NCBI RefSeq assembly: GCF_900112175.1
Contig: NZ_FOYT01000003.1
Location: 186,001-250,000 of the forward strand
Direction of reading: 5' to 3'
DNA length: 64,000 nt
Source of the DNA: Halogeometricum rufum
GTDB taxonomy: Archaea > Halobacteriota > Halobacteria > Halobacteriales > Haloferacaceae
How positions within the stretch are numbered: position 1 is the first letter of the stretch; every line of letters starts with the position of its first letter. Positions 1 through 64,000 of the stretch are shown piece by piece. The notes under the pieces are model-generated. The model saw only the letters and a list, made by a program, of their open reading frames with translations, was not told where the DNA came from and made no database searches. A program made the translations under genes and the position numbers.

Positions 1-1085
1 ACGCCGTGAGCGACGGCGTCGTCGCCGACGGAGACGAGCGTTCCCTTGTTGATGTACGACCAGTGGACCGGTTCCTCGCCGGCGATGGTCCGCGCGACGT
101 TCTGCCCGACGTGCTTTCCTTCCTCCATGGCCGCCTCCGCCGTCGGCGGCGGCGAGGAGTCCGCGTCCGGGTGGACCACCTGCTCCCACAGGTCGTGTTC
201 GGAGGGTGGGCCGCCGTCGGCGTCCTGGTCGACGAGTGCCGCGTCACCGATGGCGAACACCCGGTCGTCGCTCGTCTTGAACGTCGAGTCCGCGTACGCG
301 CGGTTGTGGTCCGTCTCGACGTCCACCTCGGACATCGAGTCCTGACCGGTGACGCCGCCCGCCCAGACGAGGACGTCGTAGTCGAGGCTGTCGCCGCCGT
401 CGAACTGGATGGCGTCCTCGTCGACTTCGGAGATGGCCCTCCCGGTGTCTATCTCCACGTCGTGACGCTCCAGTTCGTTCTGGATGGCGCCCTGGAACTC
501 GTGGTCGTGCCCGGGGAAAATCTCGTCGCTCTGTTCGACGAGGTGCACCTCCACGTGCGAGTCCGTCCAGTCGCGGAGGGCGGCGACTTCGCCCGCCGTC
601 TGGATACCCGTCAGGCCCGCGCCGCCGACGACGACCCGAGCGGAGTCGGTTCGCGAGGCGTCGGTGGCGGCGGCTTTTATCGACTCGTGGATGCTCAGAG
701 CGTCGCCGAGGCTCTCGACGGTGTGAGCGTGGTCCTCCAGTCCGTCGATGCCGTAGAAGACGGTCTGACTCCCGAGGCAGACGACGCAGTAGTCGTAGTC
801 GAGGTCCGACTCGTCTTCGAGTCGGACGGTCCGGTCGTCCACGTCGACGTCGGTGACGCGTCCCTGCACGAACTCCGTCTCCTCGTCGGCTATCTCGTCG
901 ACGTCGACGGTCACGTGGTCGCGGACCGAGGGGTCGCGGATGCAGCGGTGGACCTCGTGGAGGACCAGGTGGTAGGGGTCCTCGGAGACCCACGTGAGGT
1001 CCGCGTCCTCGTCCAGTTCGTCTTCGAGACTCCGAACGGCCGCACACCCGGCGTATCCCGAGCCGAGGACGACGACTCGCGTCAT
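1..1085 (-). CDS. Type II NADH dehydrogenase-like flavoprotein (partial)
   Basis: FAD-dependent pyridine nucleotide oxidoreductase of the NDH-2 family, which passes electrons from NADH to membrane quinones without pumping ions. Seen in the sequence: a first dinucleotide motif GSGYAG from residue 8, a second motif GGAGLTG at about residues 154-160, and the FAD-contacting AIGDA at about 279-283. About 361 residues are visible and the C terminus is cut off by the window edge; family members are usually 380-400 residues. The ATG at 1085 is used; a TATA-like TTAAG lies about 35 bases upstream. The gene diverges from the enolase-superfamily gene. A CxxC pair (residues 100-103) sits where many NDH-2 proteins have aliphatic residues, so another flavin disulfide reductase relative cannot be excluded. 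Confidence 0.85.
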   Translation of the reverse strand, partial: MTRVVVLGSGYAGCAAVRSLEDELDEDADLTWVSEDPYHLVLHEVHRCIRDPSVRDHVTVDVDEIADEETEFVQGRVTDVDVDDRTVRLEDESDLDYDYCVVCLGSQTVFYGIDGLEDHAHTVESLGDALSIHESIKAAATDASRTDSARVVVGGAGLTGIQTAGEVAALRDWTDSHVEVHLVEQSDEIFPGHDHEFQGAIQNELERHDVEIDTGRAISEVDEDAIQFDGGDSLDYDVLVWAGGVTGQDSMSEVDVETDHNRAYADSTFKTSDDRVFAIGDAALVDQDADGGPPSEHDLWEQVVHPDADSSPPPTAEAAMEEGKHVGQNVARTIAGEEPVHWSYINKGTLVSVGDDAVAHG

Positions 1086-1208
1086 TGTTACAGTCATCGG
1101 GTGAACGAATGGAAGTGGCTTAAGCGCGGTGGCGACGGGGAGAGGACGCCGCCGTATCGTGCGACGCCGGCCGACCGAACTTTCCGGGGAGACGGCGAAC
1201 GACGACGC

Positions 1209-2378
1209 ATGGCACCGGAGATTACGCGCATCGAGACGACGGAGTTCAGCTATCCGCTCACGGACGTCGGCACGGACGGCGGGTACAACCTCGCCTACGA
1301 CCCGGGAGCGACGACCGAACGGCGGTTGTTCGCCATCGAGGTGCTCACCGACGAGGGCGTGACGGGCGAGTTCGTCGGGGGCAACTCCCCCGCGTTCGCG
1401 CAGATACACGAGGTGGCCGACCACCTCGTCGGGGCGAACCCGCTTCGCCGCGAACGGCACTGGAGCGAGATCAAGCGCGCCCTCCGGAAGTACGACCGGA
1501 TGGGCATCGGCCCCCTCGACATCGCCCTGTGGGACCTCGCGGGCGAGTACTACGACGCGCCCATCCACGAACTCCTCGGGACGTACCGGGAGCGTCTGCC
1601 CGCGTACGCCTCCACCTACCACGCCGACGACGAGGGGGGCCTCGACTCCCCCGAGGCGTACGCCGACTTCGCCGAGGAGTGTCTGGAGATGGGCTACGGC
1701 GGCTTCAAGATTCACGGCTGGGGCGGCAGCGACGACAGGCGGAACGTCGGACGGGAGGTCGAGACGGTCCACGCCGTCGGCGAACGCGTCGGCGACGAGA
1801 TGGACCTCATGATAGACCCGGCCTGCGAGTACGAGACGTTCGCCGACGCCCTCCGCGTGGGGCGCGCCTGCGACGAACAGAACTACTTCTGGTACGAGGA
1901 CCCCTACCGCGACGGGGGCATCTCCCAGCACGCCCACCGAAAGCTCTGCGAGAAGATACGGACCCCCCTCCTGCAGACCGAACACGTCCGCGGACTCGAA
2001 TCGCACACGGACTTCATCGACAACGACGCGACGGACTTCGTCCGCGCGGACCCCGAGTACGACGCGGGCATCACGGGCGCGATGAAGATAGCCCACGTCG
2101 CCGAGGGGCACGGACTCGACGTGGAGGTTCACTCGCCCGGTCCCGCCCAGCGACACTGCATCGCGGCCATGCGGAACGCCAACTACTACGAGATGGCCCT
2201 CGTCCACCCCGACTGCGGCAACACCGAACCACCGGTCTACGAGGGCGACTACGCCGACGAACTGGACTCCATCGACGACGACGGAACCGTCCCCGTCCCC
2301 GACGGCCCGGGACTGGGCGTCGACTACGACTGGGAGTTCATCGAAGACCACGCCGAGGGCGGCCGGACGTACGAGTAG
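1209..2378 (+). CDS. Mandelate racemase/muconate lactonizing family sugar-acid dehydratase
   Basis: Enolase-superfamily enzyme that abstracts a proton alpha to a carboxylate; most archaeal members dehydrate sugar acids. In this 389-residue protein the metal ligands appear to be D203, E230 and E258. D281 and H308 match the spacing of the mandelate racemase His-Asp dyad (+23 and +50 from the third ligand), and the KxK position reads K167-I-H169. This places it in the mandelate racemase subgroup, with a Lys-x-His variant at the second base. The open frame runs further upstream, but the ATG at 1209 starts the conserved N-terminal strand. Neighbours (SDR, metallo-hydrolase, FAH and ALDH genes) fit sugar acid catabolism. 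The substrate is unknown; xylonate, arabinonate, fuconate and galactarate are all possible. Confidence 0.85.
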   Translation: MAPEITRIETTEFSYPLTDVGTDGGYNLAYDPGATTERRLFAIEVLTDEGVTGEFVGGNSPAFAQIHEVADHLVGANPLRRERHWSEIKRALRKYDRMGIGPLDIALWDLAGEYYDAPIHELLGTYRERLPAYASTYHADDEGGLDSPEAYADFAEECLEMGYGGFKIHGWGGSDDRRNVGREVETVHAVGERVGDEMDLMIDPACEYETFADALRVGRACDEQNYFWYEDPYRDGGISQHAHRKLCEKIRTPLLQTEHVRGLESHTDFIDNDATDFVRADPEYDAGITGAMKIAHVAEGHGLDVEVHSPGPAQRHCIAAMRNANYYEMALVHPDCGNTEPPVYEGDYADELDSIDDDGTVPVPDGPGLGVDYDWEFIEDHAEGGRTYE

Positions 2379-2411
2379 CGACGGCCGACCCGGACCCGCG
2401 TGAACGGCGAG

Positions 2412-2420
2412 TTCTTTTTT
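2412..2420 (+). terminator. T-rich stretch after the enolase-superfamily gene
   Basis: A run of six T (in a TTCTTTTTT context) starts about 35 bases after the stop codon. Archaeal transcription often ends at such U-tracts. It also lies 29-37 bases upstream of the next ATG, so it could double as a weak promoter element. Confidence 0.35.
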
Positions 2421-2448
2421 CACGGATGCTATCGAAGGAAGCAACGAC

Positions 2449-3318
2449 ATGGTTCACTCGACGTGGAGCGACTGGTTCGTCACCGAGGAGATAGAGGCGT
2501 CCGAACCCGACGGCCTGTCCGTCTGGTACCTCGGCGGCAACGGGTTCGTCTTCCGCACCGCGGAGACGACGCTGTACCTCGACCCGTACTTCGGCGACGG
2601 GTCGCCGCCGCGGACGATTCGGATGGTCCCGGTGCCGATGGACCCGAGTGCGGCGGCGTTGTGCGACGCCGTCCTCGTCACCCACGAGCACATCGACCAC
2701 GTGCACCCGCCGTCGTACGGCCCACTCGTCGAGGAACTCGACGCCGACGTGTACGCGCCGGAGGCGTCGTACGAGAACCCCGCGTACGACGGTGACTTGC
2801 GCGTCCCCGAGGGACAGAAGAACGTCGTCGCGGCCGGCGACGAACTCTCGTTCGGCGACGTGGACGTCCACGTCCGCGGCGCGAACGACCCCGACGCGGA
2901 GGAACCCGTGACGTTCGTCGTCGAACACGGCGACGAGACGTTCTTCGCGGCCGGCGACTCCAGACCGGCCGAGACGTTCGAGGCAATCGGCAACGAGTTC
3001 GACCTGGACGTGGGCGTGTTCGCCTACGGGACGGTCGGCAACATCGTCCACACCGAGGACGGCGGCGAGACGTATCCGACGGAGTGGTACAACGACGGCG
3101 AGCAGATAGCCGAGGCGGCGAACGCCCTCGAACTGGACCGCCTGCTCCCCACTCACTGGGACCTCTGGCGCGGCGTCGGCCACGACCCGAAGTCCCTGCA
3201 CGAACATCTCGCGTCCTACGAGTACCCCCGAACGCTGGAAGTCGTCCGCGTCGGCGACCGTATCGACGTGGGGAAACCGGGCGTCGTCCGGCCGAAGGAC
3301 CTCCGCGAGGGCGAGTGA
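2449..3318 (+). CDS. UlaG-like metallo-beta-lactamase fold hydrolase
   Basis: 289-residue metal-dependent hydrolase of the MBL fold, nearest in architecture to UlaG (L-ascorbate-6-phosphate lactonase). The metal motif HEHIDH lies near residues 81-86; a later GDS motif (near 166) and a histidine in LPTHW (near 227) supply the remaining ligands. UlaG-like proteins in archaea act on lactones or phosphoesters. Next to a sugar-acid dehydratase and an SDR, a lactonase role is an attractive inference but is not shown by the sequence. It follows the enolase-superfamily gene on the same strand with a 70-base gap. Confidence 0.8.
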   Translation: MVHSTWSDWFVTEEIEASEPDGLSVWYLGGNGFVFRTAETTLYLDPYFGDGSPPRTIRMVPVPMDPSAAALCDAVLVTHEHIDHVHPPSYGPLVEELDADVYAPEASYENPAYDGDLRVPEGQKNVVAAGDELSFGDVDVHVRGANDPDAEEPVTFVVEHGDETFFAAGDSRPAETFEAIGNEFDLDVGVFAYGTVGNIVHTEDGGETYPTEWYNDGEQIAEAANALELDRLLPTHWDLWRGVGHDPKSLHEHLASYEYPRTLEVVRVGDRIDVGKPGVVRPKDLREGE

Positions 3319-3354
3319 ACGCGTCTCGGTTCTGACGCAGTCCGAGCGGGGGTC

Positions 3355-3693
3355 TCACCGCTCTTCGACGCGGAGGTCGAGCGTCTCGCAGAGCGACTCT
3401 ATCTCACGCCGTATCTTCCGGGCTTCGTCCGCTTCGGCCCCCACGTCACTGCGCGCGAGTCCGCCCTTCCCACCGCCGACGACGACGGTTACCTCGCACG
3501 TCGTCTCCTCGACCAGGTCGAAGATCGTCGTCGCCTGCACCGAGTCGAGCGTCCGATAGTAGAGGCGTTCGGTGACGATGACGGCGAAGTCCTCGCCCGC
3601 GTAGTCCTCGCGGTGGTCCCGTGCCACGTCGGCCAGTGCGCTCGGCGTCTCGCTGGCGCGTTCGCCGCGGACCGTGAGTTCGACTCGCTCCAT
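3355..3693 (-). CDS. Conserved hypothetical protein
   Basis: 112-residue acidic soluble protein; I do not recognise the family. The first half alternates short strands with charged loops, and a Gly-rich turn (VVVGGGKGG, near residues 73-81) precedes a charged helix at the C terminus. The internal ATG at 3693 is chosen because the extra upstream residues are few and less acidic. It converges with the metallo-hydrolase gene and diverges from the SDR gene. No signal peptide or membrane segment is visible. Confidence 0.55.
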   Translation of the reverse strand: MERVELTVRGERASETPSALADVARDHREDYAGEDFAVIVTERLYYRTLDSVQATTIFDLVEETTCEVTVVVGGGKGGLARSDVGAEADEARKIRREIESLCETLDLRVEER

Positions 3694-3832
3694 CGTCGGA
3701 ACCACGAGACGCACGTCCGTTATCGCTATCGGTTCGGTGAACCGCCTCCGTCGTCGGTATTCGGACCCCCGGCCGGTTCGCTCCGACGGAGGAACTCGAA
3801 ACCGCGTCCTCGACGAGGGTGACGGCGAGTAG

Positions 3833-3840
3833 ACTTAACA
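3833..3840 (+). promoter_or_regulatory. TATA-like box of the SDR gene
   Basis: ACTTAACA lies 24-31 bases before the ATG at 3864, the usual position for a leaderless haloarchaeal transcript. Confidence 0.5.
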
Positions 3841-3863
3841 GCCAGACGGTCGCAGGGCCGACC

Positions 3864-4658
3864 ATGGGAACCGCGAGTTTCGACTTCGGCGACGAGACGG
3901 TCATCGTCACCGGCGGGAGCGCCGGTATCGGTCGCGCCATCGCGCTCCGATTCGGCGAGGCGGGCGCGACGGTGGTGAACGCCGACATCCAAGAGAACCC
4001 GAAGATGGAGGGCGAGGACACGCCGACCCACGAGGTGATTCGCGAGGACGGCGGCACCGCCGAGTACGTCGAGACGGACGTGTCTGACCCGGCCCAACTG
4101 GAGTCCGTCGTGGAGGCCGCCCGCGAGTTCGGCGGCGTCGACGTGATGGTGAACAACGCCGCCCAGCAGCACAGCGAGGCGTTCCTCGACGTCGAACAGG
4201 CGGACTTCGACGAACTGATGGCGACGAACGTCCGCGGCTACTACTTCGGCACGCAGGCGGCCGCGCGGGACATGGTCGACCGAGACGACCCCGGTTGTAT
4301 CGTCAACACGGCGTCGATCAGTTCGGAGGTGGCCCAGTACGACCAGGTGCAGTACGACGCGACGAAGGGCGCGATAAAGATGGTGACGCGCGGGACGGCG
4401 CTGGAACTCTCCGACCACGACATCCGGGTCAACGCCATCGCCCCCGGTCAGATAGCCACGGAGTTCACCGAGGGCTGGAGTAAACAGGCGCAGGACGCCG
4501 CGGGCGACGAGGAGGGCGGGTTCATCAAGCCCATTCCGCTGGGACGCGCGGGTCACCCCGAAGACTGTGCGGGAGCGACGCTCTTTCTCGCCAGCGAGGA
4601 CGCCGCCTACGTCACGGGCGAACTCGTGTACGTGGACGGCGGGTGGACCGCCATCTGA
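3864..4658 (+). CDS. Short-chain dehydrogenase/reductase
   Basis: 264-residue classical SDR, an NAD(P)-dependent alcohol or sugar dehydrogenase. Visible motifs are the TGGSAGIG cofactor loop (residues 12-19), NNAA (near 97), the catalytic Ser in the TASIS segment, and Tyr-x3-Lys in YDATK (near 169). The C-terminal VDGGW motif is typical of FabG-like and glucose dehydrogenase-like SDRs. The longer open frame upstream is ignored because a TATA-like box sits 24-31 bases before this ATG. In the context of a sugar-acid dehydratase and a downstream FAH/ALDH pair it may oxidise an aldose or a keto-deoxy sugar acid; the substrate is unknown. Confidence 0.85.
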   Translation: MGTASFDFGDETVIVTGGSAGIGRAIALRFGEAGATVVNADIQENPKMEGEDTPTHEVIREDGGTAEYVETDVSDPAQLESVVEAAREFGGVDVMVNNAAQQHSEAFLDVEQADFDELMATNVRGYYFGTQAAARDMVDRDDPGCIVNTASISSEVAQYDQVQYDATKGAIKMVTRGTALELSDHDIRVNAIAPGQIATEFTEGWSKQAQDAAGDEEGGFIKPIPLGRAGHPEDCAGATLFLASEDAAYVTGELVYVDGGWTAI

Positions 4659-4716
4659 GGCGACCGGCGAGACGAGCGACCCGCCCGCCGGACGGCCGCG
4701 CGGAACGACTCGCGTG

Positions 4717-5559
4717 TCAGCCGCCCGTCTCCGCGACCGGCGGGTCGCGCGGCGTCTCGCGGGTGGTCGCCCCCAGACTCGGTCCCTTCCAGACCGTCAC
4801 CGCGATAGCGGCGACTGCGACGACGGCCGCGAGCAACGCGTACCCGGTCGTCGCGACGGCGCCCGCCGCCCCGCCGACGGGGTAGAAGTTGACGACTGCG
4901 TTGCCGCCGGCGTGGAGCAGCATCGCCGGCAGGACGCTCCCCCGACTCACGTTCGTCAGCCACGTCAGGACGACGGACATCGCCACCACCTGCGGGAGAT
5001 ACAGCCACGGGGCGATGTCGTTCTGAATCGCGCCGGGGAGGACGAACAGCGGTGCGTGCCACGCGGCCCAGACGACGCCGACGACGAGTGCCGCGCGGAG
5101 CGAACTGTGCTCCTCCTGCAACCGAGGGAGCAGGTAGCCACGCCAGCCCGGTTCCTCCTGTCCACCGCCGAACAGGAGTACGAGTGCGAGGATGATGGGG
5201 TACTCCAGCGGAGACGGGAGCGACTCGGGCGTCAGCGTCCCACCGAGGACGCCCCAGTGCGTCAGTCCCGCCAGTCCGAGGGCGACTACCGGCAGTCCGA
5301 GCGCAACGGCGTAGTAGCGGGGCGCGACGCGGAACCGGAAGACCCGTCCGAGCCACGCCCGGACGCTCTCGCCGGAGAGTGCGGTCAGGAGCGTCGCGGC
5401 GAAGAACGGGCCGAACCCACCGAGGACGAACGCGACGGTCCGGAGCGTCGGGCGACCGGGGAGGGCCGACCACACGAGCCAGCAGGTCCACGAGAGCGCG
5501 TACGTGACCGCCGAGAAGACGGCGAGCGGGTGACGGTCGAGGAGCGAACGGCGGGCCAT
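4717..5559 (-). CDS. CPBP family intramembrane glutamic protease
   Basis: 280-residue integral membrane protein with about eight hydrophobic segments. The CPBP (CAAX protease and bacteriocin-processing, Abi) motifs are present: EEPGWRG (EExxxR, near residue 153) and WHAPLF (a conserved His near 187), plus a third HAGGN motif near residue 231. Members are Rce1-like intramembrane glutamyl proteases; archaeal substrates are unknown. It stands alone, convergent with the SDR gene and divergent from the nitroreductase gene. Confidence 0.85.
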   Translation of the reverse strand: MARRSLLDRHPLAVFSAVTYALSWTCWLVWSALPGRPTLRTVAFVLGGFGPFFAATLLTALSGESVRAWLGRVFRFRVAPRYYAVALGLPVVALGLAGLTHWGVLGGTLTPESLPSPLEYPIILALVLLFGGGQEEPGWRGYLLPRLQEEHSSLRAALVVGVVWAAWHAPLFVLPGAIQNDIAPWLYLPQVVAMSVVLTWLTNVSRGSVLPAMLLHAGGNAVVNFYPVGGAAGAVATTGYALLAAVVAVAAIAVTVWKGPSLGATTRETPRDPPVAETGG

Positions 5560-5665
5560 AGCGGAGTGATGCGGGCGCTCCGCAAAGAACTACCCACCGT
5601 TCGCAACGGATAGGAGCGCGAGCGACAGTTATGCCGCCATCGAGCGTACTGCCGAGAGAGAGGCT

Positions 5666-6706
5666 ATGGACGACGCATCACGACCGGAACCGGACGCGGC
5701 GGCGTTCCCGGCAGACGCCGACGCCGAGACGCGAGCGGAGTTCCTCCTCCGATACGCGGTTCTCGCCCCGTCGAGTCACAACTCCCAGCCGTGGCTGTTC
5801 GGCGTCGAAGACGACGAGATACGGGTGTACGCGGACGAGTCGAGACAGCTCACCGTCGCCGACCCGGACGGCAGGGAACTGTACGTCAGCGTCGGCTGTG
5901 CGCTCGAAAATCTCCTGGTCGCCGCCGAGCGGTTCGGCGTCGGTTGCACCGTCGAGTACGTGGCGGACGACGACAGGCCGGAGAGCGGACCCGATGCCGC
6001 ACGACACGTCGCGACGGTTCGACTCGACCGGGAGTCGGCCGTTGCGACCGACCGGGAGTCGACCCCGGCGACCGGTCGGGCAGCCGCGCTGTTCGACGCC
6101 ATCGCCGACCGTCGGACGAACCACCGACCGTTCCGGTCGGAGTCCGTCCCTGAATCGCTTCTGGAACGGGTCGAGGCGGACGCGGCGTCGGTGGGCGTCG
6201 GACTCGAACTCGTCACCGACCCGGCACGGAGAGAGCGAATAGCGGCGCTCCAGACCCGAGCGGACGAGCGACAGTTCGACGACCCGAGCTACCGCGCGGA
6301 GTTGGGGCGCTGGATCGGAGACGGGTCGCTCGGGGCGGGGTGGCTCGCGGCGCGCGTCGGCCAACTCGCGGTCAGGCACCTCGATATGGGGGCGCGGGAG
6401 GGAAAGAAGAACTCGAAACTCGTGACCAGCGCACCCGTCGTCGCCGTCCTCACTGCCGACAAAGACACCGTCGAGTCGCGTCTCAGAGTCGGGCGGGCGT
6501 TCGAGCGCGCGGCGCTGACCGCGACGAGCGAGGGACTCGCGGTGCATCCGATGAGTCAGATTCTGGAGGTCGAGGAGCTGCGCGCGGAGCTTTCGGAACT
6601 GCTCGGCCTCGGCGAGTCCGAACCCGTCCACCTGTTCCGCCTCGGCTACGCCGACCCAGACGCGACCCGGACGCCCCGGCGGCCCGTCGAAGACGTCCTC
6701 GTCTGA
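5666..6706 (+). CDS. Acg-like nitroreductase family flavoprotein
   Basis: 346-residue protein of the Acg branch of nitroreductases. The N-terminal APSSHNSQPW motif (near residues 34-43) is the FMN-binding signature, and ADRRTNHRPF (near 150) is the second diagnostic segment. The protein is about twice the usual nitroreductase length, as expected for the fused Acg type, where the second half acts as a lid over FMN and activity is often lost. The ATG at 5666 begins an acidic leader before the core. It may be redox or stress related; no operon partner is evident. Confidence 0.8.
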   Translation: MDDASRPEPDAAAFPADADAETRAEFLLRYAVLAPSSHNSQPWLFGVEDDEIRVYADESRQLTVADPDGRELYVSVGCALENLLVAAERFGVGCTVEYVADDDRPESGPDAARHVATVRLDRESAVATDRESTPATGRAAALFDAIADRRTNHRPFRSESVPESLLERVEADAASVGVGLELVTDPARRERIAALQTRADERQFDDPSYRAELGRWIGDGSLGAGWLAARVGQLAVRHLDMGAREGKKNSKLVTSAPVVAVLTADKDTVESRLRVGRAFERAALTATSEGLAVHPMSQILEVEELRAELSELLGLGESEPVHLFRLGYADPDATRTPRRPVEDVLV

Positions 6707-6787
6707 GCGTCTGCGACCGCCTCGGAAAGCGAACGCGGCGAGTCGGTCGAAACCGACCCGGGGCGTCCGTGTTATCGAGCGGGTGCA

Positions 6788-6807
6788 GCGGCGTCCGAAG
6801 ACGCCGC
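6788..6807 (-). terminator. Hairpin just after the aldehyde dehydrogenase stop
   Basis: A perfect 8-base stem (GCGGCGTC with GACGCCGC) and a CGAA loop begin 9 bases past the stop. There is no T-tract, so it may be a 3' end stabiliser rather than a terminator. Confidence 0.4.
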
Positions 6808-6815
6808 GAGCGGGT

Positions 6816-8279
6816 TCAGTAGTTGTCGTAGACGGTCTTCGTGATGGTGAAGAAGTCCATCCCCTCCTCGCCCTGCTCTCGGTACGTCTCCGAGGAGGAG
6901 GCGTTCATCCCGCCGAACGGGACGTGCAGTTCCAGCCCCGTCGTCGCCTCGTTCACCTTGACGACGCCGAAGTCCGCCTCGTCGACGAAGCGGTTGGCCT
7001 CCGAGTGGTCCTGCGTGACGATACCCGCCGCGAGGCCGAACTCCACGTCGTTGACGATTTCGACGGCCTCGTCGAAGTCGCTGTAGGAGGTGACGCCGAC
7101 GAAGGGGCCGAACACCTCCTCCTGCATGATTCGCATGTCCGACTCGACGTCGGTGAAGATGGTCGGCGAGACGAAGAAGCCGTCGTCGTAGTCGTCGCCC
7201 TCGAGTCGTTCGCCGCCGTACTCGAGCGTCGCGCCCTCGTCCTGCCCGATTTCGACGTACTCCAGCGTGCTCTCCAGTTCGCTCTCGCTGACGTGCGGAC
7301 CCATGTCGGGGTCGTCCAGTCCCGGTCCGACGTCGAGGCTCTCGGCCCGTTCGACGAGTGCCTCCACGAAGTCGTCGTACAGCGAGTCGTGGACGACGAC
7401 GCGTTCGGTCGCGGTGCAGGCCTGCCCGGTGACGCCGAACGCGCCCGCGGCGACGACGTCGGCCGCCTCCTCCACGTCTGCGCTCGCCGAGACGACGGTG
7501 GGGTTCTTGCTCCCCAGTTCGGTCTGTACGCGCTTGTGCGAGTCCGTCGCCTGCTCGTATATCATCTCGCCGACCTGACGGCTGCCGGTGAACGACACGG
7601 TGTCGACCGCATCGTGGTCGAGTATCTCCCCGCCGACTTCCTCGCCGCCGCCGGCGACGAAGTTGACGACGCCGTCCGGGACGCCCGTCTCCTCGGCCGC
7701 GGCGTCGAGACACTCGAACACCTTTCGGAGGACGTTCGGCGCGTCCTGCGAGGGTTTGACGACGAGCGTGTTCCCCGTCGCCAGCGCGGGGGCCATCTTC
7801 CACGACGGGATGGCGATGGGGTAGTTCCACGGGACGATGAGGCCGGCCACGCCCATCGGTTCGCGCACGTAGTAGAGGTTCTGGTCGGTCGTCGAGGGCT
7901 CCTGCCGTTCGCCCGCGTAGTCCTTCGCGCGTTCGGCGTAGTAGTAGAAGATGTCGACCGCTCGCTGGACTTCGCCTGCGGCCTCGGTCCTCGTCTTCCC
8001 CTCCTCGCGGACCAGCGTCTCGGTCAGTTCCTCGGCGCGGTCGTCCATCCGTTTGGCCGTCTCGCGGAGGAACGTTCCGCGCGCCGTGGCGGGCGTCTCC
8101 GCCCACTCGTCTTCGACGGCCGCGGCGGCCTCTATCGCCCCGGCGGCGTCGGCCGAACTCGACCGCTGGAAGGCGCCGACGACGTCGGACTGGTCCGCCG
8201 GATTCGTCACCTCGAACGTCTCGCCGGTCTCGGAGTCTCGCCACTCGCCGTCAACGTAGTTCTGGTACGTATCCACCAT
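6816..8279 (-). CDS. Aldehyde dehydrogenase, 2-oxoglutarate semialdehyde type
   Basis: 487-residue NAD(P)-dependent ALDH. Catalytic Cys lies in GQACTATERV (near residue 286), the general base Glu in ELGSKNP (near 254), the cofactor motif in FTGSRQVG (near 230) and the oxyanion Asn in PWNYP (near 154). Its overall sequence resembles the haloarchaeal 2-oxoglutarate semialdehyde dehydrogenase (XacF type) that ends oxidative pentose degradation. It is divergently paired, 115 bases apart, with an FAH-family gene of the type that makes this semialdehyde, which supports the assignment. Other aldehydes remain possible. Confidence 0.85.
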   Translation of the reverse strand: MVDTYQNYVDGEWRDSETGETFEVTNPADQSDVVGAFQRSSSADAAGAIEAAAAVEDEWAETPATARGTFLRETAKRMDDRAEELTETLVREEGKTRTEAAGEVQRAVDIFYYYAERAKDYAGERQEPSTTDQNLYYVREPMGVAGLIVPWNYPIAIPSWKMAPALATGNTLVVKPSQDAPNVLRKVFECLDAAAEETGVPDGVVNFVAGGGEEVGGEILDHDAVDTVSFTGSRQVGEMIYEQATDSHKRVQTELGSKNPTVVSASADVEEAADVVAAGAFGVTGQACTATERVVVHDSLYDDFVEALVERAESLDVGPGLDDPDMGPHVSESELESTLEYVEIGQDEGATLEYGGERLEGDDYDDGFFVSPTIFTDVESDMRIMQEEVFGPFVGVTSYSDFDEAVEIVNDVEFGLAAGIVTQDHSEANRFVDEADFGVVKVNEATTGLELHVPFGGMNASSSETYREQGEEGMDFFTITKTVYDNY

Positions 8280-8363
8280 CGCGTCTGGCTTCGAAGCCTC
8301 GACTTACCCCTCTTGTGGCCGTCGTTCGGGACCGTCCTCGAACGTGATTCGAACCGCCGTGAG

Positions 8364-8370
8364 ACATATG
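8364..8370 (+). promoter_or_regulatory. TATA-like box of the FAH-family gene
   Basis: ACATATG lies 25-31 bases before the GTG at 8395 and supports that start over the upstream ATG codons in the same frame. Confidence 0.45.
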
Positions 8371-8394
8371 CGGCGACGCCGAGAACTGAGAGGC

Positions 8395-9267
8395 GTGCGA
8401 TACTTTCACGTTCGGACCGGCTCGAACGACCTGCGTCTCGTCGCCCGCGACGGGGAGTCGGGGTACGACCTCACGGCGGCGCGTCCCGCGGTGTCGTCGT
8501 TCCGCGACCTCGCGATGGTCGCGTCGGCGACGAACCGCGGCGTGGACGACGTCGCCGAGGGCATCGTCTCCGACGCGCCGGTCGTCGGGACTGAGTCCGT
8601 CGAGACGGCGACCGCGCGTCCCCTGGTCCCCGACGAAGTGTGGGCCGCGGGCGTCACCTACGAGGCGAGCGACGACGCCAGACAGACCGAGAGCGACCGA
8701 CCGGACCTCTATCAGGACGTGTTCGAGAACGAGCGCCCCGAACTGTTCTTCAAGGCGACGCCGTCGCGAACGGTCGGCCCGGACGACCGAGTCGGCATCC
8801 GCGCGGACTCCGACTGGGACGTCCCCGAACCCGAACTCGGCGTCGTCCTCTACGAGGGCGACATCGTCGGCTACACCGTCGGCAACGACATGAGCAGCCG
8901 CGACATCGAGGGGCAGAACCCGCTGTACCTCCCGCAGGCGAAGGTGTACGACCGGTGCTGCGCCGTCGGTCCGTGCGTCGCCTCGCCGGAGACGGTCGGT
9001 GACCCGCACGAACTCGACGTGCGGATGACCATCCGCCGGGACGGCGAGACGGCGTTCGAGGGCGAGACGAACACCTCGCTGATGGCACGCACCTGCGAGG
9101 AACTGGTGTCGTCGCTGACGCGGCACGACGCGGTTCCCGAACTGGCCGTCCTGCTGACCGGCACGTCCATCGTCCCGCCGACGGAGTTCACGCTCCGCGA
9201 GGACGACCACGTCGAAATCGACATCGAATCCATCGGAACGCTGGCGAACGCGGTGACGGTCGTATGA
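8395..9267 (+). CDS. FAH-family protein, probable 2-keto-3-deoxypentonate dehydratase
   Basis: 290-residue fumarylacetoacetate hydrolase-fold protein. The metal site is E/E/D in the PEPELGV segment (near residues 143-149) followed by NDMSSRD (near 164-170), with a KVYD motif (near 182). Related archaeal enzymes are 2-keto-3-deoxyxylonate/arabinonate dehydratase (XacE/KdaD) and the diketo-hydrolases of L-fucose and L-rhamnose breakdown. The adjacent divergent ALDH favours the dehydratase role, giving 2-oxoglutarate semialdehyde. The GTG at 8395 is preferred because a TATA-like box precedes it; the longer frame from 8344 adds an Arg-rich stretch unlike the family. Confidence 0.75.
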   Translation: MRYFHVRTGSNDLRLVARDGESGYDLTAARPAVSSFRDLAMVASATNRGVDDVAEGIVSDAPVVGTESVETATARPLVPDEVWAAGVTYEASDDARQTESDRPDLYQDVFENERPELFFKATPSRTVGPDDRVGIRADSDWDVPEPELGVVLYEGDIVGYTVGNDMSSRDIEGQNPLYLPQAKVYDRCCAVGPCVASPETVGDPHELDVRMTIRRDGETAFEGETNTSLMARTCEELVSSLTRHDAVPELAVLLTGTSIVPPTEFTLREDDHVEIDIESIGTLANAVTVV

Positions 9268-9304
9268 GGCCGCACGGCGTCCCACCCTCCCGCACTCACC
9301 CACG

Positions 9305-10855
9305 ATGACCACGACGAGCGACGAACACGAAGACGACGACGAAGAGAGTACCACCGACGACGGAGTGCCCCCCGTCGACGACGAATCGACGACGGCGGCC
9401 GACCCCGCGGTCGAGAACGACCTCGTGTTGGTCTCGAACCGACAGCCGTACTCCCACGAGTACGACGACGACGGCGACGTGGTCGTCGACCGCCCCGCGG
9501 GCGGCCTCACGGCCGGACTCGACCCGGTGATGCAACGCGCCCACGGGACGTGGATCGCGTGGGGCGACGGCGAGGCCGACCGGGAGGTGACCGGCGACGA
9601 CGGCACCGTTCGGATGCCGCCCGAAGAAGAGTCGTACGCGCTCAAGCGCATCTGGCTCTCTGACGACGAGGTACAGGCGTACTACTACGGGTACAGCAAC
9701 CGGGTGCTGTGGCCCCTCTGCCACGGCGGCGTCTGGCAGACCGAGTACGCGAACCGCCACTGGCGGCGGTACCAGCAAGTGAACGGGAAGTTCGCCGACG
9801 CCGTCGTGGACGCCATCGGCGACGACTCCATCGTCTGGTTTCAGGACTACCACTTCGCCCTCGCGCCGCGGCAGGTGCGCGAGCAGGTTCCGGACGCGCT
9901 CCTCGCCCACTTCTGGCACATCACGTGGCCCGGGTGGGACACGTTCCGCGCCTGCCCGCAGGCGGCCGACATCCTCGAGGGGTTGCTGGCGAACGACCTG
10001 CTCGGGTTCCACGTCGAGCGGTACTGCTACAACTTCCTCGACTGCGTCGACGAGGCGTTCGACGACGCGTTCGTCGACTACGACGACAACCGCGTCCAGT
10101 ACGAGGGCCACACGACGCACGTCGCGGCGTTCCCCCTCGGCATCGACGCGAACTCGGTGGCCCAGTCCGCCGCGGACACCGACGAGGAGTCGTGGCGGTC
10201 GTTCAAGCGCGACCGAGGCATCCCCGAGGAGTCGATGGTCGCACTCGGCGTCGACAGACTCGACTACACGAAGGGCATCGTCGAGCGACTGAAGGCGTTA
10301 GAGGAGTTCTGGCGGACCCGCCCCGAGTGGCAGGGGGAACTGACGTACGTCCAGAAGGCCGACGAGTCGCGGTCGCTCATCCCCGAGTACCAGAACCTCC
10401 AGTCCAACGTCGAGGAGGCCGTCGAGCGCATCAACGAACGCTTCGGCACCGACGAGTGGACGCCCGTCGTCTACATCGACGACTGGTTGGAGAGCGACGC
10501 GCTCAACGCCCTGTACCGCTACAGCGACGTGATGCTCGTCAGCGCCCTCCGCGACGGGATGAACCTCGTCGCCAAGGAGTTCGTCGCCTCGCAAATCGAC
10601 GACGACGGCGTCCTCGTCCTCTCGAACCAGACCGGCGCGCACGAGCAACTCGGCGACCAGTCGGTCAGCATCAACCCCTACGACACGCAGGAGTTCGCCA
10701 ACGCCATCGAGGAGGCGGTGACGATGGAGGAGACGGAGCGACACCGTCGGATGCGGACGCTCCGCGAACGCGTCGCCGACGCCGACCTCGACGCGTGGAT
10801 GGCCGACGTGTTCGCCGAAATCGAGGAGATACGCGAGAACAGAACGGTGCGCTGA
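9305..10855 (+). CDS. otsA: Trehalose-6-phosphate synthase
   Basis: 516-residue GT20 glycosyltransferase that makes trehalose-6-phosphate from a nucleotide-glucose donor and glucose-6-phosphate. Family signatures are SNRQPYSHEY (near residue 44), FQDYHFAL (near 180), HITWPGWDTF (near 206), GVDRLDYTKGI (near 318) and LRDGMNLVAKEF (near 417). A roughly 35-residue acidic N-terminal extension precedes the domain, as is common in halophiles. No OtsB phosphatase gene is visible in the window. It lies 37 bases after the FAH gene and may be read through from it. The final codons and stop are part of a 38-base perfect tandem duplication. Confidence 0.92.
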   Translation: MTTTSDEHEDDDEESTTDDGVPPVDDESTTAADPAVENDLVLVSNRQPYSHEYDDDGDVVVDRPAGGLTAGLDPVMQRAHGTWIAWGDGEADREVTGDDGTVRMPPEEESYALKRIWLSDDEVQAYYYGYSNRVLWPLCHGGVWQTEYANRHWRRYQQVNGKFADAVVDAIGDDSIVWFQDYHFALAPRQVREQVPDALLAHFWHITWPGWDTFRACPQAADILEGLLANDLLGFHVERYCYNFLDCVDEAFDDAFVDYDDNRVQYEGHTTHVAAFPLGIDANSVAQSAADTDEESWRSFKRDRGIPEESMVALGVDRLDYTKGIVERLKALEEFWRTRPEWQGELTYVQKADESRSLIPEYQNLQSNVEEAVERINERFGTDEWTPVVYIDDWLESDALNALYRYSDVMLVSALRDGMNLVAKEFVASQIDDDGVLVLSNQTGAHEQLGDQSVSINPYDTQEFANAIEEAVTMEETERHRRMRTLRERVADADLDAWMADVFAEIEEIRENRTVR

Positions 10856-10920
10856 GAAGCCGACGACGGGACGGAACGCCGCCGGTGCGCTGAGAAGCCG
10901 ACGACGGGACGGAACGCCGC
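10845..10920. repeat. 38-base perfect tandem duplication over the otsA stop
   Basis: Copies at 10845-10882 and 10883-10920 are identical. Copy one contains the last otsA codons and its TGA; copy two repeats them as non-coding sequence. This looks like a recent slippage or unequal exchange event. Confidence 0.95.
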
Positions 10921-10935
10921 GAGAAGTCGTCGGCC

Positions 10936-11808
10936 TCAGAACTCGACGCGTTCGACGCTCTCGTCGGTTCCGTAGACGACTTCGTCCACCATCTCCACGA
11001 ACAGGCCGTGTTCCTGCGCGCCGGGAATCCGCGCGAGGTCGGCGGCCCGCGCGTCGACATCGTCTATCTCGCCGAAGTCGCAGTCGACGACGAGGTTCCC
11101 GTTCGCCGTGAACAGCGGTCCGTCCTTCGCCTCCGCGTAGCGGAGCGACGGGTCGCCGCCAGCGTCGCGGACCCACTCCTGCGCGACGTTCCGCGACTCC
11201 GGCAGTACCGACAGCGGAACGTCGTGCGAGAGCGGGGTCGAACGCTTCTCGTCGTCGGTGGCGACGACGAGGCGGTCGGCCATCGAGTCGATGAGTTTCT
11301 CGCGGGCGTGAGAGGCACCCCCGCCCTTCACGACGTGCGGGTGTTCCGGGTCCCACTGGTCGGCGCCGTCGATGGCGACGTCCAGCGAGTCGAACTCGTC
11401 CACGTCGGTCAGAGGGATGCCGAGTTCGCGCGCCAAATCGTGGCTCTGCAGCGACGTGGCGACGCCGCGGACGTCTTCGAGTTCGCCCTCGCGCAGTTTC
11501 CACCCGATGGCCGCGATGGCCCACGCCGTCGTGCTCCCGGTGCCGAGGCCGACGTCCATGCCGGACTCGACGGCTTCGGCGGCCTCGATGCCGCCGCGAC
11601 GCCGCTTGTCCATCAGCACGTCCTCGGCGTCGCTCTTGATACGCTTCGGCGAGGGGACGACGCGGATGCGCTCGCGTATCTCGCTCTCGTCGAGCGACAG
11701 GTCCGCCCCGTCCAGTTCCTCGCGCGCCTTTTCTACGGTCTCGTCCTCGGTCTCGGCCCAGACGCTGACGTCGTGGCCGTTCTCGTCGTAGACGAACTGT
11801 TTTGCCAT
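10936..11808 (-). CDS. rpiA: Ribose-5-phosphate isomerase A
   Basis: 290-residue isomerase that interconverts ribulose-5-phosphate and ribose-5-phosphate. RpiA motifs: GLGTGSTT (near residue 87), DGADQ (near 148), KGGGASH with the following REK (near 160), and HGLFVEMVD (near 268). The first 60-70 residues form an N-terminal extension beyond the typical 225-230 residue enzyme; it is acidic and of unknown role. It is 5 bases downstream of gndA on the same strand, so the two are almost certainly co-transcribed. This links the product of 6-phosphogluconate oxidation to ribose formation. Confidence 0.93.
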   Translation of the reverse strand: MAKQFVYDENGHDVSVWAETEDETVEKAREELDGADLSLDESEIRERIRVVPSPKRIKSDAEDVLMDKRRRGGIEAAEAVESGMDVGLGTGSTTAWAIAAIGWKLREGELEDVRGVATSLQSHDLARELGIPLTDVDEFDSLDVAIDGADQWDPEHPHVVKGGGASHAREKLIDSMADRLVVATDDEKRSTPLSHDVPLSVLPESRNVAQEWVRDAGGDPSLRYAEAKDGPLFTANGNLVVDCDFGEIDDVDARAADLARIPGAQEHGLFVEMVDEVVYGTDESVERVEF

Positions 11809-11813
11809 GGCTG

Positions 11814-12884
11814 TTAGTCGTCGGAGTCGGCCTCGAACTCCTCGCGTCGCTCCGGTCGCACGGAGTCGAGGCCCTCCTCGTCTTGCCGCAGGTGGTCGCG
11901 GGCGACGTTGTCCACGCGCCCGGTGATGCGCTCTTCCAGCATTCGCTCGCTCTCACCGAAGGGGTGCTGCCCGAAGCCGTGACGCATGAGGGCGATGGCG
12001 CGGTAGGCGTGCCGCTGGTTCCCCCGCGACTTGAACAGTTCCGTCACGGCCGTGCTGATGACGGGAATCGGCGTCTCGCCCTTGAACGCCTCCTGCACCA
12101 GCCAGTTCACCTCGCCGGTGTCTTCGACGTAGTTCGGAATCTCCTCGAAGTCCTCGGGCGCGTCGGACTGTTGCTCCTCGTTGCGGAGCCCCATGCTCAT
12201 CAGTTCGACCAGCCAACTCTCGATGACCGCGCCGTTGTTCCACGTCTCGAACAGGTCCGCCATCTCGCCGTCGAGGTCGAACTGGCCGGCCTGCAGGAGT
12301 TCGACGCCCTCCGCGATGGACTGGAGCATCCCGAACTCGATGCCGTTGTGCACAAGTTTGACGAAGTGACCGCTCCCCGGCGGGCCGACGTGCATGAGGC
12401 CGCCGTCGACGGACAGTTCGTCGAGGAACGGTTCGGCTATCTCGAACCCCTCCTCTTTGCCGCCGACCATGAAGCAGGCGCCCTCGCTGGCGCGGGGCGG
12501 GCCGCCACTCGTGCCCGCGTCGAGGAAGTAGACGCCGTCCTCCCAACATCGTTCCTCACGGCGAATCGAGTCGCGCCAGAACGAGTTGCCGCCGTCCATG
12601 ACGACGTCGCCCTCGTCGAGTACGTCCACCAAGCCGTCCAGTTGGTCGTCTATCAGGTCGCCGGCGGGAAGCGAGAGGTAGACCACTCGCGGCGGGTCGA
12701 GTTCCTCGGCGAGCGTCTCGTACTCGCCCGCGTCGTGCACCTCGACGCCCATCTGCTGTAGTTCCGCTCTGTCGGCCGTGTCGAGTCCGACCACGCGGAT
12801 GTCCTTCTCGACGGCCTGTTTCGCGAGGTTGCCGCCGATCTGTCCCAGTCCGACGATTCCGAGTTCGAGTTCCTGTGTGCTCAT
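11814..12884 (-). CDS. gndA: 6-phosphogluconate dehydrogenase (decarboxylating)
   Basis: 356-residue enzyme that oxidises 6-phosphogluconate to ribulose-5-phosphate and CO2. Motifs: GLGQIGGNLA cofactor loop (near residue 12), DGGNSFW (near 96), GTSGGPPRASEG (substrate-binding GxSGG, near 123), and HFVKLVHNGIE with catalytic Lys and Asn (near 170). The C-terminal helical domain is present. The ATG at 12884 begins just before the Rossmann fold; the longer frame upstream is not protein-like. It is followed after 5 bases by rpiA, and an Azf-like gene lies about 2.3 kb away, so the oxidative pentose phosphate pathway is nearly complete here. Confidence 0.92.
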   Translation of the reverse strand: MSTQELELGIVGLGQIGGNLAKQAVEKDIRVVGLDTADRAELQQMGVEVHDAGEYETLAEELDPPRVVYLSLPAGDLIDDQLDGLVDVLDEGDVVMDGGNSFWRDSIRREERCWEDGVYFLDAGTSGGPPRASEGACFMVGGKEEGFEIAEPFLDELSVDGGLMHVGPPGSGHFVKLVHNGIEFGMLQSIAEGVELLQAGQFDLDGEMADLFETWNNGAVIESWLVELMSMGLRNEEQQSDAPEDFEEIPNYVEDTGEVNWLVQEAFKGETPIPVISTAVTELFKSRGNQRHAYRAIALMRHGFGQHPFGESERMLEERITGRVDNVARDHLRQDEEGLDSVRPERREEFEADSDD

Positions 12885-13252
12885 GTGTGTCCGTCTCAAT
12901 CGGTGACAGTCGTCGCACGATTCCGTTCGTGTCCACTCGACGATGCCCCGTCGGTGCGAATTCTGGCTATTCGTGGGTTCTATCCCCAGATTGCACGAAC
13001 TGCTCGTCGTTCGTTCAAGCGTCGCCCCGCGACGGACTAAACCGTGATGGCCGCCGGCAGTCGTCCGACCGGAGGCCACCGCGTTTAATTCGCCCGAGTC
13101 GGAATCCGAAGTCCGAACGACGGGTCTCAGTTCATGCTCGGTACCGCAGGGACGCTCACGTCGACGCTCGCATCGACAGACGGACGACGGGCCGTTGCTC
13201 GAACCCGAGTGCAGGGAGCGAACGGACGGCTGAGGTGGCCAACACCGCACAG
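12885..13252. other. Divergent promoter region between gndA and the GH15 gene
   Basis: 368 bases without a convincing gene. A TTTAATT at about 13084-13090 could be a TATA box for a leadered GH15 transcript. Nothing else recognised. Confidence 0.5.
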
Positions 13253-15148
13253 ATGACTCGATACGAGCCGATTTCTGACTACGGCATCGTCGGCAACCTG
13301 AAGACGTGCGCCCTCGTGAGCGACGGCGGTGCCATCGACTGGTGTTGCTTCCCGTACCTCGATTCGCCGAGCGTCTTCGGCGGCCTGCTGGACGTCGAAC
13401 GGGGCGGGACGTTCGCCGTCGCTCCCGTGAAACCGTTCGACTCCCGCCAGCGGTATCTCGGGGAGACGAACGTCCTCCAGACCACGTTCAGCACTGCGGG
13501 GGGCGAACTGACCGTGACGGACTTCATGCCCGTCTGCGGCGAGGAGTACGCCGACGACTACCCGGTCGACGCCGTCTACCGCAAAGTCACCTGCACGGAC
13601 GGGAGCGTGGACGTCCACGTCGAGTTCGAACCGCGGTTCGACTACGCGCGGGCCGAGACGGGAGTCGAGACGACGAGTGGCGGCGTCGTCGCCACCCGGG
13701 GCGATAGTGGCGACGGAGACGACGGAGAGAGCGCCGACGGTCACCGCGGCGAGTCGTTGTTCCTGTCGACTCCCGTGAGGATGACCGTCGAGGAGGCGCG
13801 GGCGACGGCCACCTACCCCCTCTCGGAGGGCGAGTCCCACTGGTACGTCGCCCAGTACGGCGACCACGACCCCTTGGCCGGTGCCACTTGCGACGACCTG
13901 CTGTCGGAGACGGTCGAGTACTGGCGAGAGTGGGCGCACACCTGCGACGACGGCGACGAGAACGACGGCTGTTACCTCACCGGCGAGGCGCACGACTTGG
14001 CGGTTCGGTCGGGACTCGTCCTGAAACTCCTGATGCGGCGCGACACGAACGGTATCTGCGCGGCGCCGACCACGTCGCTCCCGGAGGACGTCGGCGGCGT
14101 GCGGAACTGGGACTACCGGTTCAGTTGGATTCGCGACGGAGCGTTCACCGTTCGCGCCCTGTCGCACCTCGGCCACACCGAGGAGGCGAAGGCGTATCTC
14201 GAACGGTTCGTCGACCTCAGCAAGTCGTTGGACCCCGAGGAGATTCGACCGCTGTACGCGATGAACCACGACGAGGGCCTCTCCGAGACCGAACTGTCGC
14301 ACCTGACCGGCTACCGGAACTCCTCGCCCGTCCGCGTCGGCAACGACGCGGCCGACCAGCAGCAACTCGACGTCTACGGCGAACTCGTCCTCGCCGTCTC
14401 GCAGTTGATGAAGTCGGGCGCGACCGTCGACCCGGACGACTGGGCGGCGATTGCGAACGTCGCGGACCACATCTGCGAGACGTGGGACGAACCGGGGTCG
14501 GGCATCTGGGAGGTCCGCGGCGACGACCACCAGTTCGTCCACTCGAAGGTGATGTGCTGGGTCGGCCTCGACCGAGCCATCGAGATGGCGGAGACGCTGG
14601 ACTTCGCCGAGGCCGACGACCGGTGGTCGACGGTCCGCGAGGAGATTCACGAGACGGTGCTCGAACGCGGCTACGACGACGAAATCGGGGCGTTCACACA
14701 GCGGTACGAAGGCGATGCGCTGGACGCGACGGCGTTGCTCGTCCCACTGACGGGCTTTCTCCCGCCGGACGACGACCGGGTCGTCTCGACCGTCGACACG
14801 ATTCGGGAGGAACTGGCGACCGAGGATGGACTCGTGTTCAGGTACAGAGACGGCGCGGACCCGTTGCCCGGCGAGGAGGGGGCGTTCGTCCTCTGCTCGT
14901 TCTGGCTCGTGGACGCCCTCGCCGTCTGCGGCCGCGTGGAGGAAGCCGAAACCGTGTTCGAGAACGTCGTCGAGTACGCCGGGTCGCTCGGGTTGCTGTC
15001 GGAGGAAGTCGACGCCGAACGAGGCGAACTGCTCGGCAACTACCCGCAGGCGTTCAGCCACATCGGACTGGTGAACGCTGCGCTCTATCTCGCCGAGGCG
15101 CGACAGGACGTCGAAATTCAGCCGTTCGGCGCACACTCGCTGGACTGA
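13253..15148 (+). CDS. GH15 glycoside hydrolase, glucoamylase/trehalase type
   Basis: 631-residue family 15 glycosidase. The N-terminal beta-sandwich begins with the typical PISDYGIVGN and GGAIDWCCFPY segments. The (alpha/alpha)6 catalytic domain shows RNWDYRFSWIRDG (near residue 283) and a second acidic segment before GNYPQAFSHIGL (near 594), where the general base normally lies. GH15 enzymes hydrolyse starch, glucans or, in several archaea and actinobacteria, trehalose. The position next to otsA favours a trehalase, but this is inference. No signal peptide is seen, so it is likely cytoplasmic, which also fits trehalase better than a secreted glucoamylase. Confidence 0.85.
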   Translation: MTRYEPISDYGIVGNLKTCALVSDGGAIDWCCFPYLDSPSVFGGLLDVERGGTFAVAPVKPFDSRQRYLGETNVLQTTFSTAGGELTVTDFMPVCGEEYADDYPVDAVYRKVTCTDGSVDVHVEFEPRFDYARAETGVETTSGGVVATRGDSGDGDDGESADGHRGESLFLSTPVRMTVEEARATATYPLSEGESHWYVAQYGDHDPLAGATCDDLLSETVEYWREWAHTCDDGDENDGCYLTGEAHDLAVRSGLVLKLLMRRDTNGICAAPTTSLPEDVGGVRNWDYRFSWIRDGAFTVRALSHLGHTEEAKAYLERFVDLSKSLDPEEIRPLYAMNHDEGLSETELSHLTGYRNSSPVRVGNDAADQQQLDVYGELVLAVSQLMKSGATVDPDDWAAIANVADHICETWDEPGSGIWEVRGDDHQFVHSKVMCWVGLDRAIEMAETLDFAEADDRWSTVREEIHETVLERGYDDEIGAFTQRYEGDALDATALLVPLTGFLPPDDDRVVSTVDTIREELATEDGLVFRYRDGADPLPGEEGAFVLCSFWLVDALAVCGRVEEAETVFENVVEYAGSLGLLSEEVDAERGELLGNYPQAFSHIGLVNAALYLAEARQDVEIQPFGAHSLD

Positions 15149-15182
15149 GTCGGTCTGCGACGAGAGCCACGAGGTGCGGGCG

Positions 15183-15980
15183 TCAGTTCTGCTCGACGAC
15201 GTCGGCGGCGTTGTCTCGCGGCGCGTAGCCGATGCTTCGGAGCGTCTGCGTGAGCGACAGGCAGCGCTCGTCGTTCGCGGAGATGGCGTGGGCGGTGAGC
15301 GGGTTCTCCCGAACGTCGGCGAGTGCCGCGGCCGCCACGGCGTCACGACAGTCGCGCGGGCTCAGCCACATGGCGCGGGCGAACCGTGCCCCCTCCTCGG
15401 TGTACTCGTCCGAAGACGGCGGGTCGGTCACCTTCTCGCGCAGTCGTTCGCGCGGGAGGAGCCACCCGATTCGGAGGTTGACCACTTCGAGGTCCGTCTT
15501 GTGAGCGAAGTGCTTGCCGAGTGCCTCGCCGGCCACCTTGGTGACGCCGTAGAACGAGTCGGGATACGGCTCCTGGTCCGGGTAGACGGCCGGCGCGTCG
15601 TCGCGGAGCGTCTCCGGTTCGTCCGGGTCGGCCACCTCCCGCGCGTTCAGCGCGTGGTTCGACGAGGAGTAGACGACTCGGTCGATGTCGTTCTCGACGG
15701 CGGCGTGGTAGGCGTTGTAGACCCCGTCGACGTTGACGTCCTTCACCTCGTCCCAGTCGGCGTACGGCGACGGGTTCGCCGCGAGGTGGACGAGCACGTC
15801 CACGTCGTCCGGGAGTTTCTCGACGAAGTCGTCCCGGTTCAGCACGTTCAGGACGATGCTCTCGATGTCTTCCTCCTCCGTCTGCGTGATGGGAGTGACC
15901 GTGTGCGTCTCCCGGTCGAACGCGTCGAGAACGGTACTTCCGACGTTACCGGCGGCTCCCGTTATCGCGATGTGCGCCAT
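15183..15980 (-). CDS. azf: NAD-dependent epimerase/dehydratase, probable Azf glucose-6-phosphate dehydrogenase
   Basis: 265-residue extended SDR. GAAGNVG cofactor loop near residues 9-15, YSSSN (near 109) and the catalytic Tyr-x3-Lys in YGVTK (near 142). In haloarchaea a protein of this type (Azf, archaeal zwischenferment) is the NAD-dependent glucose-6-phosphate dehydrogenase. The proximity of gndA and rpiA supports this, but a uronate or sugar dehydrogenase is the main alternative. Start chosen at the ATG at 15980 directly before the first strand (HIAITG); an upstream in-frame ATG at 16007 adds nine unlikely residues. Confidence 0.75.
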   Translation of the reverse strand: MAHIAITGAAGNVGSTVLDAFDRETHTVTPITQTEEEDIESIVLNVLNRDDFVEKLPDDVDVLVHLAANPSPYADWDEVKDVNVDGVYNAYHAAVENDIDRVVYSSSNHALNAREVADPDEPETLRDDAPAVYPDQEPYPDSFYGVTKVAGEALGKHFAHKTDLEVVNLRIGWLLPRERLREKVTDPPSSDEYTEEGARFARAMWLSPRDCRDAVAAAALADVRENPLTAHAISANDERCLSLTQTLRSIGYAPRDNAADVVEQN

Positions 15981-16787
15981 CGACGGGAGTGAGTCGGCGA
16001 GTGCCAAAGGTTCGATGGCCGGAGGACGGCCGCCGAAGGGGGTATCAGCCGGCGGTTCGACGCCGTATCGGACGACGTGGCCGGGACCGCACGCCCCCGA
16101 GAAACCTTCGTCCTCTCCGAGGACGAGTACCGGAAGTGGATAGCGAAGGAAACGGAGTTCGGGGCGACGGACGGGAACGAGTCAGCAGAACTTCCGTCCC
16201 CGCGAAACCCGGATAGTCGTCGAACGTCTCGACCCGTCCGACTCGTCCGACACGGACCGCACATCGCCTCCGTGGACGATGCGGTGAGAGTGATTTTCAC
16301 GAAATTCATTACAATGCTATCGGCGGTCGTATCGGGAAGTTTACCCCGTCGAACCCGGGTTTTTACCTATCTGCCCGCACGTCGTCCGTAAGACGGTCGA
16401 CCGTCGAGCGCGCGTTCGACAGATTTTATTGTAATTCAAGTTAGTATCATTATTGAATTTCGGACATAATATCAGATTTATTATATTTATGTCTTACGTA
16501 CTAGTTCCGCAGGTAAGGAGTTTAAATCGATGTGAAGAGAGATATCGTGTTTTATCGCCGGCTGACGGGGCGAATGGTACGCTCCGCTAGTAGTGTCATA
16601 CGTGATAACGTCGTCTAACGAAATCCAACTGAATCGGTGGGCTAGAGAGGTGTCGTCGATACGTGGTGGAGACGGGATGACGTGGATGCGGAGCGGCGTG
16701 GACGCAGAGTACCGTGGACGGGAGGTGAAAGTCGAGTGTGACGCAGAGTGATGTGGACGAGAGCCGGATGTGGGGCGAGAGCCGATG
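15981..16787. other. Long intergenic region with an AT-rich patch
   Basis: About 800 bases with no gene I can support. 16430-16505 is strikingly AT-rich compared with its surroundings, and short open frames here (for example one at 16077-16391) look random or decayed. No repeat, tRNA or hairpin recognised. Confidence 0.5.
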
Positions 16788-17369
16788 TCACGCGGGTTCG
16801 GAATCGTACTCCGTGAACAGCATCCTGAATCCGCCGACGAGGAGTCGGTCGAGCGCCTTGCTCGCCAGCGAGAAGGAGACGAAGAAGACGACCATGACCG
16901 CGAACTCGCCCGGCACGAACGCTCCTGCATCCAGCGTGGCGACGACGCGAATCATCGACATCGCGGTCGAGACTGCGCTCTCGAACGTCCACGCCGCGGC
17001 GAGGCCGAAGACCAGCACTGCGACCAGGGCCACCAGCGCCTGCGTCTCGGTCGGAGTTTTCCGTCCGAAGATGCTGCTTCTGTTCGCGTCGTAGCGGCCG
17101 ATACCGAGCGACGCCAGTTGGCGTCTGACCTGTTCGAGAACGGTCACCGCGAGGACGAACCAGACGAACGCCGCGAGTCCGAGACGAACGAGCGACGGCG
17201 AGAGGGACAGCGTCGACTCCGTCAGCACCGCCACGACGGTGGGCGTCGCGCGGTCCACCAGATAGTAGAACAGCAACAACCCGAGAACGGCGTCCACGGG
17301 ACCGTACGCCGGAAACTCGTGTCGATTCCGGGGGGCGGTACGTAGTCGGGAGTCGCTGTACGAACTCAT
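16788..17369 (-). CDS. Membrane protein of unknown function
   Basis: 193-residue protein with about four predicted membrane segments: residues 23-42, 59-78, 107-127 and 151-173 approximately. A cytoplasmic loop around residues 85-105 is basic (RYDANRSS, GRKT). No family recognised. The ATG at 17369 is preferred over the longer frame because upstream residues are low complexity. It lies next to the four-helix membrane protein at 17584-18279, on the same strand, 214 bases downstream of it. Confidence 0.6.
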   Translation of the reverse strand: MSSYSDSRLRTAPRNRHEFPAYGPVDAVLGLLLFYYLVDRATPTVVAVLTESTLSLSPSLVRLGLAAFVWFVLAVTVLEQVRRQLASLGIGRYDANRSSIFGRKTPTETQALVALVAVLVFGLAAAWTFESAVSTAMSMIRVVATLDAGAFVPGEFAVMVVFFVSFSLASKALDRLLVGGFRMLFTEYDSEPA

Positions 17370-17446
17370 GAGAGTACAGACGAGGTCACACGTCATCAAT
17401 CGTTGGCCTCCCTCCCAGTTATCGAGAGTGACGGACCGGAAGGGTA

Positions 17447-17490
17447 TCGTCGTTCCGAGTCCAGTAAGTCGTCGTTCCGAGTCCAGTAAG
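17447..17490. repeat. 22-base perfect tandem duplication
   Basis: Two identical 22-base copies at 17447-17468 and 17469-17490, starting TCGTCGTTCCGAG, lie between two membrane protein genes. Like the 38-base duplication after otsA this looks recent. Confidence 0.9.
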
Positions 17491-17583
17491 CCGTCCTGAC
17501 GACTTCGGCATCCCCCTCCGTCGGCCGTCGCTGTCACCCCTCCCCGAAGTCACCCCTCCCGGAGGCGGCATCCGTGCGTACGG

Positions 17584-18279
17584 TTATTCTCGCCTGTCAC
17601 GTCCCTTGAACGTGCGCTGTCCGAGCATCGGCTCTTCGGCCGATTTCGGTGAGACGACGTCGGCGTCGGATTGGGCGTCACCGAGGAGGCGCCGAAACTG
17701 GGCCGGGACGCCGGCTACCGCCGCGGCGGCGAGGACGACGACGAGAGCGGCGGCGGCGGGAACGAGGAACAGTCCCGTGAACGCCGCGACGGCCCCGACG
17801 CCCAGTCCGAGCGCACCGCCGACGGTGCCGAGGACGGACAGCGTCACCAGTAGCGCCTTTCGCTCGTTCGTCCGTTCGTTGTACCGGAGCCAGTGGGCGT
17901 AACTCGACAGCAGCGACGACAGGAACTCCCGTTCGGTCCGACCCGTCGCGGCTTCGAGAGCCCTCGGACCGATACCGACGTGCTGACCCGACGCCGTGTA
18001 CGTCAGTCCCGCCGCCGTCGCCGAGAGCGCGAAGGAGGCCACCCCGGCGCCGACGGCGGGGTTGACCAGCGCCGTCGCGGCCGTCACGTCGCTCGCCGCC
18101 GCGAACGAGAGCGCCGACACGAGGACGCCGACGAGTGCGACGTTGAGACGGAACATCGACAGCGCCTTCGAGTCGATGTCGTCTAGGGCGGCCAGTTGTG
18201 CGTCGAGCGTCTCGCGCGCCTCTTCCCGAGCGGTTCGAAGCGTCTCCACCTCCGGTTCGTCCGGCCCGGCGCCCGTCAT
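17584..18279 (-). CDS. Four-helix membrane protein, SLATT/Pycsar-TM-like architecture
   Basis: 231-residue protein with an N-terminal coiled region (Glu/Arg rich, residues 8-35), a membrane hairpin at about 43-95, a soluble linker containing YAHWLRYNERTNERK (near 135-150), and a second hairpin at about 150-200. The motif DDIDSKALSMF ahead of the first helix resembles the D-x-K-A element seen in effector-type membrane proteins of nucleotide-signalling defence systems. No cyclase or other partner lies beside it, so a defence role is only a possibility. The ATG at 18279 is the first start before the coiled region. It sits just beside the replication origin. Confidence 0.55.
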   Translation of the reverse strand: MTGAGPDEPEVETLRTAREEARETLDAQLAALDDIDSKALSMFRLNVALVGVLVSALSFAAASDVTAATALVNPAVGAGVASFALSATAAGLTYTASGQHVGIGPRALEAATGRTEREFLSSLLSSYAHWLRYNERTNERKALLVTLSVLGTVGGALGLGVGAVAAFTGLFLVPAAAALVVVLAAAAVAGVPAQFRRLLGDAQSDADVVSPKSAEEPMLGQRTFKGRDRRE

Positions 18280-18468
18280 ACACCTCCGTGGTGGTGGCGC
18301 GTCCCTAACTCCACCGGTCGAACGAGTCGTTTTCGAGGAAACCGCACGTCGACGTTCGGTGTTCGAATCTCGACGGTCAGCGATCAGTCTCATCTCCGCG
18401 AGACTCGTCGGCCGGTATCGACGGCAGCCAGTCGAATCTGCAGACAGTATGTGAAACTGACAGCCTAT

Positions 18469-18488
18469 CAGACGAAACGAGGGGGGAG
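18469..18488 (+). repeat. ORB 1 (left outer)
   Basis: CAGACGAAACGAGGGGGG followed by AG; plus orientation, downstream of the cdc6 stop. Confidence 0.8.
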
Positions 18489-18515
18489 CCTGCGACGGTG
18501 GTCCGACGATGTCGT

Positions 18516-18540
18516 AACAGACGAAACGAGGGGGGAGGGT
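18516..18540 (+). repeat. ORB 2 (left inner)
   Basis: AACAGACGAAACGAGGGG core with a longer G-string; plus orientation, 47 bases from ORB 1 and running into the polypurine tract. Confidence 0.85.
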
Positions 18541-18588
18541 GAAGAGGAAGAAGAGGAAGAAGAAGAAGGAGAAGAAGGAAAGAGAGGG
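18541..18588 (-). terminator. 48-base polypurine tract after cdc6
   Basis: The plus strand is uninterrupted purine (GAAGAGGAAG-type repeats). In the cdc6 transcript this is an unbroken C/U-rich stretch directly after the stop, a plausible terminator. It could also form triplex or ease unwinding next to ORB 2. Confidence 0.5.
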
Positions 18589-18590
18589 TT

Positions 18591-19787
18591 TTACTCCCGT
18601 TCTCGTTCGATCTGTTCGCGCGCTTCGAACACGGCGTCGGTGTCGACGGAGAGTTCGTAGACGAAGTAGGAACCGCCGCGTTTACCGTCGTTGTACTCCG
18701 TCTTCGAGAGAAATCCGAGCATCTCGAGCGTTCCGAGGTGGTTCTGGATGCTCTTGAGACTCGTAAGCGGATCGTAGGCGTAGTGACCGGCGACCGTCTC
18801 GTACACGTTGCGTATCTCCTTGCTTCGAGAGGGCGTCTCGTCTTCGCTCTCCAGTCTGGCGACGGACTCTAACACGAGTTGACCGTGAATGGTCTGGTCG
18901 CGAATCTTGTTCGTCACCCGGCCCCGTCGAACCTGTTCGCGAGCGTCCTGAATGTGTTCGTCGGTCACCATGCCGTCGCCCTCCGACTCGGCGAGGTCAC
19001 CGCCGGTACGGAGAAGGTCGAGTGCCTGCCGGGCACCGCCCGTGTCCTGTGCCGCGAGTGCGGCACAGAGTTGGATCGCCGACTCGGAACACGCACCGTC
19101 ACGGAACGCCTTCTCCGCCCGTTTGTCGAGGATGGACCGAAGTTCGTTGGCGTCGTACGGACTGAACGATATCTCCTTCTCCATCAACGTGTCTCGGACC
19201 TTGGGCGAGAGTGAGTCACGGAATCGATAGTTGTTGCTGATTCCGATGACACCGACTTTCGACTCCGTGATGTGCCCGTTCGCCCTCGCGCGAGGGAACT
19301 CGTAGAGGAGTTCGTCGGCGTCGGAGAGGTGGTCTATCTCGTCGAGGACGAACAGGAACGTGCCGCCGATGTCGTCCATCTTCTCGTACAGCGTCTCGAA
19401 AGCGATGTTCGTCGACAACCCCGTCTTCGGAAACGGATCCTCGTCGTCGTCCTGGAGTTTGTTGACGAGAGTACGGACCGCCCCGTAGACGCTGCCCCGG
19501 TTACAGTTGTAGATTCGAACGTGAAGGTCGTCCGCCTCGTCCCGTTTCTCCGTCTCTTCCTCTAACGCCTGCAACATGTAGTTCGTAACCGCCGTCTTCC
19601 CGACGCCCGTCTTCCCGTAGACGAATATGTTGGAGGGATTCCGTCCGAACAACACGTCCTTGAGTGCGTCGCGGTACGCTCGAATCTCGTCGTCGCGTTC
19701 GAGGATAGTGTCGGGTTGATAGTCCTCGGATAGCACCTCCTTGTCCTCGAACAGCGTATTGTCCATGTTACTGAACGGCTGTGTCAT
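18591..19787 (-). CDS. cdc6: Orc1/Cdc6 replication initiator
   Basis: 398-residue AAA+ initiator that binds ORBs and loads the MCM helicase. Walker A GKTGVGKT at 58-65, Walker B FVLDEID with D149-E150, sensor-1 region GISNN (near 180), and a C-terminal winged helix (about 310-385) that reads the ORB. Length is normal for haloarchaeal Cdc6. The ATG at 19787 is supported by a TATA-like GTTTATGT 28-35 bases upstream on the same strand. An ATG seven codons further in is an alternative. The gene lies inside the ORB cluster, as at functional haloarchaeal origins. Confidence 0.95.
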   Translation of the reverse strand: MTQPFSNMDNTLFEDKEVLSEDYQPDTILERDDEIRAYRDALKDVLFGRNPSNIFVYGKTGVGKTAVTNYMLQALEEETEKRDEADDLHVRIYNCNRGSVYGAVRTLVNKLQDDDEDPFPKTGLSTNIAFETLYEKMDDIGGTFLFVLDEIDHLSDADELLYEFPRARANGHITESKVGVIGISNNYRFRDSLSPKVRDTLMEKEISFSPYDANELRSILDKRAEKAFRDGACSESAIQLCAALAAQDTGGARQALDLLRTGGDLAESEGDGMVTDEHIQDAREQVRRGRVTNKIRDQTIHGQLVLESVARLESEDETPSRSKEIRNVYETVAGHYAYDPLTSLKSIQNHLGTLEMLGFLSKTEYNDGKRGGSYFVYELSVDTDAVFEAREQIERERE

Positions 19788-19814
19788 CTCTTCTCGCTAC
19801 CTCACGGTCATCGC

Positions 19815-19822
19815 ACATAAAC
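19815..19822 (-). promoter_or_regulatory. TATA-like box of cdc6
   Basis: GTTTATGT on the minus strand, 28-35 bases before the cdc6 ATG. An ORB-like core without a G-string (19831-19846, minus) lies immediately upstream, so Cdc6 may bind at its own promoter. Confidence 0.5.
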
Positions 19823-19887
19823 CTAGTGTCGTGTGTTTCGTCTGTTTCGTCGTAGTCACTCGTTTCATCAGTATCCCGTTTATGCTG

Positions 19888-19940
19888 CACCCCCACCCCT
19901 CATTTCGTGAGAAAAGCGGAGCAAGAGGGGTGGGGGGAGG
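19888..19940. repeat. Inverted ORB (19888-19911) facing a G-string half box
   Basis: On the minus strand 19888-19911 reads ACGAAATGAGGGGTGGGGG after CTC, an ORB without the AACAG head. A plus-strand half box with AAGAGGGGTGGGG follows at about 19923-19935. The two G-strings point away from each other. Confidence 0.7.
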
Positions 19941-19958
19941 GTGAGAAGTCGATTTGCC

Positions 19959-20100
19959 GGTATAGTAAGATTCAAATTACGTCTCTAGACTATTCTCTAG
20001 ACACTAGTCTAGTTAGTTTAGTTAGTCTAGTTAGTTTGGTTGGTATAGGGGTTGTACTGAACCTCCGTAGACTGGTGTGAACTAGGTAAGAAAGCTAATT
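19959..20100. other. AT-rich duplex unwinding element
   Basis: About 140 bases far richer in A+T than the rest of the window, between the inverted ORB and the right ORB array. It contains a 15-base direct repeat beginning TAGTCTAGTTAG at 20005-20019 and 20023-20037, and several CTAGAC and TAGTTAGT words. Position and composition fit the unwinding element. Confidence 0.7.
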
Positions 20101-20413
20101 ACTGATGTTCGACGGCGATTATCTACGCTCGACGGAGGCTCCTCGTCGGGCGCTGTCTGTTCTTCCATCAGACCGTCCGGTGGTCGTCGTCACTTCCCGT
20201 GGTCGTACCACCTTTCCTCGTCACTACCGTCCACGTTGCTCCGACTGTTGGCTCCCTCTTGGTTCCGTCGTTGTACCCGTGTTCCTGCTCTCGTAGTTCC
20301 GGCGTCGTTCTCGCGGTTACCGCCCAATCACCGGCTTTCGTCCGCTTTCGATCCGACTTCGGAGTGGTTACAGGCGGTTCGATTCTCCCGATAGCGACCG
20401 GTCGTGACGCTGG

Positions 20414-20437
20414 AACAGACGAAATGAGGGGGGTGGG
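20414..20437 (+). repeat. ORB 3 (right array)
   Basis: AACAGACGAAATGAGGGG core and extended G-string, plus orientation. Confidence 0.85.
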
Positions 20438-20463
20438 CGCTACCTGTGAAGGGGGGGACACCA

Positions 20464-20562
20464 CCCCTCTCGTTCGCGCTAACAGACGAAAAGAGGGGTG
20501 GGGGCGTGACCGACGATGGTCCCCTCTCGTTCGCGCTAACAGACGAAATGAGGGGTGGGGGG
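20464..20562 (+). repeat. ORB 4 and ORB 5 in a 57-base tandem unit
   Basis: The unit starting CCCCTCTCGTTCGCGCT at 20464 recurs at 20521 (57-base period). Each copy carries an inverted G-string half and then a full ORB (20481-20504 and 20538-20562), so the array grew by duplication. Confidence 0.85.
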
Positions 20563-20590
20563 ATTCCGCCATCTTCGTGCCGCAGTCCGG

Positions 20591-20615
20591 AACAGACGAA
20601 ACGAGGGGGGTGGGG
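20591..20615 (+). repeat. ORB 6 (right array)
   Basis: AACAGACGAAACGAGGGG core with extended G-string, plus orientation. Confidence 0.85.
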
Positions 20616-20628
20616 AGACTCTCCGTCG

Positions 20629-20647
20629 AACAGACGAAACGGGGGGT
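20629..20647 (+). repeat. ORB 7 (right array, short)
   Basis: AACAGACGAAACGGGGGG; the A of the GAGG element is lost, so this outer copy is slightly degenerate. Confidence 0.75.
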
Positions 20648-20700
20648 CTCCTCGGACCCGAAGTAAGCACCGAGCAGCGTGTGCGCACTCGCCAGATTCG

Positions 20701-21474
20701 TCACCCGGACTGCGTGGCGAGACGACGCTCGAACTCGTCTACCTTCTCGGACATCGCGTCCACGACTGCGCGCTCTCTCGACTCGTCGTGGACGTACGTC
20801 GGACCACAGACGTTGATGGACCCACACACCTCCCCGAGTGGCGTCTTGACCGGCATGCTGACCGCCCACATCCCTTCTATCGCCTCCTCGAAGTTGGTTG
20901 CGTATCCGCGTTCGCGTACCCGTGCGAGTTCTTCGACGAACTCGTCGGCGGAGGTGATGGTGTGCTCCGTCTGCGGGGAGAGCCCCCACTGGTCGAGAAT
21001 CTCGCGGACTCGATGCTCGGGGAACTCGGCCAGAATCGCCTTTCCCGAAGCCGTACTGTGTACGTGGAACAACCGACCATCGACCAGATACGAGGGCGTG
21101 TCGGAGTAGGTGGATTCGTCGTACAACGAGACGACGCGGCCGTTCTCCTCGACGGTGAAGTCGACTTCGAGTTGCGTCTCGTCGGCCAGTTCCGGAACGA
21201 GAGCCTTCGCGACGCCGTACACCTCGTTGCGTTTCCGCGCGTAGTTCCCCAGGTGATAGAGCTTCAACCCGACGTGATAGGTGTCCTCCTCACGACTCAC
21301 GTAGCCGTACTTCGCGAGCGTCTTGAGGTGGTTGTGGACGGTGCTCTTCGCGAGACCCGCCTCGTCGGCCAACTCGGCCAACGTCGCGCCGTCGAGTTCC
21401 GTGATGAGTTCGACGAGACGCAGCGAGATGTCTGTCGTCTGCAGCGTGTCGCTCTCGGTGCTACGCGGTCTCAT
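20701..21474 (-). CDS. IclR family transcriptional regulator
   Basis: 257-residue regulator. An N-terminal winged helix-turn-helix (about residues 14-65, recognition segment AGLAKSTVHNHLKTL) is followed by the IclR effector domain (about 80-250) with HSTASGKAILA near 138 and the NVCGP strand near 224. IclR proteins respond to small aromatic or organic acids and control catabolic genes. It is the only dedicated regulator at the left edge of the compatible-solute island and lies on the same strand as the BCCT transporter, so control of that island is a reasonable inference. Confidence 0.88.
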   Translation of the reverse strand: MRPRSTESDTLQTTDISLRLVELITELDGATLAELADEAGLAKSTVHNHLKTLAKYGYVSREEDTYHVGLKLYHLGNYARKRNEVYGVAKALVPELADETQLEVDFTVEENGRVVSLYDESTYSDTPSYLVDGRLFHVHSTASGKAILAEFPEHRVREILDQWGLSPQTEHTITSADEFVEELARVRERGYATNFEEAIEGMWAVSMPVKTPLGEVCGSINVCGPTYVHDESRERAVVDAMSEKVDEFERRLATQSG

Positions 21475-21573
21475 GTGTCACCTCTCACGGTCGCACTACT
21501 TATGACTATGTAGCTTTCGGGTCTCCGCTCACGACCCCGTTCTCACGGACGCCCGAGCGGAGAGCGACCTCTC

Positions 21574-21623
21574 TGAGTGTAGAATACCCTCTCTGGACTG
21601 AGTGTAGAATACTCTTTCTGGAG
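21574..21623. repeat. Imperfect 25-base tandem repeat
   Basis: Two copies starting TGAGTGTAGAATAC at 21574 and 21599 differ at a few bases. It lies about 100 bases upstream of the IclR start. Confidence 0.8.
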
Positions 21624-22365
21624 CTAAATACGCGCAGACGGTTCGAGAAGTGCGTATTCATCTCCAGAGTCATTGCCTCTTTTGCGCGTAGAGCCGTATC
21701 GACAGCTGAACAAGCCCACTCAGCTCGTATTTGACAGGCAAAACCTGTCATTTCGCTAGCATAGGCGCACGAACGTAGACAGATATCTGTATCTACGGAC
21801 AGAACGAGTGCTTCGATTTCCGTACCGAGGATTCAACCCCGGCGTGCGACGACGGCGTGTCGGTGCGATTGCCCACCGGCCGAACACTCTCCGCTTCCGC
21901 GGAAACGGTACCACCGAGTGCGGCCCATTACACCACTACTGCTGTAATCTAAGACGTCCCGTCTCCGGGCCGGTCAGAAACGGAGTGGCTCGGTTCGAAA
22001 GGTGGCCAGGACGGTGAGAAACTCGTTCCGGCTCTGCGGAACGATTCCGGAGAGCCGAACGAACGTATCAAAATCCTCGAACGTAACGATCGAAGCGTCG
22101 ACCGAGTGTCTGTTCACCGCCGAAACTAACTGTCGCCGTCGGCTGTGTCAGTCTCCTGCATGGTAGCCGTTACACGCGTACGTATGTGACGAATTGTCGT
22201 CTCCCACAGTTATCATACGGTTTGGACCGAAATAAACGACGAAACGGGCACGCTATCGTTCGTCTCTCGGGAACGGAGGCGTATCTCCCGCTCCACACGG
22301 GACTACTAGTCGGGGACAGAACTGTACGGACGGCCGGCCCGAGGGCTAATTTTTTCGTGAGTAAG

Positions 22366-22376
22366 TTAAAAAACGG
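22366..22376 (-). terminator. T6 stretch after the BCCT gene
   Basis: On the minus strand CCGTTTTTTAA lies about 65-70 bases past the stop, a typical archaeal U-rich stop signal. Confidence 0.5.
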
Positions 22377-22438
22377 ATTCGTCGCTCCCGAACTTCGACA
22401 GGAAGGTGACGTCGAAGAGCGCCCGGTGCGGACGGCTC

Positions 22439-24073
22439 TCAGTCGTCGGAATCGGCCCCGGTCTTTGGCGCCCCCGCCGATCCGGACTCGCCGCCGTCTC
22501 CGAACAGCACCGTCTCGTCCTGCAAGACGAGATTGCCCGACCGCCGTCTGAACGTCTTCGCGAGACCCACGACGGCGATGAGACAAACGATCGCGAACGG
22601 GCCACCCGTGACGATGGCGGCGGACTGAAGCGCTTCCACGCCGCCGATGACCATCAGAATCGACGCGACGACGCCCTGGAGGAGACCCCAGAAGATTCTG
22701 CTGACGGCGGAGGGTTCGGCCTTCCCGCCCGTCGTCATCATCGAGACGGCCAGCGTCGAGGAGTCCGCGGACGTGACGAAGAACGTCGTCACCAGGACGA
22801 GGAAGCCGAACAGTAACAACGTTCCGAGCGGCACCGGAATCCAGGGTACGTTGAGGGCCTGAAAGAGGATGTAACCCGACACCGCTTCGCCGTACTGGCC
22901 CACCGGACCGAGGATGTCGACCACGCCGCCGTGCTGGAAGACGACGGCCGTACCGCCGACGATGGCGAACCAGGGGATGGTCGCGAGCGACGTCGCCACG
23001 ATACCGGTGAAGGCCACCTCGCGGACCGACCGGCCGCGCGAGATGCGGGCGATGAACAGGCCGGCGAACGGCGACCACGCCAGCGGCCACGCCCAGTAGA
23101 ACACCGTCCACGCGTTCGACCACTCGCCGCCGCCCGTGTAGTCGGTGAACAGGCTCATCCGGAACCAGTCGCCCAGGAGGCCGCCGGTCGCCTGCGTGCT
23201 GAGTTCGAGGACGCGAGCCGTCGGGCCGAGAATCAGCGTCGCGACCATGAGCACCGCGAACAGCCCCATGTTGAAGTTGGAGAGTCGGCGGATGCCGCGG
23301 TCCACGCCGAGGACCAACGACACGGTGAAGAGTAGGGTCATGCTCGTGATGACCACGATAGTTCCGAGGTCACCGAGTTGGTAGCCCCAGTTGAACTCGA
23401 TGCCCGTGAGGAACTGGCTCCCGATGAACCCAAGCGAGGTGGCGACGCCGCCCAGCGTCGCGAACACCGCGAGGATGTCGACGAGTTTGCCGAGCAGGTT
23501 GTCCACGTTGTCCGCGCCGACGAACGGCGTCAACACGGCCGAGACGCGAAGGGGTGCTCCGCGTGCGTGTGCGAAGTAGCCGATTCCGAGCCCCATGACG
23601 GTGAAACACGACCACTGGGTGATGCTCCAGTGGAACAGGCTGTACTGGACCGCGATGGGGATTGCCGCCTGCGATTTCGCGGCGACGTCGTACAACGGCG
23701 GGACCGACGAGTAGTGCAGGAGCGCCTCCGTCGGTCCCCAGAAGACGATGCCCGCGGCCAGTCCCGCGGAGTATATCATCGTGAAGTAGGAGACGTAACT
23801 GAACTCCGGAGGCTCGTCGCCGAGCCTGATCTCGCCCCACGGCCCGACGATGAGGAAGGCCAGAAAGCCCACGAGAACGAGCATCACGATGAGGAACGCC
23901 CAGTTGAATCGGGCCAGGACGAACGAATTGACGCCGGAGACGACGGTTGCGGCCGCCTCGGGACGAAGCGCGAAGAGGGCGACGAACAGGAGGGTGACTC
24001 CCGCGCCGAATCCGAAGATGGTCGGCTCTATCTCCTCGCGGAACTCGGCGAGACTGCTCTCGCCGTCGCTCAC
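22439..24073 (-). CDS. BCCT family compatible-solute transporter
   Basis: 544-residue secondary transporter with about 12 membrane segments; the family imports betaine, choline, carnitine or ectoine with Na+ or H+. The signature segment WTVFYWAWP followed by LAWSPF is present near residue 320. Compared with BetP, two of the four aromatic cage positions differ: the segment FHWSITQWSCF keeps the two Trp but has Phe for Tyr197, and the Trp374 position is Pro. This argues against a strict quaternary-ammonium substrate and fits a solute such as ectoine; that is inference. The C-terminal tail is short and acidic. The start is the ATG at 24073. Confidence 0.88.
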   Translation of the reverse strand: MSDGESSLAEFREEIEPTIFGFGAGVTLLFVALFALRPEAAATVVSGVNSFVLARFNWAFLIVMLVLVGFLAFLIVGPWGEIRLGDEPPEFSYVSYFTMIYSAGLAAGIVFWGPTEALLHYSSVPPLYDVAAKSQAAIPIAVQYSLFHWSITQWSCFTVMGLGIGYFAHARGAPLRVSAVLTPFVGADNVDNLLGKLVDILAVFATLGGVATSLGFIGSQFLTGIEFNWGYQLGDLGTIVVITSMTLLFTVSLVLGVDRGIRRLSNFNMGLFAVLMVATLILGPTARVLELSTQATGGLLGDWFRMSLFTDYTGGGEWSNAWTVFYWAWPLAWSPFAGLFIARISRGRSVREVAFTGIVATSLATIPWFAIVGGTAVVFQHGGVVDILGPVGQYGEAVSGYILFQALNVPWIPVPLGTLLLFGFLVLVTTFFVTSADSSTLAVSMMTTGGKAEPSAVSRIFWGLLQGVVASILMVIGGVEALQSAAIVTGGPFAIVCLIAVVGLAKTFRRRSGNLVLQDETVLFGDGGESGSAGAPKTGADSDD

Positions 24074-24431
24074 GTCCGCCCACCCCCCTCGACGTGGCTG
24101 ACGAGATGGTTGTGGTGACGATACGACCCGGACCGTCGGTCGTCGGACCGCCTATAGAGATGCATGTGTGAGTGTCGGTAGCAACGTCAGCCAAATGCTC
24201 CAACGACCAGATAAACGTTGTGGGCGATGCCGAGGAGTCGCCCGCCGCGCGGCCGCGAGAGCGGACGCCGCGTGAAACGGTCACAAATCTAAACGGTATC
24301 TGTATCCGCTTCCAGTCGGCCGATGCGGTCGGGGGCGTGTACCGGAATCGAGCGCTATCGACTCCCCGTCGCCGGCAGTAGCGCTTACGGCCTCCACAAT
24401 CCTTAATGGAACACGTACACGAGAAATGTGT
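24074..24431. other. Divergent promoter region of the BCCT and hypothetical genes
   Basis: 358 bases without a gene. The right end holds the TATA box (24401-24408) and palindrome described separately. Nothing else recognised. Confidence 0.5.
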
Positions 24432-24432
24432 A
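24401..24432 (+). promoter_or_regulatory. TATA box and TACAC-N7-GTGTA palindrome
   Basis: CCTTAATG (24401-24408) lies 24-31 bases before the ATG at 24432. A palindrome TACAC-GAGAAAT-GTGTA (24416-24432) ends on the A of that start codon, so a bound repressor would cover the transcription start. The same element, in the same position, precedes the aminotransferase gene at 39913. Confidence 0.6.
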
Positions 24433-25085
24433 TGACGGACGCACCCCCCACGGACGGCGCGGCCGACTCCCTCGCCTACGCGGCGGACAGAGACCGAGGT
24501 ATCCTCACGCCGAGCGACCGCGAGTTCCTCCTCGGTCGGAAGACCGACTACACCGAACACTCGAAGAAGCAGAAGCGCAACCGCATCCGGCGTCGCCTTC
24601 GGAACGCTATCCTCGACTTTACCATCCTGTTCGACCATCTGGAGGACCGCGACCGAGAGACGGTGTTCAACCCCGAAGACGAGGCGCGCGAGGCGTACAC
24701 GCAGGGCATCGTCGACATGCTCGGCTTCCTCCACCTCGGCACGATGGGCTACTACGTCCCGTTCAAGGACATGCTCGGCCAGGGCGTCAACCGCGCCGAG
24801 CAGAAACTCGCCGGCTCCGACTACCGGATGGTGACCGTCGACTTCAACGTCGACCCCGTCGGCCAGATAGACGTCGACGAAGTCGTAGACAAACTGGAAT
24901 CCGAGCGGTTCGACGAGGTGACCGACGAGGAACTCCGCGCGTTCGTTCGCCTCATGACGGAGTCCGAGGCGTTCTCGCCGGGCGAGATGCGGTCGGGAAT
25001 GAAAGAGCAGATGCCCGACTTCCTCGACGCCGTCTCGGAGGCGACTGACCGACGCACCCGGCGCGCCGAGAACCTGAACGACTGA
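24432..25085 (+). CDS. Conserved haloarchaeal protein of unknown function
   Basis: 217-residue acidic soluble protein. An N-terminal segment (ILTPSDREFLLG, residues 24-35) and a strongly basic patch (SKKQKRNRIRRRLRN, near 44-58) precede a mixed alpha/beta region; no catalytic motif is recognised. The start follows a TATA-like box by 24 bases and is overlapped by the TACAC-N7-GTGTA palindrome. The palindrome is shared with an aminotransferase gene of the neighbouring catabolic island, which suggests common regulation. The basic patch could bind nucleic acid. Confidence 0.7.
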   Translation: MTDAPPTDGAADSLAYAADRDRGILTPSDREFLLGRKTDYTEHSKKQKRNRIRRRLRNAILDFTILFDHLEDRDRETVFNPEDEAREAYTQGIVDMLGFLHLGTMGYYVPFKDMLGQGVNRAEQKLAGSDYRMVTVDFNVDPVGQIDVDEVVDKLESERFDEVTDEELRAFVRLMTESEAFSPGEMRSGMKEQMPDFLDAVSEATDRRTRRAENLND

Positions 25086-25325
25086 CCGACGCGCGAACCT
25101 CGGTCCGCCGACCTGGAACGGGTCCCGCGTTGCGGGTCGTTTTCTCTCCTCGTCTGTCCGCACCCGCCCCCGTCGCACAGGTCCCTCTCGTGTCCGGCAC
25201 CACGACACTGGTCATGATAACTGACGTCGCCGGTCTGAGCGAGTATCTCTGACCGGCCGGTCCCCCTTCGGTCTCACCGTCTCGAAAGTAGGATACAGTT
25301 ACTGTGTACGACGTACCGAAGAACG

Positions 25326-25332
25326 TTTATTA
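25326..25332 (+). promoter_or_regulatory. TATA-like box of the RidA gene
   Basis: TTTATTA, 30-36 bases before the ATG at 25362. Confidence 0.5.
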
Positions 25333-25361
25333 CGCTCGGGAGCGACGGTGTGGCCGACGCC

Positions 25362-25748
25362 ATGGCAGACAAACGAGCGATATCCACGTCGGGCGCACCG
25401 CAGAACGATAACCCCTACTCGCAGGGCGTCCTCGCGGACGGGTTCCTGTTCGTCTCCGGGTTCGGACCCGTGGACCCCGAAACCGGCGAGGACGTCGACG
25501 GCGACGTGCGGGCGCAGACGCACCGAGTGATGGACAACCTCGCGGCCGTCGTCAGGGAGGCGGGCGGGTCGCTGGACGACCTGGTGAAGGTGACGGTGTA
25601 CGTCACCGACATGGACGACTACGACGCCGTCAACGAGGCCTACGCCGAACACGTCGGCGACACGCCGCCCGCGCGCGTCTGCATCGAGGCGGCCCGTCTC
25701 CCCGACGACGTGCGCGTCGAGATAGACGCCGTCGCGAAGGTGGCGTGA
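25362..25748 (+). CDS. RidA/YjgF family enamine/imine deaminase
   Basis: 128-residue protein of the RidA family, trimers of which hydrolyse reactive enamines and imines released by PLP enzymes such as threonine dehydratase. Visible features: NPYSQGV (near residue 18), VTVYVTDM (near 80), and the C-terminal PARVCIEAARLP (near 105) with the conserved Arg that binds the substrate carboxylate. The ATG at 25362 is preferred over an upstream in-frame GTG because of TATA spacing. The neighbourhood has two PLP aminotransferases and a PLP dehydratase, so its role in clearing their by-products is a natural fit. Confidence 0.88.
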   Translation: MADKRAISTSGAPQNDNPYSQGVLADGFLFVSGFGPVDPETGEDVDGDVRAQTHRVMDNLAAVVREAGGSLDDLVKVTVYVTDMDDYDAVNEAYAEHVGDTPPARVCIEAARLPDDVRVEIDAVAKVA

Positions 25749-25848
25749 CCGGTATCGGCTCACCGACCGATACGACGGCGAAGAACCGAGAGAACAGCCA
25801 GAACCGAGGAACTCCGAGACCGAACCCGAGATTCGAGCGACCGACCGC

Positions 25849-27228
25849 TTACTGCGCGGCCGTCGCCGTCGTCGCGTGTTCGATGGCGTCCGCGATGACG
25901 TCTAGCGCCGTCTCCGCGAGGTCCCGCGTGAGGACCAGAGGCGGGAGGAGACGCAGGATGTTGCCGTGGCGGCCCGCCTTCCAGACGAGGACGCCGTGTT
26001 CGAAGCAGTAGTCCTGAATCGCGTCGCCGACGTCGCCGTCCGGGTTGCCGTCGGCGTCGACGAACTCCGCGCCGATGAAGAGACCCTTCCCGCGCACTTC
26101 GGCGAGTTGCGGGTTCGACTCGCCGACCTCTTCGAGGCGCGTCTTGATGTAGTCGCCGAGTTCGCGGGCGTGGGCCAACAGGTCGTGTTCCTGGATGTAC
26201 TCGATGGCGCGGGTACCGGCGCGCATGCCGACGACGTGGCCGCGGTAGGTGCCCGCGTGGTCGCCCGACCCCCACGTGTCGAGGTCCTCGTGGTACATCG
26301 TCGCCGAGAGGGGAAAGCCCGTCCCGCCGAGCGCTTTCGCGGAGGTCATCACGTCGGGCGTCACGTCGTACCACTCGCTGGCCCACCACTGGCCGGACCG
26401 GCCGAGACCGCTCTGAATCTCGTCGAAGACGAGGGGGATGTCGTTGTCGGTGGCGATGTCGCGGACGCCCTGCAGGAAGCCCTCCGGCGGCGTGACGACG
26501 CCGCCCTCACCCTGGATGGGTTCGACGATGATGCCCGCGGGGTTGGCCAGTCCGCCGTACGGGTCCTCGACTATCTCCTGCAGTTCTTCGAGGGCGTGGT
26601 CCACCGCCTCCTGCGGCGACTTCTCCATCCGGAACGGGTAGGGGTACGGCGCGTGGACGACGTCGGGCAGGAGGGGGGTGTACGCCTCCTTGAACTTCTT
26701 GTTCGAGGTGACGCTCATCGCACCACTCGTCGCCCCGTGGTACGCGCCGCGGAAGGCGATGAGTCCGTCGCCGCCCGTGTTGTACTTGGAGAGCTTAATC
26801 GCCGCCTCGACGGCGTCGCTCCCCGTCGGCCCGCCGAAGACGGTTCGCATGTTGCCCTGCAGGCCGGCCGGCGCAATCTCGTCGAGTTTCTCGATGAGAT
26901 CCAGACGCGCCTCGGTGGGGAAGTCGACGGTGTGGACGAACTTGTCGGTCTGTTCGTGGACCGCCTCGAGGACGTAGGGGTTCGAGTGACCGACGTTGAG
27001 AACGCCGATGCCGGCGAACATGTCGATGAACGTGTTCCCGTCCACGTCGCGGACCGTCGCCCCCTTCCCCGAATCGAAGGCGATGGGGATGTCCTCGGGG
27101 TACGCGACGGCGCTACTGTCGATGTTCTGCTGCTTCTCGATGAGTTCGCGCGAGCGTGGACCCGGGACGGAGTCGACGGACGGTGCCTCGTCGTAGTGTA
27201 GTTCCGATATCGGTGGTCCGCGTGCCAT
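25849..27228 (-). CDS. Class III aminotransferase, diaminobutyrate/GABA type
   Basis: 459-residue PLP aminotransferase. Features: [15 protein letters not shown] (near residue 134; the PTG-xx-AVEAA pattern is typical of diaminobutyrate aminotransferases), GAYHGAT (near 160), the PLP phosphate and ring region [11 protein letters not shown] (near 270), and the PLP Lys in SAKALGG (near 300). It probably moves the terminal amino group of a diamino acid or omega-amino acid to 2-oxoglutarate. The inner ATG (27228) fits the TATA box at 27251-27259 better than 27234. It diverges from the AOR gene; together they could transaminate diaminobutyrate and oxidise the resulting semialdehyde. Confidence 0.85.
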
Positions 27229-27250
27229 GTCCATGTTGAGGTGTAACTAT

Positions 27251-27259
27251 CATAAATAA
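27251..27259 (-). promoter_or_regulatory. TATA box of the class III aminotransferase
   Basis: CTTATTTATG on the minus strand, 23-31 bases before the ATG at 27228. Confidence 0.5.
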
Positions 27260-27269
27260 GTTGTCCACA

Positions 27270-27288
27270 GTATCCATACAACGGATAC
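27270..27288. promoter_or_regulatory. GTATCC-N7-GGATAC palindrome
   Basis: A perfect 6-base inverted repeat with a 7-base spacer lies between the divergent aminotransferase and AOR promoters, just upstream of the aminotransferase TATA box. It is a candidate operator; the regulator is unknown. Confidence 0.5.
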
Positions 27289-27331
27289 ACAGAAACTGAC
27301 GACAGTTCGCCGGCGCAACTGACCGCAATAC

Positions 27332-27339
27332 ATTAAATA
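27332..27339 (+). promoter_or_regulatory. TATA box of the AOR gene
   Basis: ATTAAATA, 22-29 bases before the ATG at 27361; leaderless transcript likely. Confidence 0.55.
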
Positions 27340-27360
27340 CTCCGCGAAGTAGTCACACGC

Positions 27361-29022
27361 ATGCTTCACGCGAAAGGCCCGCTCCTGTCTGTCGACGTCG
27401 GGAGCAGGGAGACGAACGCCGTCACAGTTACCGACGTGCTAGAGTCGTACATCGGGGGGCGCGGCGTCGCCACCAAACTCGCGCACGACCGAATCCCGTA
27501 CGACGCCGACCCGTTCGGCCCGGAGAACCGCCTCGTCTTCACCACGGGACCGATGCAGGCGTCGAACATGAGTTTCACCGGACGGATGAACGCCACCGCC
27601 GTCTCGCCCCTGACCGACGGTCTGCTCTCCTCGAACGCCGGCGGGTTCATGTCCCGCCACTTCGCCGACACGGGGTACAGCGCCGTCGAGTTCACCGGTG
27701 CGAGCGACGAACTCCTCGTCGTCCACGTCACCGACGACGGAGTCGATTTCGAGGCCGTCCCCCACCTCGAAGGCGCGACGGTTCCGGACACCGTCGAGTA
27801 TCTCGAAACCGAACACGACATCGGACCGGACCGTACGGCCGTCGTCGGGCCGGCGGGCGAGAACGAAGTGCGCTTCGCCTCCATCATGACCTCCGAGGAA
27901 CGCGCGTTCGGCCGCGGCGGACTCGGTGCCGTCCTCGGTTCGAAGAACGTGAAGGCCGTGACGTTCGGCGGCGACTCCGCGCCCGACATCGACGTTCCGG
28001 CCGGCCAGATGGACATCCACCGCGAGGCCGCGACGGACGACCACATCATGAAAGAGCAGGGCACCGTCGCCGTGATGGACCTCGCCAACGAGGTGAACGG
28101 CTTGCCCTCGTACTACTTCTCCGAGCAGACGTTCGAGGGCGTCGAGGGCATCAACGGCGACGCCGTCGCCTCGAAGAAGTACAAGAAGGGGACCTGTTCG
28201 GCCTGCGCGTTCGCCTGCAAACTCCCCACCCGCGACGAGGAACGCGGCGTCGAGACGGAGGGCCCCGAGTTCGAGGTGGCGATGGCGTTCGGGTCGAACT
28301 CGGGCGTCGACGACATCGTCGACGTGATGAAGTCCAACCAACTCTGCGACGAGTACGGTCTCGACGCCATCTCGGCGGGCAACGTCGTCGCCTCGTACCT
28401 CGCCGCCGAGGACGAGTTCGGCAACCGCGAACTCATCTGGGACCTCGTCGAGAAGATCGCCCACCGCGAGGGCGTCGGTGACACGTTGGCCGAGGGCATC
28501 GACCGGACGCACGAGGAACTCGGCGTCGAGAACTGGACGGTGAAGGGGATGGACTTCGCGGCCCACGAGGGACGCGTCCTGCACGGGCAGGGACTGTCGT
28601 ACGCCGTCGCGAACCGCGGTGCCGACCACATGTACGCCACGTTCTACTCCGTGGAGTATCCGCTGGTGCCGCAGGAGCAAGCGGTGGACCCCGAGGGAAC
28701 GGTGGGGAAGGCGGACGTGCTGATAGAGCGAGAGAACCTGATGGCGCTGAACGACAGCGGCGTGGTCTGTAAGTTCTCGCGGGACTACATGACGCCGGAG
28801 CGCTACGAGATGCTGTTCGGCGCGGACTTCGAGGAGTTGCTGGCGGTGGGCGCGCGGACCGTGACGCTCGAACGGCACTTCAACAACCAGCGAGGGTTCG
28901 ACCGCTCGGACGACCGACTCCCGTACGAGTTGCCGGACTTCGAGGCGGCACTGGACGAGTACTACGACGCTCGCGGGTGGACCGACGACGGCGTCGTCCC
29001 CGAGGGCCACGTTCCGGCCTGA
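27361..29022 (+). CDS. aor: Aldehyde ferredoxin oxidoreductase (tungsten enzyme)
   Basis: 553-residue tungstopterin enzyme oxidising an aldehyde to an acid with ferredoxin as acceptor. The [4Fe-4S] ligands are C279, C282, C286 (CSACAFAC) and the distal C470 (SGVVCKF). The N-terminal GGRG motif (32-35) and GRGGLGAVLGSKN (184-196) match pterin-binding segments of the family. The protein is a little shorter than the roughly 600 residues of Pyrococcus AOR. It diverges from the class III aminotransferase and precedes the ectoine hydrolase homologue, so a semialdehyde is a plausible substrate (inference). Ferredoxin and tungsten-cofactor genes are not in the window. Confidence 0.92.
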   Translation: MLHAKGPLLSVDVGSRETNAVTVTDVLESYIGGRGVATKLAHDRIPYDADPFGPENRLVFTTGPMQASNMSFTGRMNATAVSPLTDGLLSSNAGGFMSRHFADTGYSAVEFTGASDELLVVHVTDDGVDFEAVPHLEGATVPDTVEYLETEHDIGPDRTAVVGPAGENEVRFASIMTSEERAFGRGGLGAVLGSKNVKAVTFGGDSAPDIDVPAGQMDIHREAATDDHIMKEQGTVAVMDLANEVNGLPSYYFSEQTFEGVEGINGDAVASKKYKKGTCSACAFACKLPTRDEERGVETEGPEFEVAMAFGSNSGVDDIVDVMKSNQLCDEYGLDAISAGNVVASYLAAEDEFGNRELIWDLVEKIAHREGVGDTLAEGIDRTHEELGVENWTVKGMDFAAHEGRVLHGQGLSYAVANRGADHMYATFYSVEYPLVPQEQAVDPEGTVGKADVLIERENLMALNDSGVVCKFSRDYMTPERYEMLFGADFEELLAVGARTVTLERHFNNQRGFDRSDDRLPYELPDFEAALDEYYDARGWTDDGVVPEGHVPA

Positions 29023-29050
29023 CTCCCGCGTCCCGTTCGCCCTCTGACCG

Positions 29051-29070
29051 GCCCCCGCGTTTCGTCTGTC
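29051..29070 (-). repeat. Orphan ORB-like element (degenerate)
   Basis: The minus strand reads GACAGACGAAACGCGGGGGC, matching the origin boxes at 18-20.6 kb except at the first base and one base before the G-string. It lies between AOR and the ectoine hydrolase gene, about 8.5 kb from the origin. Confidence 0.5.
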
Positions 29071-29188
29071 TTCCGTCCGGTCCCCTTCGTTCTCGCGATC
29101 CGTGCGTACCGCTACACAGGATTCGTTCTCGCCGTACACAAAAAAGTTATACCGCTGTTCGCACAACCTGTTTCCGAGTTTCGGTAGC

Positions 29189-30367
29189 ATGCCCCAGTCA
29201 ACGTTCGAACCCAGCGAGTACGAGAGACGCATCGAGGAGACGAAAGCGCGGATGCGCGAGGACGAGTTGGACGCCCTCGTCGTCGCCGACCCGGCGAACA
29301 TGAACTACCTCTCGGGGTACGACGGCTGGTCGTTCTACGTCCACCAGGCCGTCGTCGTGACCGCCGACCGCGACGAACCCGTCTGGGTCGGCCGCGGACA
29401 GGACGCCAACGGCGCGCGCGCGACGACGTGGCTCTCCGAGGAGAGCATCGAGTCCTACAGCGACGACCACGTCCACTCGCCGTACGACCTCCACCCGATG
29501 GACTACCTCGCCGACGTCCTCGAAGCCCTCGGCGTCGCCGACGGGCGAATCGGACTGGAGATGGACGCGTACTACTTCACGGCGAAGTCGTACACGCGAC
29601 TGCAGGAGAACCTCGGCGAGGCGACGTTCGCGGACGCGACGCTTCTGGTCAACTGGGTGCGCGTCACGAAGTCCGAACGCGAACTCGACTACATGCGCGA
29701 GGCCGCCCGCATCTCCGAGGAGGCGATGCTCGCGGGTCTGGAGACCATCGAGGAGGGCGTTCCCGAGTCGGAGGCGGCGCGGGCCATCTACGACGCGCTC
29801 ATCCGCGGGACCGACGACTACGGCGGCGACTACCCCTCCATCGTTCCCCTCATGCCCTCCGGCGACCACACGGGGACGCCGCATCTGACGTGGACGGACC
29901 GCGAGTTCGAACGCGGCGACCCGGTCATCATCGAACTGTCGGGCTGTCGGCACCGCTACCACTCTCCGCTCGCGCGGACCACGTACGTCGGCGACCCGCC
30001 GGCGGAGATGACGGAGCGGATGGAGATAGTGGTCGAGGGGCTCGAAGCCGCCCTCGACGCCGCCGAACCGGGCGTCACCTGCGAACGGGTCGAACGGGCG
30101 TGGCGCGACGTCATCTCGAAGTACGACATCGAGAAGGAGGAGCGAATCGGCTACTCGATGGGACTCGGCTACCCGCCGGACTGGGGCGAACACACGGCGA
30201 GTCTCCGACCCGGCGACGAGACGGTGCTGGAGGAGAACATGACGTTCCACATGATTCCGGGGCTGTGGTTCGACGACTTCGGCGTCGAACTCTCCGAGAC
30301 GTTCCGTATCACGTCGAACGGCGCCGAGGTGCTGGCCGACTTCCCGCGGGAGTTGTTCTCGACGTGA
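29189..30367 (+). CDS. doeA: Ectoine hydrolase homologue (DoeA/EutD, M24 fold)
   Basis: 392-residue creatinase/M24-fold hydrolase. Long stretches match DoeA/EutD: SGYDGWSFYVHQ (42-53), GRGQDANG (68-75), HPMDYLA (102-108), GGDYPSIVPLMPSG (212-225), PHLTWTD (231-237) and GYPPDWGEHT near 332. DoeA opens the ectoine ring to give N-acetyl-2,4-diaminobutyrate. The metal ligands of aminopeptidase P are lost (Asp to E249, Asp to P260, later His and Glu also changed), as expected for the metal-free creatinase-like branch rather than a proline peptidase. The inner ATG at 29189 is chosen; the upstream frame has no matching sequence. Neighbouring aminotransferases, AOR and amidohydrolases complete a catabolic set. 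Confidence 0.88.
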   Translation: MPQSTFEPSEYERRIEETKARMREDELDALVVADPANMNYLSGYDGWSFYVHQAVVVTADRDEPVWVGRGQDANGARATTWLSEESIESYSDDHVHSPYDLHPMDYLADVLEALGVADGRIGLEMDAYYFTAKSYTRLQENLGEATFADATLLVNWVRVTKSERELDYMREAARISEEAMLAGLETIEEGVPESEAARAIYDALIRGTDDYGGDYPSIVPLMPSGDHTGTPHLTWTDREFERGDPVIIELSGCRHRYHSPLARTTYVGDPPAEMTERMEIVVEGLEAALDAAEPGVTCERVERAWRDVISKYDIEKEERIGYSMGLGYPPDWGEHTASLRPGDETVLEENMTFHMIPGLWFDDFGVELSETFRITSNGAEVLADFPRELFST

Positions 30368-30510
30368 GCCCCCGGATTCACTGACGCGGGTCAGCGGTGT
30401 CGGCCCCGGCGACGAGCTTTCGGTCGCCGCAACATTTCTTCGCGGCCGAATTAGACGTTAGACTCCTCGCAGCCGTTGAAAACAGTCCGAAGAACGGGCA
30501 ACTACTCATC

Positions 30511-30520
30511 GATTAATTTA
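30511..30520 (+). promoter_or_regulatory. TATA box of the glutamate dehydrogenase gene
   Basis: GATTAATTTA, 29-38 bases before the ATG at 30549. Confidence 0.5.
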
Positions 30521-30548
30521 ACACGATGGTTCGTCATTGATTCCGCAC

Positions 30549-31835
30549 ATGGCACAAGCGACGACGGACGAGGAGAACACGGGCGAATCGGACGCGGACT
30601 CCGCACTCGTCACCGCCCGCCGGCAACTCGAACGGGCGGCGGCGCACGTGGACGTGGACGCGAACGTCATCGAACGCCTCCGACACCCGACGCGCGTCGC
30701 GCGCGTCTCCGTTCCGCTGAAACGGGACGACGGGTCGCTGGACGTGTTCACGGGCTACCGCGCCCAACACGACGACGTGCGTGGCCCGTACAAGGGTGGC
30801 CTCCGCTTCCACCCCGAGGTCACCGCCGACGAGTGCGTCGGCCTGTCGATGTGGATGACGTGGAAGTGCGCGGTGATGGACCTGCCGTTCGGCGGCGGGA
30901 AGGGCGGCGTCGCCGTCAACCCCAAGGACCTCTCCGAGAAGGAGACCGAGCGACTCACACGCCGGTTCGCCGAGGAACTCCGCGACGTCGTCGGACCGAA
31001 GCAGGACGTTCCCGCGCCGGACATGGGGACGGACGCGCAGACGATGGCGTGGTTCATGGACGCCTACTCGATGCAGACGGGGCAGACGACGCCCGGCGTC
31101 GTCACCGGGAAACCGCCGGTCATCGGCGGGAGTTACGGCCGCGAGGAGTCGCCCGGGCGAAGCGTCGCCATCGTCACGCGCGAGGCCGTCGACTACTACG
31201 ACTGGGACCTCTCGGAGACGACCGTGGCCGTGCAGGGGTTCGGGAGCGTCGGCGCGAACGCCGCCCGCGCCCTCGACGACTGGGGCGCGAACGTCGTCGC
31301 CGTCTCCGACGTGAACGGGGCCATCTACGACCCAGACGGACTGGACACGCACGCCGTTCCGACCCACGAGGAGGAACCCGAAGCCGTGATGGGACACGAC
31401 GCGCCTCAGACGATGTCGAACGAGGACATCCTCGAACTCGACGTGGACGTCCTCGTGCCCGCCGCCGTCGGCAACGTCGTCACCGCCGACAACGCCGACC
31501 GCGTGCAGGCCGACTTGGTCGTCGAGGGGGCGAACGGGCCGACGACGTTCGCCGCCGACGCGATTCTCGAAGAGCGCGGCGTGCCGGTGATTCCGGACAT
31601 CCTCGCCAACGCCGGCGGCGTCACCGTCTCGTACTTCGAGTGGTTGCAGGACATCAACCGACGCCAGTGGTCGCTCGAACGCGTCCACGAGGAACTGGAG
31701 TCGCAGATGCTGTCGGCGTGGAACGACGTCCGCGGGGAGTACGAGGCGCGCGACGTGACGTGGCGCGACGCCGCGTACGTGGTCGCGCTTCAACGCGTCG
31801 CGGAGGCGAAGTCGACGCGCGGCCTGTGGCCCTGA
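30549..31835 (+). CDS. Glutamate dehydrogenase family enzyme
   Basis: 428-residue Glu/Leu/Phe/Val dehydrogenase. The substrate Lys lies in KGGLRFHP (near residue 81), the catalytic Lys/Gly loop is PFGGGKGG (near 116), catalytic Asp is in PAPDMGT (near 156), and the Rossmann loop is GFGSVG (near 227). It interconverts glutamate with 2-oxoglutarate and ammonia. In this cluster it would recycle the glutamate formed by the two aminotransferases and release nitrogen for growth. The ATG at 30549 follows a clear TATA box. It converges with the D-2-hydroxyacid dehydrogenase with 7 bases between stops. Confidence 0.92.
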
Positions 31836-31842
31836 ACTGAGT

Positions 31843-32814
31843 TCAGTCCGCGCTCGGCGCGAGCACTTCGTTCACCAGTTCGCCGCCGGACTCGAGGCGC
31901 GAGACGTTCTCCGCGACGATGTCCCCGAGACGGTCCCAGTGTTTCGGCGTGTGACCGCCGGTGTGCGGCGTGACGAGGCAGTTCTCCAGGTCCCACAGTT
32001 CGTGGTCGTTCGGGAGCGGTTCGGGGTCGGTCACGTCGAGGGCCGCGCCGCGAATCTTGTTCGACTGGAGAGCCGAGACGAGGGCGTCGGTGTCGACGAT
32101 ACCGCCGCGGGCGGCGTTGACGAGGACGGCGTTCGGCGGCATCGTGGCGAACTCCGCCTCGCCGACGAGGCCGCGCGTGAGGTCGTTCAGCGGACAGGCG
32201 ACGACGACGTACTCCGACCGCGACAGGGCGTCGTGGATTGCGTCCTCGTCGAAGCCGACCACCTCGTCCGTCGGCCCGCCCTTCTCGGGCGTGTAGCGGA
32301 CGCCGATGGTCTCCACCTCGAAGCCCTGCAGTCGCTGGACGAGTGCCTGCCCGATGGAGCCGAGACCGATGACCGTGACCGTGCTGTCGGTGAACTCGTC
32401 GGACTGGAAGTGCCGCCACTCGTTGTTCGCCTTGCGGCGCCACCCCTCGTGGAGGCGGCGGGTGAAGACGAGCATGTTCGCGATGGCCTGTTCGGCGATG
32501 CCGGGCGCGTGGATGCCGCCGGCGTTCGTCACGGCGACGCCCCGGTCGGCGAGTTCGTCCATCGGGACGTGGTCCGTGCCGGCGAACGTGCAGGCGAACA
32601 GTTCGAGGTTCGACGCCTCTTCGACCAGTTCCGGGTCGAGCGTGATGCCCGTCGCGACGCGCGCGTCGGCGACGAGTTCGCGTTCCTGCTTCGGCGTTCG
32701 GGCGAGCGCCACGGTTCGGTCGGGGAGGCGGTCCCGAAGCGTCTCCGCGTACGATTCCATCGAGAGTCCTTCCGTCCCCTCGCGGAGGACGACGACGTCG
32801 GGTGTGTCTGTCAT
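31843..32814 (-). CDS. D-2-hydroxyacid dehydrogenase
   Basis: 323-residue NAD-dependent D-isomer-specific dehydrogenase. Rossmann loop GLGSIG (near residue 151), the catalytic Arg in NAARGGIVD (near 233), the Glu in TDPEPLP (near 263) and the His in TPHTGGHT (near 284). It reduces a 2-oxoacid or oxidises a D-2-hydroxyacid; the substrate is unknown. In this cluster it could reduce a 2-oxoacid produced by the PLP dehydratase. It is divergent from the AbgA-like gene across a 168-base region that contains three GTGTA half sites. Confidence 0.9.
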   Translation of the reverse strand: MTDTPDVVVLREGTEGLSMESYAETLRDRLPDRTVALARTPKQERELVADARVATGITLDPELVEEASNLELFACTFAGTDHVPMDELADRGVAVTNAGGIHAPGIAEQAIANMLVFTRRLHEGWRRKANNEWRHFQSDEFTDSTVTVIGLGSIGQALVQRLQGFEVETIGVRYTPEKGGPTDEVVGFDEDAIHDALSRSEYVVVACPLNDLTRGLVGEAEFATMPPNAVLVNAARGGIVDTDALVSALQSNKIRGAALDVTDPEPLPNDHELWDLENCLVTPHTGGHTPKHWDRLGDIVAENVSRLESGGELVNEVLAPSAD

Positions 32815-32920
32815 TGTCGAATCATCGGTGGGTGTCGGTCGGTCGATTCCGGCCGGACGGCGGTGGCCCGTCCGGCCCGAGTCGCTAGCGACCGATTGTC
32901 ACTCTCGAACTTAGTCTTTT

Positions 32921-32959
32921 GTGTATCCGCTGTGTACGGAATTTGTGTACCATTAAGTG
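32921..32959. promoter_or_regulatory. Three GTGTA half-sites and a TATA box
   Basis: GTGTA occurs at 32921, 32932 and 32945, followed by the TATA-like CATTAAGTG (32951-32959), 24-32 bases before the AbgA-like ATG. The half sites match the arms of the TACAC-N7-GTGTA palindromes elsewhere in the island. Confidence 0.45.
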
Positions 32960-32982
32960 GGAGGAGTGTGTTACACCGTCGT

Positions 32983-34260
32983 ATGCCAGCGACGACCACG
33001 CTAGACCTCCGTCAGTTACGACGAGCGTTCCACCGCTACCCCGAACCCGGGTGGCGGGAGTTCTACACCACGGCGAAACTCGTCGAGGAAGTCGAGTCCA
33101 TCGGTGTGGACGAACTCGCGGTCGGTCCCGAGGCGTACGACCCGGCGGATCGGATGGCCGCGCCGGACCCCGAGGACGTGCGGCCGTGGATGGACCGCGC
33201 CGTCGAACGCGGCGCGGACGGGGACCTGGTCGAGGCGATGGCCGGCGGCAACACCGGACTCGTCGCCGTCCTCGACCGGGGGGAGGGACCGCACGTCGGG
33301 GTCCGCGTGGACATCGACGCCCTCTACGTCGAGGAGTCCGCGGCCGACGACCACGTCCCGGCCCGCGAGGGATTCCGCTCGGAGGTGGACGAGACGATGC
33401 ACGCCTGCGGCCACGACGCCCACATGACGTGGGGCCTCGCCGTCCTCGACGCGGTGAAGCGGAGCGACTTCTCCGGACGGCTCACCGTCTTCTTCCAGCC
33501 CGCAGAGGAGGTGTCCGGCGGGGGGCACCCGATGGCAGAGAGCGAGTACGCCACGGGACTGGACTACCTGTTCGCGGCCCACGTCGGCCTCGACCACCCG
33601 ACGGGCGAAGTCGTCGCCGGCATCGAACGCATCCTCGCGATGTGCCACGTGGACGCGACGTTCGAGGGGACGTCCGCGCACGCCGGGAAGGCCCCGAACG
33701 AGGGGGACAACGCGATGCAGGCGCTCGGAACGGCCATCCAGAACGCCTACGCCATCCCGCGGCACGCCGACGGGATGACCAGAGTGAACGTCGGCGTCGC
33801 GGAGTCGGGCACGGCGAGCAACGTCGTCGCCGAGGAGGCGACCATCCACGGCGAGGCGCGCGGCGAGACGACGGAACTGATGGAGTACGTGAAGGGAAAG
33901 CTCTCGACGACGCTCGAATCGGCCGCGGAGATGCACGGCTGCGACGCGCACGTGGACGTGGTCAGCGAGTCGCCCCGCGTCGACAGCGACCCCGAACTGG
34001 CGCGCGTCGTCGCCGACGTCGCCGGCGGGGTGGACGGCGTCGAGACGGTCAGGACGCACGCGGACTTCGGCGCGAGCGAGGACGCGACGTTCCTCATGGG
34101 ACGCGCGCAGGAGGCGGGCGGACTGGCGACGTACCTCGTCGTCGGGACTGACCACCCGACGAGCCACCACACATCGACGTTCGACGTGGACGAGCGGAGC
34201 CTCCCCATCGGCGTCGAGGTGCTGACGAACGCGGTGCTGTCGGCGGGTGAGACGACGTGA
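32983..34260 (+). CDS. M20D amidohydrolase, AbgA-like; candidate N-acetyldiaminobutyrate deacetylase
   Basis: 425-residue zinc amidohydrolase of the AbgA type (aminobenzoyl-glutamate hydrolase subunit A). Metal and catalytic residues: H140 and H144 in the MHACGHDAH motif, E175/E176 in FQPAEE, H200 in AAHVG, and HHTS near the C terminus. The dimerisation domain with HAGKAPN is complete. Two lines place it in solute catabolism: it overlaps the PLP dehydratase gene by 4 bases, and it lies near doeA while no DoeB/EutE-type deacetylase is seen. It may therefore remove the acetyl group after ectoine ring opening (inference). A TATA box precedes the ATG by 24 bases. Confidence 0.85.
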   Translation: MPATTTLDLRQLRRAFHRYPEPGWREFYTTAKLVEEVESIGVDELAVGPEAYDPADRMAAPDPEDVRPWMDRAVERGADGDLVEAMAGGNTGLVAVLDRGEGPHVGVRVDIDALYVEESAADDHVPAREGFRSEVDETMHACGHDAHMTWGLAVLDAVKRSDFSGRLTVFFQPAEEVSGGGHPMAESEYATGLDYLFAAHVGLDHPTGEVVAGIERILAMCHVDATFEGTSAHAGKAPNEGDNAMQALGTAIQNAYAIPRHADGMTRVNVGVAESGTASNVVAEEATIHGEARGETTELMEYVKGKLSTTLESAAEMHGCDAHVDVVSESPRVDSDPELARVVADVAGGVDGVETVRTHADFGASEDATFLMGRAQEAGGLATYLVVGTDHPTSHHTSTFDVDERSLPIGVEVLTNAVLSAGETT

Positions 34261-35525
34261 CCGGCGACTCCTCGGCCCGAGACGCCGTCCCCGACGCCGA
34301 CGCCGTCGTCACCGCCGCCGACGTGCGGGCGGCCCGCGACCGAATCGCCGAGGTGGCCAACGAGACGCCTCTCGACACGTCCTCGACGTTCGCCGAGTTG
34401 TCGGGCGCGGCGGCGGTCGGACTCAAACTGGAGAACATGCAGCGGACGGGGTCGTTCAAGATTCGCGGCGCGTACAACACGATGGCGACGCTCTCCGACG
34501 AGGTGAAGGCGCGGGGCGTCGTCGCCTCCAGCGCGGGCAACCACGCGCAGGGCGTCGCACTCGCGGGTGACCTGCTCGGTATCGACACGACAATCGTCGT
34601 CCCCGAGGTGACGCCCGCGGCGAAGATAGCGGCCACGCGGGGCTACGGCGCGGACGTACTCGTGGAGGGCGACATCTACGAGCGCTCCTACGAGTACGCC
34701 CTCGAACTCGCCGACGAGGAGGGGTACGAGTTCGTCCATCCCTTCGACGACCCGGGCGTCATCGCCGGCCAGGGCACCGTCGGCGCAGAGATTCGCGACC
34801 AGTTCCCCGGCGTCGACACCGTCCTCGTCTCCATCGGTGGCGGCGGCCTCGTCTCGGGCATCGCAACGGTCCTGAAGGCACACGACCCCGACGTGCGCGT
34901 CGTCGGCGTCCAACCCGAGGGGGCGGCGCACGCCAAACCGTCGCTCGAACGCGACGAGATACACGAACTCCCCGGCGTGGACACCGTCGCCGAGGGCATC
35001 GCCGACACCCGAATGCTGGAACAGACGTTCGCCGTCGTCCGCGAACGCGTGGACGACGTGGTGTCCGTCACCGACCGCGAGATGGCCGTCGCGGTGACGT
35101 TGCTCGCCGAACGGGCGAAGACGGTGGTCGAGACGGCGGGGGCCGCACCCGTCGCCGCCCTGCTCTCGGACGCCGTCGACGTGACCGGCGAACGCGTCGC
35201 CTGCGTCGTCTCCGGCGGCAACGTCGACCTGACCGAACACGCCGAACTCACCCGAACCGGCCTGCTGGAACTCGACCGCTACGTCGAGGCGCGCCTGCAC
35301 GTCGCCGACTGGCCGACGGCGCTCGGACGGGTCGGCGATGCGGTGGCCGACGCCGGCGCCGGACTCGACGCCGTCGAACGGGTCGACCGGACGGCGGGCG
35401 ACCCGCCGAATCGGACGCCCGTCGCCGTCGGCATCGAGGGGAACGGCGCGGACCACCTCCGCGAGGTGCTGGGGTCGTTGGCCGAACTGGACGGCGTCGC
35501 CGTGGCGTCGCACACGCTCGCCTGA
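34257..35525 (+). CDS. Threonine/hydroxyectoine-type PLP dehydratase with ACT-like tail
   Basis: 422-residue fold-type II PLP enzyme. The PLP Lys is in GSFKIRGAYN (near residue 69), the substrate loop is SSAGNHAQG (near 91-99) and the phosphate cup is GGGGL (near 199). The last 90 residues form a regulatory ACT-like domain, as in threonine dehydratases. In bacterial ectoine clusters the homologue EutB acts on the hydroxylated intermediate. The GTG start overlaps the TGA of the AbgA-like gene (GTGA), so the two are translationally coupled. Plain threonine ammonia-lyase is the main alternative. Confidence 0.88.
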   Translation: MTGDSSARDAVPDADAVVTAADVRAARDRIAEVANETPLDTSSTFAELSGAAAVGLKLENMQRTGSFKIRGAYNTMATLSDEVKARGVVASSAGNHAQGVALAGDLLGIDTTIVVPEVTPAAKIAATRGYGADVLVEGDIYERSYEYALELADEEGYEFVHPFDDPGVIAGQGTVGAEIRDQFPGVDTVLVSIGGGGLVSGIATVLKAHDPDVRVVGVQPEGAAHAKPSLERDEIHELPGVDTVAEGIADTRMLEQTFAVVRERVDDVVSVTDREMAVAVTLLAERAKTVVETAGAAPVAALLSDAVDVTGERVACVVSGGNVDLTEHAELTRTGLLELDRYVEARLHVADWPTALGRVGDAVADAGAGLDAVERVDRTAGDPPNRTPVAVGIEGNGADHLREVLGSLAELDGVAVASHTLA

Positions 35526-35528
35526 CGG

Positions 35529-36449
35529 ATGTCGGTCGCACTCGCCCTGCTCTCGTCGGTCGGCTTCGGGTTCCAGACGCTGTTCGTCAGACACGGCCTG
35601 TCGCGGGACGACGACAGCACGCCGCTGGCGGCGGCGACGGTGACGCTCGTGACGAGTTGCACGCTCCTCGCGGCCATCTTGTTCGTTCGCCGGGGCGTCC
35701 CGACCGTTCCCGCGCTCGCGTTTCTCCTGCCGTTCCTCGTCGCCGGCGTCCTCGACCCGGGCGTCTCGCGACTGCTCTACTTCGAGGGTATCGACCGGGT
35801 CGGCCCGTCCGTCGCCGCCGCCCTCACGGCCAGTAGTCCCGCGGTGGCGACGTTCGTCGCGGTGCCCGTCCTCGGTGAACGAGTCACGGCGGCAAAAGCC
35901 GTCGGCGTCGGACTGGTGGTGCTCGGCGTCGCGACCATCCAGTTTCGACGCCCGTCCGCGGAGGAGTCGAGCGCCGTCGAGGAACTTGACGCAGTCCGGC
36001 AGGAACTCCTCGACACGTCTCCCCGCGACCTCTCGGTCCCCGTCGGGGCCGCGGTGGTCATCGCCCTCTCGTTCGTCGTCGTGAAGGTCGGACTGGCCGG
36101 CCCCGTCAGCACGCTCGTCGGCACCACCGTCGCGCAACTGGCCGCGGTGGCGACGATACTCCCGCTCGCACTCGGTTCCGGTCGGGTGCGGCGGTACGCC
36201 GGCACGACGAGCACGGAGGCGCTTGCGTCGTTCGTCGCCGCCGGCGTGTTCGTCGGAACCGCCTGGTACGCGATGTTCCTCGCCCTTGACCTCGGCTCGG
36301 TCGTCACCGTCCTCCCGGTGGTCAGCACGTACCCGCTCGTGGTCGTCGCCGCGTCGTACGCGCTGGCGGGCGAGTGGCCGCGGTCGCCGGCGCTGCTCGC
36401 GGCCGTCTTCGCCATCGTCGTCGGTGCGGCCGCCGTCCAGGTCGGCTGA
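35529..36449 (+). CDS. EamA/DMT family transporter
   Basis: 306-residue membrane protein with about ten hydrophobic segments in two EamA repeats (residues 1-135 and 165-305). Members export or import amino acids and related metabolites. It begins 3 bases after the stop of the PLP dehydratase gene, making a three-gene operon with the AbgA-like hydrolase. It may export an overflow product or take up a substrate of this pathway; the sequence does not decide. Confidence 0.85.
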   Translation: MSVALALLSSVGFGFQTLFVRHGLSRDDDSTPLAAATVTLVTSCTLLAAILFVRRGVPTVPALAFLLPFLVAGVLDPGVSRLLYFEGIDRVGPSVAAALTASSPAVATFVAVPVLGERVTAAKAVGVGLVVLGVATIQFRRPSAEESSAVEELDAVRQELLDTSPRDLSVPVGAAVVIALSFVVVKVGLAGPVSTLVGTTVAQLAAVATILPLALGSGRVRRYAGTTSTEALASFVAAGVFVGTAWYAMFLALDLGSVVTVLPVVSTYPLVVVAASYALAGEWPRSPALLAAVFAIVVGAAAVQVG

Positions 36450-36494
36450 GCGCACGGGGGAACCTACAAGACCGAGGGCTGTCAACTGCTGGCA

Positions 36495-38456
36495 ATGCTC
36501 GGGTCGAACGATGTCGTCCGACACGAAGACGTCCGGATTCCGGTCGCCGGCGAGTCCGTCGCCGCGACGCGGTACGAACCGGCCGGCGACGGACCCTCGC
36601 CGGCGCTGTTGATGTACGTGCCGTACCACCACCAGGACGGTATCACGTACGGCGCGTACGACCCGCTCAACCGCTACCTCGCCGCCGCCGGCTACGAAGT
36701 CGTCGTCGCCGACATGGTGGGAACGGGCGGGTCGACGGGGTTCATCGAGGACCCGTTCACGCGCCGCGAGGGGACCGAACCCGCCGAAATCGTGACGTGG
36801 CTCGCCGACAGACCGTGGACGACGGGCCGCGTCGGGATGTTCGGGAAGTCCTACGGCGGCATCACCGCCCTCGACGCCGCCGCGCAGCGACCGGAGGGGC
36901 TGGAAGCCATCGTCCCCATCCACACCCCGTTCGAGGGGGTGCGGAACGCCTACACGTACGGCGGTCTGTTCGAGTTCCTCACCATCGGGATGGACTGGCT
37001 CACGCTGATGCAGGCGCTGGACGCCAAGCCGCCGTCGAACCCGGACGCAGACCCGGCGACGATGGACGCGTGGCGAGAGCGCCTCGACCGACTGGGCGAC
37101 CGGGAGCCGTGGCTGTTCCAGTTCCTGGACGCGGAACCACACGAGGCGTACTGGGACGACAAGGTCATCCCCGTCGAGCGAATCGACGTCCCGGTCCTCG
37201 CCGTCGACGGTTGGCGCGACCCCTACACCGAGGACACCCTGCGCTACGTCGACCGAATCGACGCGCCCACGCGCGTGCTCTTCGGCCCGTGGCGACACCG
37301 GATGCCCCACCGGGGCCGCGAGTCGGCCGTCGACTTCCGCCGGCAGGTACGCCGGTGGTTCGACGAGTTCCTGCGAGACGAGGACCACGGCGTCCTCGAC
37401 CACCCCGAGTTCCGCGTGTGGACCGAACTCGACGGCGGCGGGACGACGGCGGGTCGGTGGCGCGGGCTGGACCGTTGGCCCACGCTGTCGACGGAGGATG
37501 CGGACACCGTCGCGTTCGCCCTGAGTCCGGGGGGCCTCGTCTCGCCCGCCGAGTACGACGGCGAGGGGTTCGAGGAGACGTACGAATTCGACCCGACGGT
37601 CGGTCTCTCCTCGACCGACCCGTACGGCGCCACCGTCGCGCCGTCGGCCACCAACGACGACGACGCTCGCAGTCTGACGTTCGACTCGCAACCGCTGGAG
37701 ACGGCGGTCGAACTGACCGGGACGGGAGCCGCGTCGCTTCCCCTGGAGTCCGCCGTCGCCGACCCGACGGTGGTCGTCCGCGTCGTCGACGTCGCTCCCG
37801 ACGGGAGCGGGACGCTCGTCACGCGGGGGGCCGTCCGCGGGCAGTACCGCGACGGGATTGACGAGTCGAAACCGCTGACGCCCGGCGAGGAGTACGACCT
37901 GTCGGTCCCCCTCGCGCCGAAGTCGCACGTCTTCGAGGCGGGCCACCGCGTCCGGGTCGCCGTTGGGTCGTCGATGTTCCCGGAACTGCTCCCGACGCCC
38001 GAGTCGGGGTCGTTCACGCTCCGGTCGCGCCCGGACGACCCCGCCACCGTCGCGTTCCCGGGGCGACGGTTGGAGCGCGTCGCGTTCGACGACGCCGTTC
38101 GGATGGCGCCGCCGGACGACAGTCTCCCGGCGTCGCCCGAACGCGCTTCGGGCGCGTCCTCGTGGGTGACCGCCCGGGAGCACGTCTCCGGCGAGGCGCG
38201 GGTCGAGAAGGCGAACGAACTGACCGTGGACCTCCCGCACGGGACGCTCTCGCGCGACGCCACCTTCGAGGCGTCCGTGGACGAGGACGACCCGGGCTCC
38301 GCGTCCGCACGGAACGAACTCCGACTGACGGTCGAGAACGGGTACGGGGCGTTCGAGGTGCGCGCGAGTAACTACATCTCACGGTCGTTCTGCCGCGTTC
38401 GCACCGAGGTGACCCACGACGGCGACCCGGTGTTCGAGCGGACGTGGACGCGGTAG
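36495..38456 (+). CDS. CocE/NonD-type serine hydrolase
   Basis: 653-residue alpha/beta hydrolase of the CocE / X-Pro dipeptidyl-peptidase family. Nucleophile Ser in GKSYGG (near residue 118), catalytic Asp in VDGWRDP (near 241) and His in GPWRHRMPH (near 270). The C-terminal jelly-roll domain (about 350-650) is complete. There is no signal peptide, so it is cytoplasmic. CocE-like enzymes cleave esters or acylated amines. It starts 45 bases after the DMT transporter gene and is likely the last gene of that operon. The substrate is unknown. Confidence 0.88.
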   Translation: MLGSNDVVRHEDVRIPVAGESVAATRYEPAGDGPSPALLMYVPYHHQDGITYGAYDPLNRYLAAAGYEVVVADMVGTGGSTGFIEDPFTRREGTEPAEIVTWLADRPWTTGRVGMFGKSYGGITALDAAAQRPEGLEAIVPIHTPFEGVRNAYTYGGLFEFLTIGMDWLTLMQALDAKPPSNPDADPATMDAWRERLDRLGDREPWLFQFLDAEPHEAYWDDKVIPVERIDVPVLAVDGWRDPYTEDTLRYVDRIDAPTRVLFGPWRHRMPHRGRESAVDFRRQVRRWFDEFLRDEDHGVLDHPEFRVWTELDGGGTTAGRWRGLDRWPTLSTEDADTVAFALSPGGLVSPAEYDGEGFEETYEFDPTVGLSSTDPYGATVAPSATNDDDARSLTFDSQPLETAVELTGTGAASLPLESAVADPTVVVRVVDVAPDGSGTLVTRGAVRGQYRDGIDESKPLTPGEEYDLSVPLAPKSHVFEAGHRVRVAVGSSMFPELLPTPESGSFTLRSRPDDPATVAFPGRRLERVAFDDAVRMAPPDDSLPASPERASGASSWVTAREHVSGEARVEKANELTVDLPHGTLSRDATFEASVDEDDPGSASARNELRLTVENGYGAFEVRASNYISRSFCRVRTEVTHDGDPVFERTWTR

Positions 38457-38542
38457 CCGTCGCTCGTCGCGACGCCGAGTAGCGAACGAAACGAGTCGGC
38501 CGCGGCGGCGGCCGAACGTCGGATTCGGGCGGACGAACGGCG

Positions 38543-39913
38543 CTACGAGGACGGTGCGGAGGGAGTTCGGGTCGCCACGCTGTCGACGGCGTCGGTGAAG
38601 ATGTCGATACCGAGCGCAATCTCTCGTTCGGTGGCGTCGAGCGGTGGGAGCAGACGAATCGTCTTCTCGCCGCAGCCCAGCGTGAGGAGTCCGCGCTGGA
38701 GCGACGCCTCGACGACGGCGTTGCGCCGGTCTGCGGTGTCGAACTCGACGGCGAGCATGAGGCCCTTTCCGCGCACGTCCGCCACGTACTCGGGGGCGTC
38801 GTCGCGGAGCAGTTCCTTGGCCTGCCGACCGCGTTCCGTCGCGTTCTCCAGCAGGTCGTACTCCTCGATGGCGTCGAGGGTGAAGACGCCCTGCATCGAC
38901 GAGAGGACGTCCCCGCCGCCGAACGTCGACCCGAGCCGGTTCGACTCCGCGGGGAACAGTTCACCGTTCGCGATGGTCGCGCCGACGCGGAGCCCTTTCG
39001 CGCTGGCGATGACGTCGGGTTCGATGGGGTAGTGGTCCGACGCCCACATCTCGCCGGTCCGACCGACGCCCGACTGAATCTCGTCGACGACGAGGGGAAT
39101 GTCGTACTCGTCGGTCACGTCCTGCACCTCCTGCATGAAGTCGTCGCTCGGGAAGCGGTAGCCGCCGACGCCCTGAATCGGCTCCATCACGACGAACGCC
39201 ACCTCTGCGGGGTTGACGTGGCCGCCCTCCGGACTGAGCATGCGGCGCAACTGCGTGCCCTCGCCCGTCACGAACCCGCAGTCGCAGGTGGCGGCGGTAC
39301 ACCCCCGGTCCGTGCAGAAGGGGACCGTCTCGATGCCCGAAATCTGGGGGTAGTGGCGCGTGTACACCTCGCTGGACTTGGTGACCGACAGCGTCCCCAG
39401 CGTCCGCCCGTGGAAACTCCCCTCGAAGGCGACGCCGTACTTCGCCGCCGGCGCGTTGTCGTGTGTTACCTTCATCGCGTTCTCCATCGCCTCAGCGCCG
39501 GAGTTCGAGAGGAAGACGGTGTCCATATCGTACCCCTCGGACACCTCGCACAACCGCTTCATCAGGTGGCTGGACCCGGGGAACGGCGACGACTCGGGGT
39601 CTTCGCCCGCGCCGAAGTACATGTCCTGCCCGGCTATCTTCATCGGTTCCACGAGGTCGAACTCGCGGAGTTTGTCGAGCACTTTCTCGTTGTTGTAGCC
39701 GAGGGGTGCCGCGCCGATGTGGCAGGTGAAGTCCAGCAGGACGTTGCCGTCGACGTCCGTCACGAACGGGCCGTCCGCCTCGGCGGTCACGTCCCAGACG
39801 AACTCGTGAGAGTACTCGCTCGGGGCCGCGTGCTCGGAGTGGAAGTCGATCCACTTGGCCGCGTTCGGACCCGGCAGACCCTCCGCTGTCGGTTCCGCGG
39901 TGTGCCTATCCAT
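38543..39913 (-). CDS. Class III aminotransferase with a cysteine-rich insert
   Basis: 456-residue PLP aminotransferase: SNSGAEAMENAMK (near residue 136), GSFHGRT (near 164), VVDEIQSGVGR (near 271), PLP Lys in ASAKGL (near 299). A segment near residues 198-209 carries four Cys spaced C-x4-C-x4-C-x-C, unusual for this fold and possibly metal binding or structural. The start at 39913 follows a TATA box by about 24-33 bases and overlaps the TACAC-N7-GTGTA palindrome. The amino donor may be a diamino acid, beta-alanine or GABA. A second aminotransferase in the same island suggests two different steps or substrates. Confidence 0.87.
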   Translation of the reverse strand: MDRHTAEPTAEGLPGPNAAKWIDFHSEHAAPSEYSHEFVWDVTAEADGPFVTDVDGNVLLDFTCHIGAAPLGYNNEKVLDKLREFDLVEPMKIAGQDMYFGAGEDPESSPFPGSSHLMKRLCEVSEGYDMDTVFLSNSGAEAMENAMKVTHDNAPAAKYGVAFEGSFHGRTLGTLSVTKSSEVYTRHYPQISGIETVPFCTDRGCTAATCDCGFVTGEGTQLRRMLSPEGGHVNPAEVAFVVMEPIQGVGGYRFPSDDFMQEVQDVTDEYDIPLVVDEIQSGVGRTGEMWASDHYPIEPDVIASAKGLRVGATIANGELFPAESNRLGSTFGGGDVLSSMQGVFTLDAIEEYDLLENATERGRQAKELLRDDAPEYVADVRGKGLMLAVEFDTADRRNAVVEASLQRGLLTLGCGEKTIRLLPPLDATEREIALGIDIFTDAVDSVATRTPSAPSS

Positions 39914-39946
39914 ACACAACGAGTGTGTATGCCGTCCATTAAAACT
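39911..39946 (-). promoter_or_regulatory. TATA box and TACAC-N7-GTGTA palindrome at the aminotransferase start
   Basis: TATA-like GTTTTAATGG (minus strand, 39937-39946) is followed by the palindrome CATACACA-N5-TGTGTATG (39911-39931), whose last three bases are the start codon. The core TACAC-N7-GTGTA and its position match the promoter at 24416-24432. Confidence 0.65.
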
Positions 39947-40081
39947 AATTATTTTTGGGCACAGTGACGTAGAATAATAGAGAATTTCCACGTGTAGCGG
40001 GCCTCTCGTTCCTCTGGAGTGGCGTATCGACGGTGGAGTACGCTCGTGGCCTCCGATCACGACCCGACTTCTTAGAGTAAA

Positions 40082-40098
40082 TACACATAGTGAATGTA
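40082..40098. promoter_or_regulatory. TACAC-N7-ATGTA near-palindrome
   Basis: One mismatch from the TACAC-N7-GTGTA element, located between the divergent aminotransferase and AbgB-like genes, 97 bases before the AbgB-like start. Confidence 0.35.
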
Positions 40099-40194
40099 CC
40101 TGGTGAACATCAGTAGTGAACACAAAGACTACCGGGTCGCGCGGCGCAGTCGTGCGGGACACAGGTTGAATACGGCCCGGTTCGAGCGTCAGTC

Positions 40195-41622
40195 ATGGCA
40201 AAATCGGACGTGTTCGCCCGGGTGGACGAGGCGGAGGACCGGTTGACGCGCATCGCGCGGGAGTTGTGGGAGACGCCGGAACTCGGCCTCCACGAGGAGC
40301 AGTCCGCGGCGGTCCTGCGGGACGCCCTCGAAGCGGAGGGGTTCGAGGTGGAGAGCGGCGTCGGCGGGATGCCGACGGCGTTCGTCGCCACCTACGGCGA
40401 CGGCGACCCGACGGTCGGCATCTTGGGCGAGTACGACGCGCTCCCCGGACTCTCCCAGCGAGTCTCGGCCGACCGGGACCCGGTCGAACCGGGCGGGCCG
40501 GGACACGGCTGTGGCCACAACCTGTTCGGGACGGCGGGGGTCGGCGCCGCCCTAGCGGTGAAGGGGGCCATCGACGCGGGCGAGGTGGACGGAACCGTCG
40601 CCTTCTACGGCTGTCCGGCCGAGGAGACGTTGGTCGGAAAGACGTACATGGCCCGCGCGGGCGCGTTCGACGACCTGGACGCGGCGTTGACGTGGCACCC
40701 CGGCGACCTCAACACGCCGCGGATGGGCTCCTCGAACGCGCTCGACTCGCTGACGTTCACGTTCGAGGGCGTGTCGGCGCACGCCGGTGGGTCGCCCGAC
40801 TCCGGTCGGAGCGCCCTCGACGCCGTCGAATTGGCGAACGCCGGGGTGGAGTACATGCGCGAACACATCTCCGACGACGCCCGGATGCACTACGTCATCA
40901 CGAACGGCGGGCAGGCACCCAACGTCGTCCCCGCCGAGGCGACGGTGTGGTACTACGTCCGCGCGCCGACCCGCGAGGAGGTCGAACGCAACACCGACTG
41001 GCTCCGCGACATCGCCGAGGCGGCCGCGAAGATGACGCAGACGACCGTCTCGGAACGGTTCCTCACCGGGTGCTACGACTACCGCGCCAACGACGTCGTC
41101 TCGAACGTCGTCTGGGAGAACGTGCGGGCGGTCGGTCCCATCGACTACGACGACGCCGACCGCGCGTTCGCCGCCGAGTTGCAGGCGACGGTGGCAGACG
41201 AGCGAATCGAGTCGCGCCTCTCGGACCTCCCGGACGAACTCGCCGACCGGGTTCGAGACGAACCCCTGTACGCCGACCCGGTCGAACCGTTCGACCACGA
41301 CCAGCAGACGCACGGGTCGACCGAAGTCGGCGACGTCAGTTGGATAACGCCGACCGGCCAGTTCCGCGGTGCGACGTGGCCCGTCGGCGTCCCCGGCCAC
41401 TCGTGGCAGGTGGTCGCGGCGAACGGCGACTTCGGACTGAAGGGCGTCGCCTTCGCGGCCAAAGTGCTCGCGGGCGCGACGTACGACCTGTTGGCCGACG
41501 AGGAACGACTGGCGGCCGCGCGCGAGGAGTTCGAGGCCGAAATCGGCTCGGACGCCTACGAGACGCCGCTTCCCGACGACGCGGAACCGCCGTTCGACGT
41601 GACCGCGATGGGCGGTGAGTGA
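40195..41622 (+). CDS. M20D amidohydrolase, AbgB-like
   Basis: 475-residue metallo-amidohydrolase of the AbgB type (aminobenzoyl-glutamate hydrolase subunit B). LGEYDALPGLSQ (near residue 80), GHGCGHNLFGT (metal His pair, near 105), the catalytic Glu region GCPAEET (near 143), TWHPGD (near 168) and DVSWITP (near 382). It occurs apart from the AbgA-like gene, unlike the E. coli abgAB pair, so the two may be separate single-subunit amidases. It diverges from the Cys-rich aminotransferase. Substrate candidates are N-acyl amino acids, including an N-acetyl-diaminobutyrate isomer. Confidence 0.85.
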   Translation: MAKSDVFARVDEAEDRLTRIARELWETPELGLHEEQSAAVLRDALEAEGFEVESGVGGMPTAFVATYGDGDPTVGILGEYDALPGLSQRVSADRDPVEPGGPGHGCGHNLFGTAGVGAALAVKGAIDAGEVDGTVAFYGCPAEETLVGKTYMARAGAFDDLDAALTWHPGDLNTPRMGSSNALDSLTFTFEGVSAHAGGSPDSGRSALDAVELANAGVEYMREHISDDARMHYVITNGGQAPNVVPAEATVWYYVRAPTREEVERNTDWLRDIAEAAAKMTQTTVSERFLTGCYDYRANDVVSNVVWENVRAVGPIDYDDADRAFAAELQATVADERIESRLSDLPDELADRVRDEPLYADPVEPFDHDQQTHGSTEVGDVSWITPTGQFRGATWPVGVPGHSWQVVAANGDFGLKGVAFAAKVLAGATYDLLADEERLAAAREEFEAEIGSDAYETPLPDDAEPPFDVTAMGGE

Positions 41623-41725
41623 GGGTTCGAACCGGTCGCGAGACTCCCGGTCCGACGGCACGGTCGTTCTCGATTCGTGGTTCTCGGGGGGCGGATAGAT
41701 ACGCTCGGCCGACGTAGTTCTCGGC

Positions 41726-42163
41726 ATGAACACCTTCGCCCGAATCGCAATCGCTCTCGTCGTCGGGAGTCTCGGCTTCGCCGTCGTCGCCGTCGGCATC
41801 ACCGCGGCCCTCGAACCCTGGGCCGCCTTCTCGCTGATAGTCGGTCTTCCAGTCGGACTGTCCGCCGGACTGACCGCGGCGTTCGCGACGTACGCCGGGT
41901 TGCGTTACCGCGACCAGGTGAGGCGCGGGTCGGTGTCCAACTCGGCGGTTCGGACGCTCTGGGCCGGTATCACGGCCGTCTTGGACTTCGTCACCGTCAC
42001 CGCTCTCGGTCTGACCGTCTACTTCCTCGTGGACGGAAGCCTCGGCATCGGACTTCTGGTCGTCGGCCTACCGGTGACGCTGCTCCTCGCCGCGGTTGCC
42101 GGCTATCTGAGCGCCGATACCGCTCGTGAAGCCGACGATGGGTCTCGATTCTCCGCCCGGTGA
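41726..42163 (+). CDS. Small membrane protein of unknown function
   Basis: 145-residue protein with four hydrophobic segments (about 7-29, 34-58, 79-101 and 108-128) and a short acidic tail. No family recognised. It stands alone between the AbgB-like gene and a convergent oxidase gene. The ATG at 41726 is the first start; an AT-poor upstream region shows no clear TATA box. Confidence 0.6.
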   Translation: MNTFARIAIALVVGSLGFAVVAVGITAALEPWAAFSLIVGLPVGLSAGLTAAFATYAGLRYRDQVRRGSVSNSAVRTLWAGITAVLDFVTVTALGLTVYFLVDGSLGIGLLVVGLPVTLLLAAVAGYLSADTAREADDGSRFSAR

Positions 42164-42522
42164 CGCCCAACCGCTCCGACTGTATTGCACGAACGCGGAT
42201 TATAACCGAGTAATTATTAGTTCTCGGAAAACGGGTAGAAAATATATCGAAATGATAAAATAACCCGCAACGCGGGTTGATTTGACAAGGTACGACGGAG
42301 TATCTGCGTACCACTCGGTGGTGCATCGAACCGGAAATCAGCTCCAGCAACCCGATTACTCGTCAGCTTCTCGACCGAGCGTAATCGAGACCGAACGACT
42401 CGGTAGTGGGAGGATGTCGAAATATCGTCGAATCGGGGTACCGGTTCGAGAGCGGACGACGACCGACCGGTGACGACCGCCGGCCCGAACACGCGACGGT
42501 CCTCGAAGCGCTGGTGCGGGGG
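42164..42522. other. Convergent intergenic region
   Basis: 359 bases between two convergent genes, no gene supported; AT-rich from 42195 to 42265 and holding a hairpin described separately. Confidence 0.5.
42257..42283. terminator. Hairpin between convergent genes
   Basis: Perfect 7-base stem AACCCGC / GCGGGTT (42262-42278) with a 3-base loop, flanked by AAA on the left and TTT on the right. It could stop transcription from both sides. Confidence 0.5.
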
Positions 42523-45500
42523 TTACTGCGACAGCGCGTGCGCGAGCAACTCGACGGGCGTCGGCGGTTCGTCGCGGTCCAGCGCCGTTCCCGCGATGGC
42601 GCTCGTCGCCGGCACCGGGTCGATTCGACCGTCGCCGAGTTGCGTCCGGCAGGACGCGCCCGGGGCGGTGACGACGTCCGCGGCGCTCTCCTCCACTTGG
42701 TCGAACAGGATGTCGCCGACGGCCTTCGACAGCGAGTAGTGTTCGGCCTCGTAGCCGAAGCTCCCGGCCATCCCGCAGCAGCCCGAATCCAGCGGGTCGA
42801 CGTCGTACCCCGCCCGGCGGAGGACGCCGACGGCGTGGTGGTCCCGCTTCGTCGCCTTCTGGTGGCAGTGGCCGTGGTAGGTCAGCGACACGTCCGGGTC
42901 CGTCCACTCCACGTTCGCGTCGAGGCGGAACGCGTCGAGGTACTCGCAGGCGCCGTACGCGTTCGCGGCGACGGCTTCGACGTCCTCGCCGGACAGCAGG
43001 TCCAGCGCGTCCGACTGGAACATCACTGCGTCGGAGGGTTCCGCCAGGACGACGTCCCAGCCCTCGGCGACGCGCGGCGCGAGTTCGGCGACGTTCTTCT
43101 CCATCGCCTCCCGCGCCTTCCCGACGAATCCCTTCGACAGCGGGGGCCGACCGCTGTTCGTCCGCGTCGCCACGTCCACGTGGACGCCCGCGGCTTCGAG
43201 GACGCGCACGGCGGCTTTCCCGACCTCGGGGTGGCTGAAGTTCGTGTACGTGTCCGCGAAGAACACCGCCTTTCGTGTCGCGTCGTCCTCCGAGACGCGC
43301 GCGCCGCCCCGGCTCTCGAACCAGTCTCTGACCGTCTCGCGCCGGAACTCCGGCAGCGAGCGCTCGCGTGCGATACCGACGAACCGCTCTGTGAGCGTCC
43401 GCGCCCCCGGGAGCGACTGTGCGACGTTCGAGAGGGGAGCGAGCGCGCTCCCGACTTTCGAGAGCGTATCGACGTTCGCGAACAGTTTGTCACGGAGGCT
43501 CGACCCGTGCTCTCGGTGCCGCGCGTGCATGACTTCGGTCTTGAGTTTCGCCATGTCCACCTCGCTCGGGCAGTCGCGGGCACAGCCCTTGCAGCCGATA
43601 CAGAGGTCGAGTACCTCCTCGGCGAACTCGTCGTCCGTCGGGTCGTCGGGCAAGTCGCCGCTCATCGCCTGTCGGAGCAGGTTCGCCCGGCCGCGCGTCG
43701 CGGTAATCTCCTCGTCGGCGGCGCGATAGGTGGGGCACATCACGCCCCCGGTGGTGTCCTGTCCGCTGCGGCAGCCACCGCATCCGTGGCAGAGTTCGAC
43801 CATCCCCTGCATCCCGTTCTCGTTGTCCCAGTTCAGCGACGGCTCGAACCCCGCGTCGAAGTCGTACTCGTCGTCGTATCGGAGGTGTTCGGTCATGCCG
43901 TGGCGTTCGACCGCGCTCGTCCCCGTCGCGGACGCTCCCTCCTCCAGGCCGCAGACGTTCCCGGGGTTGAGGAGCCAGTCCGGGTCGAACGCGGTCTTCA
44001 GGTCGCGGAACGCCTCCCACAACCGGTCGCCGTACAGCTTGTGGTTCCACTGCGTGCGCGCGCGGCCGTCGCCGTGTTCGCCGGAGACGCTCCCGCCGAA
44101 CTCGACGACCATGTCCGTCACTTCGTCGGCGATTTCGACCATGTCCGCGCGGTCCTCCGCCGCCTTCGTGTTGACGAGGGGGCGGACGTGCAGCACGCCC
44201 GGACCCGCGTGGGCGTAGAACGCGGCGTCGACGTCCCGGTCTTTCGCCGCGAGGAGCGACTGGAACCGCTCGACGAACTCCGGCAGGTGCTCCGGCGGGA
44301 CGGCGCAGTCCTCCATGAAGCTGATGTGCTTCTCGTCGGAGGTGCGCGAGAGGAGGATTGGGAGCCCGGCCTTCCGGAGCGTCCAGAACTGCGTCCGGTC
44401 GGACTCGTCGTGGGCCTCCAACCCCTCGAACGCGAGCGTCGGCCCGGACGCGGCCCCCTCGGCCGCCGTCCCCGCCTCCGTCGCGTCGCTGTCGGCGTCC
44501 CGCACCCTGTCGGCCAACAGGTCGGCCGTCTGCGCCCGTCCCGCCTCGTCGTCGTCGGCGTAGAACTCGACCAGCAACGCGGCCCGCGCGTCCCCGGGGA
44601 CGAGTGCGGCCACGTCCTCGAACTCGGCCGTGTTCCGCGCCAACCCGAGGAGGACGTCGTCGACGAGTTCGACGGCGGCCGGGTCGTGTTCGAGGACGTA
44701 CTGCACGTCGGTCACCGCGTCGAGGACGCTCTCGTAGAACAGTAGCGACACCGCCTTCGTCTCGGGGACGGGTTCGAGCGACACCTCCGCTTCGGTGACG
44801 ACTGCCAGCGTGCCCTCGCTCCCGGCGAGGAGTCGCGCGAGGTTGACGGTGCCCGTCTCCGCCTCCGCGACCAGCACGTCGAGATTGTAGCCCGAGACGT
44901 TGCGCTTCAGGTCCGGGAAACGCGCGTTGACCGCTTCGGCTTCCTCGTCGAGGATGCGGACGACTTCGGCGTACACCCGTTCGAGGAGGGTCCCGGTCGG
45001 GTCGGCCTCCGCCCGCAGGTCGGCGACGGCCGTCTCGCCCAGCGTGGTGACGGTGCCGTCGGCGAGGACGACTTCGCAGGACTCGACGTAGGCGTCGGTC
45101 TTGCCGTAGACGAGCGAGTGTGCGCCCGTGGAGTTGTTTCCGATGGCGCCGCCGACGGCGCTCCGGTTACCCGCGGCCGGGTCGGGCGCGAACTTCAGTT
45201 CGTGCGGGGCGAGCGCGTCGTTCAGGTCCGCGAGGACGACGCCCGACTGAACGCGGGCGACTCTGTCCTCCGGGGCGAGTTCCACCACGTCGTCCATGTG
45301 CCGGGTGAAGTCGAGGACGACGGCTTCGTTGACGGCCTGCCCGGCGAGACTCGTCCCCCCACCCCTCGGCAGGACCGGAATCTCGTTTTCGGCGCAGTGC
45401 GAGACGACGGCGGCCACGTCGTCGGTCGAATCGGGGTAGACGACACCGATTGGGGTACTCTCGTAGGCGCTCGCGTCGGTCGCGTACAACTGCCGCGTGT

Positions 45501-45648
45501 AGGTGTCGAACCGGACGTCGCCGTCGACTCGGCCTCGGAGCGCGTCGAGGAGGTCCGGCCGTTCGACGTCGTCGGAGACGTAGTCGTAGTCGGCGCGTCG
45601 GTCCGCGTCTGGTCCGGTCCGAATTGGTATCTGCGTGCGGTCAGACAT
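42523..45648 (-). CDS. FAD-linked oxidase fused to Fe-S/CCG domains (D-lactate dehydrogenase type)
   Basis: 1041-residue fusion. Residues 1-530: FAD-binding PCMH domain (PRGGGTSLAG near 94; GNNSTGAHS near 170) and the oxidase C-terminal domain. Residues 620-720: two Fe-S clusters, CHGCGGC with a later CP, and CIGCKGCARDCP. Residues 790-1030: CCG domains with HGHCHQ and CCGMAG. Such GlcD-GlcF fusions oxidise D-lactate, glycolate or D-2-hydroxyglutarate and feed electrons to quinones. It is the largest protein in the window. The D-2-hydroxyacid dehydrogenase at 31.8 kb could supply a substrate; that link is speculative. Confidence 0.9.
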   Translation of the reverse strand: MSDRTQIPIRTGPDADRRADYDYVSDDVERPDLLDALRGRVDGDVRFDTYTRQLYATDASAYESTPIGVVYPDSTDDVAAVVSHCAENEIPVLPRGGGTSLAGQAVNEAVVLDFTRHMDDVVELAPEDRVARVQSGVVLADLNDALAPHELKFAPDPAAGNRSAVGGAIGNNSTGAHSLVYGKTDAYVESCEVVLADGTVTTLGETAVADLRAEADPTGTLLERVYAEVVRILDEEAEAVNARFPDLKRNVSGYNLDVLVAEAETGTVNLARLLAGSEGTLAVVTEAEVSLEPVPETKAVSLLFYESVLDAVTDVQYVLEHDPAAVELVDDVLLGLARNTAEFEDVAALVPGDARAALLVEFYADDDEAGRAQTADLLADRVRDADSDATEAGTAAEGAASGPTLAFEGLEAHDESDRTQFWTLRKAGLPILLSRTSDEKHISFMEDCAVPPEHLPEFVERFQSLLAAKDRDVDAAFYAHAGPGVLHVRPLVNTKAAEDRADMVEIADEVTDMVVEFGGSVSGEHGDGRARTQWNHKLYGDRLWEAFRDLKTAFDPDWLLNPGNVCGLEEGASATGTSAVERHGMTEHLRYDDEYDFDAGFEPSLNWDNENGMQGMVELCHGCGGCRSGQDTTGGVMCPTYRAADEEITATRGRANLLRQAMSGDLPDDPTDDEFAEEVLDLCIGCKGCARDCPSEVDMAKLKTEVMHARHREHGSSLRDKLFANVDTLSKVGSALAPLSNVAQSLPGARTLTERFVGIARERSLPEFRRETVRDWFESRGGARVSEDDATRKAVFFADTYTNFSHPEVGKAAVRVLEAAGVHVDVATRTNSGRPPLSKGFVGKAREAMEKNVAELAPRVAEGWDVVLAEPSDAVMFQSDALDLLSGEDVEAVAANAYGACEYLDAFRLDANVEWTDPDVSLTYHGHCHQKATKRDHHAVGVLRRAGYDVDPLDSGCCGMAGSFGYEAEHYSLSKAVGDILFDQVEESAADVVTAPGASCRTQLGDGRIDPVPATSAIAGTALDRDEPPTPVELLAHALSQ

Positions 45649-46241
45649 CTGTGCGGGGCGAGAGAGTCTCGACTCCGTTCGACGGTGCTCCGCCGGCGCG
45701 ACTCGTGACGGCTTCGCTCACGCGGATCCTCCGGTGAGTCTCCCGCGACGGAAACGCACACCTCGTCTGCTGACGATGGGTGACATGACTGGTCGTGCGT
45801 ATCGCACACACGCCGATAAGTCTGACCGTCCGGTCCGTTCCCGGATGCGGACGCGCCGGTAAGTCGACGGGCGTCGGCGACGTGGACCGCTTTCCCGGAG
45901 GAATCCGGTACTACCGAACACGCGCCCTCGGGTCTCGTTGACGTATCGGAATCACGTGACACATCCGTGGACGCGAACACGTCACAGATACGACTAGGCG
46001 GCCGCATCGGACAATCGTTCCAAGAGAGCGTACGGCGTCCGACTCTCCCGAACTCTCTACGTAATCACAATCTGAACGTCGCGTTACACATCTGCTCTCT
46101 TCGCTCACGAATCGCTCACTACGTGGTGGATGGTGCCCCGACATTCGCCTTCAGGCACTCGGTTCTCGGTCGTTCCGCTACCCGGTAGGTCGTTCCGACC
46201 GTCTCCCTCCAGACTCCCTCTCTCCTCCGCCGTTGGGTACT
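45649..46241. other. Intergenic region
   Basis: 593 bases upstream of two divergent transcription units. I see no gene, repeat or RNA signal. Short open frames here lack halophilic composition. Confidence 0.5.
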
Positions 46242-46517
46242 ATGCTTATCATGTTACGTCTCGTACAACAAATAATTATGTTAGCCGAGTTGCGGCGGGC
46301 GAACCGGGACACACGCGTCCAGTACGGTCTCATGCTCCTCTTCGGGACGCTGTGTATCGCCGCCGCGTTCGCACCGCTCGAAGCGTCGCTCCGAGCGACC
46401 GCCGTGGGAACGCTGTTCGGCTTCACCGCCGGTCTCTGGGTCTCACATCTCGTTCAGGTCCTCCGACGGGCCGCCGACGCGCGGCGAGACGACATCACCG
46501 GAGCGCCCTCCCGATGA
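46242..46517 (+). CDS. Small two-helix membrane protein
   Basis: 91-residue protein with an amphipathic N terminus (LRLVQQIIMLAELRR) and two membrane helices near residues 29-46 and 52-75, ending in a basic tail. No family recognised. The ATG at 46242 is chosen over a TTG three codons earlier. Its stop overlaps the next start (ATGA), so both proteins are made together and may form a complex. Confidence 0.6.
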   Translation: MLIMLRLVQQIIMLAELRRANRDTRVQYGLMLLFGTLCIAAAFAPLEASLRATAVGTLFGFTAGLWVSHLVQVLRRAADARRDDITGAPSR

Positions 46518-47446
46518 GCGATCGCACGCCTCTGGTCGAACGACCGGACGCCTCCACCGACGTGGAAGCGGAGCCGACGTTCCTGAAGGCCATCGAGTTC
46601 GTCACCGGTGAGGACGCCAACCTGGGGTCGTTCCTCCTCGTCGTGGCCATCGTGACCGCCGTGTTCATCGCGCTGTTCCAGTTCACGCTGCCGGCCCCGG
46701 CCTCCAACCTCCTCACGGTCGGAGTGCTGTTCGTCACCGCTCTCAGCGCCGTCTTCGCGGCGCTCTTGGACCGCCTCGGCTACTTCGGGCGATCCGTCGC
46801 TCCGACGACCGACGAACCGGACGCCGAACCGGCGGCGACGCCGTGGGTTCCCGTCGGGAAGGCGTCCGCGCCGCTCCCCCCGTTGATAAACTTCGACGCC
46901 GAACTCAGGGCGTACGCCGAACTGTACGACGGCGAACTTCCGGCGGCGTTCGACGCGTTCGTCAGCGACTACGTGCGTCTGAAGACCAACACGCGGAACC
47001 GCCGCACCATCGCCAGCGACCTGCGCGCCGACCTCAACGCCGTCGGCGCGCTCTTCGAACGAGGGTCCGAGGGGGACAGACTCTACGAGGACATCTCCCG
47101 GCGACTGTTCCGGTACATCGGTAACAGGGACGGCCACGTCACCGTGGACCGCGTCGCGTTCTACGACGTGACCGGCACCCAGACGGACGTGGGTGCCGCC
47201 ACGAACGAACTCGTTCGGGTCGAACTGACAGTCTCCAACGAGGGAGAGGCGGCCGACGTCTCGGTGGTCGTCGACCTGTACGACGCCGACGGCGTCCCGG
47301 TCGCACGCCGCGTCTGTCCCGCGGGCGTCGTCAGCCCCGGCGCCACGAAGACGCTCGAAACCGACGTCTACGTGCCGCCCGAGGTCGAACGAGCCGAAAC
47401 GACCGTCCTGCTCTCGGACGCGCCCGCGCCCGTCGAACGAACCTGA
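46514..47446 (+). CDS. Membrane-anchored protein with C-terminal beta domain
   Basis: 310-residue protein: an acidic N terminus, two membrane helices at about 38-60 and 63-88, a helical region (about 125-205), and a C-terminal beta-sandwich-like domain (about 213-305) that resembles FxLYD/CARDB-type folds in its alternating strands (LVRVELTVSNEG, VVVDLYDADG). No enzyme motif is seen. It is translationally coupled to the preceding 91-residue membrane protein. Function unknown. Confidence 0.6.
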   Translation: MSDRTPLVERPDASTDVEAEPTFLKAIEFVTGEDANLGSFLLVVAIVTAVFIALFQFTLPAPASNLLTVGVLFVTALSAVFAALLDRLGYFGRSVAPTTDEPDAEPAATPWVPVGKASAPLPPLINFDAELRAYAELYDGELPAAFDAFVSDYVRLKTNTRNRRTIASDLRADLNAVGALFERGSEGDRLYEDISRRLFRYIGNRDGHVTVDRVAFYDVTGTQTDVGAATNELVRVELTVSNEGEAADVSVVVDLYDADGVPVARRVCPAGVVSPGATKTLETDVYVPPEVERAETTVLLSDAPAPVERT

Positions 47447-47582
47447 CGGCTCCGACGGTTCGGGAGTCAGTCACCTTGTCTCGTCTCCCCGGATGACGGC
47501 CGGACGGACTGTGCGTGATATTTTCACGCTTTGAGAACTGACGACGGAGGTTAACAGCTCTCCTCGTGTACGCGTACTCGCC

Positions 47583-48005
47583 ATGACATTGGAAGACGTG
47601 GCGACCCCGGGAGTCGAGACTGCGGGACCGGACACGAGCGTCGAGGTACTCGCCGACACGATGGCAGAGCGCACCGTCGGGAGCGTGGTCATCACCGAGG
47701 ACGGCGCGCCGGTCGGCATCGTCACCGACCGCGACCTCGCCCTCGCGACCTTCCGGGGCGACGCCGACCCCGCGACGATGACCGCGAACGACGTCATGAC
47801 GCCCGACCCGCGGACGATGAACGTCAACGAGGGAATCCTCGAACTCACGAACGCGATGTGTCGAGACGAGGTGCGACGGATGCCCGTCGTCGACGCCGAC
47901 GGGCACGTCGTCGGCATCGTGACGCTCGACGACCTCGTGAGACTCCTCGTCGCCGAACTCGGCAACCTCGCCGGCGTCATCGAGGCGGAGTCTCCCCCCT
48001 ACTAG
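47583..48005 (+). CDS. CBS domain pair protein
   Basis: 140-residue protein made only of two CBS motifs (residues 5-60 and 70-128), each with the hydrophobic strand pattern ending GIVTDRDLA and GIVTLDDLV. Free-standing CBS pairs bind adenine nucleotides and modulate partner proteins. A TATA-like GTTAACA lies about 30 bases before the ATG. The partner is not obvious from the neighbours. Confidence 0.9.
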   Translation: MTLEDVATPGVETAGPDTSVEVLADTMAERTVGSVVITEDGAPVGIVTDRDLALATFRGDADPATMTANDVMTPDPRTMNVNEGILELTNAMCRDEVRRMPVVDADGHVVGIVTLDDLVRLLVAELGNLAGVIEAESPPY

Positions 48006-48075
48006 TCGGCGGCGGCCCACGTCGGTCGCCGTGTGCTAACTGCAACCTTTTGTTGGCGAACCGACTAGCGGGTGT

Positions 48076-48255
48076 ATGAAGACACGTCACGCCGTTCTGT
48101 TGCTCGTCTCGGCCGTCACGGTCGTGATGGCCGTCCGAGCGGTCGTCGCCCTGCAGAACGGCGAGTTCGGAACCGTCGGTCGTCAGGTGGGCGTCGGCGC
48201 CGTCGTCCTCGTGTTCGGTGTCGCTCTGTACCGACGGTGGGAGACGCTCGGCTGA
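48076..48255 (+). CDS. 59-residue two-helix membrane protein
   Basis: A short frame starting MKTRHAVLLLVSAV with two hydrophobic segments (5-27 and 38-52) separated by a short polar loop, ending RRWETLG. The helices, charged ends and good codon pattern support a real gene. No family recognised. It is convergent with the Tm-1-like gene. Confidence 0.55.
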   Translation: MKTRHAVLLLVSAVTVVMAVRAVVALQNGEFGTVGRQVGVGAVVLVFGVALYRRWETLG

Positions 48256-48334
48256 CCGACCGCAGGGTCCGTGGCCGCGTCCCGCCGGTCGGTCGACCGT
48301 CTCGCCGGTGAACGCGCTGGTATCGGCCGCCTCG

Positions 48335-49558
48335 TTACTCCGGCGCGTGCCCGGCCGCCCGCATGTACGCGTCGAGTCGCTCTACCATCGCCTCCGCGAA
48401 CGCGTCGTCGTTGATGGGAACGTCGAGTTCGAGCAGTTCCACGTCGTCGTCGAGATGTTCCCGTAGCGCGTCGAACAGGGCGGCGTCGGCGTCCGGGTCG
48501 TGGAAGTCCTCGCCCTCGACGTCGAGCATCGAAACGCCGCCGAGGGGCAGGGCGAGTGCGGTCGGACCGGTCGCGGCGTTGAGTTTCTCGGCGACGATGC
48601 GGCCGAGTTCCGCGTTCTCCTCCGGCGTCGTCCGCATCAGCGTCACCTGGGGGTTGTGGACGTGGAACCGTCGCCCCTCGAACTCGTCGGGGACGCTGTC
48701 GCGCGGCCCGAAGTTCACCATGTCGAGCGCGCCCGTCGAGACCACCTGCGGGATGCCCGCCTCGCCGGCGGCGTCGAGTCGCTCCGGGCCGGCGTTGAGG
48801 ACGCCCCCCACGAGTTCGTCGGCCCACTCGGTCGTCGTCACGTCGAGGACGCCGTCGACGACGCCCTCGCGAATCAAGTCCTCCATCGCGCGTCCGCCGG
48901 TCCCCGTCGCGTGGAAGACGATGGTCTCGTACCCGCGGTCCTCGAGCATCTTCCGCGCCGTCTTCACGCACGGCGTCGTGACGCCGAACATCGTGATGCC
49001 GATGGTGGGCTTCTCTTCGACGTCGATGCCCGGGTCGTTGGCGACCATGCCCGCCACGGCGAGGGCGGCGTTCGCGATGACCGTCCGCGAGAGCTGATTC
49101 AGCCCCTCGATGTCGGCGACGGAGTACATCATCGTCACGTCCCGCGACCCGACGTACGGCTCCGTGTCGCCGGACGCCATCGTCGAGACCATGAGTTTGG
49201 GGACGCCGACGGGCAACGCCCGCATCGCCGTGGTCGCGATGGACGTGTTGCCAGACCCGCCCAGACCGAGGACGCCCTTCAGCGTCCCGTCCTCGTGGAG
49301 TCGCTCCGCGACGGCGGCCGCGCCCTCGCCCATCGCCTCCATCGCCGCGCCCCGGTCGGCGTCCGCGCGCAGGCGTTCGAGCGTCGTCCCCGCCGCCTCC
49401 GCGACGGCTTCGGCCGACGTGTCGGGCTCTATCGTCGGCTCCCCCATCACGCCGACGTCCACCACGTGTACGTCCAGTCCTTGCGACTCGACGACGTCTC
49501 GCGCGAATCTGATCTCTTCACCCTTCGTGTCTAACGTTCCGATGACGACGACGGCCAT
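48335..49558 (-). CDS. Tm-1-like ATP-binding protein (UPF0261)
   Basis: 407-residue protein of the Tm-1-like family, named for the tomato antiviral protein. The N-terminal domain begins VVVIGTLDTKGEE and has a glycine loop GLGGSGNTSIAT near residue 97 that binds nucleotide; the C-terminal domain is the usual UPF0261 alpha/beta fold with VNFGP near 282. In many genomes the gene is paired with a TIM-barrel protein of the PEP-hydrolase-like family, as here at 50.2 kb. The biochemical role is unknown. A TATA box (TTTATCA, minus strand, 49584-49590) lies 26-32 bases before the ATG. Confidence 0.88.
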   Translation of the reverse strand: MAVVVIGTLDTKGEEIRFARDVVESQGLDVHVVDVGVMGEPTIEPDTSAEAVAEAAGTTLERLRADADRGAAMEAMGEGAAAVAERLHEDGTLKGVLGLGGSGNTSIATTAMRALPVGVPKLMVSTMASGDTEPYVGSRDVTMMYSVADIEGLNQLSRTVIANAALAVAGMVANDPGIDVEEKPTIGITMFGVTTPCVKTARKMLEDRGYETIVFHATGTGGRAMEDLIREGVVDGVLDVTTTEWADELVGGVLNAGPERLDAAGEAGIPQVVSTGALDMVNFGPRDSVPDEFEGRRFHVHNPQVTLMRTTPEENAELGRIVAEKLNAATGPTALALPLGGVSMLDVEGEDFHDPDADAALFDALREHLDDDVELLELDVPINDDAFAEAMVERLDAYMRAAGHAPE

Positions 49559-49690
49559 GTCAACTCACTATCACCGAGAATCGTGATAAACGTTGGCGAG
49601 AGACGGCCCGAGCGGGTCCGAGCGCGGACCGCGACCCGGTCGGTCGTCGGACGCGTCGCCGCCACGAGCGGCGGTAAATAGCACGAAAGA

Positions 49691-49700
49691 ATATTATTAT
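49691..49700 (+). promoter_or_regulatory. TATA-like box of the cupin gene
   Basis: ATATTATTAT, 20-29 bases before the ATG at 49720; the divergent Tm-1-like gene has its own box about 100 bases to the left. Confidence 0.5.
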
Positions 49701-49719
49701 CCGGCGTCTATCGGGGTTC

Positions 49720-50127
49720 ATGTCAGACGAGAAGCGATTCGTCTCGCCGGAGGACGTGGAGAGCCAGCGGTTCGGGTGGGGCGTGTTGAAGTGGATGTCG
49801 ACGCCGGCGGAGACGGGGTCATCGCGGATGAGTTGCGGCGTCGTCCGACTGAACCCCGGAAAGGGACACGAGCGACACACCCACCCCGAGAGCGACGAGA
49901 TGCTGTACGTCGTTCGTGGCGAAGGCGAACAGGAGATAGGCGAGGAGACGCGCGACATCGCCGCGGGCGACATGCTCCACGTTCCGGAGGGCGTCCCGCA
50001 CGGCACGGTCAACACCGGGTGGGAACCGCTGATACTGCTGGCGGTGTACGCGCCGCCGGGGCCCGAGGAGGAACTCCGCGACCTACCCGACTGTGAGGTC
50101 ATCCCACCGGGCGAACTCCCGGAGTGA
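49720..50127 (+). CDS. Cupin domain protein
   Basis: 135-residue single-domain cupin. Motif 1 is GHERHTHPESDEMLYVVRGEG (split as GHERHTHP then a conserved Glu, near residues 49-70) and motif 2 is PEGVPHGTVN (near 90-99), giving three His and one Glu for metal. Cupins of this size are isomerases, epimerases or small-molecule sensors. It lies between the Tm-1-like and TIM-barrel genes, each transcribed on the opposite strand, and may act on the same metabolite. Confidence 0.85.
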   Translation: MSDEKRFVSPEDVESQRFGWGVLKWMSTPAETGSSRMSCGVVRLNPGKGHERHTHPESDEMLYVVRGEGEQEIGEETRDIAAGDMLHVPEGVPHGTVNTGWEPLILLAVYAPPGPEEELRDLPDCEVIPPGELPE

Positions 50128-50154
50128 GGGCCCGGCGGGCCGGCCGACGCGGCG

Positions 50155-50988
50155 TCAGAACTGAATCGACTTGAACTCCTTGGCCTGATTCTCGATGGCC
50201 TGTTCCGTCGGCAGTCGTTCGAGGCTGGACGCGCCGAAGAAGCCGACGACCCCCTCTGTCTCGTTGAGGACGTACTCGGCGTCGTCCGGCCACGCGATGG
50301 GGCCGCCGTGGCAGATGACCATCACGTCCTCGTTCACCGACTTCGCGGCGTCGTGGTGCGCCTGCACCCGTTCGGCGGCGGTTTCGAGGTCGAGTGCCGT
50401 CTCCGCGCCGATGTCACCGGACGTCGTCAGCCCCATGTGCGAGACGACCACGTCGGCGCCCGCTTCGGTCATCGCGCGGGCCTGTTCCTCGCTGAAGACG
50501 TACGGGCAGGTCAGCATCCCCTGCTCGGACGCCTCTCGAATCATCTCGACCTCCTTGTCGTACCCCATCCCGGTCTCTTCGAGGTTCTGCCGGAAGCCGC
50601 TGTCCTCGTCGATGAGGCCGACCGTCGGGAAGTTCTGCACGCCGGAGAACCCTCGCCGCTTCAGGTCCTCGACGAACACCTCCATCCGCCGGAACGGGTC
50701 GGTGCCGTTCACCCCCGCGAGGACGGGCGTGTCCTCGACGACCGGCAGGACCTCCCGCCCCATGTCGAGGACGATTTCGTTCGCGTCGCCGTACGGCAAC
50801 AGGCCGGCGAGCGACCCGCGACCGTTCATCCGGTACCGGCCGGAGTTGTAGATGATGAGGAGGTCGACGCCGCCCCGTTCGGCGAACTTCGCGGAGATGC
50901 CCGTCCCCGCGCCCGCCCCGATGACCGGGTCGCCGTTCGCCACCGTCTCGCGGAGTCGCGAGAGCGACTCCTCTCGTGTGAACATCAT
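50155..50988 (-). CDS. TIM-barrel protein, phosphoenolpyruvate hydrolase-like
   Basis: 277-residue TIM-barrel protein of the PEP-hydrolase-like family (PF09370 type). Segments GAGAGTGISAKFAE (near residue 24), LIIYNSGRYRMNGRGSLAG (near 44), GVQNFPTVGLID (near 118) and VVSHMGLTT (near 179) are characteristic. Proteins of this type accompany or fuse to Tm-1-like domains; their true reaction is not established. Tandem ATG codons at 50988 and 50985 are both possible. A longer frame upstream is not supported by sequence character. Confidence 0.85.
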   Translation of the reverse strand: MMFTREESLSRLRETVANGDPVIGAGAGTGISAKFAERGGVDLLIIYNSGRYRMNGRGSLAGLLPYGDANEIVLDMGREVLPVVEDTPVLAGVNGTDPFRRMEVFVEDLKRRGFSGVQNFPTVGLIDEDSGFRQNLEETGMGYDKEVEMIREASEQGMLTCPYVFSEEQARAMTEAGADVVVSHMGLTTSGDIGAETALDLETAAERVQAHHDAAKSVNEDVMVICHGGPIAWPDDAEYVLNETEGVVGFFGASSLERLPTEQAIENQAKEFKSIQF

Positions 50989-51082
50989 GGCTCGTTCACA
51001 CGTTCGTGAGACGGTCGCATCAACGTTGCCCCGCGTCGACCCCGTGGCGAACACTCAGGTCGGTGGCGGTCGAACGGCCGGT

Positions 51083-51928
51083 ATGCCCTCGAAATCCGCT
51101 CGGTGGCTCTCCGCCGCCGCCCTCGGTGCCGTCGCCGCCGTCGCCCTGAGTCGAGTCCGCCTCAAACGCGCGACGGCGCGGCGCGTCCGCACCCTCCTCG
51201 CGGACGCCGATCCGCCTTCGAAACCGACGTACGGCCGCGACGAAGTGGCTGACCTCCCCGAACCGGTCCGGCGCTACTTCGAGACGGTCCTGCGGGACGG
51301 ACAGCCTCGCGTTCGCTCGGCGCGACTGGAGCAACGCGGCGAGTTCCGCCTCGGCGACGACGAGGGCGACTGGAAGCCGCTGACGGCCACCCAGCACTAC
51401 ACGACGAACCCGCCGGGGTTCGTCTGGGACGCCGACATCCGGATGCTACCGTTCCTCCCGGTTCGCGTGGTCGACGCGTACGAACGCGGCCGCGGGTCGC
51501 TGCGCGCGATGGCCCTCTCGACGGTTCCGGTCGCGACGGCCGACCCCTCCCCGGAGATGGACGAGGGGGAACTGCTCCGCTACCTCGCGGAGGCGGTCTG
51601 GTTCCCGACCGCACTCCTCCCCGGCGAGGGCGTCGAGTGGGAGGCCAGAGACGACCGGTCGGCCCGGGCGACGCTCACGGACCGGGGAACCACCGCGTCG
51701 GTCGTCTTCCACTTCCGCGAGGACGGCCGCGTCGAACGAGTCTCCGCGGACGAACGCTATCGGCAGGCGGACGACGACTTCGAACGGTGGACCGGTCACT
51801 TCGACGACTACGAACGCCGCGAGGGGATGTCGGTGCCGACGACGGCGTCCGTCGAGTGGAACCTCCCCGACGGCGACGCGCCGTACTGGCGGGCGACCAT
51901 CACGGGGTTCGACGTACGGACGCGGTGA
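51083..51928 (+). CDS. Conserved protein with N-terminal membrane anchor
   Basis: 281-residue protein. One N-terminal hydrophobic helix (residues 5-22) is followed by a soluble domain with DLPEPVRRYFETVL (near 55), a characteristic HYTTNPPGFVWDAD (near 108) and a beta-rich lipid-transfer-like region. It resembles the DUF6544/DUF6920-type conserved proteins of bacteria and archaea, whose function is unknown. Start chosen at the ATG before the helix. It is divergent from the TIM-barrel gene. Confidence 0.7.
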   Translation: MPSKSARWLSAAALGAVAAVALSRVRLKRATARRVRTLLADADPPSKPTYGRDEVADLPEPVRRYFETVLRDGQPRVRSARLEQRGEFRLGDDEGDWKPLTATQHYTTNPPGFVWDADIRMLPFLPVRVVDAYERGRGSLRAMALSTVPVATADPSPEMDEGELLRYLAEAVWFPTALLPGEGVEWEARDDRSARATLTDRGTTASVVFHFREDGRVERVSADERYRQADDDFERWTGHFDDYERREGMSVPTTASVEWNLPDGDAPYWRATITGFDVRTR

Positions 51929-52028
51929 CTGTCAGGGCACGTCGCCTCTCCGTCGGGGCACCGGCGACCCTCCGAGTGTGGCATGTTTTAACAAGGCACG
52001 ATCGAAATATCGTCGGAGGGGACTCGAC

Positions 52029-53372
52029 ATGACGTTAGCCACGGTTCCGCGGTACGACCCGAGGCGGACCGTCGAACGAGAGGGGAGTGCGGTCGTCGTG
52101 GGGGCGGGCATGGCCGGCCTGTTCGCCGCCCGCGTGTTGGCCGACGAGTTTCGGACGGTGACCGTCGTCGAACGGGACTCGCTCCCGGCGGACGCGACTG
52201 CTCGCGGCGGCGCCCCGCAGGGCCGACACGTTCACATCCTGCTGTCGGCCGGGCGTGCCACGCTGTCTGACCTCTTTCCGGGTTTCGGTGAGGACGTGGT
52301 CGCCGCGGGCGGACTGATAATCGACGGCGCGAGGGACCTGAAGCACTACGACGAAGGCGACTTCCTCGCCGACGGTACGGGTCGGATTCCGATATACACC
52401 GCCTCCCGACCCGTGTTCGAGCGAATCGTGCGCCGGCGAGTCGCCGACGTCGACGGGGTCGAACTCCGACCGAACTGCCGGTGGACGGACTACCTCACCG
52501 ACGGCGACGGCGTCGCCGGAGTTGCGGTCGCGCCGGCCGACGGCGAGACGAGGACACTCGCGGCCGACCTGGTCGTGGACGCGACCGGCCGGACCTCCCG
52601 CACCCCGGCGTGGTTGGCGGACCACGGCTTCGAACGCCCCGAAACCGACGAGGTGCGCGTCGACATCGCGTACAGTACGGCCCGCCTCGAACGCGACGCC
52701 GGTGAACGTCGCATGCTGTTCGTCCCCCCGTCTCCGCCCCGCACCCGCGGCGGCGCGGCGTTCCCCATCGAGGACGACCGCTGGCAAGTCACTCTGTTCG
52801 GCCTGCACGGCGACCACCCGCCCGCCGACGTCGACGGCCTGACCGACTTCGCCGCGAGCCTCCCGATACCCCACCTCGAACGACTCCTCGATGCGCGACC
52901 CCTCGCGAGCGAGGACGTGGCTCACTACCCGTTTCCGACCAGCCTCAGGCGCCACTACGAGGACCTCGACGAGTTCCCGGACGGTCTGCTCGTCGTCGGC
53001 GACGCCGTCTCGAGCTTCAACCCCATCTACGGACAGGGGATGACGGTCGCCGCCCTCGAAGCGCTGACGCTGCACCACACGCTCGCCGGCGGCCGCGAGA
53101 ACCTCGCCGCTCGCTTCTTCGAGGACGCGACGGCAGTCGTCGACACGGCGTGGACGCTCGCGGTCGGTGCGGACTTCGCGTTCGAGGAGACCGACGGGCC
53201 GAGACCCCGCGGGACCGGCCTGACGAACCGCTACCTCGCCCGACTGATTCGGGCGGCGCACACCGACAGCGCCCTCCGTGACGCGTTCAGCCGCGTGCTC
53301 ATGATGGAACGGCCGCCGGAGACGCTGTTCCGTCCCGGCGTCCTCTGGCGCGTGTTCGGCCCGACCGGGTGA
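52029..53372 (+). CDS. FAD-dependent monooxygenase/geranylgeranyl-reductase-like flavoprotein
   Basis: 447-residue flavoprotein of the PHBH/GGR-like fold. GAGMAGLFAARVL dinucleotide motif (near residue 24), the ASRPVFERIVRRR segment (near 127) that precedes the second strand, DATGRTS (near 190) and GDAVSSFNPIYGQGM (near 325), the FAD ribityl motif. It could hydroxylate or reduce an isoprenoid or aromatic substrate. A TATA-like TTTTAAC lies about 40 bases upstream. No clear operon partner; substrate unknown. Confidence 0.85.
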   Translation: MTLATVPRYDPRRTVEREGSAVVVGAGMAGLFAARVLADEFRTVTVVERDSLPADATARGGAPQGRHVHILLSAGRATLSDLFPGFGEDVVAAGGLIIDGARDLKHYDEGDFLADGTGRIPIYTASRPVFERIVRRRVADVDGVELRPNCRWTDYLTDGDGVAGVAVAPADGETRTLAADLVVDATGRTSRTPAWLADHGFERPETDEVRVDIAYSTARLERDAGERRMLFVPPSPPRTRGGAAFPIEDDRWQVTLFGLHGDHPPADVDGLTDFAASLPIPHLERLLDARPLASEDVAHYPFPTSLRRHYEDLDEFPDGLLVVGDAVSSFNPIYGQGMTVAALEALTLHHTLAGGRENLAARFFEDATAVVDTAWTLAVGADFAFEETDGPRPRGTGLTNRYLARLIRAAHTDSALRDAFSRVLMMERPPETLFRPGVLWRVFGPTG

Positions 53373-53521
53373 GTCGCCGACCGCGGGCCGTCCACTCGTC
53401 GCCGTCGTCGACCCTGTCCGCAGTCGGGGACCCCCCACCGCTTCGTCCCCGGCGACCGCCGATTCTCAGCGTCGGGGAAGCGCCCGCACTATCTAACTCG
53501 ACAGCGGTCGTACGCTTGCAC

Positions 53522-53926
53522 ATGAGCACAGAAAACACACTCAAGAACGCGGTCATCGGCGCAGTCGTCACCGTCGCGCTCTCCTTTACGGCCGTCTCCC
53601 CGGTGCTCGGCGGAGGCGTCGCCGGCTACCTCCAGCGCGAGTCTCCCAAGCGCGGCGCGAGAATCGGCGCCATCTCCGGCGCAATCGCGAGTCTCCCGTT
53701 CTTCCTCGTCCTCGTCCTCGGTCTGGTCACGCTGTTCGGGACCGCGATGGGGGGGTTCGGCGTCCCCGGCGGGGTGGAACTGGTCATCATCTTCCTCGTC
53801 GTCCTCCCGCTCCTGTTCGCCTGGAACGTCGGACTGAGCGCCCTCGGCGGCTACCTCGGCGCGTATCTCCGCTCGGAACGGCAGTCGGCCAGCGGTGAGA
53901 CGGTGCCGCCGGACTCCGGCTACTGA
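53522..53926 (+). CDS. DUF5518-like small membrane protein
   Basis: 134-residue protein with about three membrane helices (about 9-31, 44-74 and 80-115) rich in Gly and Ala; the pattern GGGVAGYLQR-x5-GARIGA is typical of the haloarchaeal DUF5518 group. Function unknown. Its 3' end overlaps the convergent receiver gene by 7 bases. Confidence 0.7.
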   Translation: MSTENTLKNAVIGAVVTVALSFTAVSPVLGGGVAGYLQRESPKRGARIGAISGAIASLPFFLVLVLGLVTLFGTAMGGFGVPGGVELVIIFLVVLPLLFAWNVGLSALGGYLGAYLRSERQSASGETVPPDSGY

Positions 53927-54363
53927 GCGGGCCCGCTGTCCCGCTTCGAACCGTCCGTCACCGCCTGAGCAATCGGCCGACTCGCCCGCTCACGTTCCAG
54001 GGCGGCGTCGACGGCGTCGAGGAGTCGGTCGCGACAGACCGGTTTTGTGAGGTAACACGAGACGTCTTCCGCTCCGAGGTCAGCGTCCGGTTCGTTCCCG
54101 CTCACGACGACGACCGCCCCGGCAAAGCCGTCTTTCGAGAGCGCGCGGACGACTTCGCCCCCCGAGACGAGGGGCATCTCGCGGTCCAGAACGACGGCGT
54201 CGGCGGCGGGCGTGACCAGTTCCAACGCCTCCCGCCCGTCGGCCGCCGCGCGAACGTCCCACGCCGACCGCGCCGACAACCACAGTTCGAACGTCTCGCG
54301 GAGGTCCTCGTCGTCGTCGGCGACCACGACGGTCGTCTCTCGGCCCGCGGGGGGGTTGCTCAT
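53920..54363 (-). CDS. Stand-alone response regulator receiver
   Basis: 147-residue receiver domain. The acidic pocket is DDDED (near residues 16-20), the phosphoacceptor Asp is in VVLDREMPL (near 60), the switch Ser is in VVSGN (near 88) and the Lys in CYLTKPV (near 108). There is no output domain; the last 25 residues are a flexible tail. Such proteins in haloarchaea relay phosphate or regulate by protein contact. No histidine kinase gene is adjacent. Confidence 0.88.
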   Translation of the reverse strand: MSNPPAGRETTVVVADDDEDLRETFELWLSARSAWDVRAAADGREALELVTPAADAVVLDREMPLVSGGEVVRALSKDGFAGAVVVVSGNEPDADLGAEDVSCYLTKPVCRDRLLDAVDAALERERASRPIAQAVTDGSKRDSGPAQ

Positions 54364-54459
54364 CGTAACCGAACGTCCTCCGCCATCCGCATAGGGTGTT
54401 CTCTTGTCGAGACCGGCGCTTTATAAGTGATTTATCAGCGGCTTATGTGTGCAGTCCCG

Positions 54460-55122
54460 TCAGTTCGTCCCGCCTCTCGTCGACGCCGACAGGACGTTCT
54501 CCAGCACCTTCTGTTCGGCCCGACGCAGGCGGTCCGAGAACGCCTGCTGCGTGATGCCCAGTTCCTCGGCCATCTCCGACATGTCCGTCTCCTGCGGCGT
54601 GTCGAAGTACCCGCGCTTGAGTGCGATGACGAGTGCCTCTCGCTGTTTGGGCGTGAGTCCGAAGTTCCGCCCGCGGAGGCTCTCCTCGGTGAGCGTGTAC
54701 GTGCGCTCGATGTGGATGGGGATGTCGCGTTCCGTACAGAAGTTGTAGAAGTCCGCGACGTGTTCGTGGTCGAGGAATCGCAGTTGGAAGTACCACTCCT
54801 CGGAGCCCTCTCCCTCCAGAATCGTCCCGCCCGTCGCGACGATGCCGTTGAGGAGGTCCTCGTACTCGCCGGTCCACTCGACTCGGTAGAGCGTGTGGTC
54901 GCCCATCTGGTCGACGACCGAGAGGTTCTGCACGTACTCGCTGGCGTCGACGTCGGCTTTCAACCGCTCCGGTTGCTCACCGACGACCCAGAAGAACGGA
55001 ATCACGGTGTTCTCCATCGGGATGATTCGCTCGAGTTGGACCTGTCTGTCGGACGCACTGCTCAGTGCGCGACCGAGTGCGAACTCGTCCCACGCGAGCG
55101 TGAACTCCAGGATGACTGTCAC
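54460..55122 (-). CDS. HTH-10 family (bat-like) transcriptional regulator
   Basis: 220-residue regulator with an N-terminal bacterioopsin-activator-like sensor (residues 1-150) and a C-terminal HTH-10 domain (about 157-212: LTPKQREALVIALKRGYFD then MAEELGITQQAFSDRLRRAE). Begins at a GTG at 55122 with the typical VILEFTLAWDEFALG. The ligand is unknown. Spaced about 100 bases from the receiver gene and 106 bases from the small HTH gene, on the same strand. Confidence 0.88.
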   Translation of the reverse strand: MTVILEFTLAWDEFALGRALSSASDRQVQLERIIPMENTVIPFFWVVGEQPERLKADVDASEYVQNLSVVDQMGDHTLYRVEWTGEYEDLLNGIVATGGTILEGEGSEEWYFQLRFLDHEHVADFYNFCTERDIPIHIERTYTLTEESLRGRNFGLTPKQREALVIALKRGYFDTPQETDMSEMAEELGITQQAFSDRLRRAEQKVLENVLSASTRGGTN

Positions 55123-55228
55123 AGTGGGTATAGGGCGGGCGAGGGGAGGACCCTTTTGTTCACAGTCAGCGACTGCGAATCGGCCGAAGATATCTCGAAC
55201 TGCGAGATAGGGACCGACGCAGACCGCG

Positions 55229-55576
55229 TCAGTTCGATCCGTCTCCGTACGCGGCGAGTACGTCCCGCACTCGCCCGCCGTCTTCCCGGCGCCGAACCCG
55301 CGCCGTCGTCTGCGTGGTCTCGTACGTTATCAACCCGGATTCGTGCAGTTTCGGGAGGTCGACGTGGTGCAGACGCAGCCGAACCTGCTCGTTCGACCGT
55401 CCGTTCGCCTCGCGTTGCCGCTCCGAGAGGAAGTCCGTCAGTTCAGTTAGTGTCGCCGTCGTTCGGTCGTCCGCCTGGAAGTACTCGAGGACGCGCCGCC
55501 GACTCTCGCTGGCGAGTGCCGCGAACAGGTCGTCGACCGCTCCGGCGTCGCTCGAAGTCCGCTTCTGATTCTTCAC
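55229..55576 (-). CDS. ArsR-like winged helix protein (DUF7344 type)
   Basis: 115-residue protein. A winged helix occupies residues 12-95: DLFAALASESRRRVLEYF, then the HHVDLPKLHESGLITYE wing, as in the common haloarchaeal DUF7344 regulators. A GTG start at 55576 is inferred because no ATG precedes the domain in this frame; the long open frame upstream is a shadow of the permease gene. Its target is unknown. It diverges from the permease gene, which it may control. Confidence 0.75.
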   Translation of the reverse strand: MKNQKRTSSDAGAVDDLFAALASESRRRVLEYFQADDRTTATLTELTDFLSERQREANGRSNEQVRLRLHHVDLPKLHESGLITYETTQTTARVRRREDGGRVRDVLAAYGDGSN

Positions 55577-55714
55577 GTTGTGTATTTCTCGTCTGCTCGG
55601 GGGTGTAGGTGAACTGGCTGTTGGAACAACCGTTTTATCCGATACGTCCGCGTCGCCGGTCAATCGCCCCCGGCAACTAAGACGTTCGGCGACGCACGTT
55701 CTCCGAGAGAGACC

Positions 55715-57016
55715 GTGCGATTCGTCGAGTTCCTCCGCGCGCGCCAATGGTCGACGGTGTTCGGCTACCTCCTGTTCGTCGCGCTCATGGTCGCCGGCTA
55801 CTACTACAACATCACGTTCGTCCAACTCGGGCTCATCGACCTCGGCGTCCGACTGGTCGGGATGACGGAGACGGCCGTCTCCGCGTGGATGGCCGGACTG
55901 GCGCTGTGTACGCTGGTCGTCGCCGTCGCGACGGGCGTGACGATGGACCGACGCGGGTGGAGTACGGACCTGCGGACGAAGTTCAGACTGCTGTTCGGCG
56001 TCGTCGTCGTCCAGTTCGTACTGACGCTCGTCGCGCCGTCGATTCGGTCGGTCCCCGGCTTCGGCGCGTGGGTCGTCGCCGCCTCGGTCGGACTCGGCGT
56101 CGGGTTCCCCGTCTCGTTCTCGCTGGCCATCGACTTGATTCCGGTCGCGGACCGCGGCCACGTCGCCGCCGCCATCACGGCTATCGCGTACTTCGCCGCG
56201 AACGCCTATCCGCTCTCTTGGTCGGTCGACGTGTTCAGTCGGTTGCTGGTCGCCGCGATGCTGCCCGGCCTCCTCGTCCTCGGCGTCCTCGCCTCTGGCC
56301 GGGTCGCCGCCGTCGAGGCCGTCGTCTCGGAACTGGCCGACCAGCACCGCGCGTTCGGAACCGGGCGGTTCTGCCGCCCGACGCCCGTTCGACTGCGGAG
56401 TTTCGCCTTCGCCGTCCCCCTCGTGCTGATGTTCGGCGTGTTCTTCGTCGACAGTCTGGGGTTCCTCCGCATCATCGACACGCCGGCGCTCCTGCTCAGT
56501 TCGTGGCAGTCGCCCGCGCTCTCGACGCGACTGCTCATCGCCGCGGCGCACGTCGTCGGCGCCGCGATGGCCGGCGTCCTCTACGTCAACTTCGACCTCG
56601 AACGGGTCTTCCTGTGGACGTTCGCGCTGTTCGCCCTGACGCACGTCCTCTACACCTCGGACCTCCGACTCGCGTCGACGTTCCCCACGCTCGCCACCGC
56701 GGGGCCGTCGCCGCTGAATCCGATGTTCTACGCGGTGGCGGTGAGTTTCTACACCACGCTCAACTTCGCGCTGTGGCCGGACCTCTCGACGGCGGCCAGC
56801 GTCGGAACCCACTCGGCGGTCGGTATCGGCGTCGCCGGATGGCTCGCCACCTTCCTCAGCACCGCGCTCTCGCTGTATTTCGCGGCGGCCGACCTCACGC
56901 TCCTGTCGCACCTCAACGTCGTGCAGGCGCTCTCGCTCCTGCTCCTGTTCGGACTCGCCGTCGGGGTGTACGCGCGCCGCGTCCTCGGACTCGTCAGGGA
57001 GGGTGCCGCCGCGTGA
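55715..57016 (+). CDS. Polytopic membrane protein, MFS-like
   Basis: 433-residue protein with about 12 hydrophobic segments. The layout (DRRGWSTDLRTKFR loop near 90-103; a central cytoplasmic loop near 205-235) resembles a major facilitator transporter, but I do not see a diagnostic family motif. It starts at a GTG and its stop overlaps the GTG of the next gene (GTGA), so the two proteins are co-translated. Substrate unknown. Confidence 0.65.
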   Translation: MRFVEFLRARQWSTVFGYLLFVALMVAGYYYNITFVQLGLIDLGVRLVGMTETAVSAWMAGLALCTLVVAVATGVTMDRRGWSTDLRTKFRLLFGVVVVQFVLTLVAPSIRSVPGFGAWVVAASVGLGVGFPVSFSLAIDLIPVADRGHVAAAITAIAYFAANAYPLSWSVDVFSRLLVAAMLPGLLVLGVLASGRVAAVEAVVSELADQHRAFGTGRFCRPTPVRLRSFAFAVPLVLMFGVFFVDSLGFLRIIDTPALLLSSWQSPALSTRLLIAAAHVVGAAMAGVLYVNFDLERVFLWTFALFALTHVLYTSDLRLASTFPTLATAGPSPLNPMFYAVAVSFYTTLNFALWPDLSTAASVGTHSAVGIGVAGWLATFLSTALSLYFAAADLTLLSHLNVVQALSLLLLFGLAVGVYARRVLGLVREGAAA

Positions 57017-57888
57017 CGCCGACCGAGGTCATTCCGTTGCTGGTCCTCGTCCTCCTCCTCGTCTCCGCGGGCGGCGCGGACGTCGAGCAGATGTCGGTGA
57101 CGTTCGAGGGTGACCGCGCCGTCGAGGCGGTGGACGACGTCCTCGTCGTCGCCGGCGGGAACACCACCGTCGCGGCCGACGCGTCCGTCGAGGGCGACGT
57201 CTACGTCGCCGGCGGGTCGGTCCGAGTCGACGGCCGCGTGGACGGCGACGTGACGGTGCTTGCGGGTCGACTCTCGGTCGCCGAGGGGGCGACGGTCACC
57301 GGAACCGTCCAGCGCATCGCCGGCGGGGCGGCGATTTCCGACGGTGCGAGGGTGGGCGAGGTGTCCGCGCTCGACCCGCCGACGCCGGCGAACTCGCCGA
57401 CGAGAGCCGTCGTCACGTTCCTGTTGCAGTTCTCGGCGCTCGGCGCCGTCGGCTGGTGGGTCGCCCGCCGCCGCCCGGCGATGCTGGACACCGTCGGGCA
57501 CTCGATAACCCGACACACGGTCGTCAGCGGCGTCGTCGGCGCACTGGCCGGCGCGACGCTCCTCGTCCTGTTCGTCTACATGGCGTTCACGCTGCTGTTG
57601 CTCCCGCTCAGCGTCGTCGGTCTCGGCGCGCAACTGCTCGTCGTCGCCTACGCGCAGGTCGCCTTCGGCTACCTCGTCGGAGAGCGACTGCCCATCGACC
57701 GCACCGACGTGGCCACCGTCGTCGGCGTCGGCGCGTTCCTCCTCGGACTGCGACTGCTCGGCGAACTCCCCGTAGTCGGCGGACTGGTCCAGTTCGCCCT
57801 CGTCGTCGTCGGGTTCGGTGCCGTGCTGAACACGTACTTCGGGCTCCAGCGGTTCGAACCGGCGACGATTCCCCGCGCCGACGACTGA
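57013..57888 (+). CDS. Bactofilin-like domain fused to membrane segments
   Basis: 291-residue protein. After a signal-like helix (1-22), residues 38-115 form a right-handed beta-helix-like repeat with the pattern EGDVYVAGGSV, DGDVTVLAG, EGATVTGTV, like polymer-forming bactofilins. Three or four membrane helices follow (about 125-285). The repeat face is probably outside the cell. GTG start overlaps the stop of the permease gene. It may organise or gate that permease; this is inference. Confidence 0.75.
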   Translation: MTPTEVIPLLVLVLLLVSAGGADVEQMSVTFEGDRAVEAVDDVLVVAGGNTTVAADASVEGDVYVAGGSVRVDGRVDGDVTVLAGRLSVAEGATVTGTVQRIAGGAAISDGARVGEVSALDPPTPANSPTRAVVTFLLQFSALGAVGWWVARRRPAMLDTVGHSITRHTVVSGVVGALAGATLLVLFVYMAFTLLLLPLSVVGLGAQLLVVAYAQVAFGYLVGERLPIDRTDVATVVGVGAFLLGLRLLGELPVVGGLVQFALVVVGFGAVLNTYFGLQRFEPATIPRADD

Positions 57889-58010
57889 CCGCTCCGCGCC
57901 GCCGTCTGCGGGTACCGCCTCGACGGAACGCGGCGACGGCCGTCCGGCGTGCTGGCGAGCGACGTTCCGTGCGACCTCCGGCTCGAAAAACCGCGGCCAG
58001 CGCCGGGTCT

Positions 58011-58033
58011 AACAGACGAAACGAGGGGGGCCC
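58011..58033 (+). repeat. Orphan origin recognition box
   Basis: AACAGACGAAACGAGGGG core plus GG and CCC, identical in its first 20 bases to ORB 6 of the origin, but 37 kb away. It sits between two convergent genes (57888 and 58124). Confidence 0.8.
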
Positions 58034-58123
58034 TTCGGCCGGCGGGAGGGGAGGTGGCGGCCGTCCGCCGTCTCGGTCGTCCCGCCCGCCCGTCCGTCGG
58101 TCGGTGCCCCTGCGCTGCGTCCG

Positions 58124-59506
58124 TCAGTCGGACGCCGTCGCGGCTTCGGTCTCCGACTCGGAGTCGGACTCGCCCTCGAACAGGGGCGTGTCGAGCAAGT
58201 CAGTGTAGTCGACGTGGTCGGTCCGCGACTGGTACTCCTTCGCGAGTTCAACGAGTTTCAGGTCGGCGAACGCCCGCCCGGTGAATATCAGCGCCGTGGG
58301 CACGCCCTCGTCGTCGAAGCCGTTCGGAATCGAGATACCGGGGAGACCGGCGACGTTCGCCGCACCGCCGATGGACCGGTTCGGGAGGACCATCGCGTCG
58401 TACGGGGCGAGCGTCTCGTCCAGTCGCTTCTGCACGAGTCGGCGGACGCGGTTCGCCGTGACGTAGTCCTTCGCGAGGATGGTGTCGTAGGCGTAGCCGC
58501 CGATGCTACCCTGCGGCGACGTCAACTCCTGCACTCGACCGGACTCTATCAGGTCGTCGAACACCGACCCCGCCTCCGCGAACAGCACGGTGCTCGCCGT
58601 CTCCTCGTACGGGAGGTCCGGCAGTTCGACCGTCTCTATCTCCGCGAACTCCTCCAGCGTCTCCATCGACCGCTGGAACTGCTCGTCGTCCAGCGCGCTC
58701 TCCAGCGTCGCGAGTTTCGGCGTGTCGGGGAGGGCCGCGAGTTCGTGAATCGTCTCCATCTTATCGACCGAGGTGTGGTCCTTCGGGTCCGGGCCGGCGA
58801 TGGTCTCGAAGACGAGCCGACAGCCCTCCGCGGACCGGCACATCGGCCCGAGTTTGTCCATCGTGTAGGACAGCGCCATCGCCCCGTATCGGCTGACGAC
58901 GCCGTACGTCGGGCGGAGTCCCGACAGGCCGCAGTTGCCCGACGGGGAGAAAATCGAGCCCCACGTCTCCGACCCGATGGAGAAGCCGACCAGACCGGCG
59001 GCCGTCGCAGAGCCCGGACCGCTGGAGGAGCCACCGCTCCACACGTCCGTGTTCCACGGCGTGTAGCCCGTCCCGGTGAACGTCATCGCGTCGGGCGAGT
59101 AGCCCATCCCACCGGCGAGTTCGACCATCGCCAGTTTCGCGACCAGCACGGCGCCGGCCTCGTCGAACCGCTCGATTATCGTCGCGTCGTAGTCGAACTC
59201 CTGGTCGCGGTACGGCGCCGCCCCCCAGGTCGTCTCGTAGCCGTCGACGGCTATCAGGTCCTTGACGCCGTACGGGATGCCGTGGAGCGGCCCCCGGTCG
59301 GTGCCGTTTCGCAACTCCTCGTCCGCGCGCTTGGCCGCCTCCAGCGCGCGGTCGCGGGTCAGCGTCACGACAGCGTTCAGTTTCGGTCCGACGCGCTCCA
59401 GTCGGTCGAGGTACGCTCGGGTCAGTTCCTCCGAGGTGACCCGGCCGGCTCTGAGGTGGTCGCCCAGTTCGGGAACCGTGTCGAACAGCGTCTCCTCGGA
59501 GACCAT
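58124..59506 (-). CDS. Amidase signature family amidohydrolase
   Basis: 460-residue amidase. The Ser-cis-Ser-Lys triad is visible: Lys in GVKDL (near residue 81), cis-Ser in GGSSSGPGSA (near 158), and nucleophile Ser in GSETWGSIFSP (near 180). The usual IRxPA after the nucleophile is changed to IFSPSG. The ATG at 59506 overlaps the stop of a small Tat-exported protein (TGATG), so they are one operon. The amidase itself has no signal peptide. Substrate unknown. Confidence 0.9.
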   Translation of the reverse strand: MVSEETLFDTVPELGDHLRAGRVTSEELTRAYLDRLERVGPKLNAVVTLTRDRALEAAKRADEELRNGTDRGPLHGIPYGVKDLIAVDGYETTWGAAPYRDQEFDYDATIIERFDEAGAVLVAKLAMVELAGGMGYSPDAMTFTGTGYTPWNTDVWSGGSSSGPGSATAAGLVGFSIGSETWGSIFSPSGNCGLSGLRPTYGVVSRYGAMALSYTMDKLGPMCRSAEGCRLVFETIAGPDPKDHTSVDKMETIHELAALPDTPKLATLESALDDEQFQRSMETLEEFAEIETVELPDLPYEETASTVLFAEAGSVFDDLIESGRVQELTSPQGSIGGYAYDTILAKDYVTANRVRRLVQKRLDETLAPYDAMVLPNRSIGGAANVAGLPGISIPNGFDDEGVPTALIFTGRAFADLKLVELAKEYQSRTDHVDYTDLLDTPLFEGESDSESETEAATASD

Positions 59507-59871
59507 CAGTACGACCCCCTGTAGGCCCGAAAGGTCAGCGCCATGTCGTCGCCGTTCTCCAGTTCGACCCCGTCGAGTGCCTGCGCGCGGCGGACGTTGC
59601 CGGCGACGTCGTCCGCCAGTTCGTCGAGGTCCGCGTCGGCGAGTTGGTCGCCGTACCGCGCCCCGAGGTAGTCGAGCAGTTCCCGCGTCCCGACCGGCCG
59701 GTCCGGCCGCTCCTCGTCGCCGTCCTCGTCCCCCTCCTCGGAGTCGGTCTCTTCGTCTTCGTCGGCGACCGCAGCGCCGGAGAACGCTCCCGCCCCCGCG
59801 ACTGCGGTGAGCAGTTGCATGGCCGACCGACGACTGAGCAAGTGGTCCGTTCGGTGATTCTGGTCTGTCAT
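59506..59871 (-). CDS. Small Tat-exported protein coupled to the amidase
   Basis: 121-residue protein with a twin-arginine signal (SRRSAMQLLTAV, residues 13-24, followed by a hydrophobic stretch to about residue 35), a very acidic linker (about 37-58) and a short helical domain (about 62-115, ELLDYLGARYGDQLADADL). Reminiscent of the small subunits that ride with Tat-exported enzymes, but no family is assigned. Co-translated with the amidase. How an apparently cytoplasmic amidase works with an exported partner is unclear. Confidence 0.75.
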   Translation of the reverse strand: MTDQNHRTDHLLSRRSAMQLLTAVAGAGAFSGAAVADEDEETDSEEGDEDGDEERPDRPVGTRELLDYLGARYGDQLADADLDELADDVAGNVRRAQALDGVELENGDDMALTFRAYRGSY

Positions 59872-60116
59872 CTCGATGACCGATTCGACACATTCGGCAC
59901 GCACAGTTAGTTTTTCTGTGGAAATACTAGTGACATTCTTGTGAAATATTAGGAATAACTGTCTGATTCCGACACTTTCGGGCGTCGTATATTCACGGCT
60001 GTGAACGAACGCCGCGCGTCTCGAAGAGTCGGAGATACTGACACGACCGTCGTCGATTTCGCGTTCGAACTGTCCGAAGACGGGGCGCACGCTCATTAAT
60101 TTGACAAACGTTTTTG

Positions 60117-60131
60117 TTTGGCCTACCTAAA
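60117..60131. promoter_or_regulatory. Iron-box-like operator (nifU, distal)
   Basis: TTTGG-CCTA-CCTAAA, close to the TTTAGG-N4-CCTAAA palindrome recognised by haloarchaeal DtxR/Idr-type regulators. Confidence 0.55.
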
Positions 60132-60146
60132 AACACGTTCGTACGG

Positions 60147-60161
60147 TTTAGGCTACCCAAA
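60147..60161. promoter_or_regulatory. Iron-box-like operator (nifU, proximal)
   Basis: TTTAGG-CTAC-CCAAA, immediately upstream of the TATA box (TTTATCA, 60171-60177) that precedes the ATG by 26-32 bases. The site is 16 bases from the distal one. Confidence 0.6.
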
Positions 60162-60202
60162 CAGCATACATTTATCACAATTGGCGATAGAAGACTACGT
60201 GT

Positions 60203-60529
60203 ATGAGCGCTCAAAGCCTCGAACGACAGACGCGGAACTACCTGAGCAACAACGTCCCGCAGATTCAGGAGCACGGCGGGCACTTCGAGATAGAGGACGT
60301 GGACGAGGAGTCCGGCGAAGTGACGGTCGCCATCGGCGGCGCCTGCTCCGGGTGCGGCATCGCCCCGATGACGATGCGGGCCATCCGACACCGCCTCCCC
60401 GACGAGGTGGACGACGTCTCGAAGGTGACGGTCCGACGCGCCGGCGGGCCGCGGGCGGCCGTGATGCCGAACAAGACCGAAGAGATGGAGGAGATGGACG
60501 AGTACCAGGACTACTCGCCGCCGTTCTGA
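60203..60529 (+). CDS. nifU: NifU C-terminal-like Fe-S scaffold protein
   Basis: 108-residue NifU/Nfu domain protein. The cluster-binding CxxC is in GGACSGCGIAP (near residues 46-56), and the rest of the fold (NYLSNNVPQIQEHGG, then VTVRRAGG) is typical. It assembles or carries Fe-S clusters. Two iron-box-like operators and a TATA box precede the ATG, so expression probably responds to iron. Its 3' end overlaps the opposing DtxR-family gene by 19 bases. The Met-rich acidic tail is a halophilic addition. Confidence 0.9.
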   Translation: MSAQSLERQTRNYLSNNVPQIQEHGGHFEIEDVDEESGEVTVAIGGACSGCGIAPMTMRAIRHRLPDEVDDVSKVTVRRAGGPRAAVMPNKTEEMEEMDEYQDYSPPF

Positions 60530-60972
60530 TCCGTCGAGACCGACTCCCTCCGCTCTCGGGGGCCGGTGGCGTCGTCCGACGGCGTGACCGACTCTCGGAC
60601 TCCGGCGACCGACTCGCCGTCGAACGGGAGCGTCGCCGCGAGACGGTCCGCCGTCTCGGCACTCACGACGCCCGCCATCTCCATCGCCTCCCGCTCGTAG
60701 TCGTCGAGTTCGAGGACGCTCCGAAAGAACCACGAGAGCGTCACGTACGTCTCGTGCAGGTCCTCGGCGACGTCCCGTCCGCGCTCCGTCAGCGCCGCGC
60801 CCTCGTACGGTTCGTACGTCACCAGTCCGTCGTCGTCGAACCGGTGGAACGCCTCGATGACCGTCGCTGGCGTCCGTCCGAATCGCTCGGCGACGGCTCC
60901 GGGCGGGACGGGCGGCGACTCCCGGTGCTCCGTGATGTAGAGCGCCAGCAGGTACTGCGGGCTCCCACTCAT
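60511..60972 (-). CDS. DtxR/MntR-family regulator lacking canonical metal ligands
   Basis: 153-residue regulator with a winged helix (residues 1-60; FGRTPATVIEAFHRFDDDGLV, then YEPYEGAALTERG) and a helical dimerisation domain (about 65-115). Aligned to DtxR, the ligand positions H79, E83, H98, C102, E105 and H106 read Tyr, Ser, Glu/Arg, Met, Ala and Gly, so metal sensing of the classical kind is doubtful. There is no SH3 domain. It is the last gene of an operon whose promoter carries two perfect or near-perfect iron boxes, so autoregulation is likely. The ATG at 60972 starts the domain. Confidence 0.75.
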   Translation of the reverse strand: MSGSPQYLLALYITEHRESPPVPPGAVAERFGRTPATVIEAFHRFDDDGLVTYEPYEGAALTERGRDVAEDLHETYVTLSWFFRSVLELDDYEREAMEMAGVVSAETADRLAATLPFDGESVAGVRESVTPSDDATGPRERRESVSTDQNGGE

Positions 60973-61082
60973 CGGTCGTCGGCCCGCGGCACGGACAGTC
61001 GCCGACCGCACTCGTTCTCGGGGGAGACCCCGACTCGACTCGCCGTGTGGGGGCCGGGGAACGTACCGCCGTCCGACATCGG

Positions 61083-61235
61083 TCACTCCTCCTCCGGCGG
61101 AGCGCGGTCCGTCCGCTCGGCGGGCGCCTCCGACGCCTCCGCCGTCTCTGCTGCCCCGTCCTCGTCGCCGCCGACGGTCGCCGTGTACACCCACGCCCAG
61201 AGGCGAGCGCGTTTTCGAGGGCTCACGCGCCGCAC
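61083..61235 (-). CDS. 50-residue protein with a basic N terminus
   Basis: Short frame beginning at GTG (61235), 2 bases past the stop of the preceding gene. The product starts MRRVSPRKRARLWAW and ends in a 28-residue acidic tail (many Glu and Ala). The tight spacing supports translation; no family recognised. Without a homologue search it remains uncertain. Confidence 0.4.
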   Translation of the reverse strand: MRRVSPRKRARLWAWVYTATVGGDEDGAAETAEASEAPAERTDRAPPEEE

Positions 61236-61237
61236 GG

Positions 61238-62170
61238 TCAGGCCCCCGCCGGTCGAATCGGCGCCCTCGCCAGGTCGCCGGGGTCCGGTTCGCGCGCGAG
61301 TACGAGTCGGACGCGCCAGTCCTCGTCGTCCGAGTCCGTCACCTCGACCGACGCGGGCGACCAGTCCCAGCCGCCGCGGTAGAGTTCGACCACGAGCGGG
61401 AGGGTCGGGAGTCGACCGTCTTGCGGCGACAGCGCGTACTCGTGCAGGCGCACGACGACAGACCGGGTACCCTGTCGCAGGTCGACGGACCACGGCGAGC
61501 GACTGACGCTCTCGACGACGCCCGCCGCTCGCAGATGCGCGAACGCGGCGTCGATTCGCGGCCCGCGCGCCGTCGTCCTCGAATCCAGCCGGGACGCGGC
61601 GTCCGACAGGACGGCCGCCTGCTCGGCGGGCGAGAGGCGCGCGTCGAGTTCCGCCGCGACGCTCTCGAGCAGGCACAGGCAGAGTTCGTCCGTGTCTTCG
61701 ACGGACTCGGCGAGTTCGAAGTACGCGTCCATCACCGCGGTTTCGACGGCGTCGTAGCCCGTCTCGCTGAGCGTCTCGAACACGACGGCTGCGACTTCGT
61801 GACAGAACTCCGTCAGTCGCTGCCGGTCGTCCGCCGTCGCCGTTCCGCGGAGTACCGGTTCCGAGAGCGACCAGCGGTCCTCGCCGGCGTCTCGTGCCTC
61901 TCCTCCGGCGGCGGCCGACGTTCCGGTGTCGGCGTCCTGACAGACGACGAGGTCGCGGTAGGGTAACTGTTCGTCGTAGCGACGGAGGGATGTCCGATAC
62001 TGTTCGGCCGCCCGTACGGCGCTTCTCGCGGTCGCTCTCCCCTCGAACCGGAGTCCCGTCGTGGGGATGGGTCGCTCTCCGGTGCGGGCGCAGACGAGGA
62101 AGTACGTCCCCCCGTCGCTGGCGAGACTCTCGACGCGTTCGCGGAGTTCGATGAGTGTCGTTCCGACCAT
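61238..62170 (-). CDS. Conserved haloarchaeal protein, iron-box regulated
   Basis: 310-residue soluble acidic protein. N-terminal third: small alpha/beta domain with YFLVCARTGERPIP (near residue 22), middle: helical with CLCLLESVAAELD (near 178), and C terminus: beta-rich (VELYRGGWDWSP near 270). I do not recognise an enzyme motif; it may bind a ligand or regulate the DtxR-family gene downstream. It heads the operon that ends with that regulator. The ATG is 131 bases from the nearest iron box, implying a leadered transcript of about 100 bases. Confidence 0.65.
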   Translation of the reverse strand: MVGTTLIELRERVESLASDGGTYFLVCARTGERPIPTTGLRFEGRATARSAVRAAEQYRTSLRRYDEQLPYRDLVVCQDADTGTSAAAGGEARDAGEDRWSLSEPVLRGTATADDRQRLTEFCHEVAAVVFETLSETGYDAVETAVMDAYFELAESVEDTDELCLCLLESVAAELDARLSPAEQAAVLSDAASRLDSRTTARGPRIDAAFAHLRAAGVVESVSRSPWSVDLRQGTRSVVVRLHEYALSPQDGRLPTLPLVVELYRGGWDWSPASVEVTDSDDEDWRVRLVLAREPDPGDLARAPIRPAGA

Positions 62171-62300
62171 TGTCTGTGTCTCCGTGTTCGCTCGTGTCGC
62201 CCGGTTCCTCCCTGCCGACGGCGGCCGTGACGGTTCGCTGGCGGTCTGGCGGCAGTCCGGTCACCGCCGACAGTCGCCATCGGGTGACTCTCTCTGCTTA

Positions 62301-62316
62301 TTTAGGCCACCCTAAA
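62301..62316. promoter_or_regulatory. Perfect iron box TTTAGG-N4-CCTAAA
   Basis: TTTAGG-CCAC-CCTAAA overlaps a minus-strand TATA-like CTAAATAAG, so a bound repressor would block the promoter of the operon at 62170. Confidence 0.7.
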
Positions 62317-62335
62317 ACACTAAGCTGTTTCGATT

Positions 62336-62352
62336 GTTAGGCGAACCTAAAC
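62336..62352. promoter_or_regulatory. Second iron box
   Basis: GTTAGG-CGAA-CCTAAAC, 20 bases beyond the first box; the spacing of two boxes recalls the pair before nifU. Confidence 0.65.
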
Positions 62353-62761
62353 GACCGCGACGACGGTCCCCGACACCGTGATTCCACAACCTCGGACGAT
62401 GATCTTGATGCGCGGCTCATCTGTGCTATGTTCTGTCCTGAACTAGCCGATCGGTACGCTTGCGAAGTCTGTGACCCATACCGGCCGTCCGAATCCCGTG
62501 GCCGAGTTAGAGGCCGTGACTGGACCTCGCGTCGGAACAAACGTTGGGGTGCGCTCGTTCTTCCAAGCGTCTCGAGACTCCACGTCTCACGTCTGTGTGA
62601 GCAGGTCTTCGAGTTGGATAGCCACCACTCACTACGACCTGTTCGCTTCTCGACCTCTCTCGACCAGGCAGTGCCGGTGTTTACAAGATGTGGGTGGAAT
62701 TACACAATATTCGTTCCTCATCGATTATTTTTTGTAAATGTCGTGGTATTGACGAAGATTG

Positions 62762-62768
62762 TTTATAC
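62762..62768 (+). promoter_or_regulatory. TATA box of the HTH-10 gene
   Basis: TTTATAC, 25-31 bases before the ATG at 62793; leaderless transcript likely. Confidence 0.55.
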
Positions 62769-62792
62769 GAGTGTAAAGAACACTTGAACCGC

Positions 62793-63434
62793 ATGGAGCA
62801 GTCTGAGAGCGGGGTCGTTGATTCAGCAGAAAGTGACCCGAAGAGGCGAACCCTTCAGGTCGTATTCGAGATCGAACTCTCTGAAAGTGGTTCGTGTCCG
62901 CTCTCGAACCCGGAGTCCTCGGTCGAAGCCGTTCACAACCAAATCGACGGAGAGGTTTGTCACGCAGACGTGACCGTCGCCGACGAGGGCGACAGCACGC
63001 AGATGCTGCATACGACAACTCAGGTCGGGGACTCGTGTCTCTGTCTCGCGTTCGGCGACGTCGGGTGCGTCCCCCGATTCCGACGTGTCGACGGCGGGAC
63101 CATTCTCATCGAGACGTACGCTGGAGACCGGAACGACATCAGTGAACTCGTCGCCCGACTGAAATCCGTGACCGACCGTGTGAGTCTGCGTCGACTCACG
63201 ACCCGACAACAGACTGACGGCGCGACGGTCGAGTCGACGACGGTCGACCTCTCGCGTCTCACCGCGAAACAGCGGGAGGCAGCGACGATTGCGGTGTCCG
63301 AGGGGTATTACCAGACTCCTCGTCAGACGAGTCTCGAGGAACTGTCGGAAGCGCTCGGTATCTCGAAATCCGCCCTCTCACAGCGACTGAGTGCGGTCGA
63401 ATCGAAACTCGCGACGGCGGCGTTCGACCCGTAG
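62793..63434 (+). CDS. HTH-10 regulator, DmsR/NarO-like context
   Basis: 213-residue regulator. C-terminal HTH-10 (about residues 153-206: LTAKQREAATIAVSEGYYQTP then LSEALGISKSALSQRL). The N-terminal half has five Cys (near 32, 51, 77, 79 and 86), as in haloarchaeal redox-responsive regulators of DMSO and nitrate respiration. The inner ATG at 62793 matches a TATA box. It precedes two genes that look like the start of a molybdoenzyme operon, so it is probably their activator. Confidence 0.82.
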   Translation: MEQSESGVVDSAESDPKRRTLQVVFEIELSESGSCPLSNPESSVEAVHNQIDGEVCHADVTVADEGDSTQMLHTTTQVGDSCLCLAFGDVGCVPRFRRVDGGTILIETYAGDRNDISELVARLKSVTDRVSLRRLTTRQQTDGATVESTTVDLSRLTAKQREAATIAVSEGYYQTPRQTSLEELSEALGISKSALSQRLSAVESKLATAAFDP

Positions 63435-63602
63435 CGTCGGTTGCACGTCCGTCCGTGCGAGCGGTGACTCTTCTCAGTCTCCTTCTTCGAGGAGTGACTC
63501 GACCGCGGGGAGGCCACGCCGTCGATACCCTCCCCCATATAAACCGCTTCAATATACAGCGTTCGTCCTACCGGACTCCGACAGCACGTACTAGATAGAG
63601 CC

Positions 63603-63845
63603 ATGAACGACCCACAACAGCCGCGGTTGACGCCGATCGACGAGTGGGAAGAGGAAGCCGAAGCGATGCTGGACGGCGTCGAGTACGACACCGATCTGGG
63701 AGTACGAATGGCTCGCGACGCGATTCGTGTCTCAAACGGTGATATGACCGACGCCGAGTTCCACGAGAAGTACCACGACGAGGTGCTCGAGGAGTTCGGT
63801 GAAGACGAGCGTCCGACCAAACCAGAGGGATTCGACGATGACTGA
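63603..63845 (+). CDS. Small acidic accessory protein of a Tat-exported oxidoreductase
   Basis: 80-residue very acidic protein (IDEWEEEAEAMLDG, then TEFHEKYHDEVLEEFG-like helices). It resembles short haloarchaeal proteins annotated as 4Fe-4S ferredoxin N-terminal-like, found immediately before molybdopterin oxidoreductase genes. It has no Cys, so it does not itself hold a cluster. Its stop overlaps the next start by 8 bases. It may act as a chaperone or tether; this is inference. Confidence 0.7.
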   Translation: MNDPQQPRLTPIDEWEEEAEAMLDGVEYDTDLGVRMARDAIRVSNGDMTDAEFHEKYHDEVLEEFGEDERPTKPEGFDDD

Positions 63846-64000
63846 CGAGGGAGTCCACCGACGCGACGTGTTGAAGGCCGGCGGTGCTGCTGCCGCCCTC
63901 GGCCTCGGCGGTGGCGGGTTCGTCCAGACGCTGGCCGAGAGCGTCGACGACGAGCAATCGACGCGCGACCCCAGCGTCGAGAGTTTCGTCGGGCAGAACG
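63838..64000 (+). CDS. Start of a Tat-exported protein (partial)
   Basis: 54 residues visible before the window ends. The N terminus has a twin-arginine signal (HRRDVLKAGGAAAALGLGGG, residues 7-26). Position after the HTH-10 regulator and the small accessory protein suggests a catalytic or iron-sulfur subunit of a respiratory molybdoenzyme, but the visible sequence does not prove it. The start overlaps the previous gene by 8 bases. Confidence 0.75.
   Translation, partial: MTDEGVHRRDVLKAGGAAAALGLGGGGFVQTLAESVDDEQSTRDPSVESFVGQN

What the first reader, a model, noticed from the sequence alone, without database searches (positions are those of the whole stretch)
18469..20650. Well-formed replication origin with about eight G-string boxes
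cdc6 plus ORB repeats on both sides and an AT-rich element with internal repeats form a complete origin. The right array has grown by a 57-base tandem duplication. An ORB-like core without a G-string lies in the cdc6 promoter, hinting at autoregulation. Layout matches known haloarchaeal origins; the exact box sequence allows assignment of this Cdc6 to its cognate boxes.
Basis: partly seen in the sequence, partly recalled or inferred. Interest (0 to 1): 0.68.

Follow-up and report, generated by a model that had tools for sequence, protein, structure and literature searches.

The report
Haloarchaeal megaplasmid Cdc6 replication origin
This is a well-formed DNA replication start site of a salt-loving archaeon, with its own starter-protein gene (cdc6) and that protein's binding boxes; it is a new example of a known kind, with comparative signs that the starter protein also controls its own gene.

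Summary
A cdc6 gene (18591-19787, minus strand) is flanked by seven near-identical boxes, ACAGACGAAAYGAGGGG: two downstream and five upstream, all on the + strand. An AT-rich element (19962-20101) lies among the top 0.03% of such stretches on its contig. The "57-base tandem duplication" is a 41-base block repeated at 57-base spacing.

Related Cdc6 genes (55-76% identical) carry the same kind of boxes; Halorubrum, Halobellus, Haloquadratum and Natronocalculus share the box itself. The G-less core in the cdc6 promoter occurs, mostly just before TATA, in all 21 family loci. It changes together with the box sequence: CAGA, CTCA and CACT types each match in box and promoter (permutation p = 0.0002). 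This makes autoregulation by Cdc6 credible, though its sign is unknown.

The contig (369 kb, no tRNA genes, identical 95-base ends) is probably a circular megaplasmid. Two solitary boxes lie far from the origin, at 58012 (exact) and 29053 (one mismatch). Titration by downstream boxes has an experimental precedent in Haloarcula hispanica. Verdict: new member of a known kind. Origin activity is untested.

The parts
18591..19787 (-). cdc6 (orc1/cdc6 family initiator, 398 aa; AAA+, lid and C-terminal winged helix)
   Evidence: TIGR02928 421 bits, PF09079, PF22703; 76% identical to Halospeciosus flavus Cdc6
18468..18484 (+). ORB, downstream of cdc6 (TCAGACGAAACGAGGGG)
18517..18533 (+). ORB, downstream of cdc6 (ACAGACGAAACGAGGGG)
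   Evidence: relatives also have downstream boxes
19835..19844 (-). G-less ORB core CAGACGAAAC in the cdc6 promoter, about 14 nt upstream of the TATA-like TTTATG; a second overlapping CGAAAC core abuts it at about 19844-19849
   Evidence: present in 21 of 21 family loci and covarying with the boxes
19816..19821 (-). TATA-like element TTTATG of the cdc6 promoter; transcript nearly leaderless
   Evidence: sequence; inference
19889..19909 (-). inverted variant ORB with G-string (CTCACGAAATGAGGGGTGGGGG), cdc6 side of the AT-rich element
   Evidence: (I1, I4); same element at the same place in H. flavus L010
19890..19936 (.). perfect 12-nt G-rich inverted repeat (19890-19901 / 19925-19936)
   Evidence: I24; resembles the oriC1 enhancer of H. 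hispanica (PMC3936714); not conserved in L010
19962..20101 (.). AT-rich element, likely unwinding element, 64% AT, with 9-nt repeats TAGTTTAGT/TAGTCTAGT
   Evidence: top 0.03% of 140-nt windows of the 369-kb contig
20415..20431 (+). ORB (upstream array, box 1)
20482..20498 (+). ORB (upstream array, box 2; in duplicated block 20464-20504)
20539..20555 (+). ORB (upstream array, box 3; in duplicated block 20521-20561)
20592..20608 (+). ORB (upstream array, box 4)
20630..20646 (+). ORB (upstream array, box 5, ACAGACGAAACGGGGGG)
58012..58028 (+). solitary exact ORB in a convergent intergenic gap, 37 kb from the origin; possible titration site
   Evidence: function inferred
29053..29069 (-). solitary ORB-like site (one mismatch) just after the stop codon of the + strand gene 27361-29022
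   Evidence: function inferred

Best explanation
The locus is an Orc1/Cdc6-dependent replication origin of a haloarchaeal replicon, probably a circular 369-kb megaplasmid. Cdc6 made from the gene binds the five + strand boxes at 20415-20646 and the inverted box at 19889-19909. Together they flank the AT-rich element at 19962-20101, which is opened for helicase loading (inferred from known archaeal origins). The G-less cores between the inverted box and TATA are probably weaker Cdc6 sites through which the protein controls its own transcription (inferred from conservation and covariation; sign unknown). The two boxes downstream of cdc6, and perhaps the solitary boxes, hold back spare Cdc6 by titration, as shown experimentally for oriC2D of Haloarcula hispanica. 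Shown here: the gene, the boxes, the AT-rich element, box conservation with orthologous Cdc6, and covariation of boxes with promoter cores. Inferred: binding, opening, autoregulation and titration.
For: Boxes far above chance. cdc6 domains. AT element in the top 0.03% of the contig. The same box occurs on both sides of orthologous cdc6 in L011-L018, and family members with variant boxes sit on plasmids. The promoter core is in 21 of 21 loci; total mismatches to own box core 13 against 26.2 +/- 2.5 when labels are shuffled, p = 0.0002. Contig ends identical over 95 nt and no tRNA genes. Precedent for titration by downstream ORBs: PMC3936714.
Against: No replication, binding or transcription data. 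Many predicted haloarchaeal origins are weak or dormant (PMC3528665; PMC4595724). GC skew on the contig has its maximum 22 kb away and its sign is not diagnostic. The 95-nt end repeat also occurs once in contig C1, so circularity is probable, not proven. Covariation rests on a handful of independent changes of core type.
Confidence: 0.88

Rival explanations
1. A dormant or backup origin: the parts are intact but another initiator or origin on the same replicon normally fires, and this one is used only when the other is lost.
For: A second cdc6 lies on the same contig at C3:295049. Dormant origins with intact inverted ORBs are known in Haloferax mediterranei (PMC4595724).
Against: The second cdc6 has only one ORB-like site upstream and no box array. 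Boxes and promoter cores here are well preserved.
Confidence: 0.25
2. The promoter cores are not an operator but simply the innermost part of the origin (mini-ORBs needed for initiator assembly), with no effect on transcription.
For: They lie next to the inverted box and close to the AT-rich element in the window and H. flavus. The same covariation would be expected of any Cdc6 binding site.
Against: In most of the 21 loci they sit at a near-fixed place just upstream of BRE/TATA and lack the extended 3' half that the array boxes carry. Paralogous cdc6 genes in this genome also have a box core at or near the core promoter.
Confidence: 0.35
3. The solitary boxes at 58012 and 29053 are chance matches or relics of a former array, with no function.
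For: Not conserved: most related genomes have none. The distal H. flavus hits lie inside a coding sequence and are chance.
Against: The 58012 box is an exact 17-mer. All three solitary sites in the genome with at most one mismatch lie on the origin's own contig, 8.8% of the genome, and all are intergenic. Natronocalculus has a comparable exact box in a convergent intergenic gap.
Confidence: 0.5

Closest known systems
Haloarchaeal orc1/cdc6-adjacent origins (Wu et al. 2012, PMC3528665)
   Same: cdc6 with G-string ORBs in the flanking intergenic regions, AT-rich element, boxes sometimes on both sides of the gene, linked evolution of Cdc6 and ORB sequence
   Different: This Cdc6 is at most 76% identical to any found here, below the 80% used there to define a family; the tandem G-less cores in the promoter are not described in the parts read
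oriC2-cdc6E with oriC2D of Haloarcula hispanica (PMC3936714)
   Same: Origin upstream and additional ORBs directly downstream of cdc6, where titration was shown
   Different: Two downstream boxes here against 11 there; homology to Cdc6E was not tested; the box sequence of oriC2 was not compared
Cdc6 loci of Halorubrum, Halobellus, Haloquadratum and Natronocalculus (L011-L018)
   Same: Orthologous Cdc6 (62-66%), same box ACAGACGAAAYGAGGGG, boxes up- and downstream, promoter cores
   Different: There the downstream boxes mostly point the other way, and no inverted G-string box was found upstream
Halospeciosus flavus chromosomal locus (L010)
   Same: Closest Cdc6 (76%), same inverted box TTTCTCACGAAAT at the same place, similar AT-rich element
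   Different: Array boxes (four of five exactly) and the promoter core read CTCACGAAAC instead of CAGACGAAAC; no downstream boxes found
Bacterial DnaA autoregulation and titration (dnaA promoter boxes, datA)
   Same: Works-like comparison only: initiator boxes in the initiator's own promoter and away from the origin
   Different: Unrelated boxes and a different initiator family

Membership tests
Haloarchaeal orc1/cdc6-adjacent replication origin | cdc6 gene over 300 aa with AAA+ and winged-helix domains | tested here: met
   398 aa; TIGR02928, PF22703, PF09079
Haloarchaeal orc1/cdc6-adjacent replication origin | Repeated ORBs with G-string in the intergenic regions next to cdc6 | tested here: met
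   Seven canonical boxes and one inverted variant
Haloarchaeal orc1/cdc6-adjacent replication origin | AT-rich element flanked by inverted ORBs | tested here: met
   19962-20101 between the inverted box 19889-19909(-) and boxes 20415-20646(+)
Haloarchaeal orc1/cdc6-adjacent replication origin | Autonomous replication or marker-frequency peak | not testable with these tools
   needs experiment or read depth
oriC1, the chromosomal origin conserved in all haloarchaea | oriC1-type Cdc6 and oriC1-type ORB | tested here: inconclusive
   The protein falls below the cut-offs of all four PRK00411 NCBIfam models (best 278.7 against 501 bits), and its box differs from those of the own paralogs; no oriC1 reference sequence was aligned
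oriC2-cdc6E/oriC2D-type titrated origin | ORB cluster directly downstream of cdc6 | tested here: met
   Boxes at 18468 and 18517
oriC2-cdc6E/oriC2D-type titrated origin | Cdc6 orthologous to Cdc6E, and loss of titration raises initiation | not tested
   Cdc6E sequence not compared; phenotype needs experiment

The most novel reading that the evidence does not exclude
Members of this Cdc6 family keep a dedicated operator of G-less ORB cores, often in tandem, in front of their own TATA box, and some replicons add solitary boxes far from the origin. Together these would make a DnaA-like homeostasis of initiator level (autoregulation plus replicon-wide titration), for which no archaeal report was found in the held library.
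Probability: 0.3. Interest if true: 0.62.

Novelty: new member of a known kind. Interest (0 to 1): 0.4.

Why it matters
The origin itself is expected in a haloarchaeon. The useful part is comparative: box and promoter core change together in natural Cdc6 relatives. That gives a ready set of Cdc6/box pairs for testing initiator specificity and whether archaeal initiators control their own synthesis.

Tried and rejected
Distal boxes as a general rule: rejected. In H. flavus the three distal hits are one coding sequence present in three contig places; in H. alkaliphilum the hit on contig 45 looks like a displaced downstream box; most Halorubrum/Halobellus genomes have no extra exact box. GC skew as proof of the origin: inconclusive; the skew is significantly bipartite (p = 0.001) but its maximum is 22 kb from the origin. 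A first tree and promoter table with some loci in the wrong orientation were redone with those loci turned round. No paper found in the held library describes ORB cores in a haloarchaeal cdc6 promoter; subscription journals are not held.

Full report
Check. The window is positions 186001-250000 of contig C3 (369,313 bp) of a 4.19-Mb, seven-contig haloarchaeal genome. The cdc6 gene at 18591-19787 (minus strand) encodes a 398-aa Orc1/Cdc6 protein with lid and C-terminal winged-helix domains. Its nearest solved relatives are archaeal Orc1/Cdc6 proteins, such as 2qby and 2v1u. The box ACAGACGAAACGAGGGG with up to 3 mismatches occurs nine times in the window against 0.42 expected. Genome-wide with up to 2 mismatches there are 15 hits against 0 for the reversed control. 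Seven boxes make up the origin: two downstream of cdc6 (18468, 18517) and five upstream (20415, 20482, 20539, 20592, 20630), all on the + strand.

Between cdc6 and the AT-rich element lies an inverted box with a G-string, CTCACGAAATGAGGGGTGGGGG (19889-19909, minus strand). It is conserved at the same place in Halospeciosus flavus (TTTCTCACGAAATCGGGGGTGGG). With it, the layout is the usual one: inverted boxes on either side of an AT-rich element. That element (19962-20101, 64% AT) is in the top 0.03% of 140-nt windows on the contig, whose mean is 34% AT. One arm of a perfect 12-nt G-rich inverted repeat overlaps the inverted box, recalling the oriC1 enhancer of Haloarcula hispanica (PMC3936714); it was not seen in H. 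flavus.

Relatives. A scan of one genome for each of 84,980 species found nine close relatives of this Cdc6. Those in Halorubrum, Halobellus, Haloquadratum and Natronocalculus (62-66% identical) carry the same box both upstream and downstream of cdc6. The nearest, H. flavus (76%), has five array boxes, four of them exactly of the CTCACGAAAC type. More distant members (55-67%) include large plasmids of Halocatena, Haladaptatus, Halorussus and Haloferax mediterranei. In these and in L043-L048 the 3' half of the box usually reads GTACTCTC or similar instead of a G-string. The protein tree pairs the window with H. flavus at full support. By the 80%-identity rule of PMC3528665 no family mate was found here.

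Promoter cores. In the window, CAGACGAAAC without a G-string lies about 14 nt upstream of the TATA-like TTTATG. Equivalent cores, often in tandem at 9-nt spacing, lie upstream of cdc6 in all 21 family loci, allowing up to two mismatches to the local box core, mostly just upstream of TATA. They follow the local box type: CAGA cores with CAGA boxes, CTCA with CTCA (H. flavus), CACT with CACT (L124, L125). Total mismatches between promoter and own box core are 13, against 26.2 +/- 2.5 when labels are shuffled (p = 0.0002). The loci are related, so this p is optimistic, and there are only a few independent changes; one locus (L011) fits another type slightly better than its own. Paralogous cdc6 genes in the same genome also have a box core at or near their promoter. 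Autoregulation is therefore the leading reading, but the cores could be just the inner part of the origin. A position upstream of TATA does not tell activation from repression. An archaeal precedent for an Orc1-type protein acting on its own promoter is Orc1-2 of Saccharolobus islandicus (PMC9738581).

Replicon. C3 has identical 95-nt ends and no tRNA genes. The same 95-mer also occurs once inside C1, which C1 reads through, so a circular megaplasmid is probable but not proven. The other cdc6 on C3 (at 295049) has a single ORB-like site and no array. GC skew is bipartite (p = 0.001) with its maximum 22 kb from the origin, which is weak evidence.

Solitary boxes. An exact box lies at 58012 in a convergent intergenic gap, and a one-mismatch box at 29053 just after a gene. 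A third one-mismatch site is at C3:2321, also intergenic. All three solitary genome hits with at most one mismatch are on this contig. Natronocalculus has a comparable exact box in a convergent gap, but most relatives have none. Titration is possible; chance or relic is not excluded.

Conclusion. This is a new member of the haloarchaeal Cdc6/ORB origins. Downstream boxes that limit initiation are experimentally known in H. hispanica (PMC3936714). Activity, binding and regulation at this locus remain to be tested.

Noticed in passing
L043-L048, L122-L126 (flanks of cdc6): Sister Cdc6 loci carry repeated boxes whose 3' half is GTACTCTC or similar instead of a G-string; L013, L015 and L046 mix both kinds. 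Origin prediction based on G-strings would miss these.
   Followed up: partly
G000:C3:295049-296218 (L004), outside the window: A second cdc6 on the same contig, with one ORB-like site (ACAGGTGAAACGAGGGGAGGGGG) at 294893 but no box array.
   Followed up: partly
18534-18590: Almost pure purine run (+ strand) between the downstream boxes and the end of cdc6; on the coding strand it is a pyrimidine tract, possibly a transcription terminator.
   Followed up: no
L133 (Haloquadratum J07HQW2 contig, about 1.968 Mb): A second pair of exact boxes 3 kb apart; the sequence beside them matches only fragments of Cdc6, suggesting a decayed copy of the same origin.
   Followed up: partly
G000:C3:1-95 and 369219-369313: Identical contig ends, also found once at C1:886310: circular megaplasmid signature through a short repeat.
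   Followed up: partly

Follow-up and report, generated by a model that had tools for sequence, protein, structure and literature searches.

The window, a 64 kb stretch of Halogeometricum rufum DNA, carries a group of genes coding for a BCCT-family transporter, a RidA-like protein, a class-III aminotransferase (AT2), an aldehyde ferredoxin oxidoreductase (AFOR), a DoeA-like M24 hydrolase, the glutamate dehydrogenase GdhB, a 2-hydroxyacid dehydrogenase, an M20 amidohydrolase, a threonine ammonia-lyase and others. Judged from its enzymes, this group looks like an ectoine-type catabolic island, its substrate being putative. The DoeA-like protein is a relative, scoring 483 bits against the cut-off of 613 set by the ectoine hydrolase equivalog model TIGR02993 (DoeA/EutD), and AFOR (27361-29022) stands where an ectoine-type pathway would have an aldehyde dehydrogenase. 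Most of the island genes recur near P1, a 217-residue protein annotated without a function, in 20 neighbourhoods from other genomes; L081 holds few of them. A Cdc6/Orc1-type replication initiator gene (18591-19787) lies near the island, whose contig is 369 kb long, and the island may be on a secondary replicon, as in relatives with plasmid-borne copies. Two gene calls were revised: a P1 start at 24426 was replaced by the ATG at 24432, judged from orthologues, and an antisense open reading frame at 33016-34170 (minus strand) was discarded, since annotation and Pfam show the plus-strand amidohydrolase there. The features discussed below are listed in Table 1.

Table 1. Genes, promoter elements and dyad sites in the window (positions counted from its first base).
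Feature	Position	Strand	Remarks
IclR-family regulator, earlier candidate	20701..21474	-	co-occurrence argues against partnership with the operator
BCCT-family transporter gene, divergent from P1	22439..24073	-	no site found at start
TATA-like element CTTAAT, P1 promoter	24402..24407	+	-30 to -25 from ATG; from sequence
Operator copy 1, TACAC-GAGAAAT-GTGTA	24416..24432	+	final A is base 1 of the P1 start codon
P1, 217 aa, function-less annotation, proposed regulator	24432..25085	+	near-invariant basic helix, residues 45-60
Weak site GATAC-AGTTACT-GTGTA, 2 mismatches	25292..25308	+	upstream of RidA-like gene; poorly conserved
AT2, second class-III aminotransferase	25849..27229	-	PF00202 only
DoeA-like (ectoine hydrolase-like, M24) gene	29102..30367	+	TIGR02993, 483 bits
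Probable third site TGTAC-GGAATTT-GTGTA, 2 mismatches	32933..32949	+	amidohydrolase promoter, -50 to -34
M20-type amidohydrolase gene	32983..34260	+	PF01546; divergent from 2-hydroxyacid dehydrogenase gene
AT1, class-III aminotransferase	38543..39913	-	PF00202
Operator copy 2, TACAC-ACTCGTT-GTGTA (minus-strand reading)	39913..39929	-	overlaps AT1 start codon
TATA box TTTTAA, AT1 promoter	39939..39944	-	-31 to -26 from ATG; from sequence

The dyad TACAC-N7-GTGTA occurs exactly twice in the window, at the start of P1 and at the start of the aminotransferase gene AT1, and nowhere else. Each copy begins 8-9 bases past a TATA-like element and ends on the A of the ATG, and the distance from the TATA element to the ATG is 25-31 bases at both genes. 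This spacing suggests that the P1 and AT1 transcripts are leaderless, in which case the dyad would fill the interval from the TATA box to the transcription start. An earlier note on this DNA had described such a palindrome shared by two start codons, each copy following a TATA element and ending on the ATG, and we confirm both exact copies. The dyad that it placed at 39911-39931 is also present, although that span is the extended form CATACAC-N7-GTGTATG, which arises because the dyad runs into the gene's own ATG (39913-39911) on the minus strand; the exact core is 39913-39929. Its estimate of about 0.02 chance occurrences in 64 kb is matched by dinucleotide shuffles of the window (mean 0.02), with two copies in none of 100 shuffles.

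Scanning the whole genome (4,187,125 bases) gives three exact places for the dyad and none for the reversed pattern. The third copy, at C1:668721, is GC-rich and appears to sit within a coding stretch, so the many copies inside coding regions that the note had named as grounds for abandoning the operator are not found among exact matches. When one mismatch is allowed the dyad is found at 51 places versus 17 for the reversed control, and single-mismatch copies without conservation therefore carry little weight.

Conservation was assessed in 69 AT1 upstreams from 68 of the roughly 88 P1-encoding genomes in two draws, with the loci read spanning eight family groups (f1, f4, f5, f6, f7, f12, f14 and f17). 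Measured at precisely -16 to 0, the dyad has zero, one, two or three mismatches among its ten arm positions in 35, 21, 12 and 1 of these upstreams, respectively; 68 of the 69 thus have no more than two mismatches at this fixed offset, compared with 0.05% (0.0005) of random places in the same loci. The best-kept columns of the AT1 upstreams (66 sequences) are TTTTAAT and both arms of the dyad. At an in-frame start of P1 itself, a dyad with at most one mismatch is present in 40 of 52 orthologues and with at most two in 44. From this conservation it is close to certain that the operator at AT1 and P1 is real. The other eight P1 orthologues have no dyad within two mismatches at their own start, and AT1 in those genomes keeps its dyad where read; autoregulation by P1 would thus not be universal. 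We note that most of the loci L026-L033, L212 and L213 have lost the dyad at the P1 start and retain the one at AT1 where read, and that some of them have other GC-rich inverted repeats at the P1 promoter, such as CCCGGTTTCCGGG.

A probable third site precedes the amidohydrolase gene at 32983, directly upstream of its TATA element and 49-50 bases before the ATG. Among 21 loci, this site is exact in three (L078, L080 and L083) and has one or two mismatches in ten, including the window, and no dyad within two mismatches is seen at that place in the remaining eight. The AT2 promoter region has a conserved TGTGTAC/TGTGGAC half-site pattern and lacks the full dyad, and no consistent site was found at the RidA, AFOR and BCCT promoters across the loci read.

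The dyad at AT1 is found with P1. The 119 genomes of the family include 34 with P1 (E below 1e-80) and 35 with a close AT1, and every P1 genome has AT1; the 243 genomes of the order include 77 with P1, 74 with AT1 (E of 1e-200 or less) and 72 with both. Where AT1 occurs in a genome without P1 the dyad is absent in three of three cases, the only such AT1 genes available: the corresponding positions have seven mismatches in G006 (AT1 80% identical), eight in G184 (66%) and four in G208 (64%), whereas equally diverged AT1 genes (65-67%, family f14) in P1 genomes retain the dyad with one mismatch. Across the 119 genomes, 31 of the 36 places in P1 genomes that match the strict pattern TACACN7GTGTATG fall in the island (counted by hand). 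The 85 P1-less genomes show the pattern at six places, and in the six genomes concerned it does not stand at P1-family genes. This presence/absence comparison covered P1 and the IclR-family protein only. Further genes of the island likewise accompany P1 and AT1; because they share P1's distribution, co-occurrence alone cannot single out P1, and the role proposed for it rests as much on evidence from its protein family.

P1 has no Pfam match at E 0.001, the best being DUF1128 at E 0.19, and no NCBIfam match, and profile searches with P1 or its family found no recognised DNA-binding domain. Its net charge is -15, yet one 20-residue stretch, KKQKRNRIRRRLRNAILDFT, has a net charge of +8 and is nearly invariant across 28 P1 orthologues. 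Copies in the relatives G036, G215 and G182 are likewise annotated as 'hypothetical protein'. In the 38-sequence alignment A2, P1 has the family motif block, with an N-terminal RGILT..DR..L.G followed by R.RIR.R and DF, and R20, L25, R30, L33, R55 and D62 are invariant; by this measure it is a member of a haloarchaeal family without a Pfam or NCBIfam model. An AlphaFold model built from A2 is helical with a pLDDT of 78, and it was used in place of a model from close orthologues only (A1; pLDDT 44). Foldseek comparison of the A2 model with PDB and viral libraries gave no match at E 0.001 or less, VIA-align gave a best Z of 3.3 with no usable match, and searching the PDB with an HMM of A2 yielded no match below E 0.096. 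The N-terminus of one family member (L101:3500-4225) weakly matches the viral family phrog_26393 (E 0.0013), a hint of virus-borne relatives.

We collected 40 divergent P1 paralogues in 16 groups and scored their upstreams for dyads at 160 candidate centres. The best mean score is at -8, the same centre as in P1, with 3.45 of 7 pairs compared to a mean of 1.83 (SD 0.28) over all centres. All three outer pairs are complete in 19 of the 40 paralogues versus 2 of 140 control genes, although the former figure is inflated by relatedness, as these paralogues come from just 4 of the 16 groups, and at the level of group means the difference from controls is not significant (p = 0.10). The controls are annotated haloarchaeal ATG starts, 16 of 156 annotated genes having been dropped because their start is not ATG, and they replace an earlier set of 442 automatically chosen ATGs. 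A start-centred dyad is therefore not a property of every family member, and the claim for the family rests on the groups that show it, above all that of P0004.

Orthologues of P0004 number 30, in 30 of the 243 genomes and in ten families, and nearly all have ATAAYC-N7-GRTTAT twice, centred at -51 and -8, on both sides of TTTATATA. The second copy ends on, and merges with, the ATG; its three outer pairs are all present in 19 of the 30, and most of the others differ by a G in place of A at the outermost position. One miss among the 30, L272, has a misplaced start and does not enter the 29-sequence consensus. This is the layout expected of an autoregulated DNA-binding protein, here outside the island and with another dyad of equal geometry, and some members of the P1 family appear to recognise, at their own promoters, dyads that share this geometry and differ in sequence. 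In the P0004-type loci L254-L283 the dyads lie within 75 bases before the start; an example of such a gene is L106:3353-3910 (minus strand), whose protein ends DDGRIQSKVTEF.

Taken with conservation, co-occurrence and gene neighbourhoods, all of which support the proposal in the earlier note of a shared operator linking a hypothetical gene to the catabolic island, these family data lead us to a strong inference that P1 is the binder of the dyad. It is quite probable that P1 is autoregulatory, and that by binding the start-codon dyad it would block its own promoter and that of AT1 and so control the island. The main competing explanation is that a regulator encoded elsewhere binds the dyad and P1 is merely regulated by it, with an enzymatic or structural role. 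A plain pathway protein would also co-occur with island genes, P1 has no known DNA-binding domain, and some P1 clades have lost the site at the P1 start while that at AT1 stayed. We nonetheless consider this unlikely, since dyads of the same geometry stand at the starts of P1 paralogues outside the island (with two copies flanking the TATA box in one group), the basic helix of P1 is near-invariant, and hardly any exact sites lie outside the island, as would suit a regulator with a local and not a global role.

The IclR-family protein, which the earlier note had favoured as the binder, has some points in its favour: an IclR gene is located close to the island both in the window and in 9 of 20 neighbourhoods, and the best NCBIfam matches of the protein are to BhcR and to PcaR/KdgR-type catabolic regulators. 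The presence of the operator does not match that of IclR orthologues, however. A close IclR (match better than 1e-60) is missing from 15 of the 34 P1 genomes, and their AT1 dyads are present with no more than two mismatches where read; in G006, conversely, an IclR gene (54% identical) stands 3.9 kb from AT1, and both P1 and the AT1 dyad are missing. There is also no dyad at the start of the IclR gene itself. The distribution of the dyad follows P1 instead of IclR, and the assignment to IclR, which we now regard as improbable, was probably wrong.

A different kind of explanation is that GTGTATG is a general feature of start regions, such as an initiator or translation signal, or part of an mRNA structure, and no operator at all. 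The right arm does always merge with the start codon, but the dyad is missing in 21 of 21 AT1 paralogues (4-9 mismatches; twenty at about 60% identity and one more), most of which show a TATA-like element, and the outer three pairs are as rare in annotated haloarchaeal genes as the controls above indicate. Moreover, the left arm is conserved though it lies upstream of the expected leaderless transcript, and the amidohydrolase copy sits upstream of the TATA element, making this explanation very improbable. A chance pair of palindromes, to which the many single-mismatch copies in the genome might seem to point, is refuted by the shuffles and by the single offset kept in nearly all AT1 upstreams, and its probability is negligible.

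With P1 as the regulator, the position of the sites suggests how they could act. According to two reports (PMC4158304, PMC10817205), archaeal TrmB-type sites located downstream of the TATA box or at the start lead to repression, and those located upstream can activate; repression by P1 would therefore be expected at its own and the AT1 promoters. There P1, probably as a dimer, would occupy the dyad that separates the TATA box from the leaderless-type start and block the recruitment or assembly of RNA polymerase. MDR1 of Archaeoglobus fulgidus, with no relationship to P1 seen, offers a precedent for this mode of action, being described in PMC4158304 as hindering the recruitment of RNA polymerase when bound downstream of the TATA box. 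At the amidohydrolase gene, and at other island promoters in some relatives, the dyad lies just upstream of the TATA element, and P1 may there activate or cover the BRE; TrmB-type precedents leave room for activation as well as for repression through overlap with the BRE. An intermediate of the island pathway would probably release P1, and an ectoine-type compound is our guess from the enzymes.

Several known systems bear comparison. TrmB of Halobacterium and TrmBL1-Tgr of the Thermococcales likewise act through a palindromic archaeal operator of metabolic genes, but their motifs are TACT-N7-8-GAGTA or TATCAC-N5-GTGATA, which the sites described here do not match, and TrmB has a (winged) helix-turn-helix domain, PF01978, that was not detected in P1 in the Pfam search at E 0.001. 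In bacteria the MocR/GabR-type protein EnuR, as presented in PMC5924519, is a local repressor of the ectoine catabolic cluster with N-alpha-acetyl-DABA and DABA as inducers, and a local role at an ectoine-type gene cluster is what we propose for P1. EnuR is a PLP-binding protein of the GntR type, however, and P1 has neither domain; a Pfam scan of 20 island-region ORFs found no GntR domain, AT1 and AT2 carry PF00202 only, and no GntR-type HTH fused to an aminotransferase was seen among these proteins. Given the inducers described for EnuR, acetyl-diaminobutyrate and diaminobutyrate are the first effector candidates for P1. BhcR and PcaR of the IclR family are catabolic regulators too, and a protein of that family is encoded beside the island, but as described above the operator is distributed otherwise.

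A palindromic operator as such is of a known kind, and it is the unrecognised regulator family that is of interest. We propose, as a suggestion evenly balanced between being right and wrong, that P1 is the first member of a new class of transcription factors in archaea, widespread in haloarchaea and absent from Pfam, NCBIfam and PDB. In this class a basic helix within a helical, non-HTH fold would read dyads of one geometry with member-specific inner bases, located on the start codon of the member's own gene and, for one subgroup, upstream of the TATA box as well; P1 would be dedicated to an ectoine-type catabolic regulon. The openly searchable journal literature yielded no report of the operator or of a regulator of haloarchaeal ectoine catabolism. 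The proposal gives a large family of haloarchaeal 'hypothetical proteins' a testable function, with predicted binding sites for two subgroups. If it is true, archaea gain a type of regulator without a recognised DNA-binding domain, and a switch can be named for a catabolic island that by sequence resembles an archaeal version of ectoine use.

Two further dyads were observed in the window. The first, TACACATAGTGAATGTA at 40082-40098, has a single mismatch and lies about 113 bases before an M20 amidohydrolase gene at 40195; no counterpart was seen at this gene in L065-L067. The second, GTATCC-ATACAAC-GGATAC at 27270-27288, where the AT2 and AFOR genes diverge, is a perfect 6-7-6 dyad with the same geometry and another sequence, and in its place relatives have the TGTGTAC/TGTGGAC half-sites.
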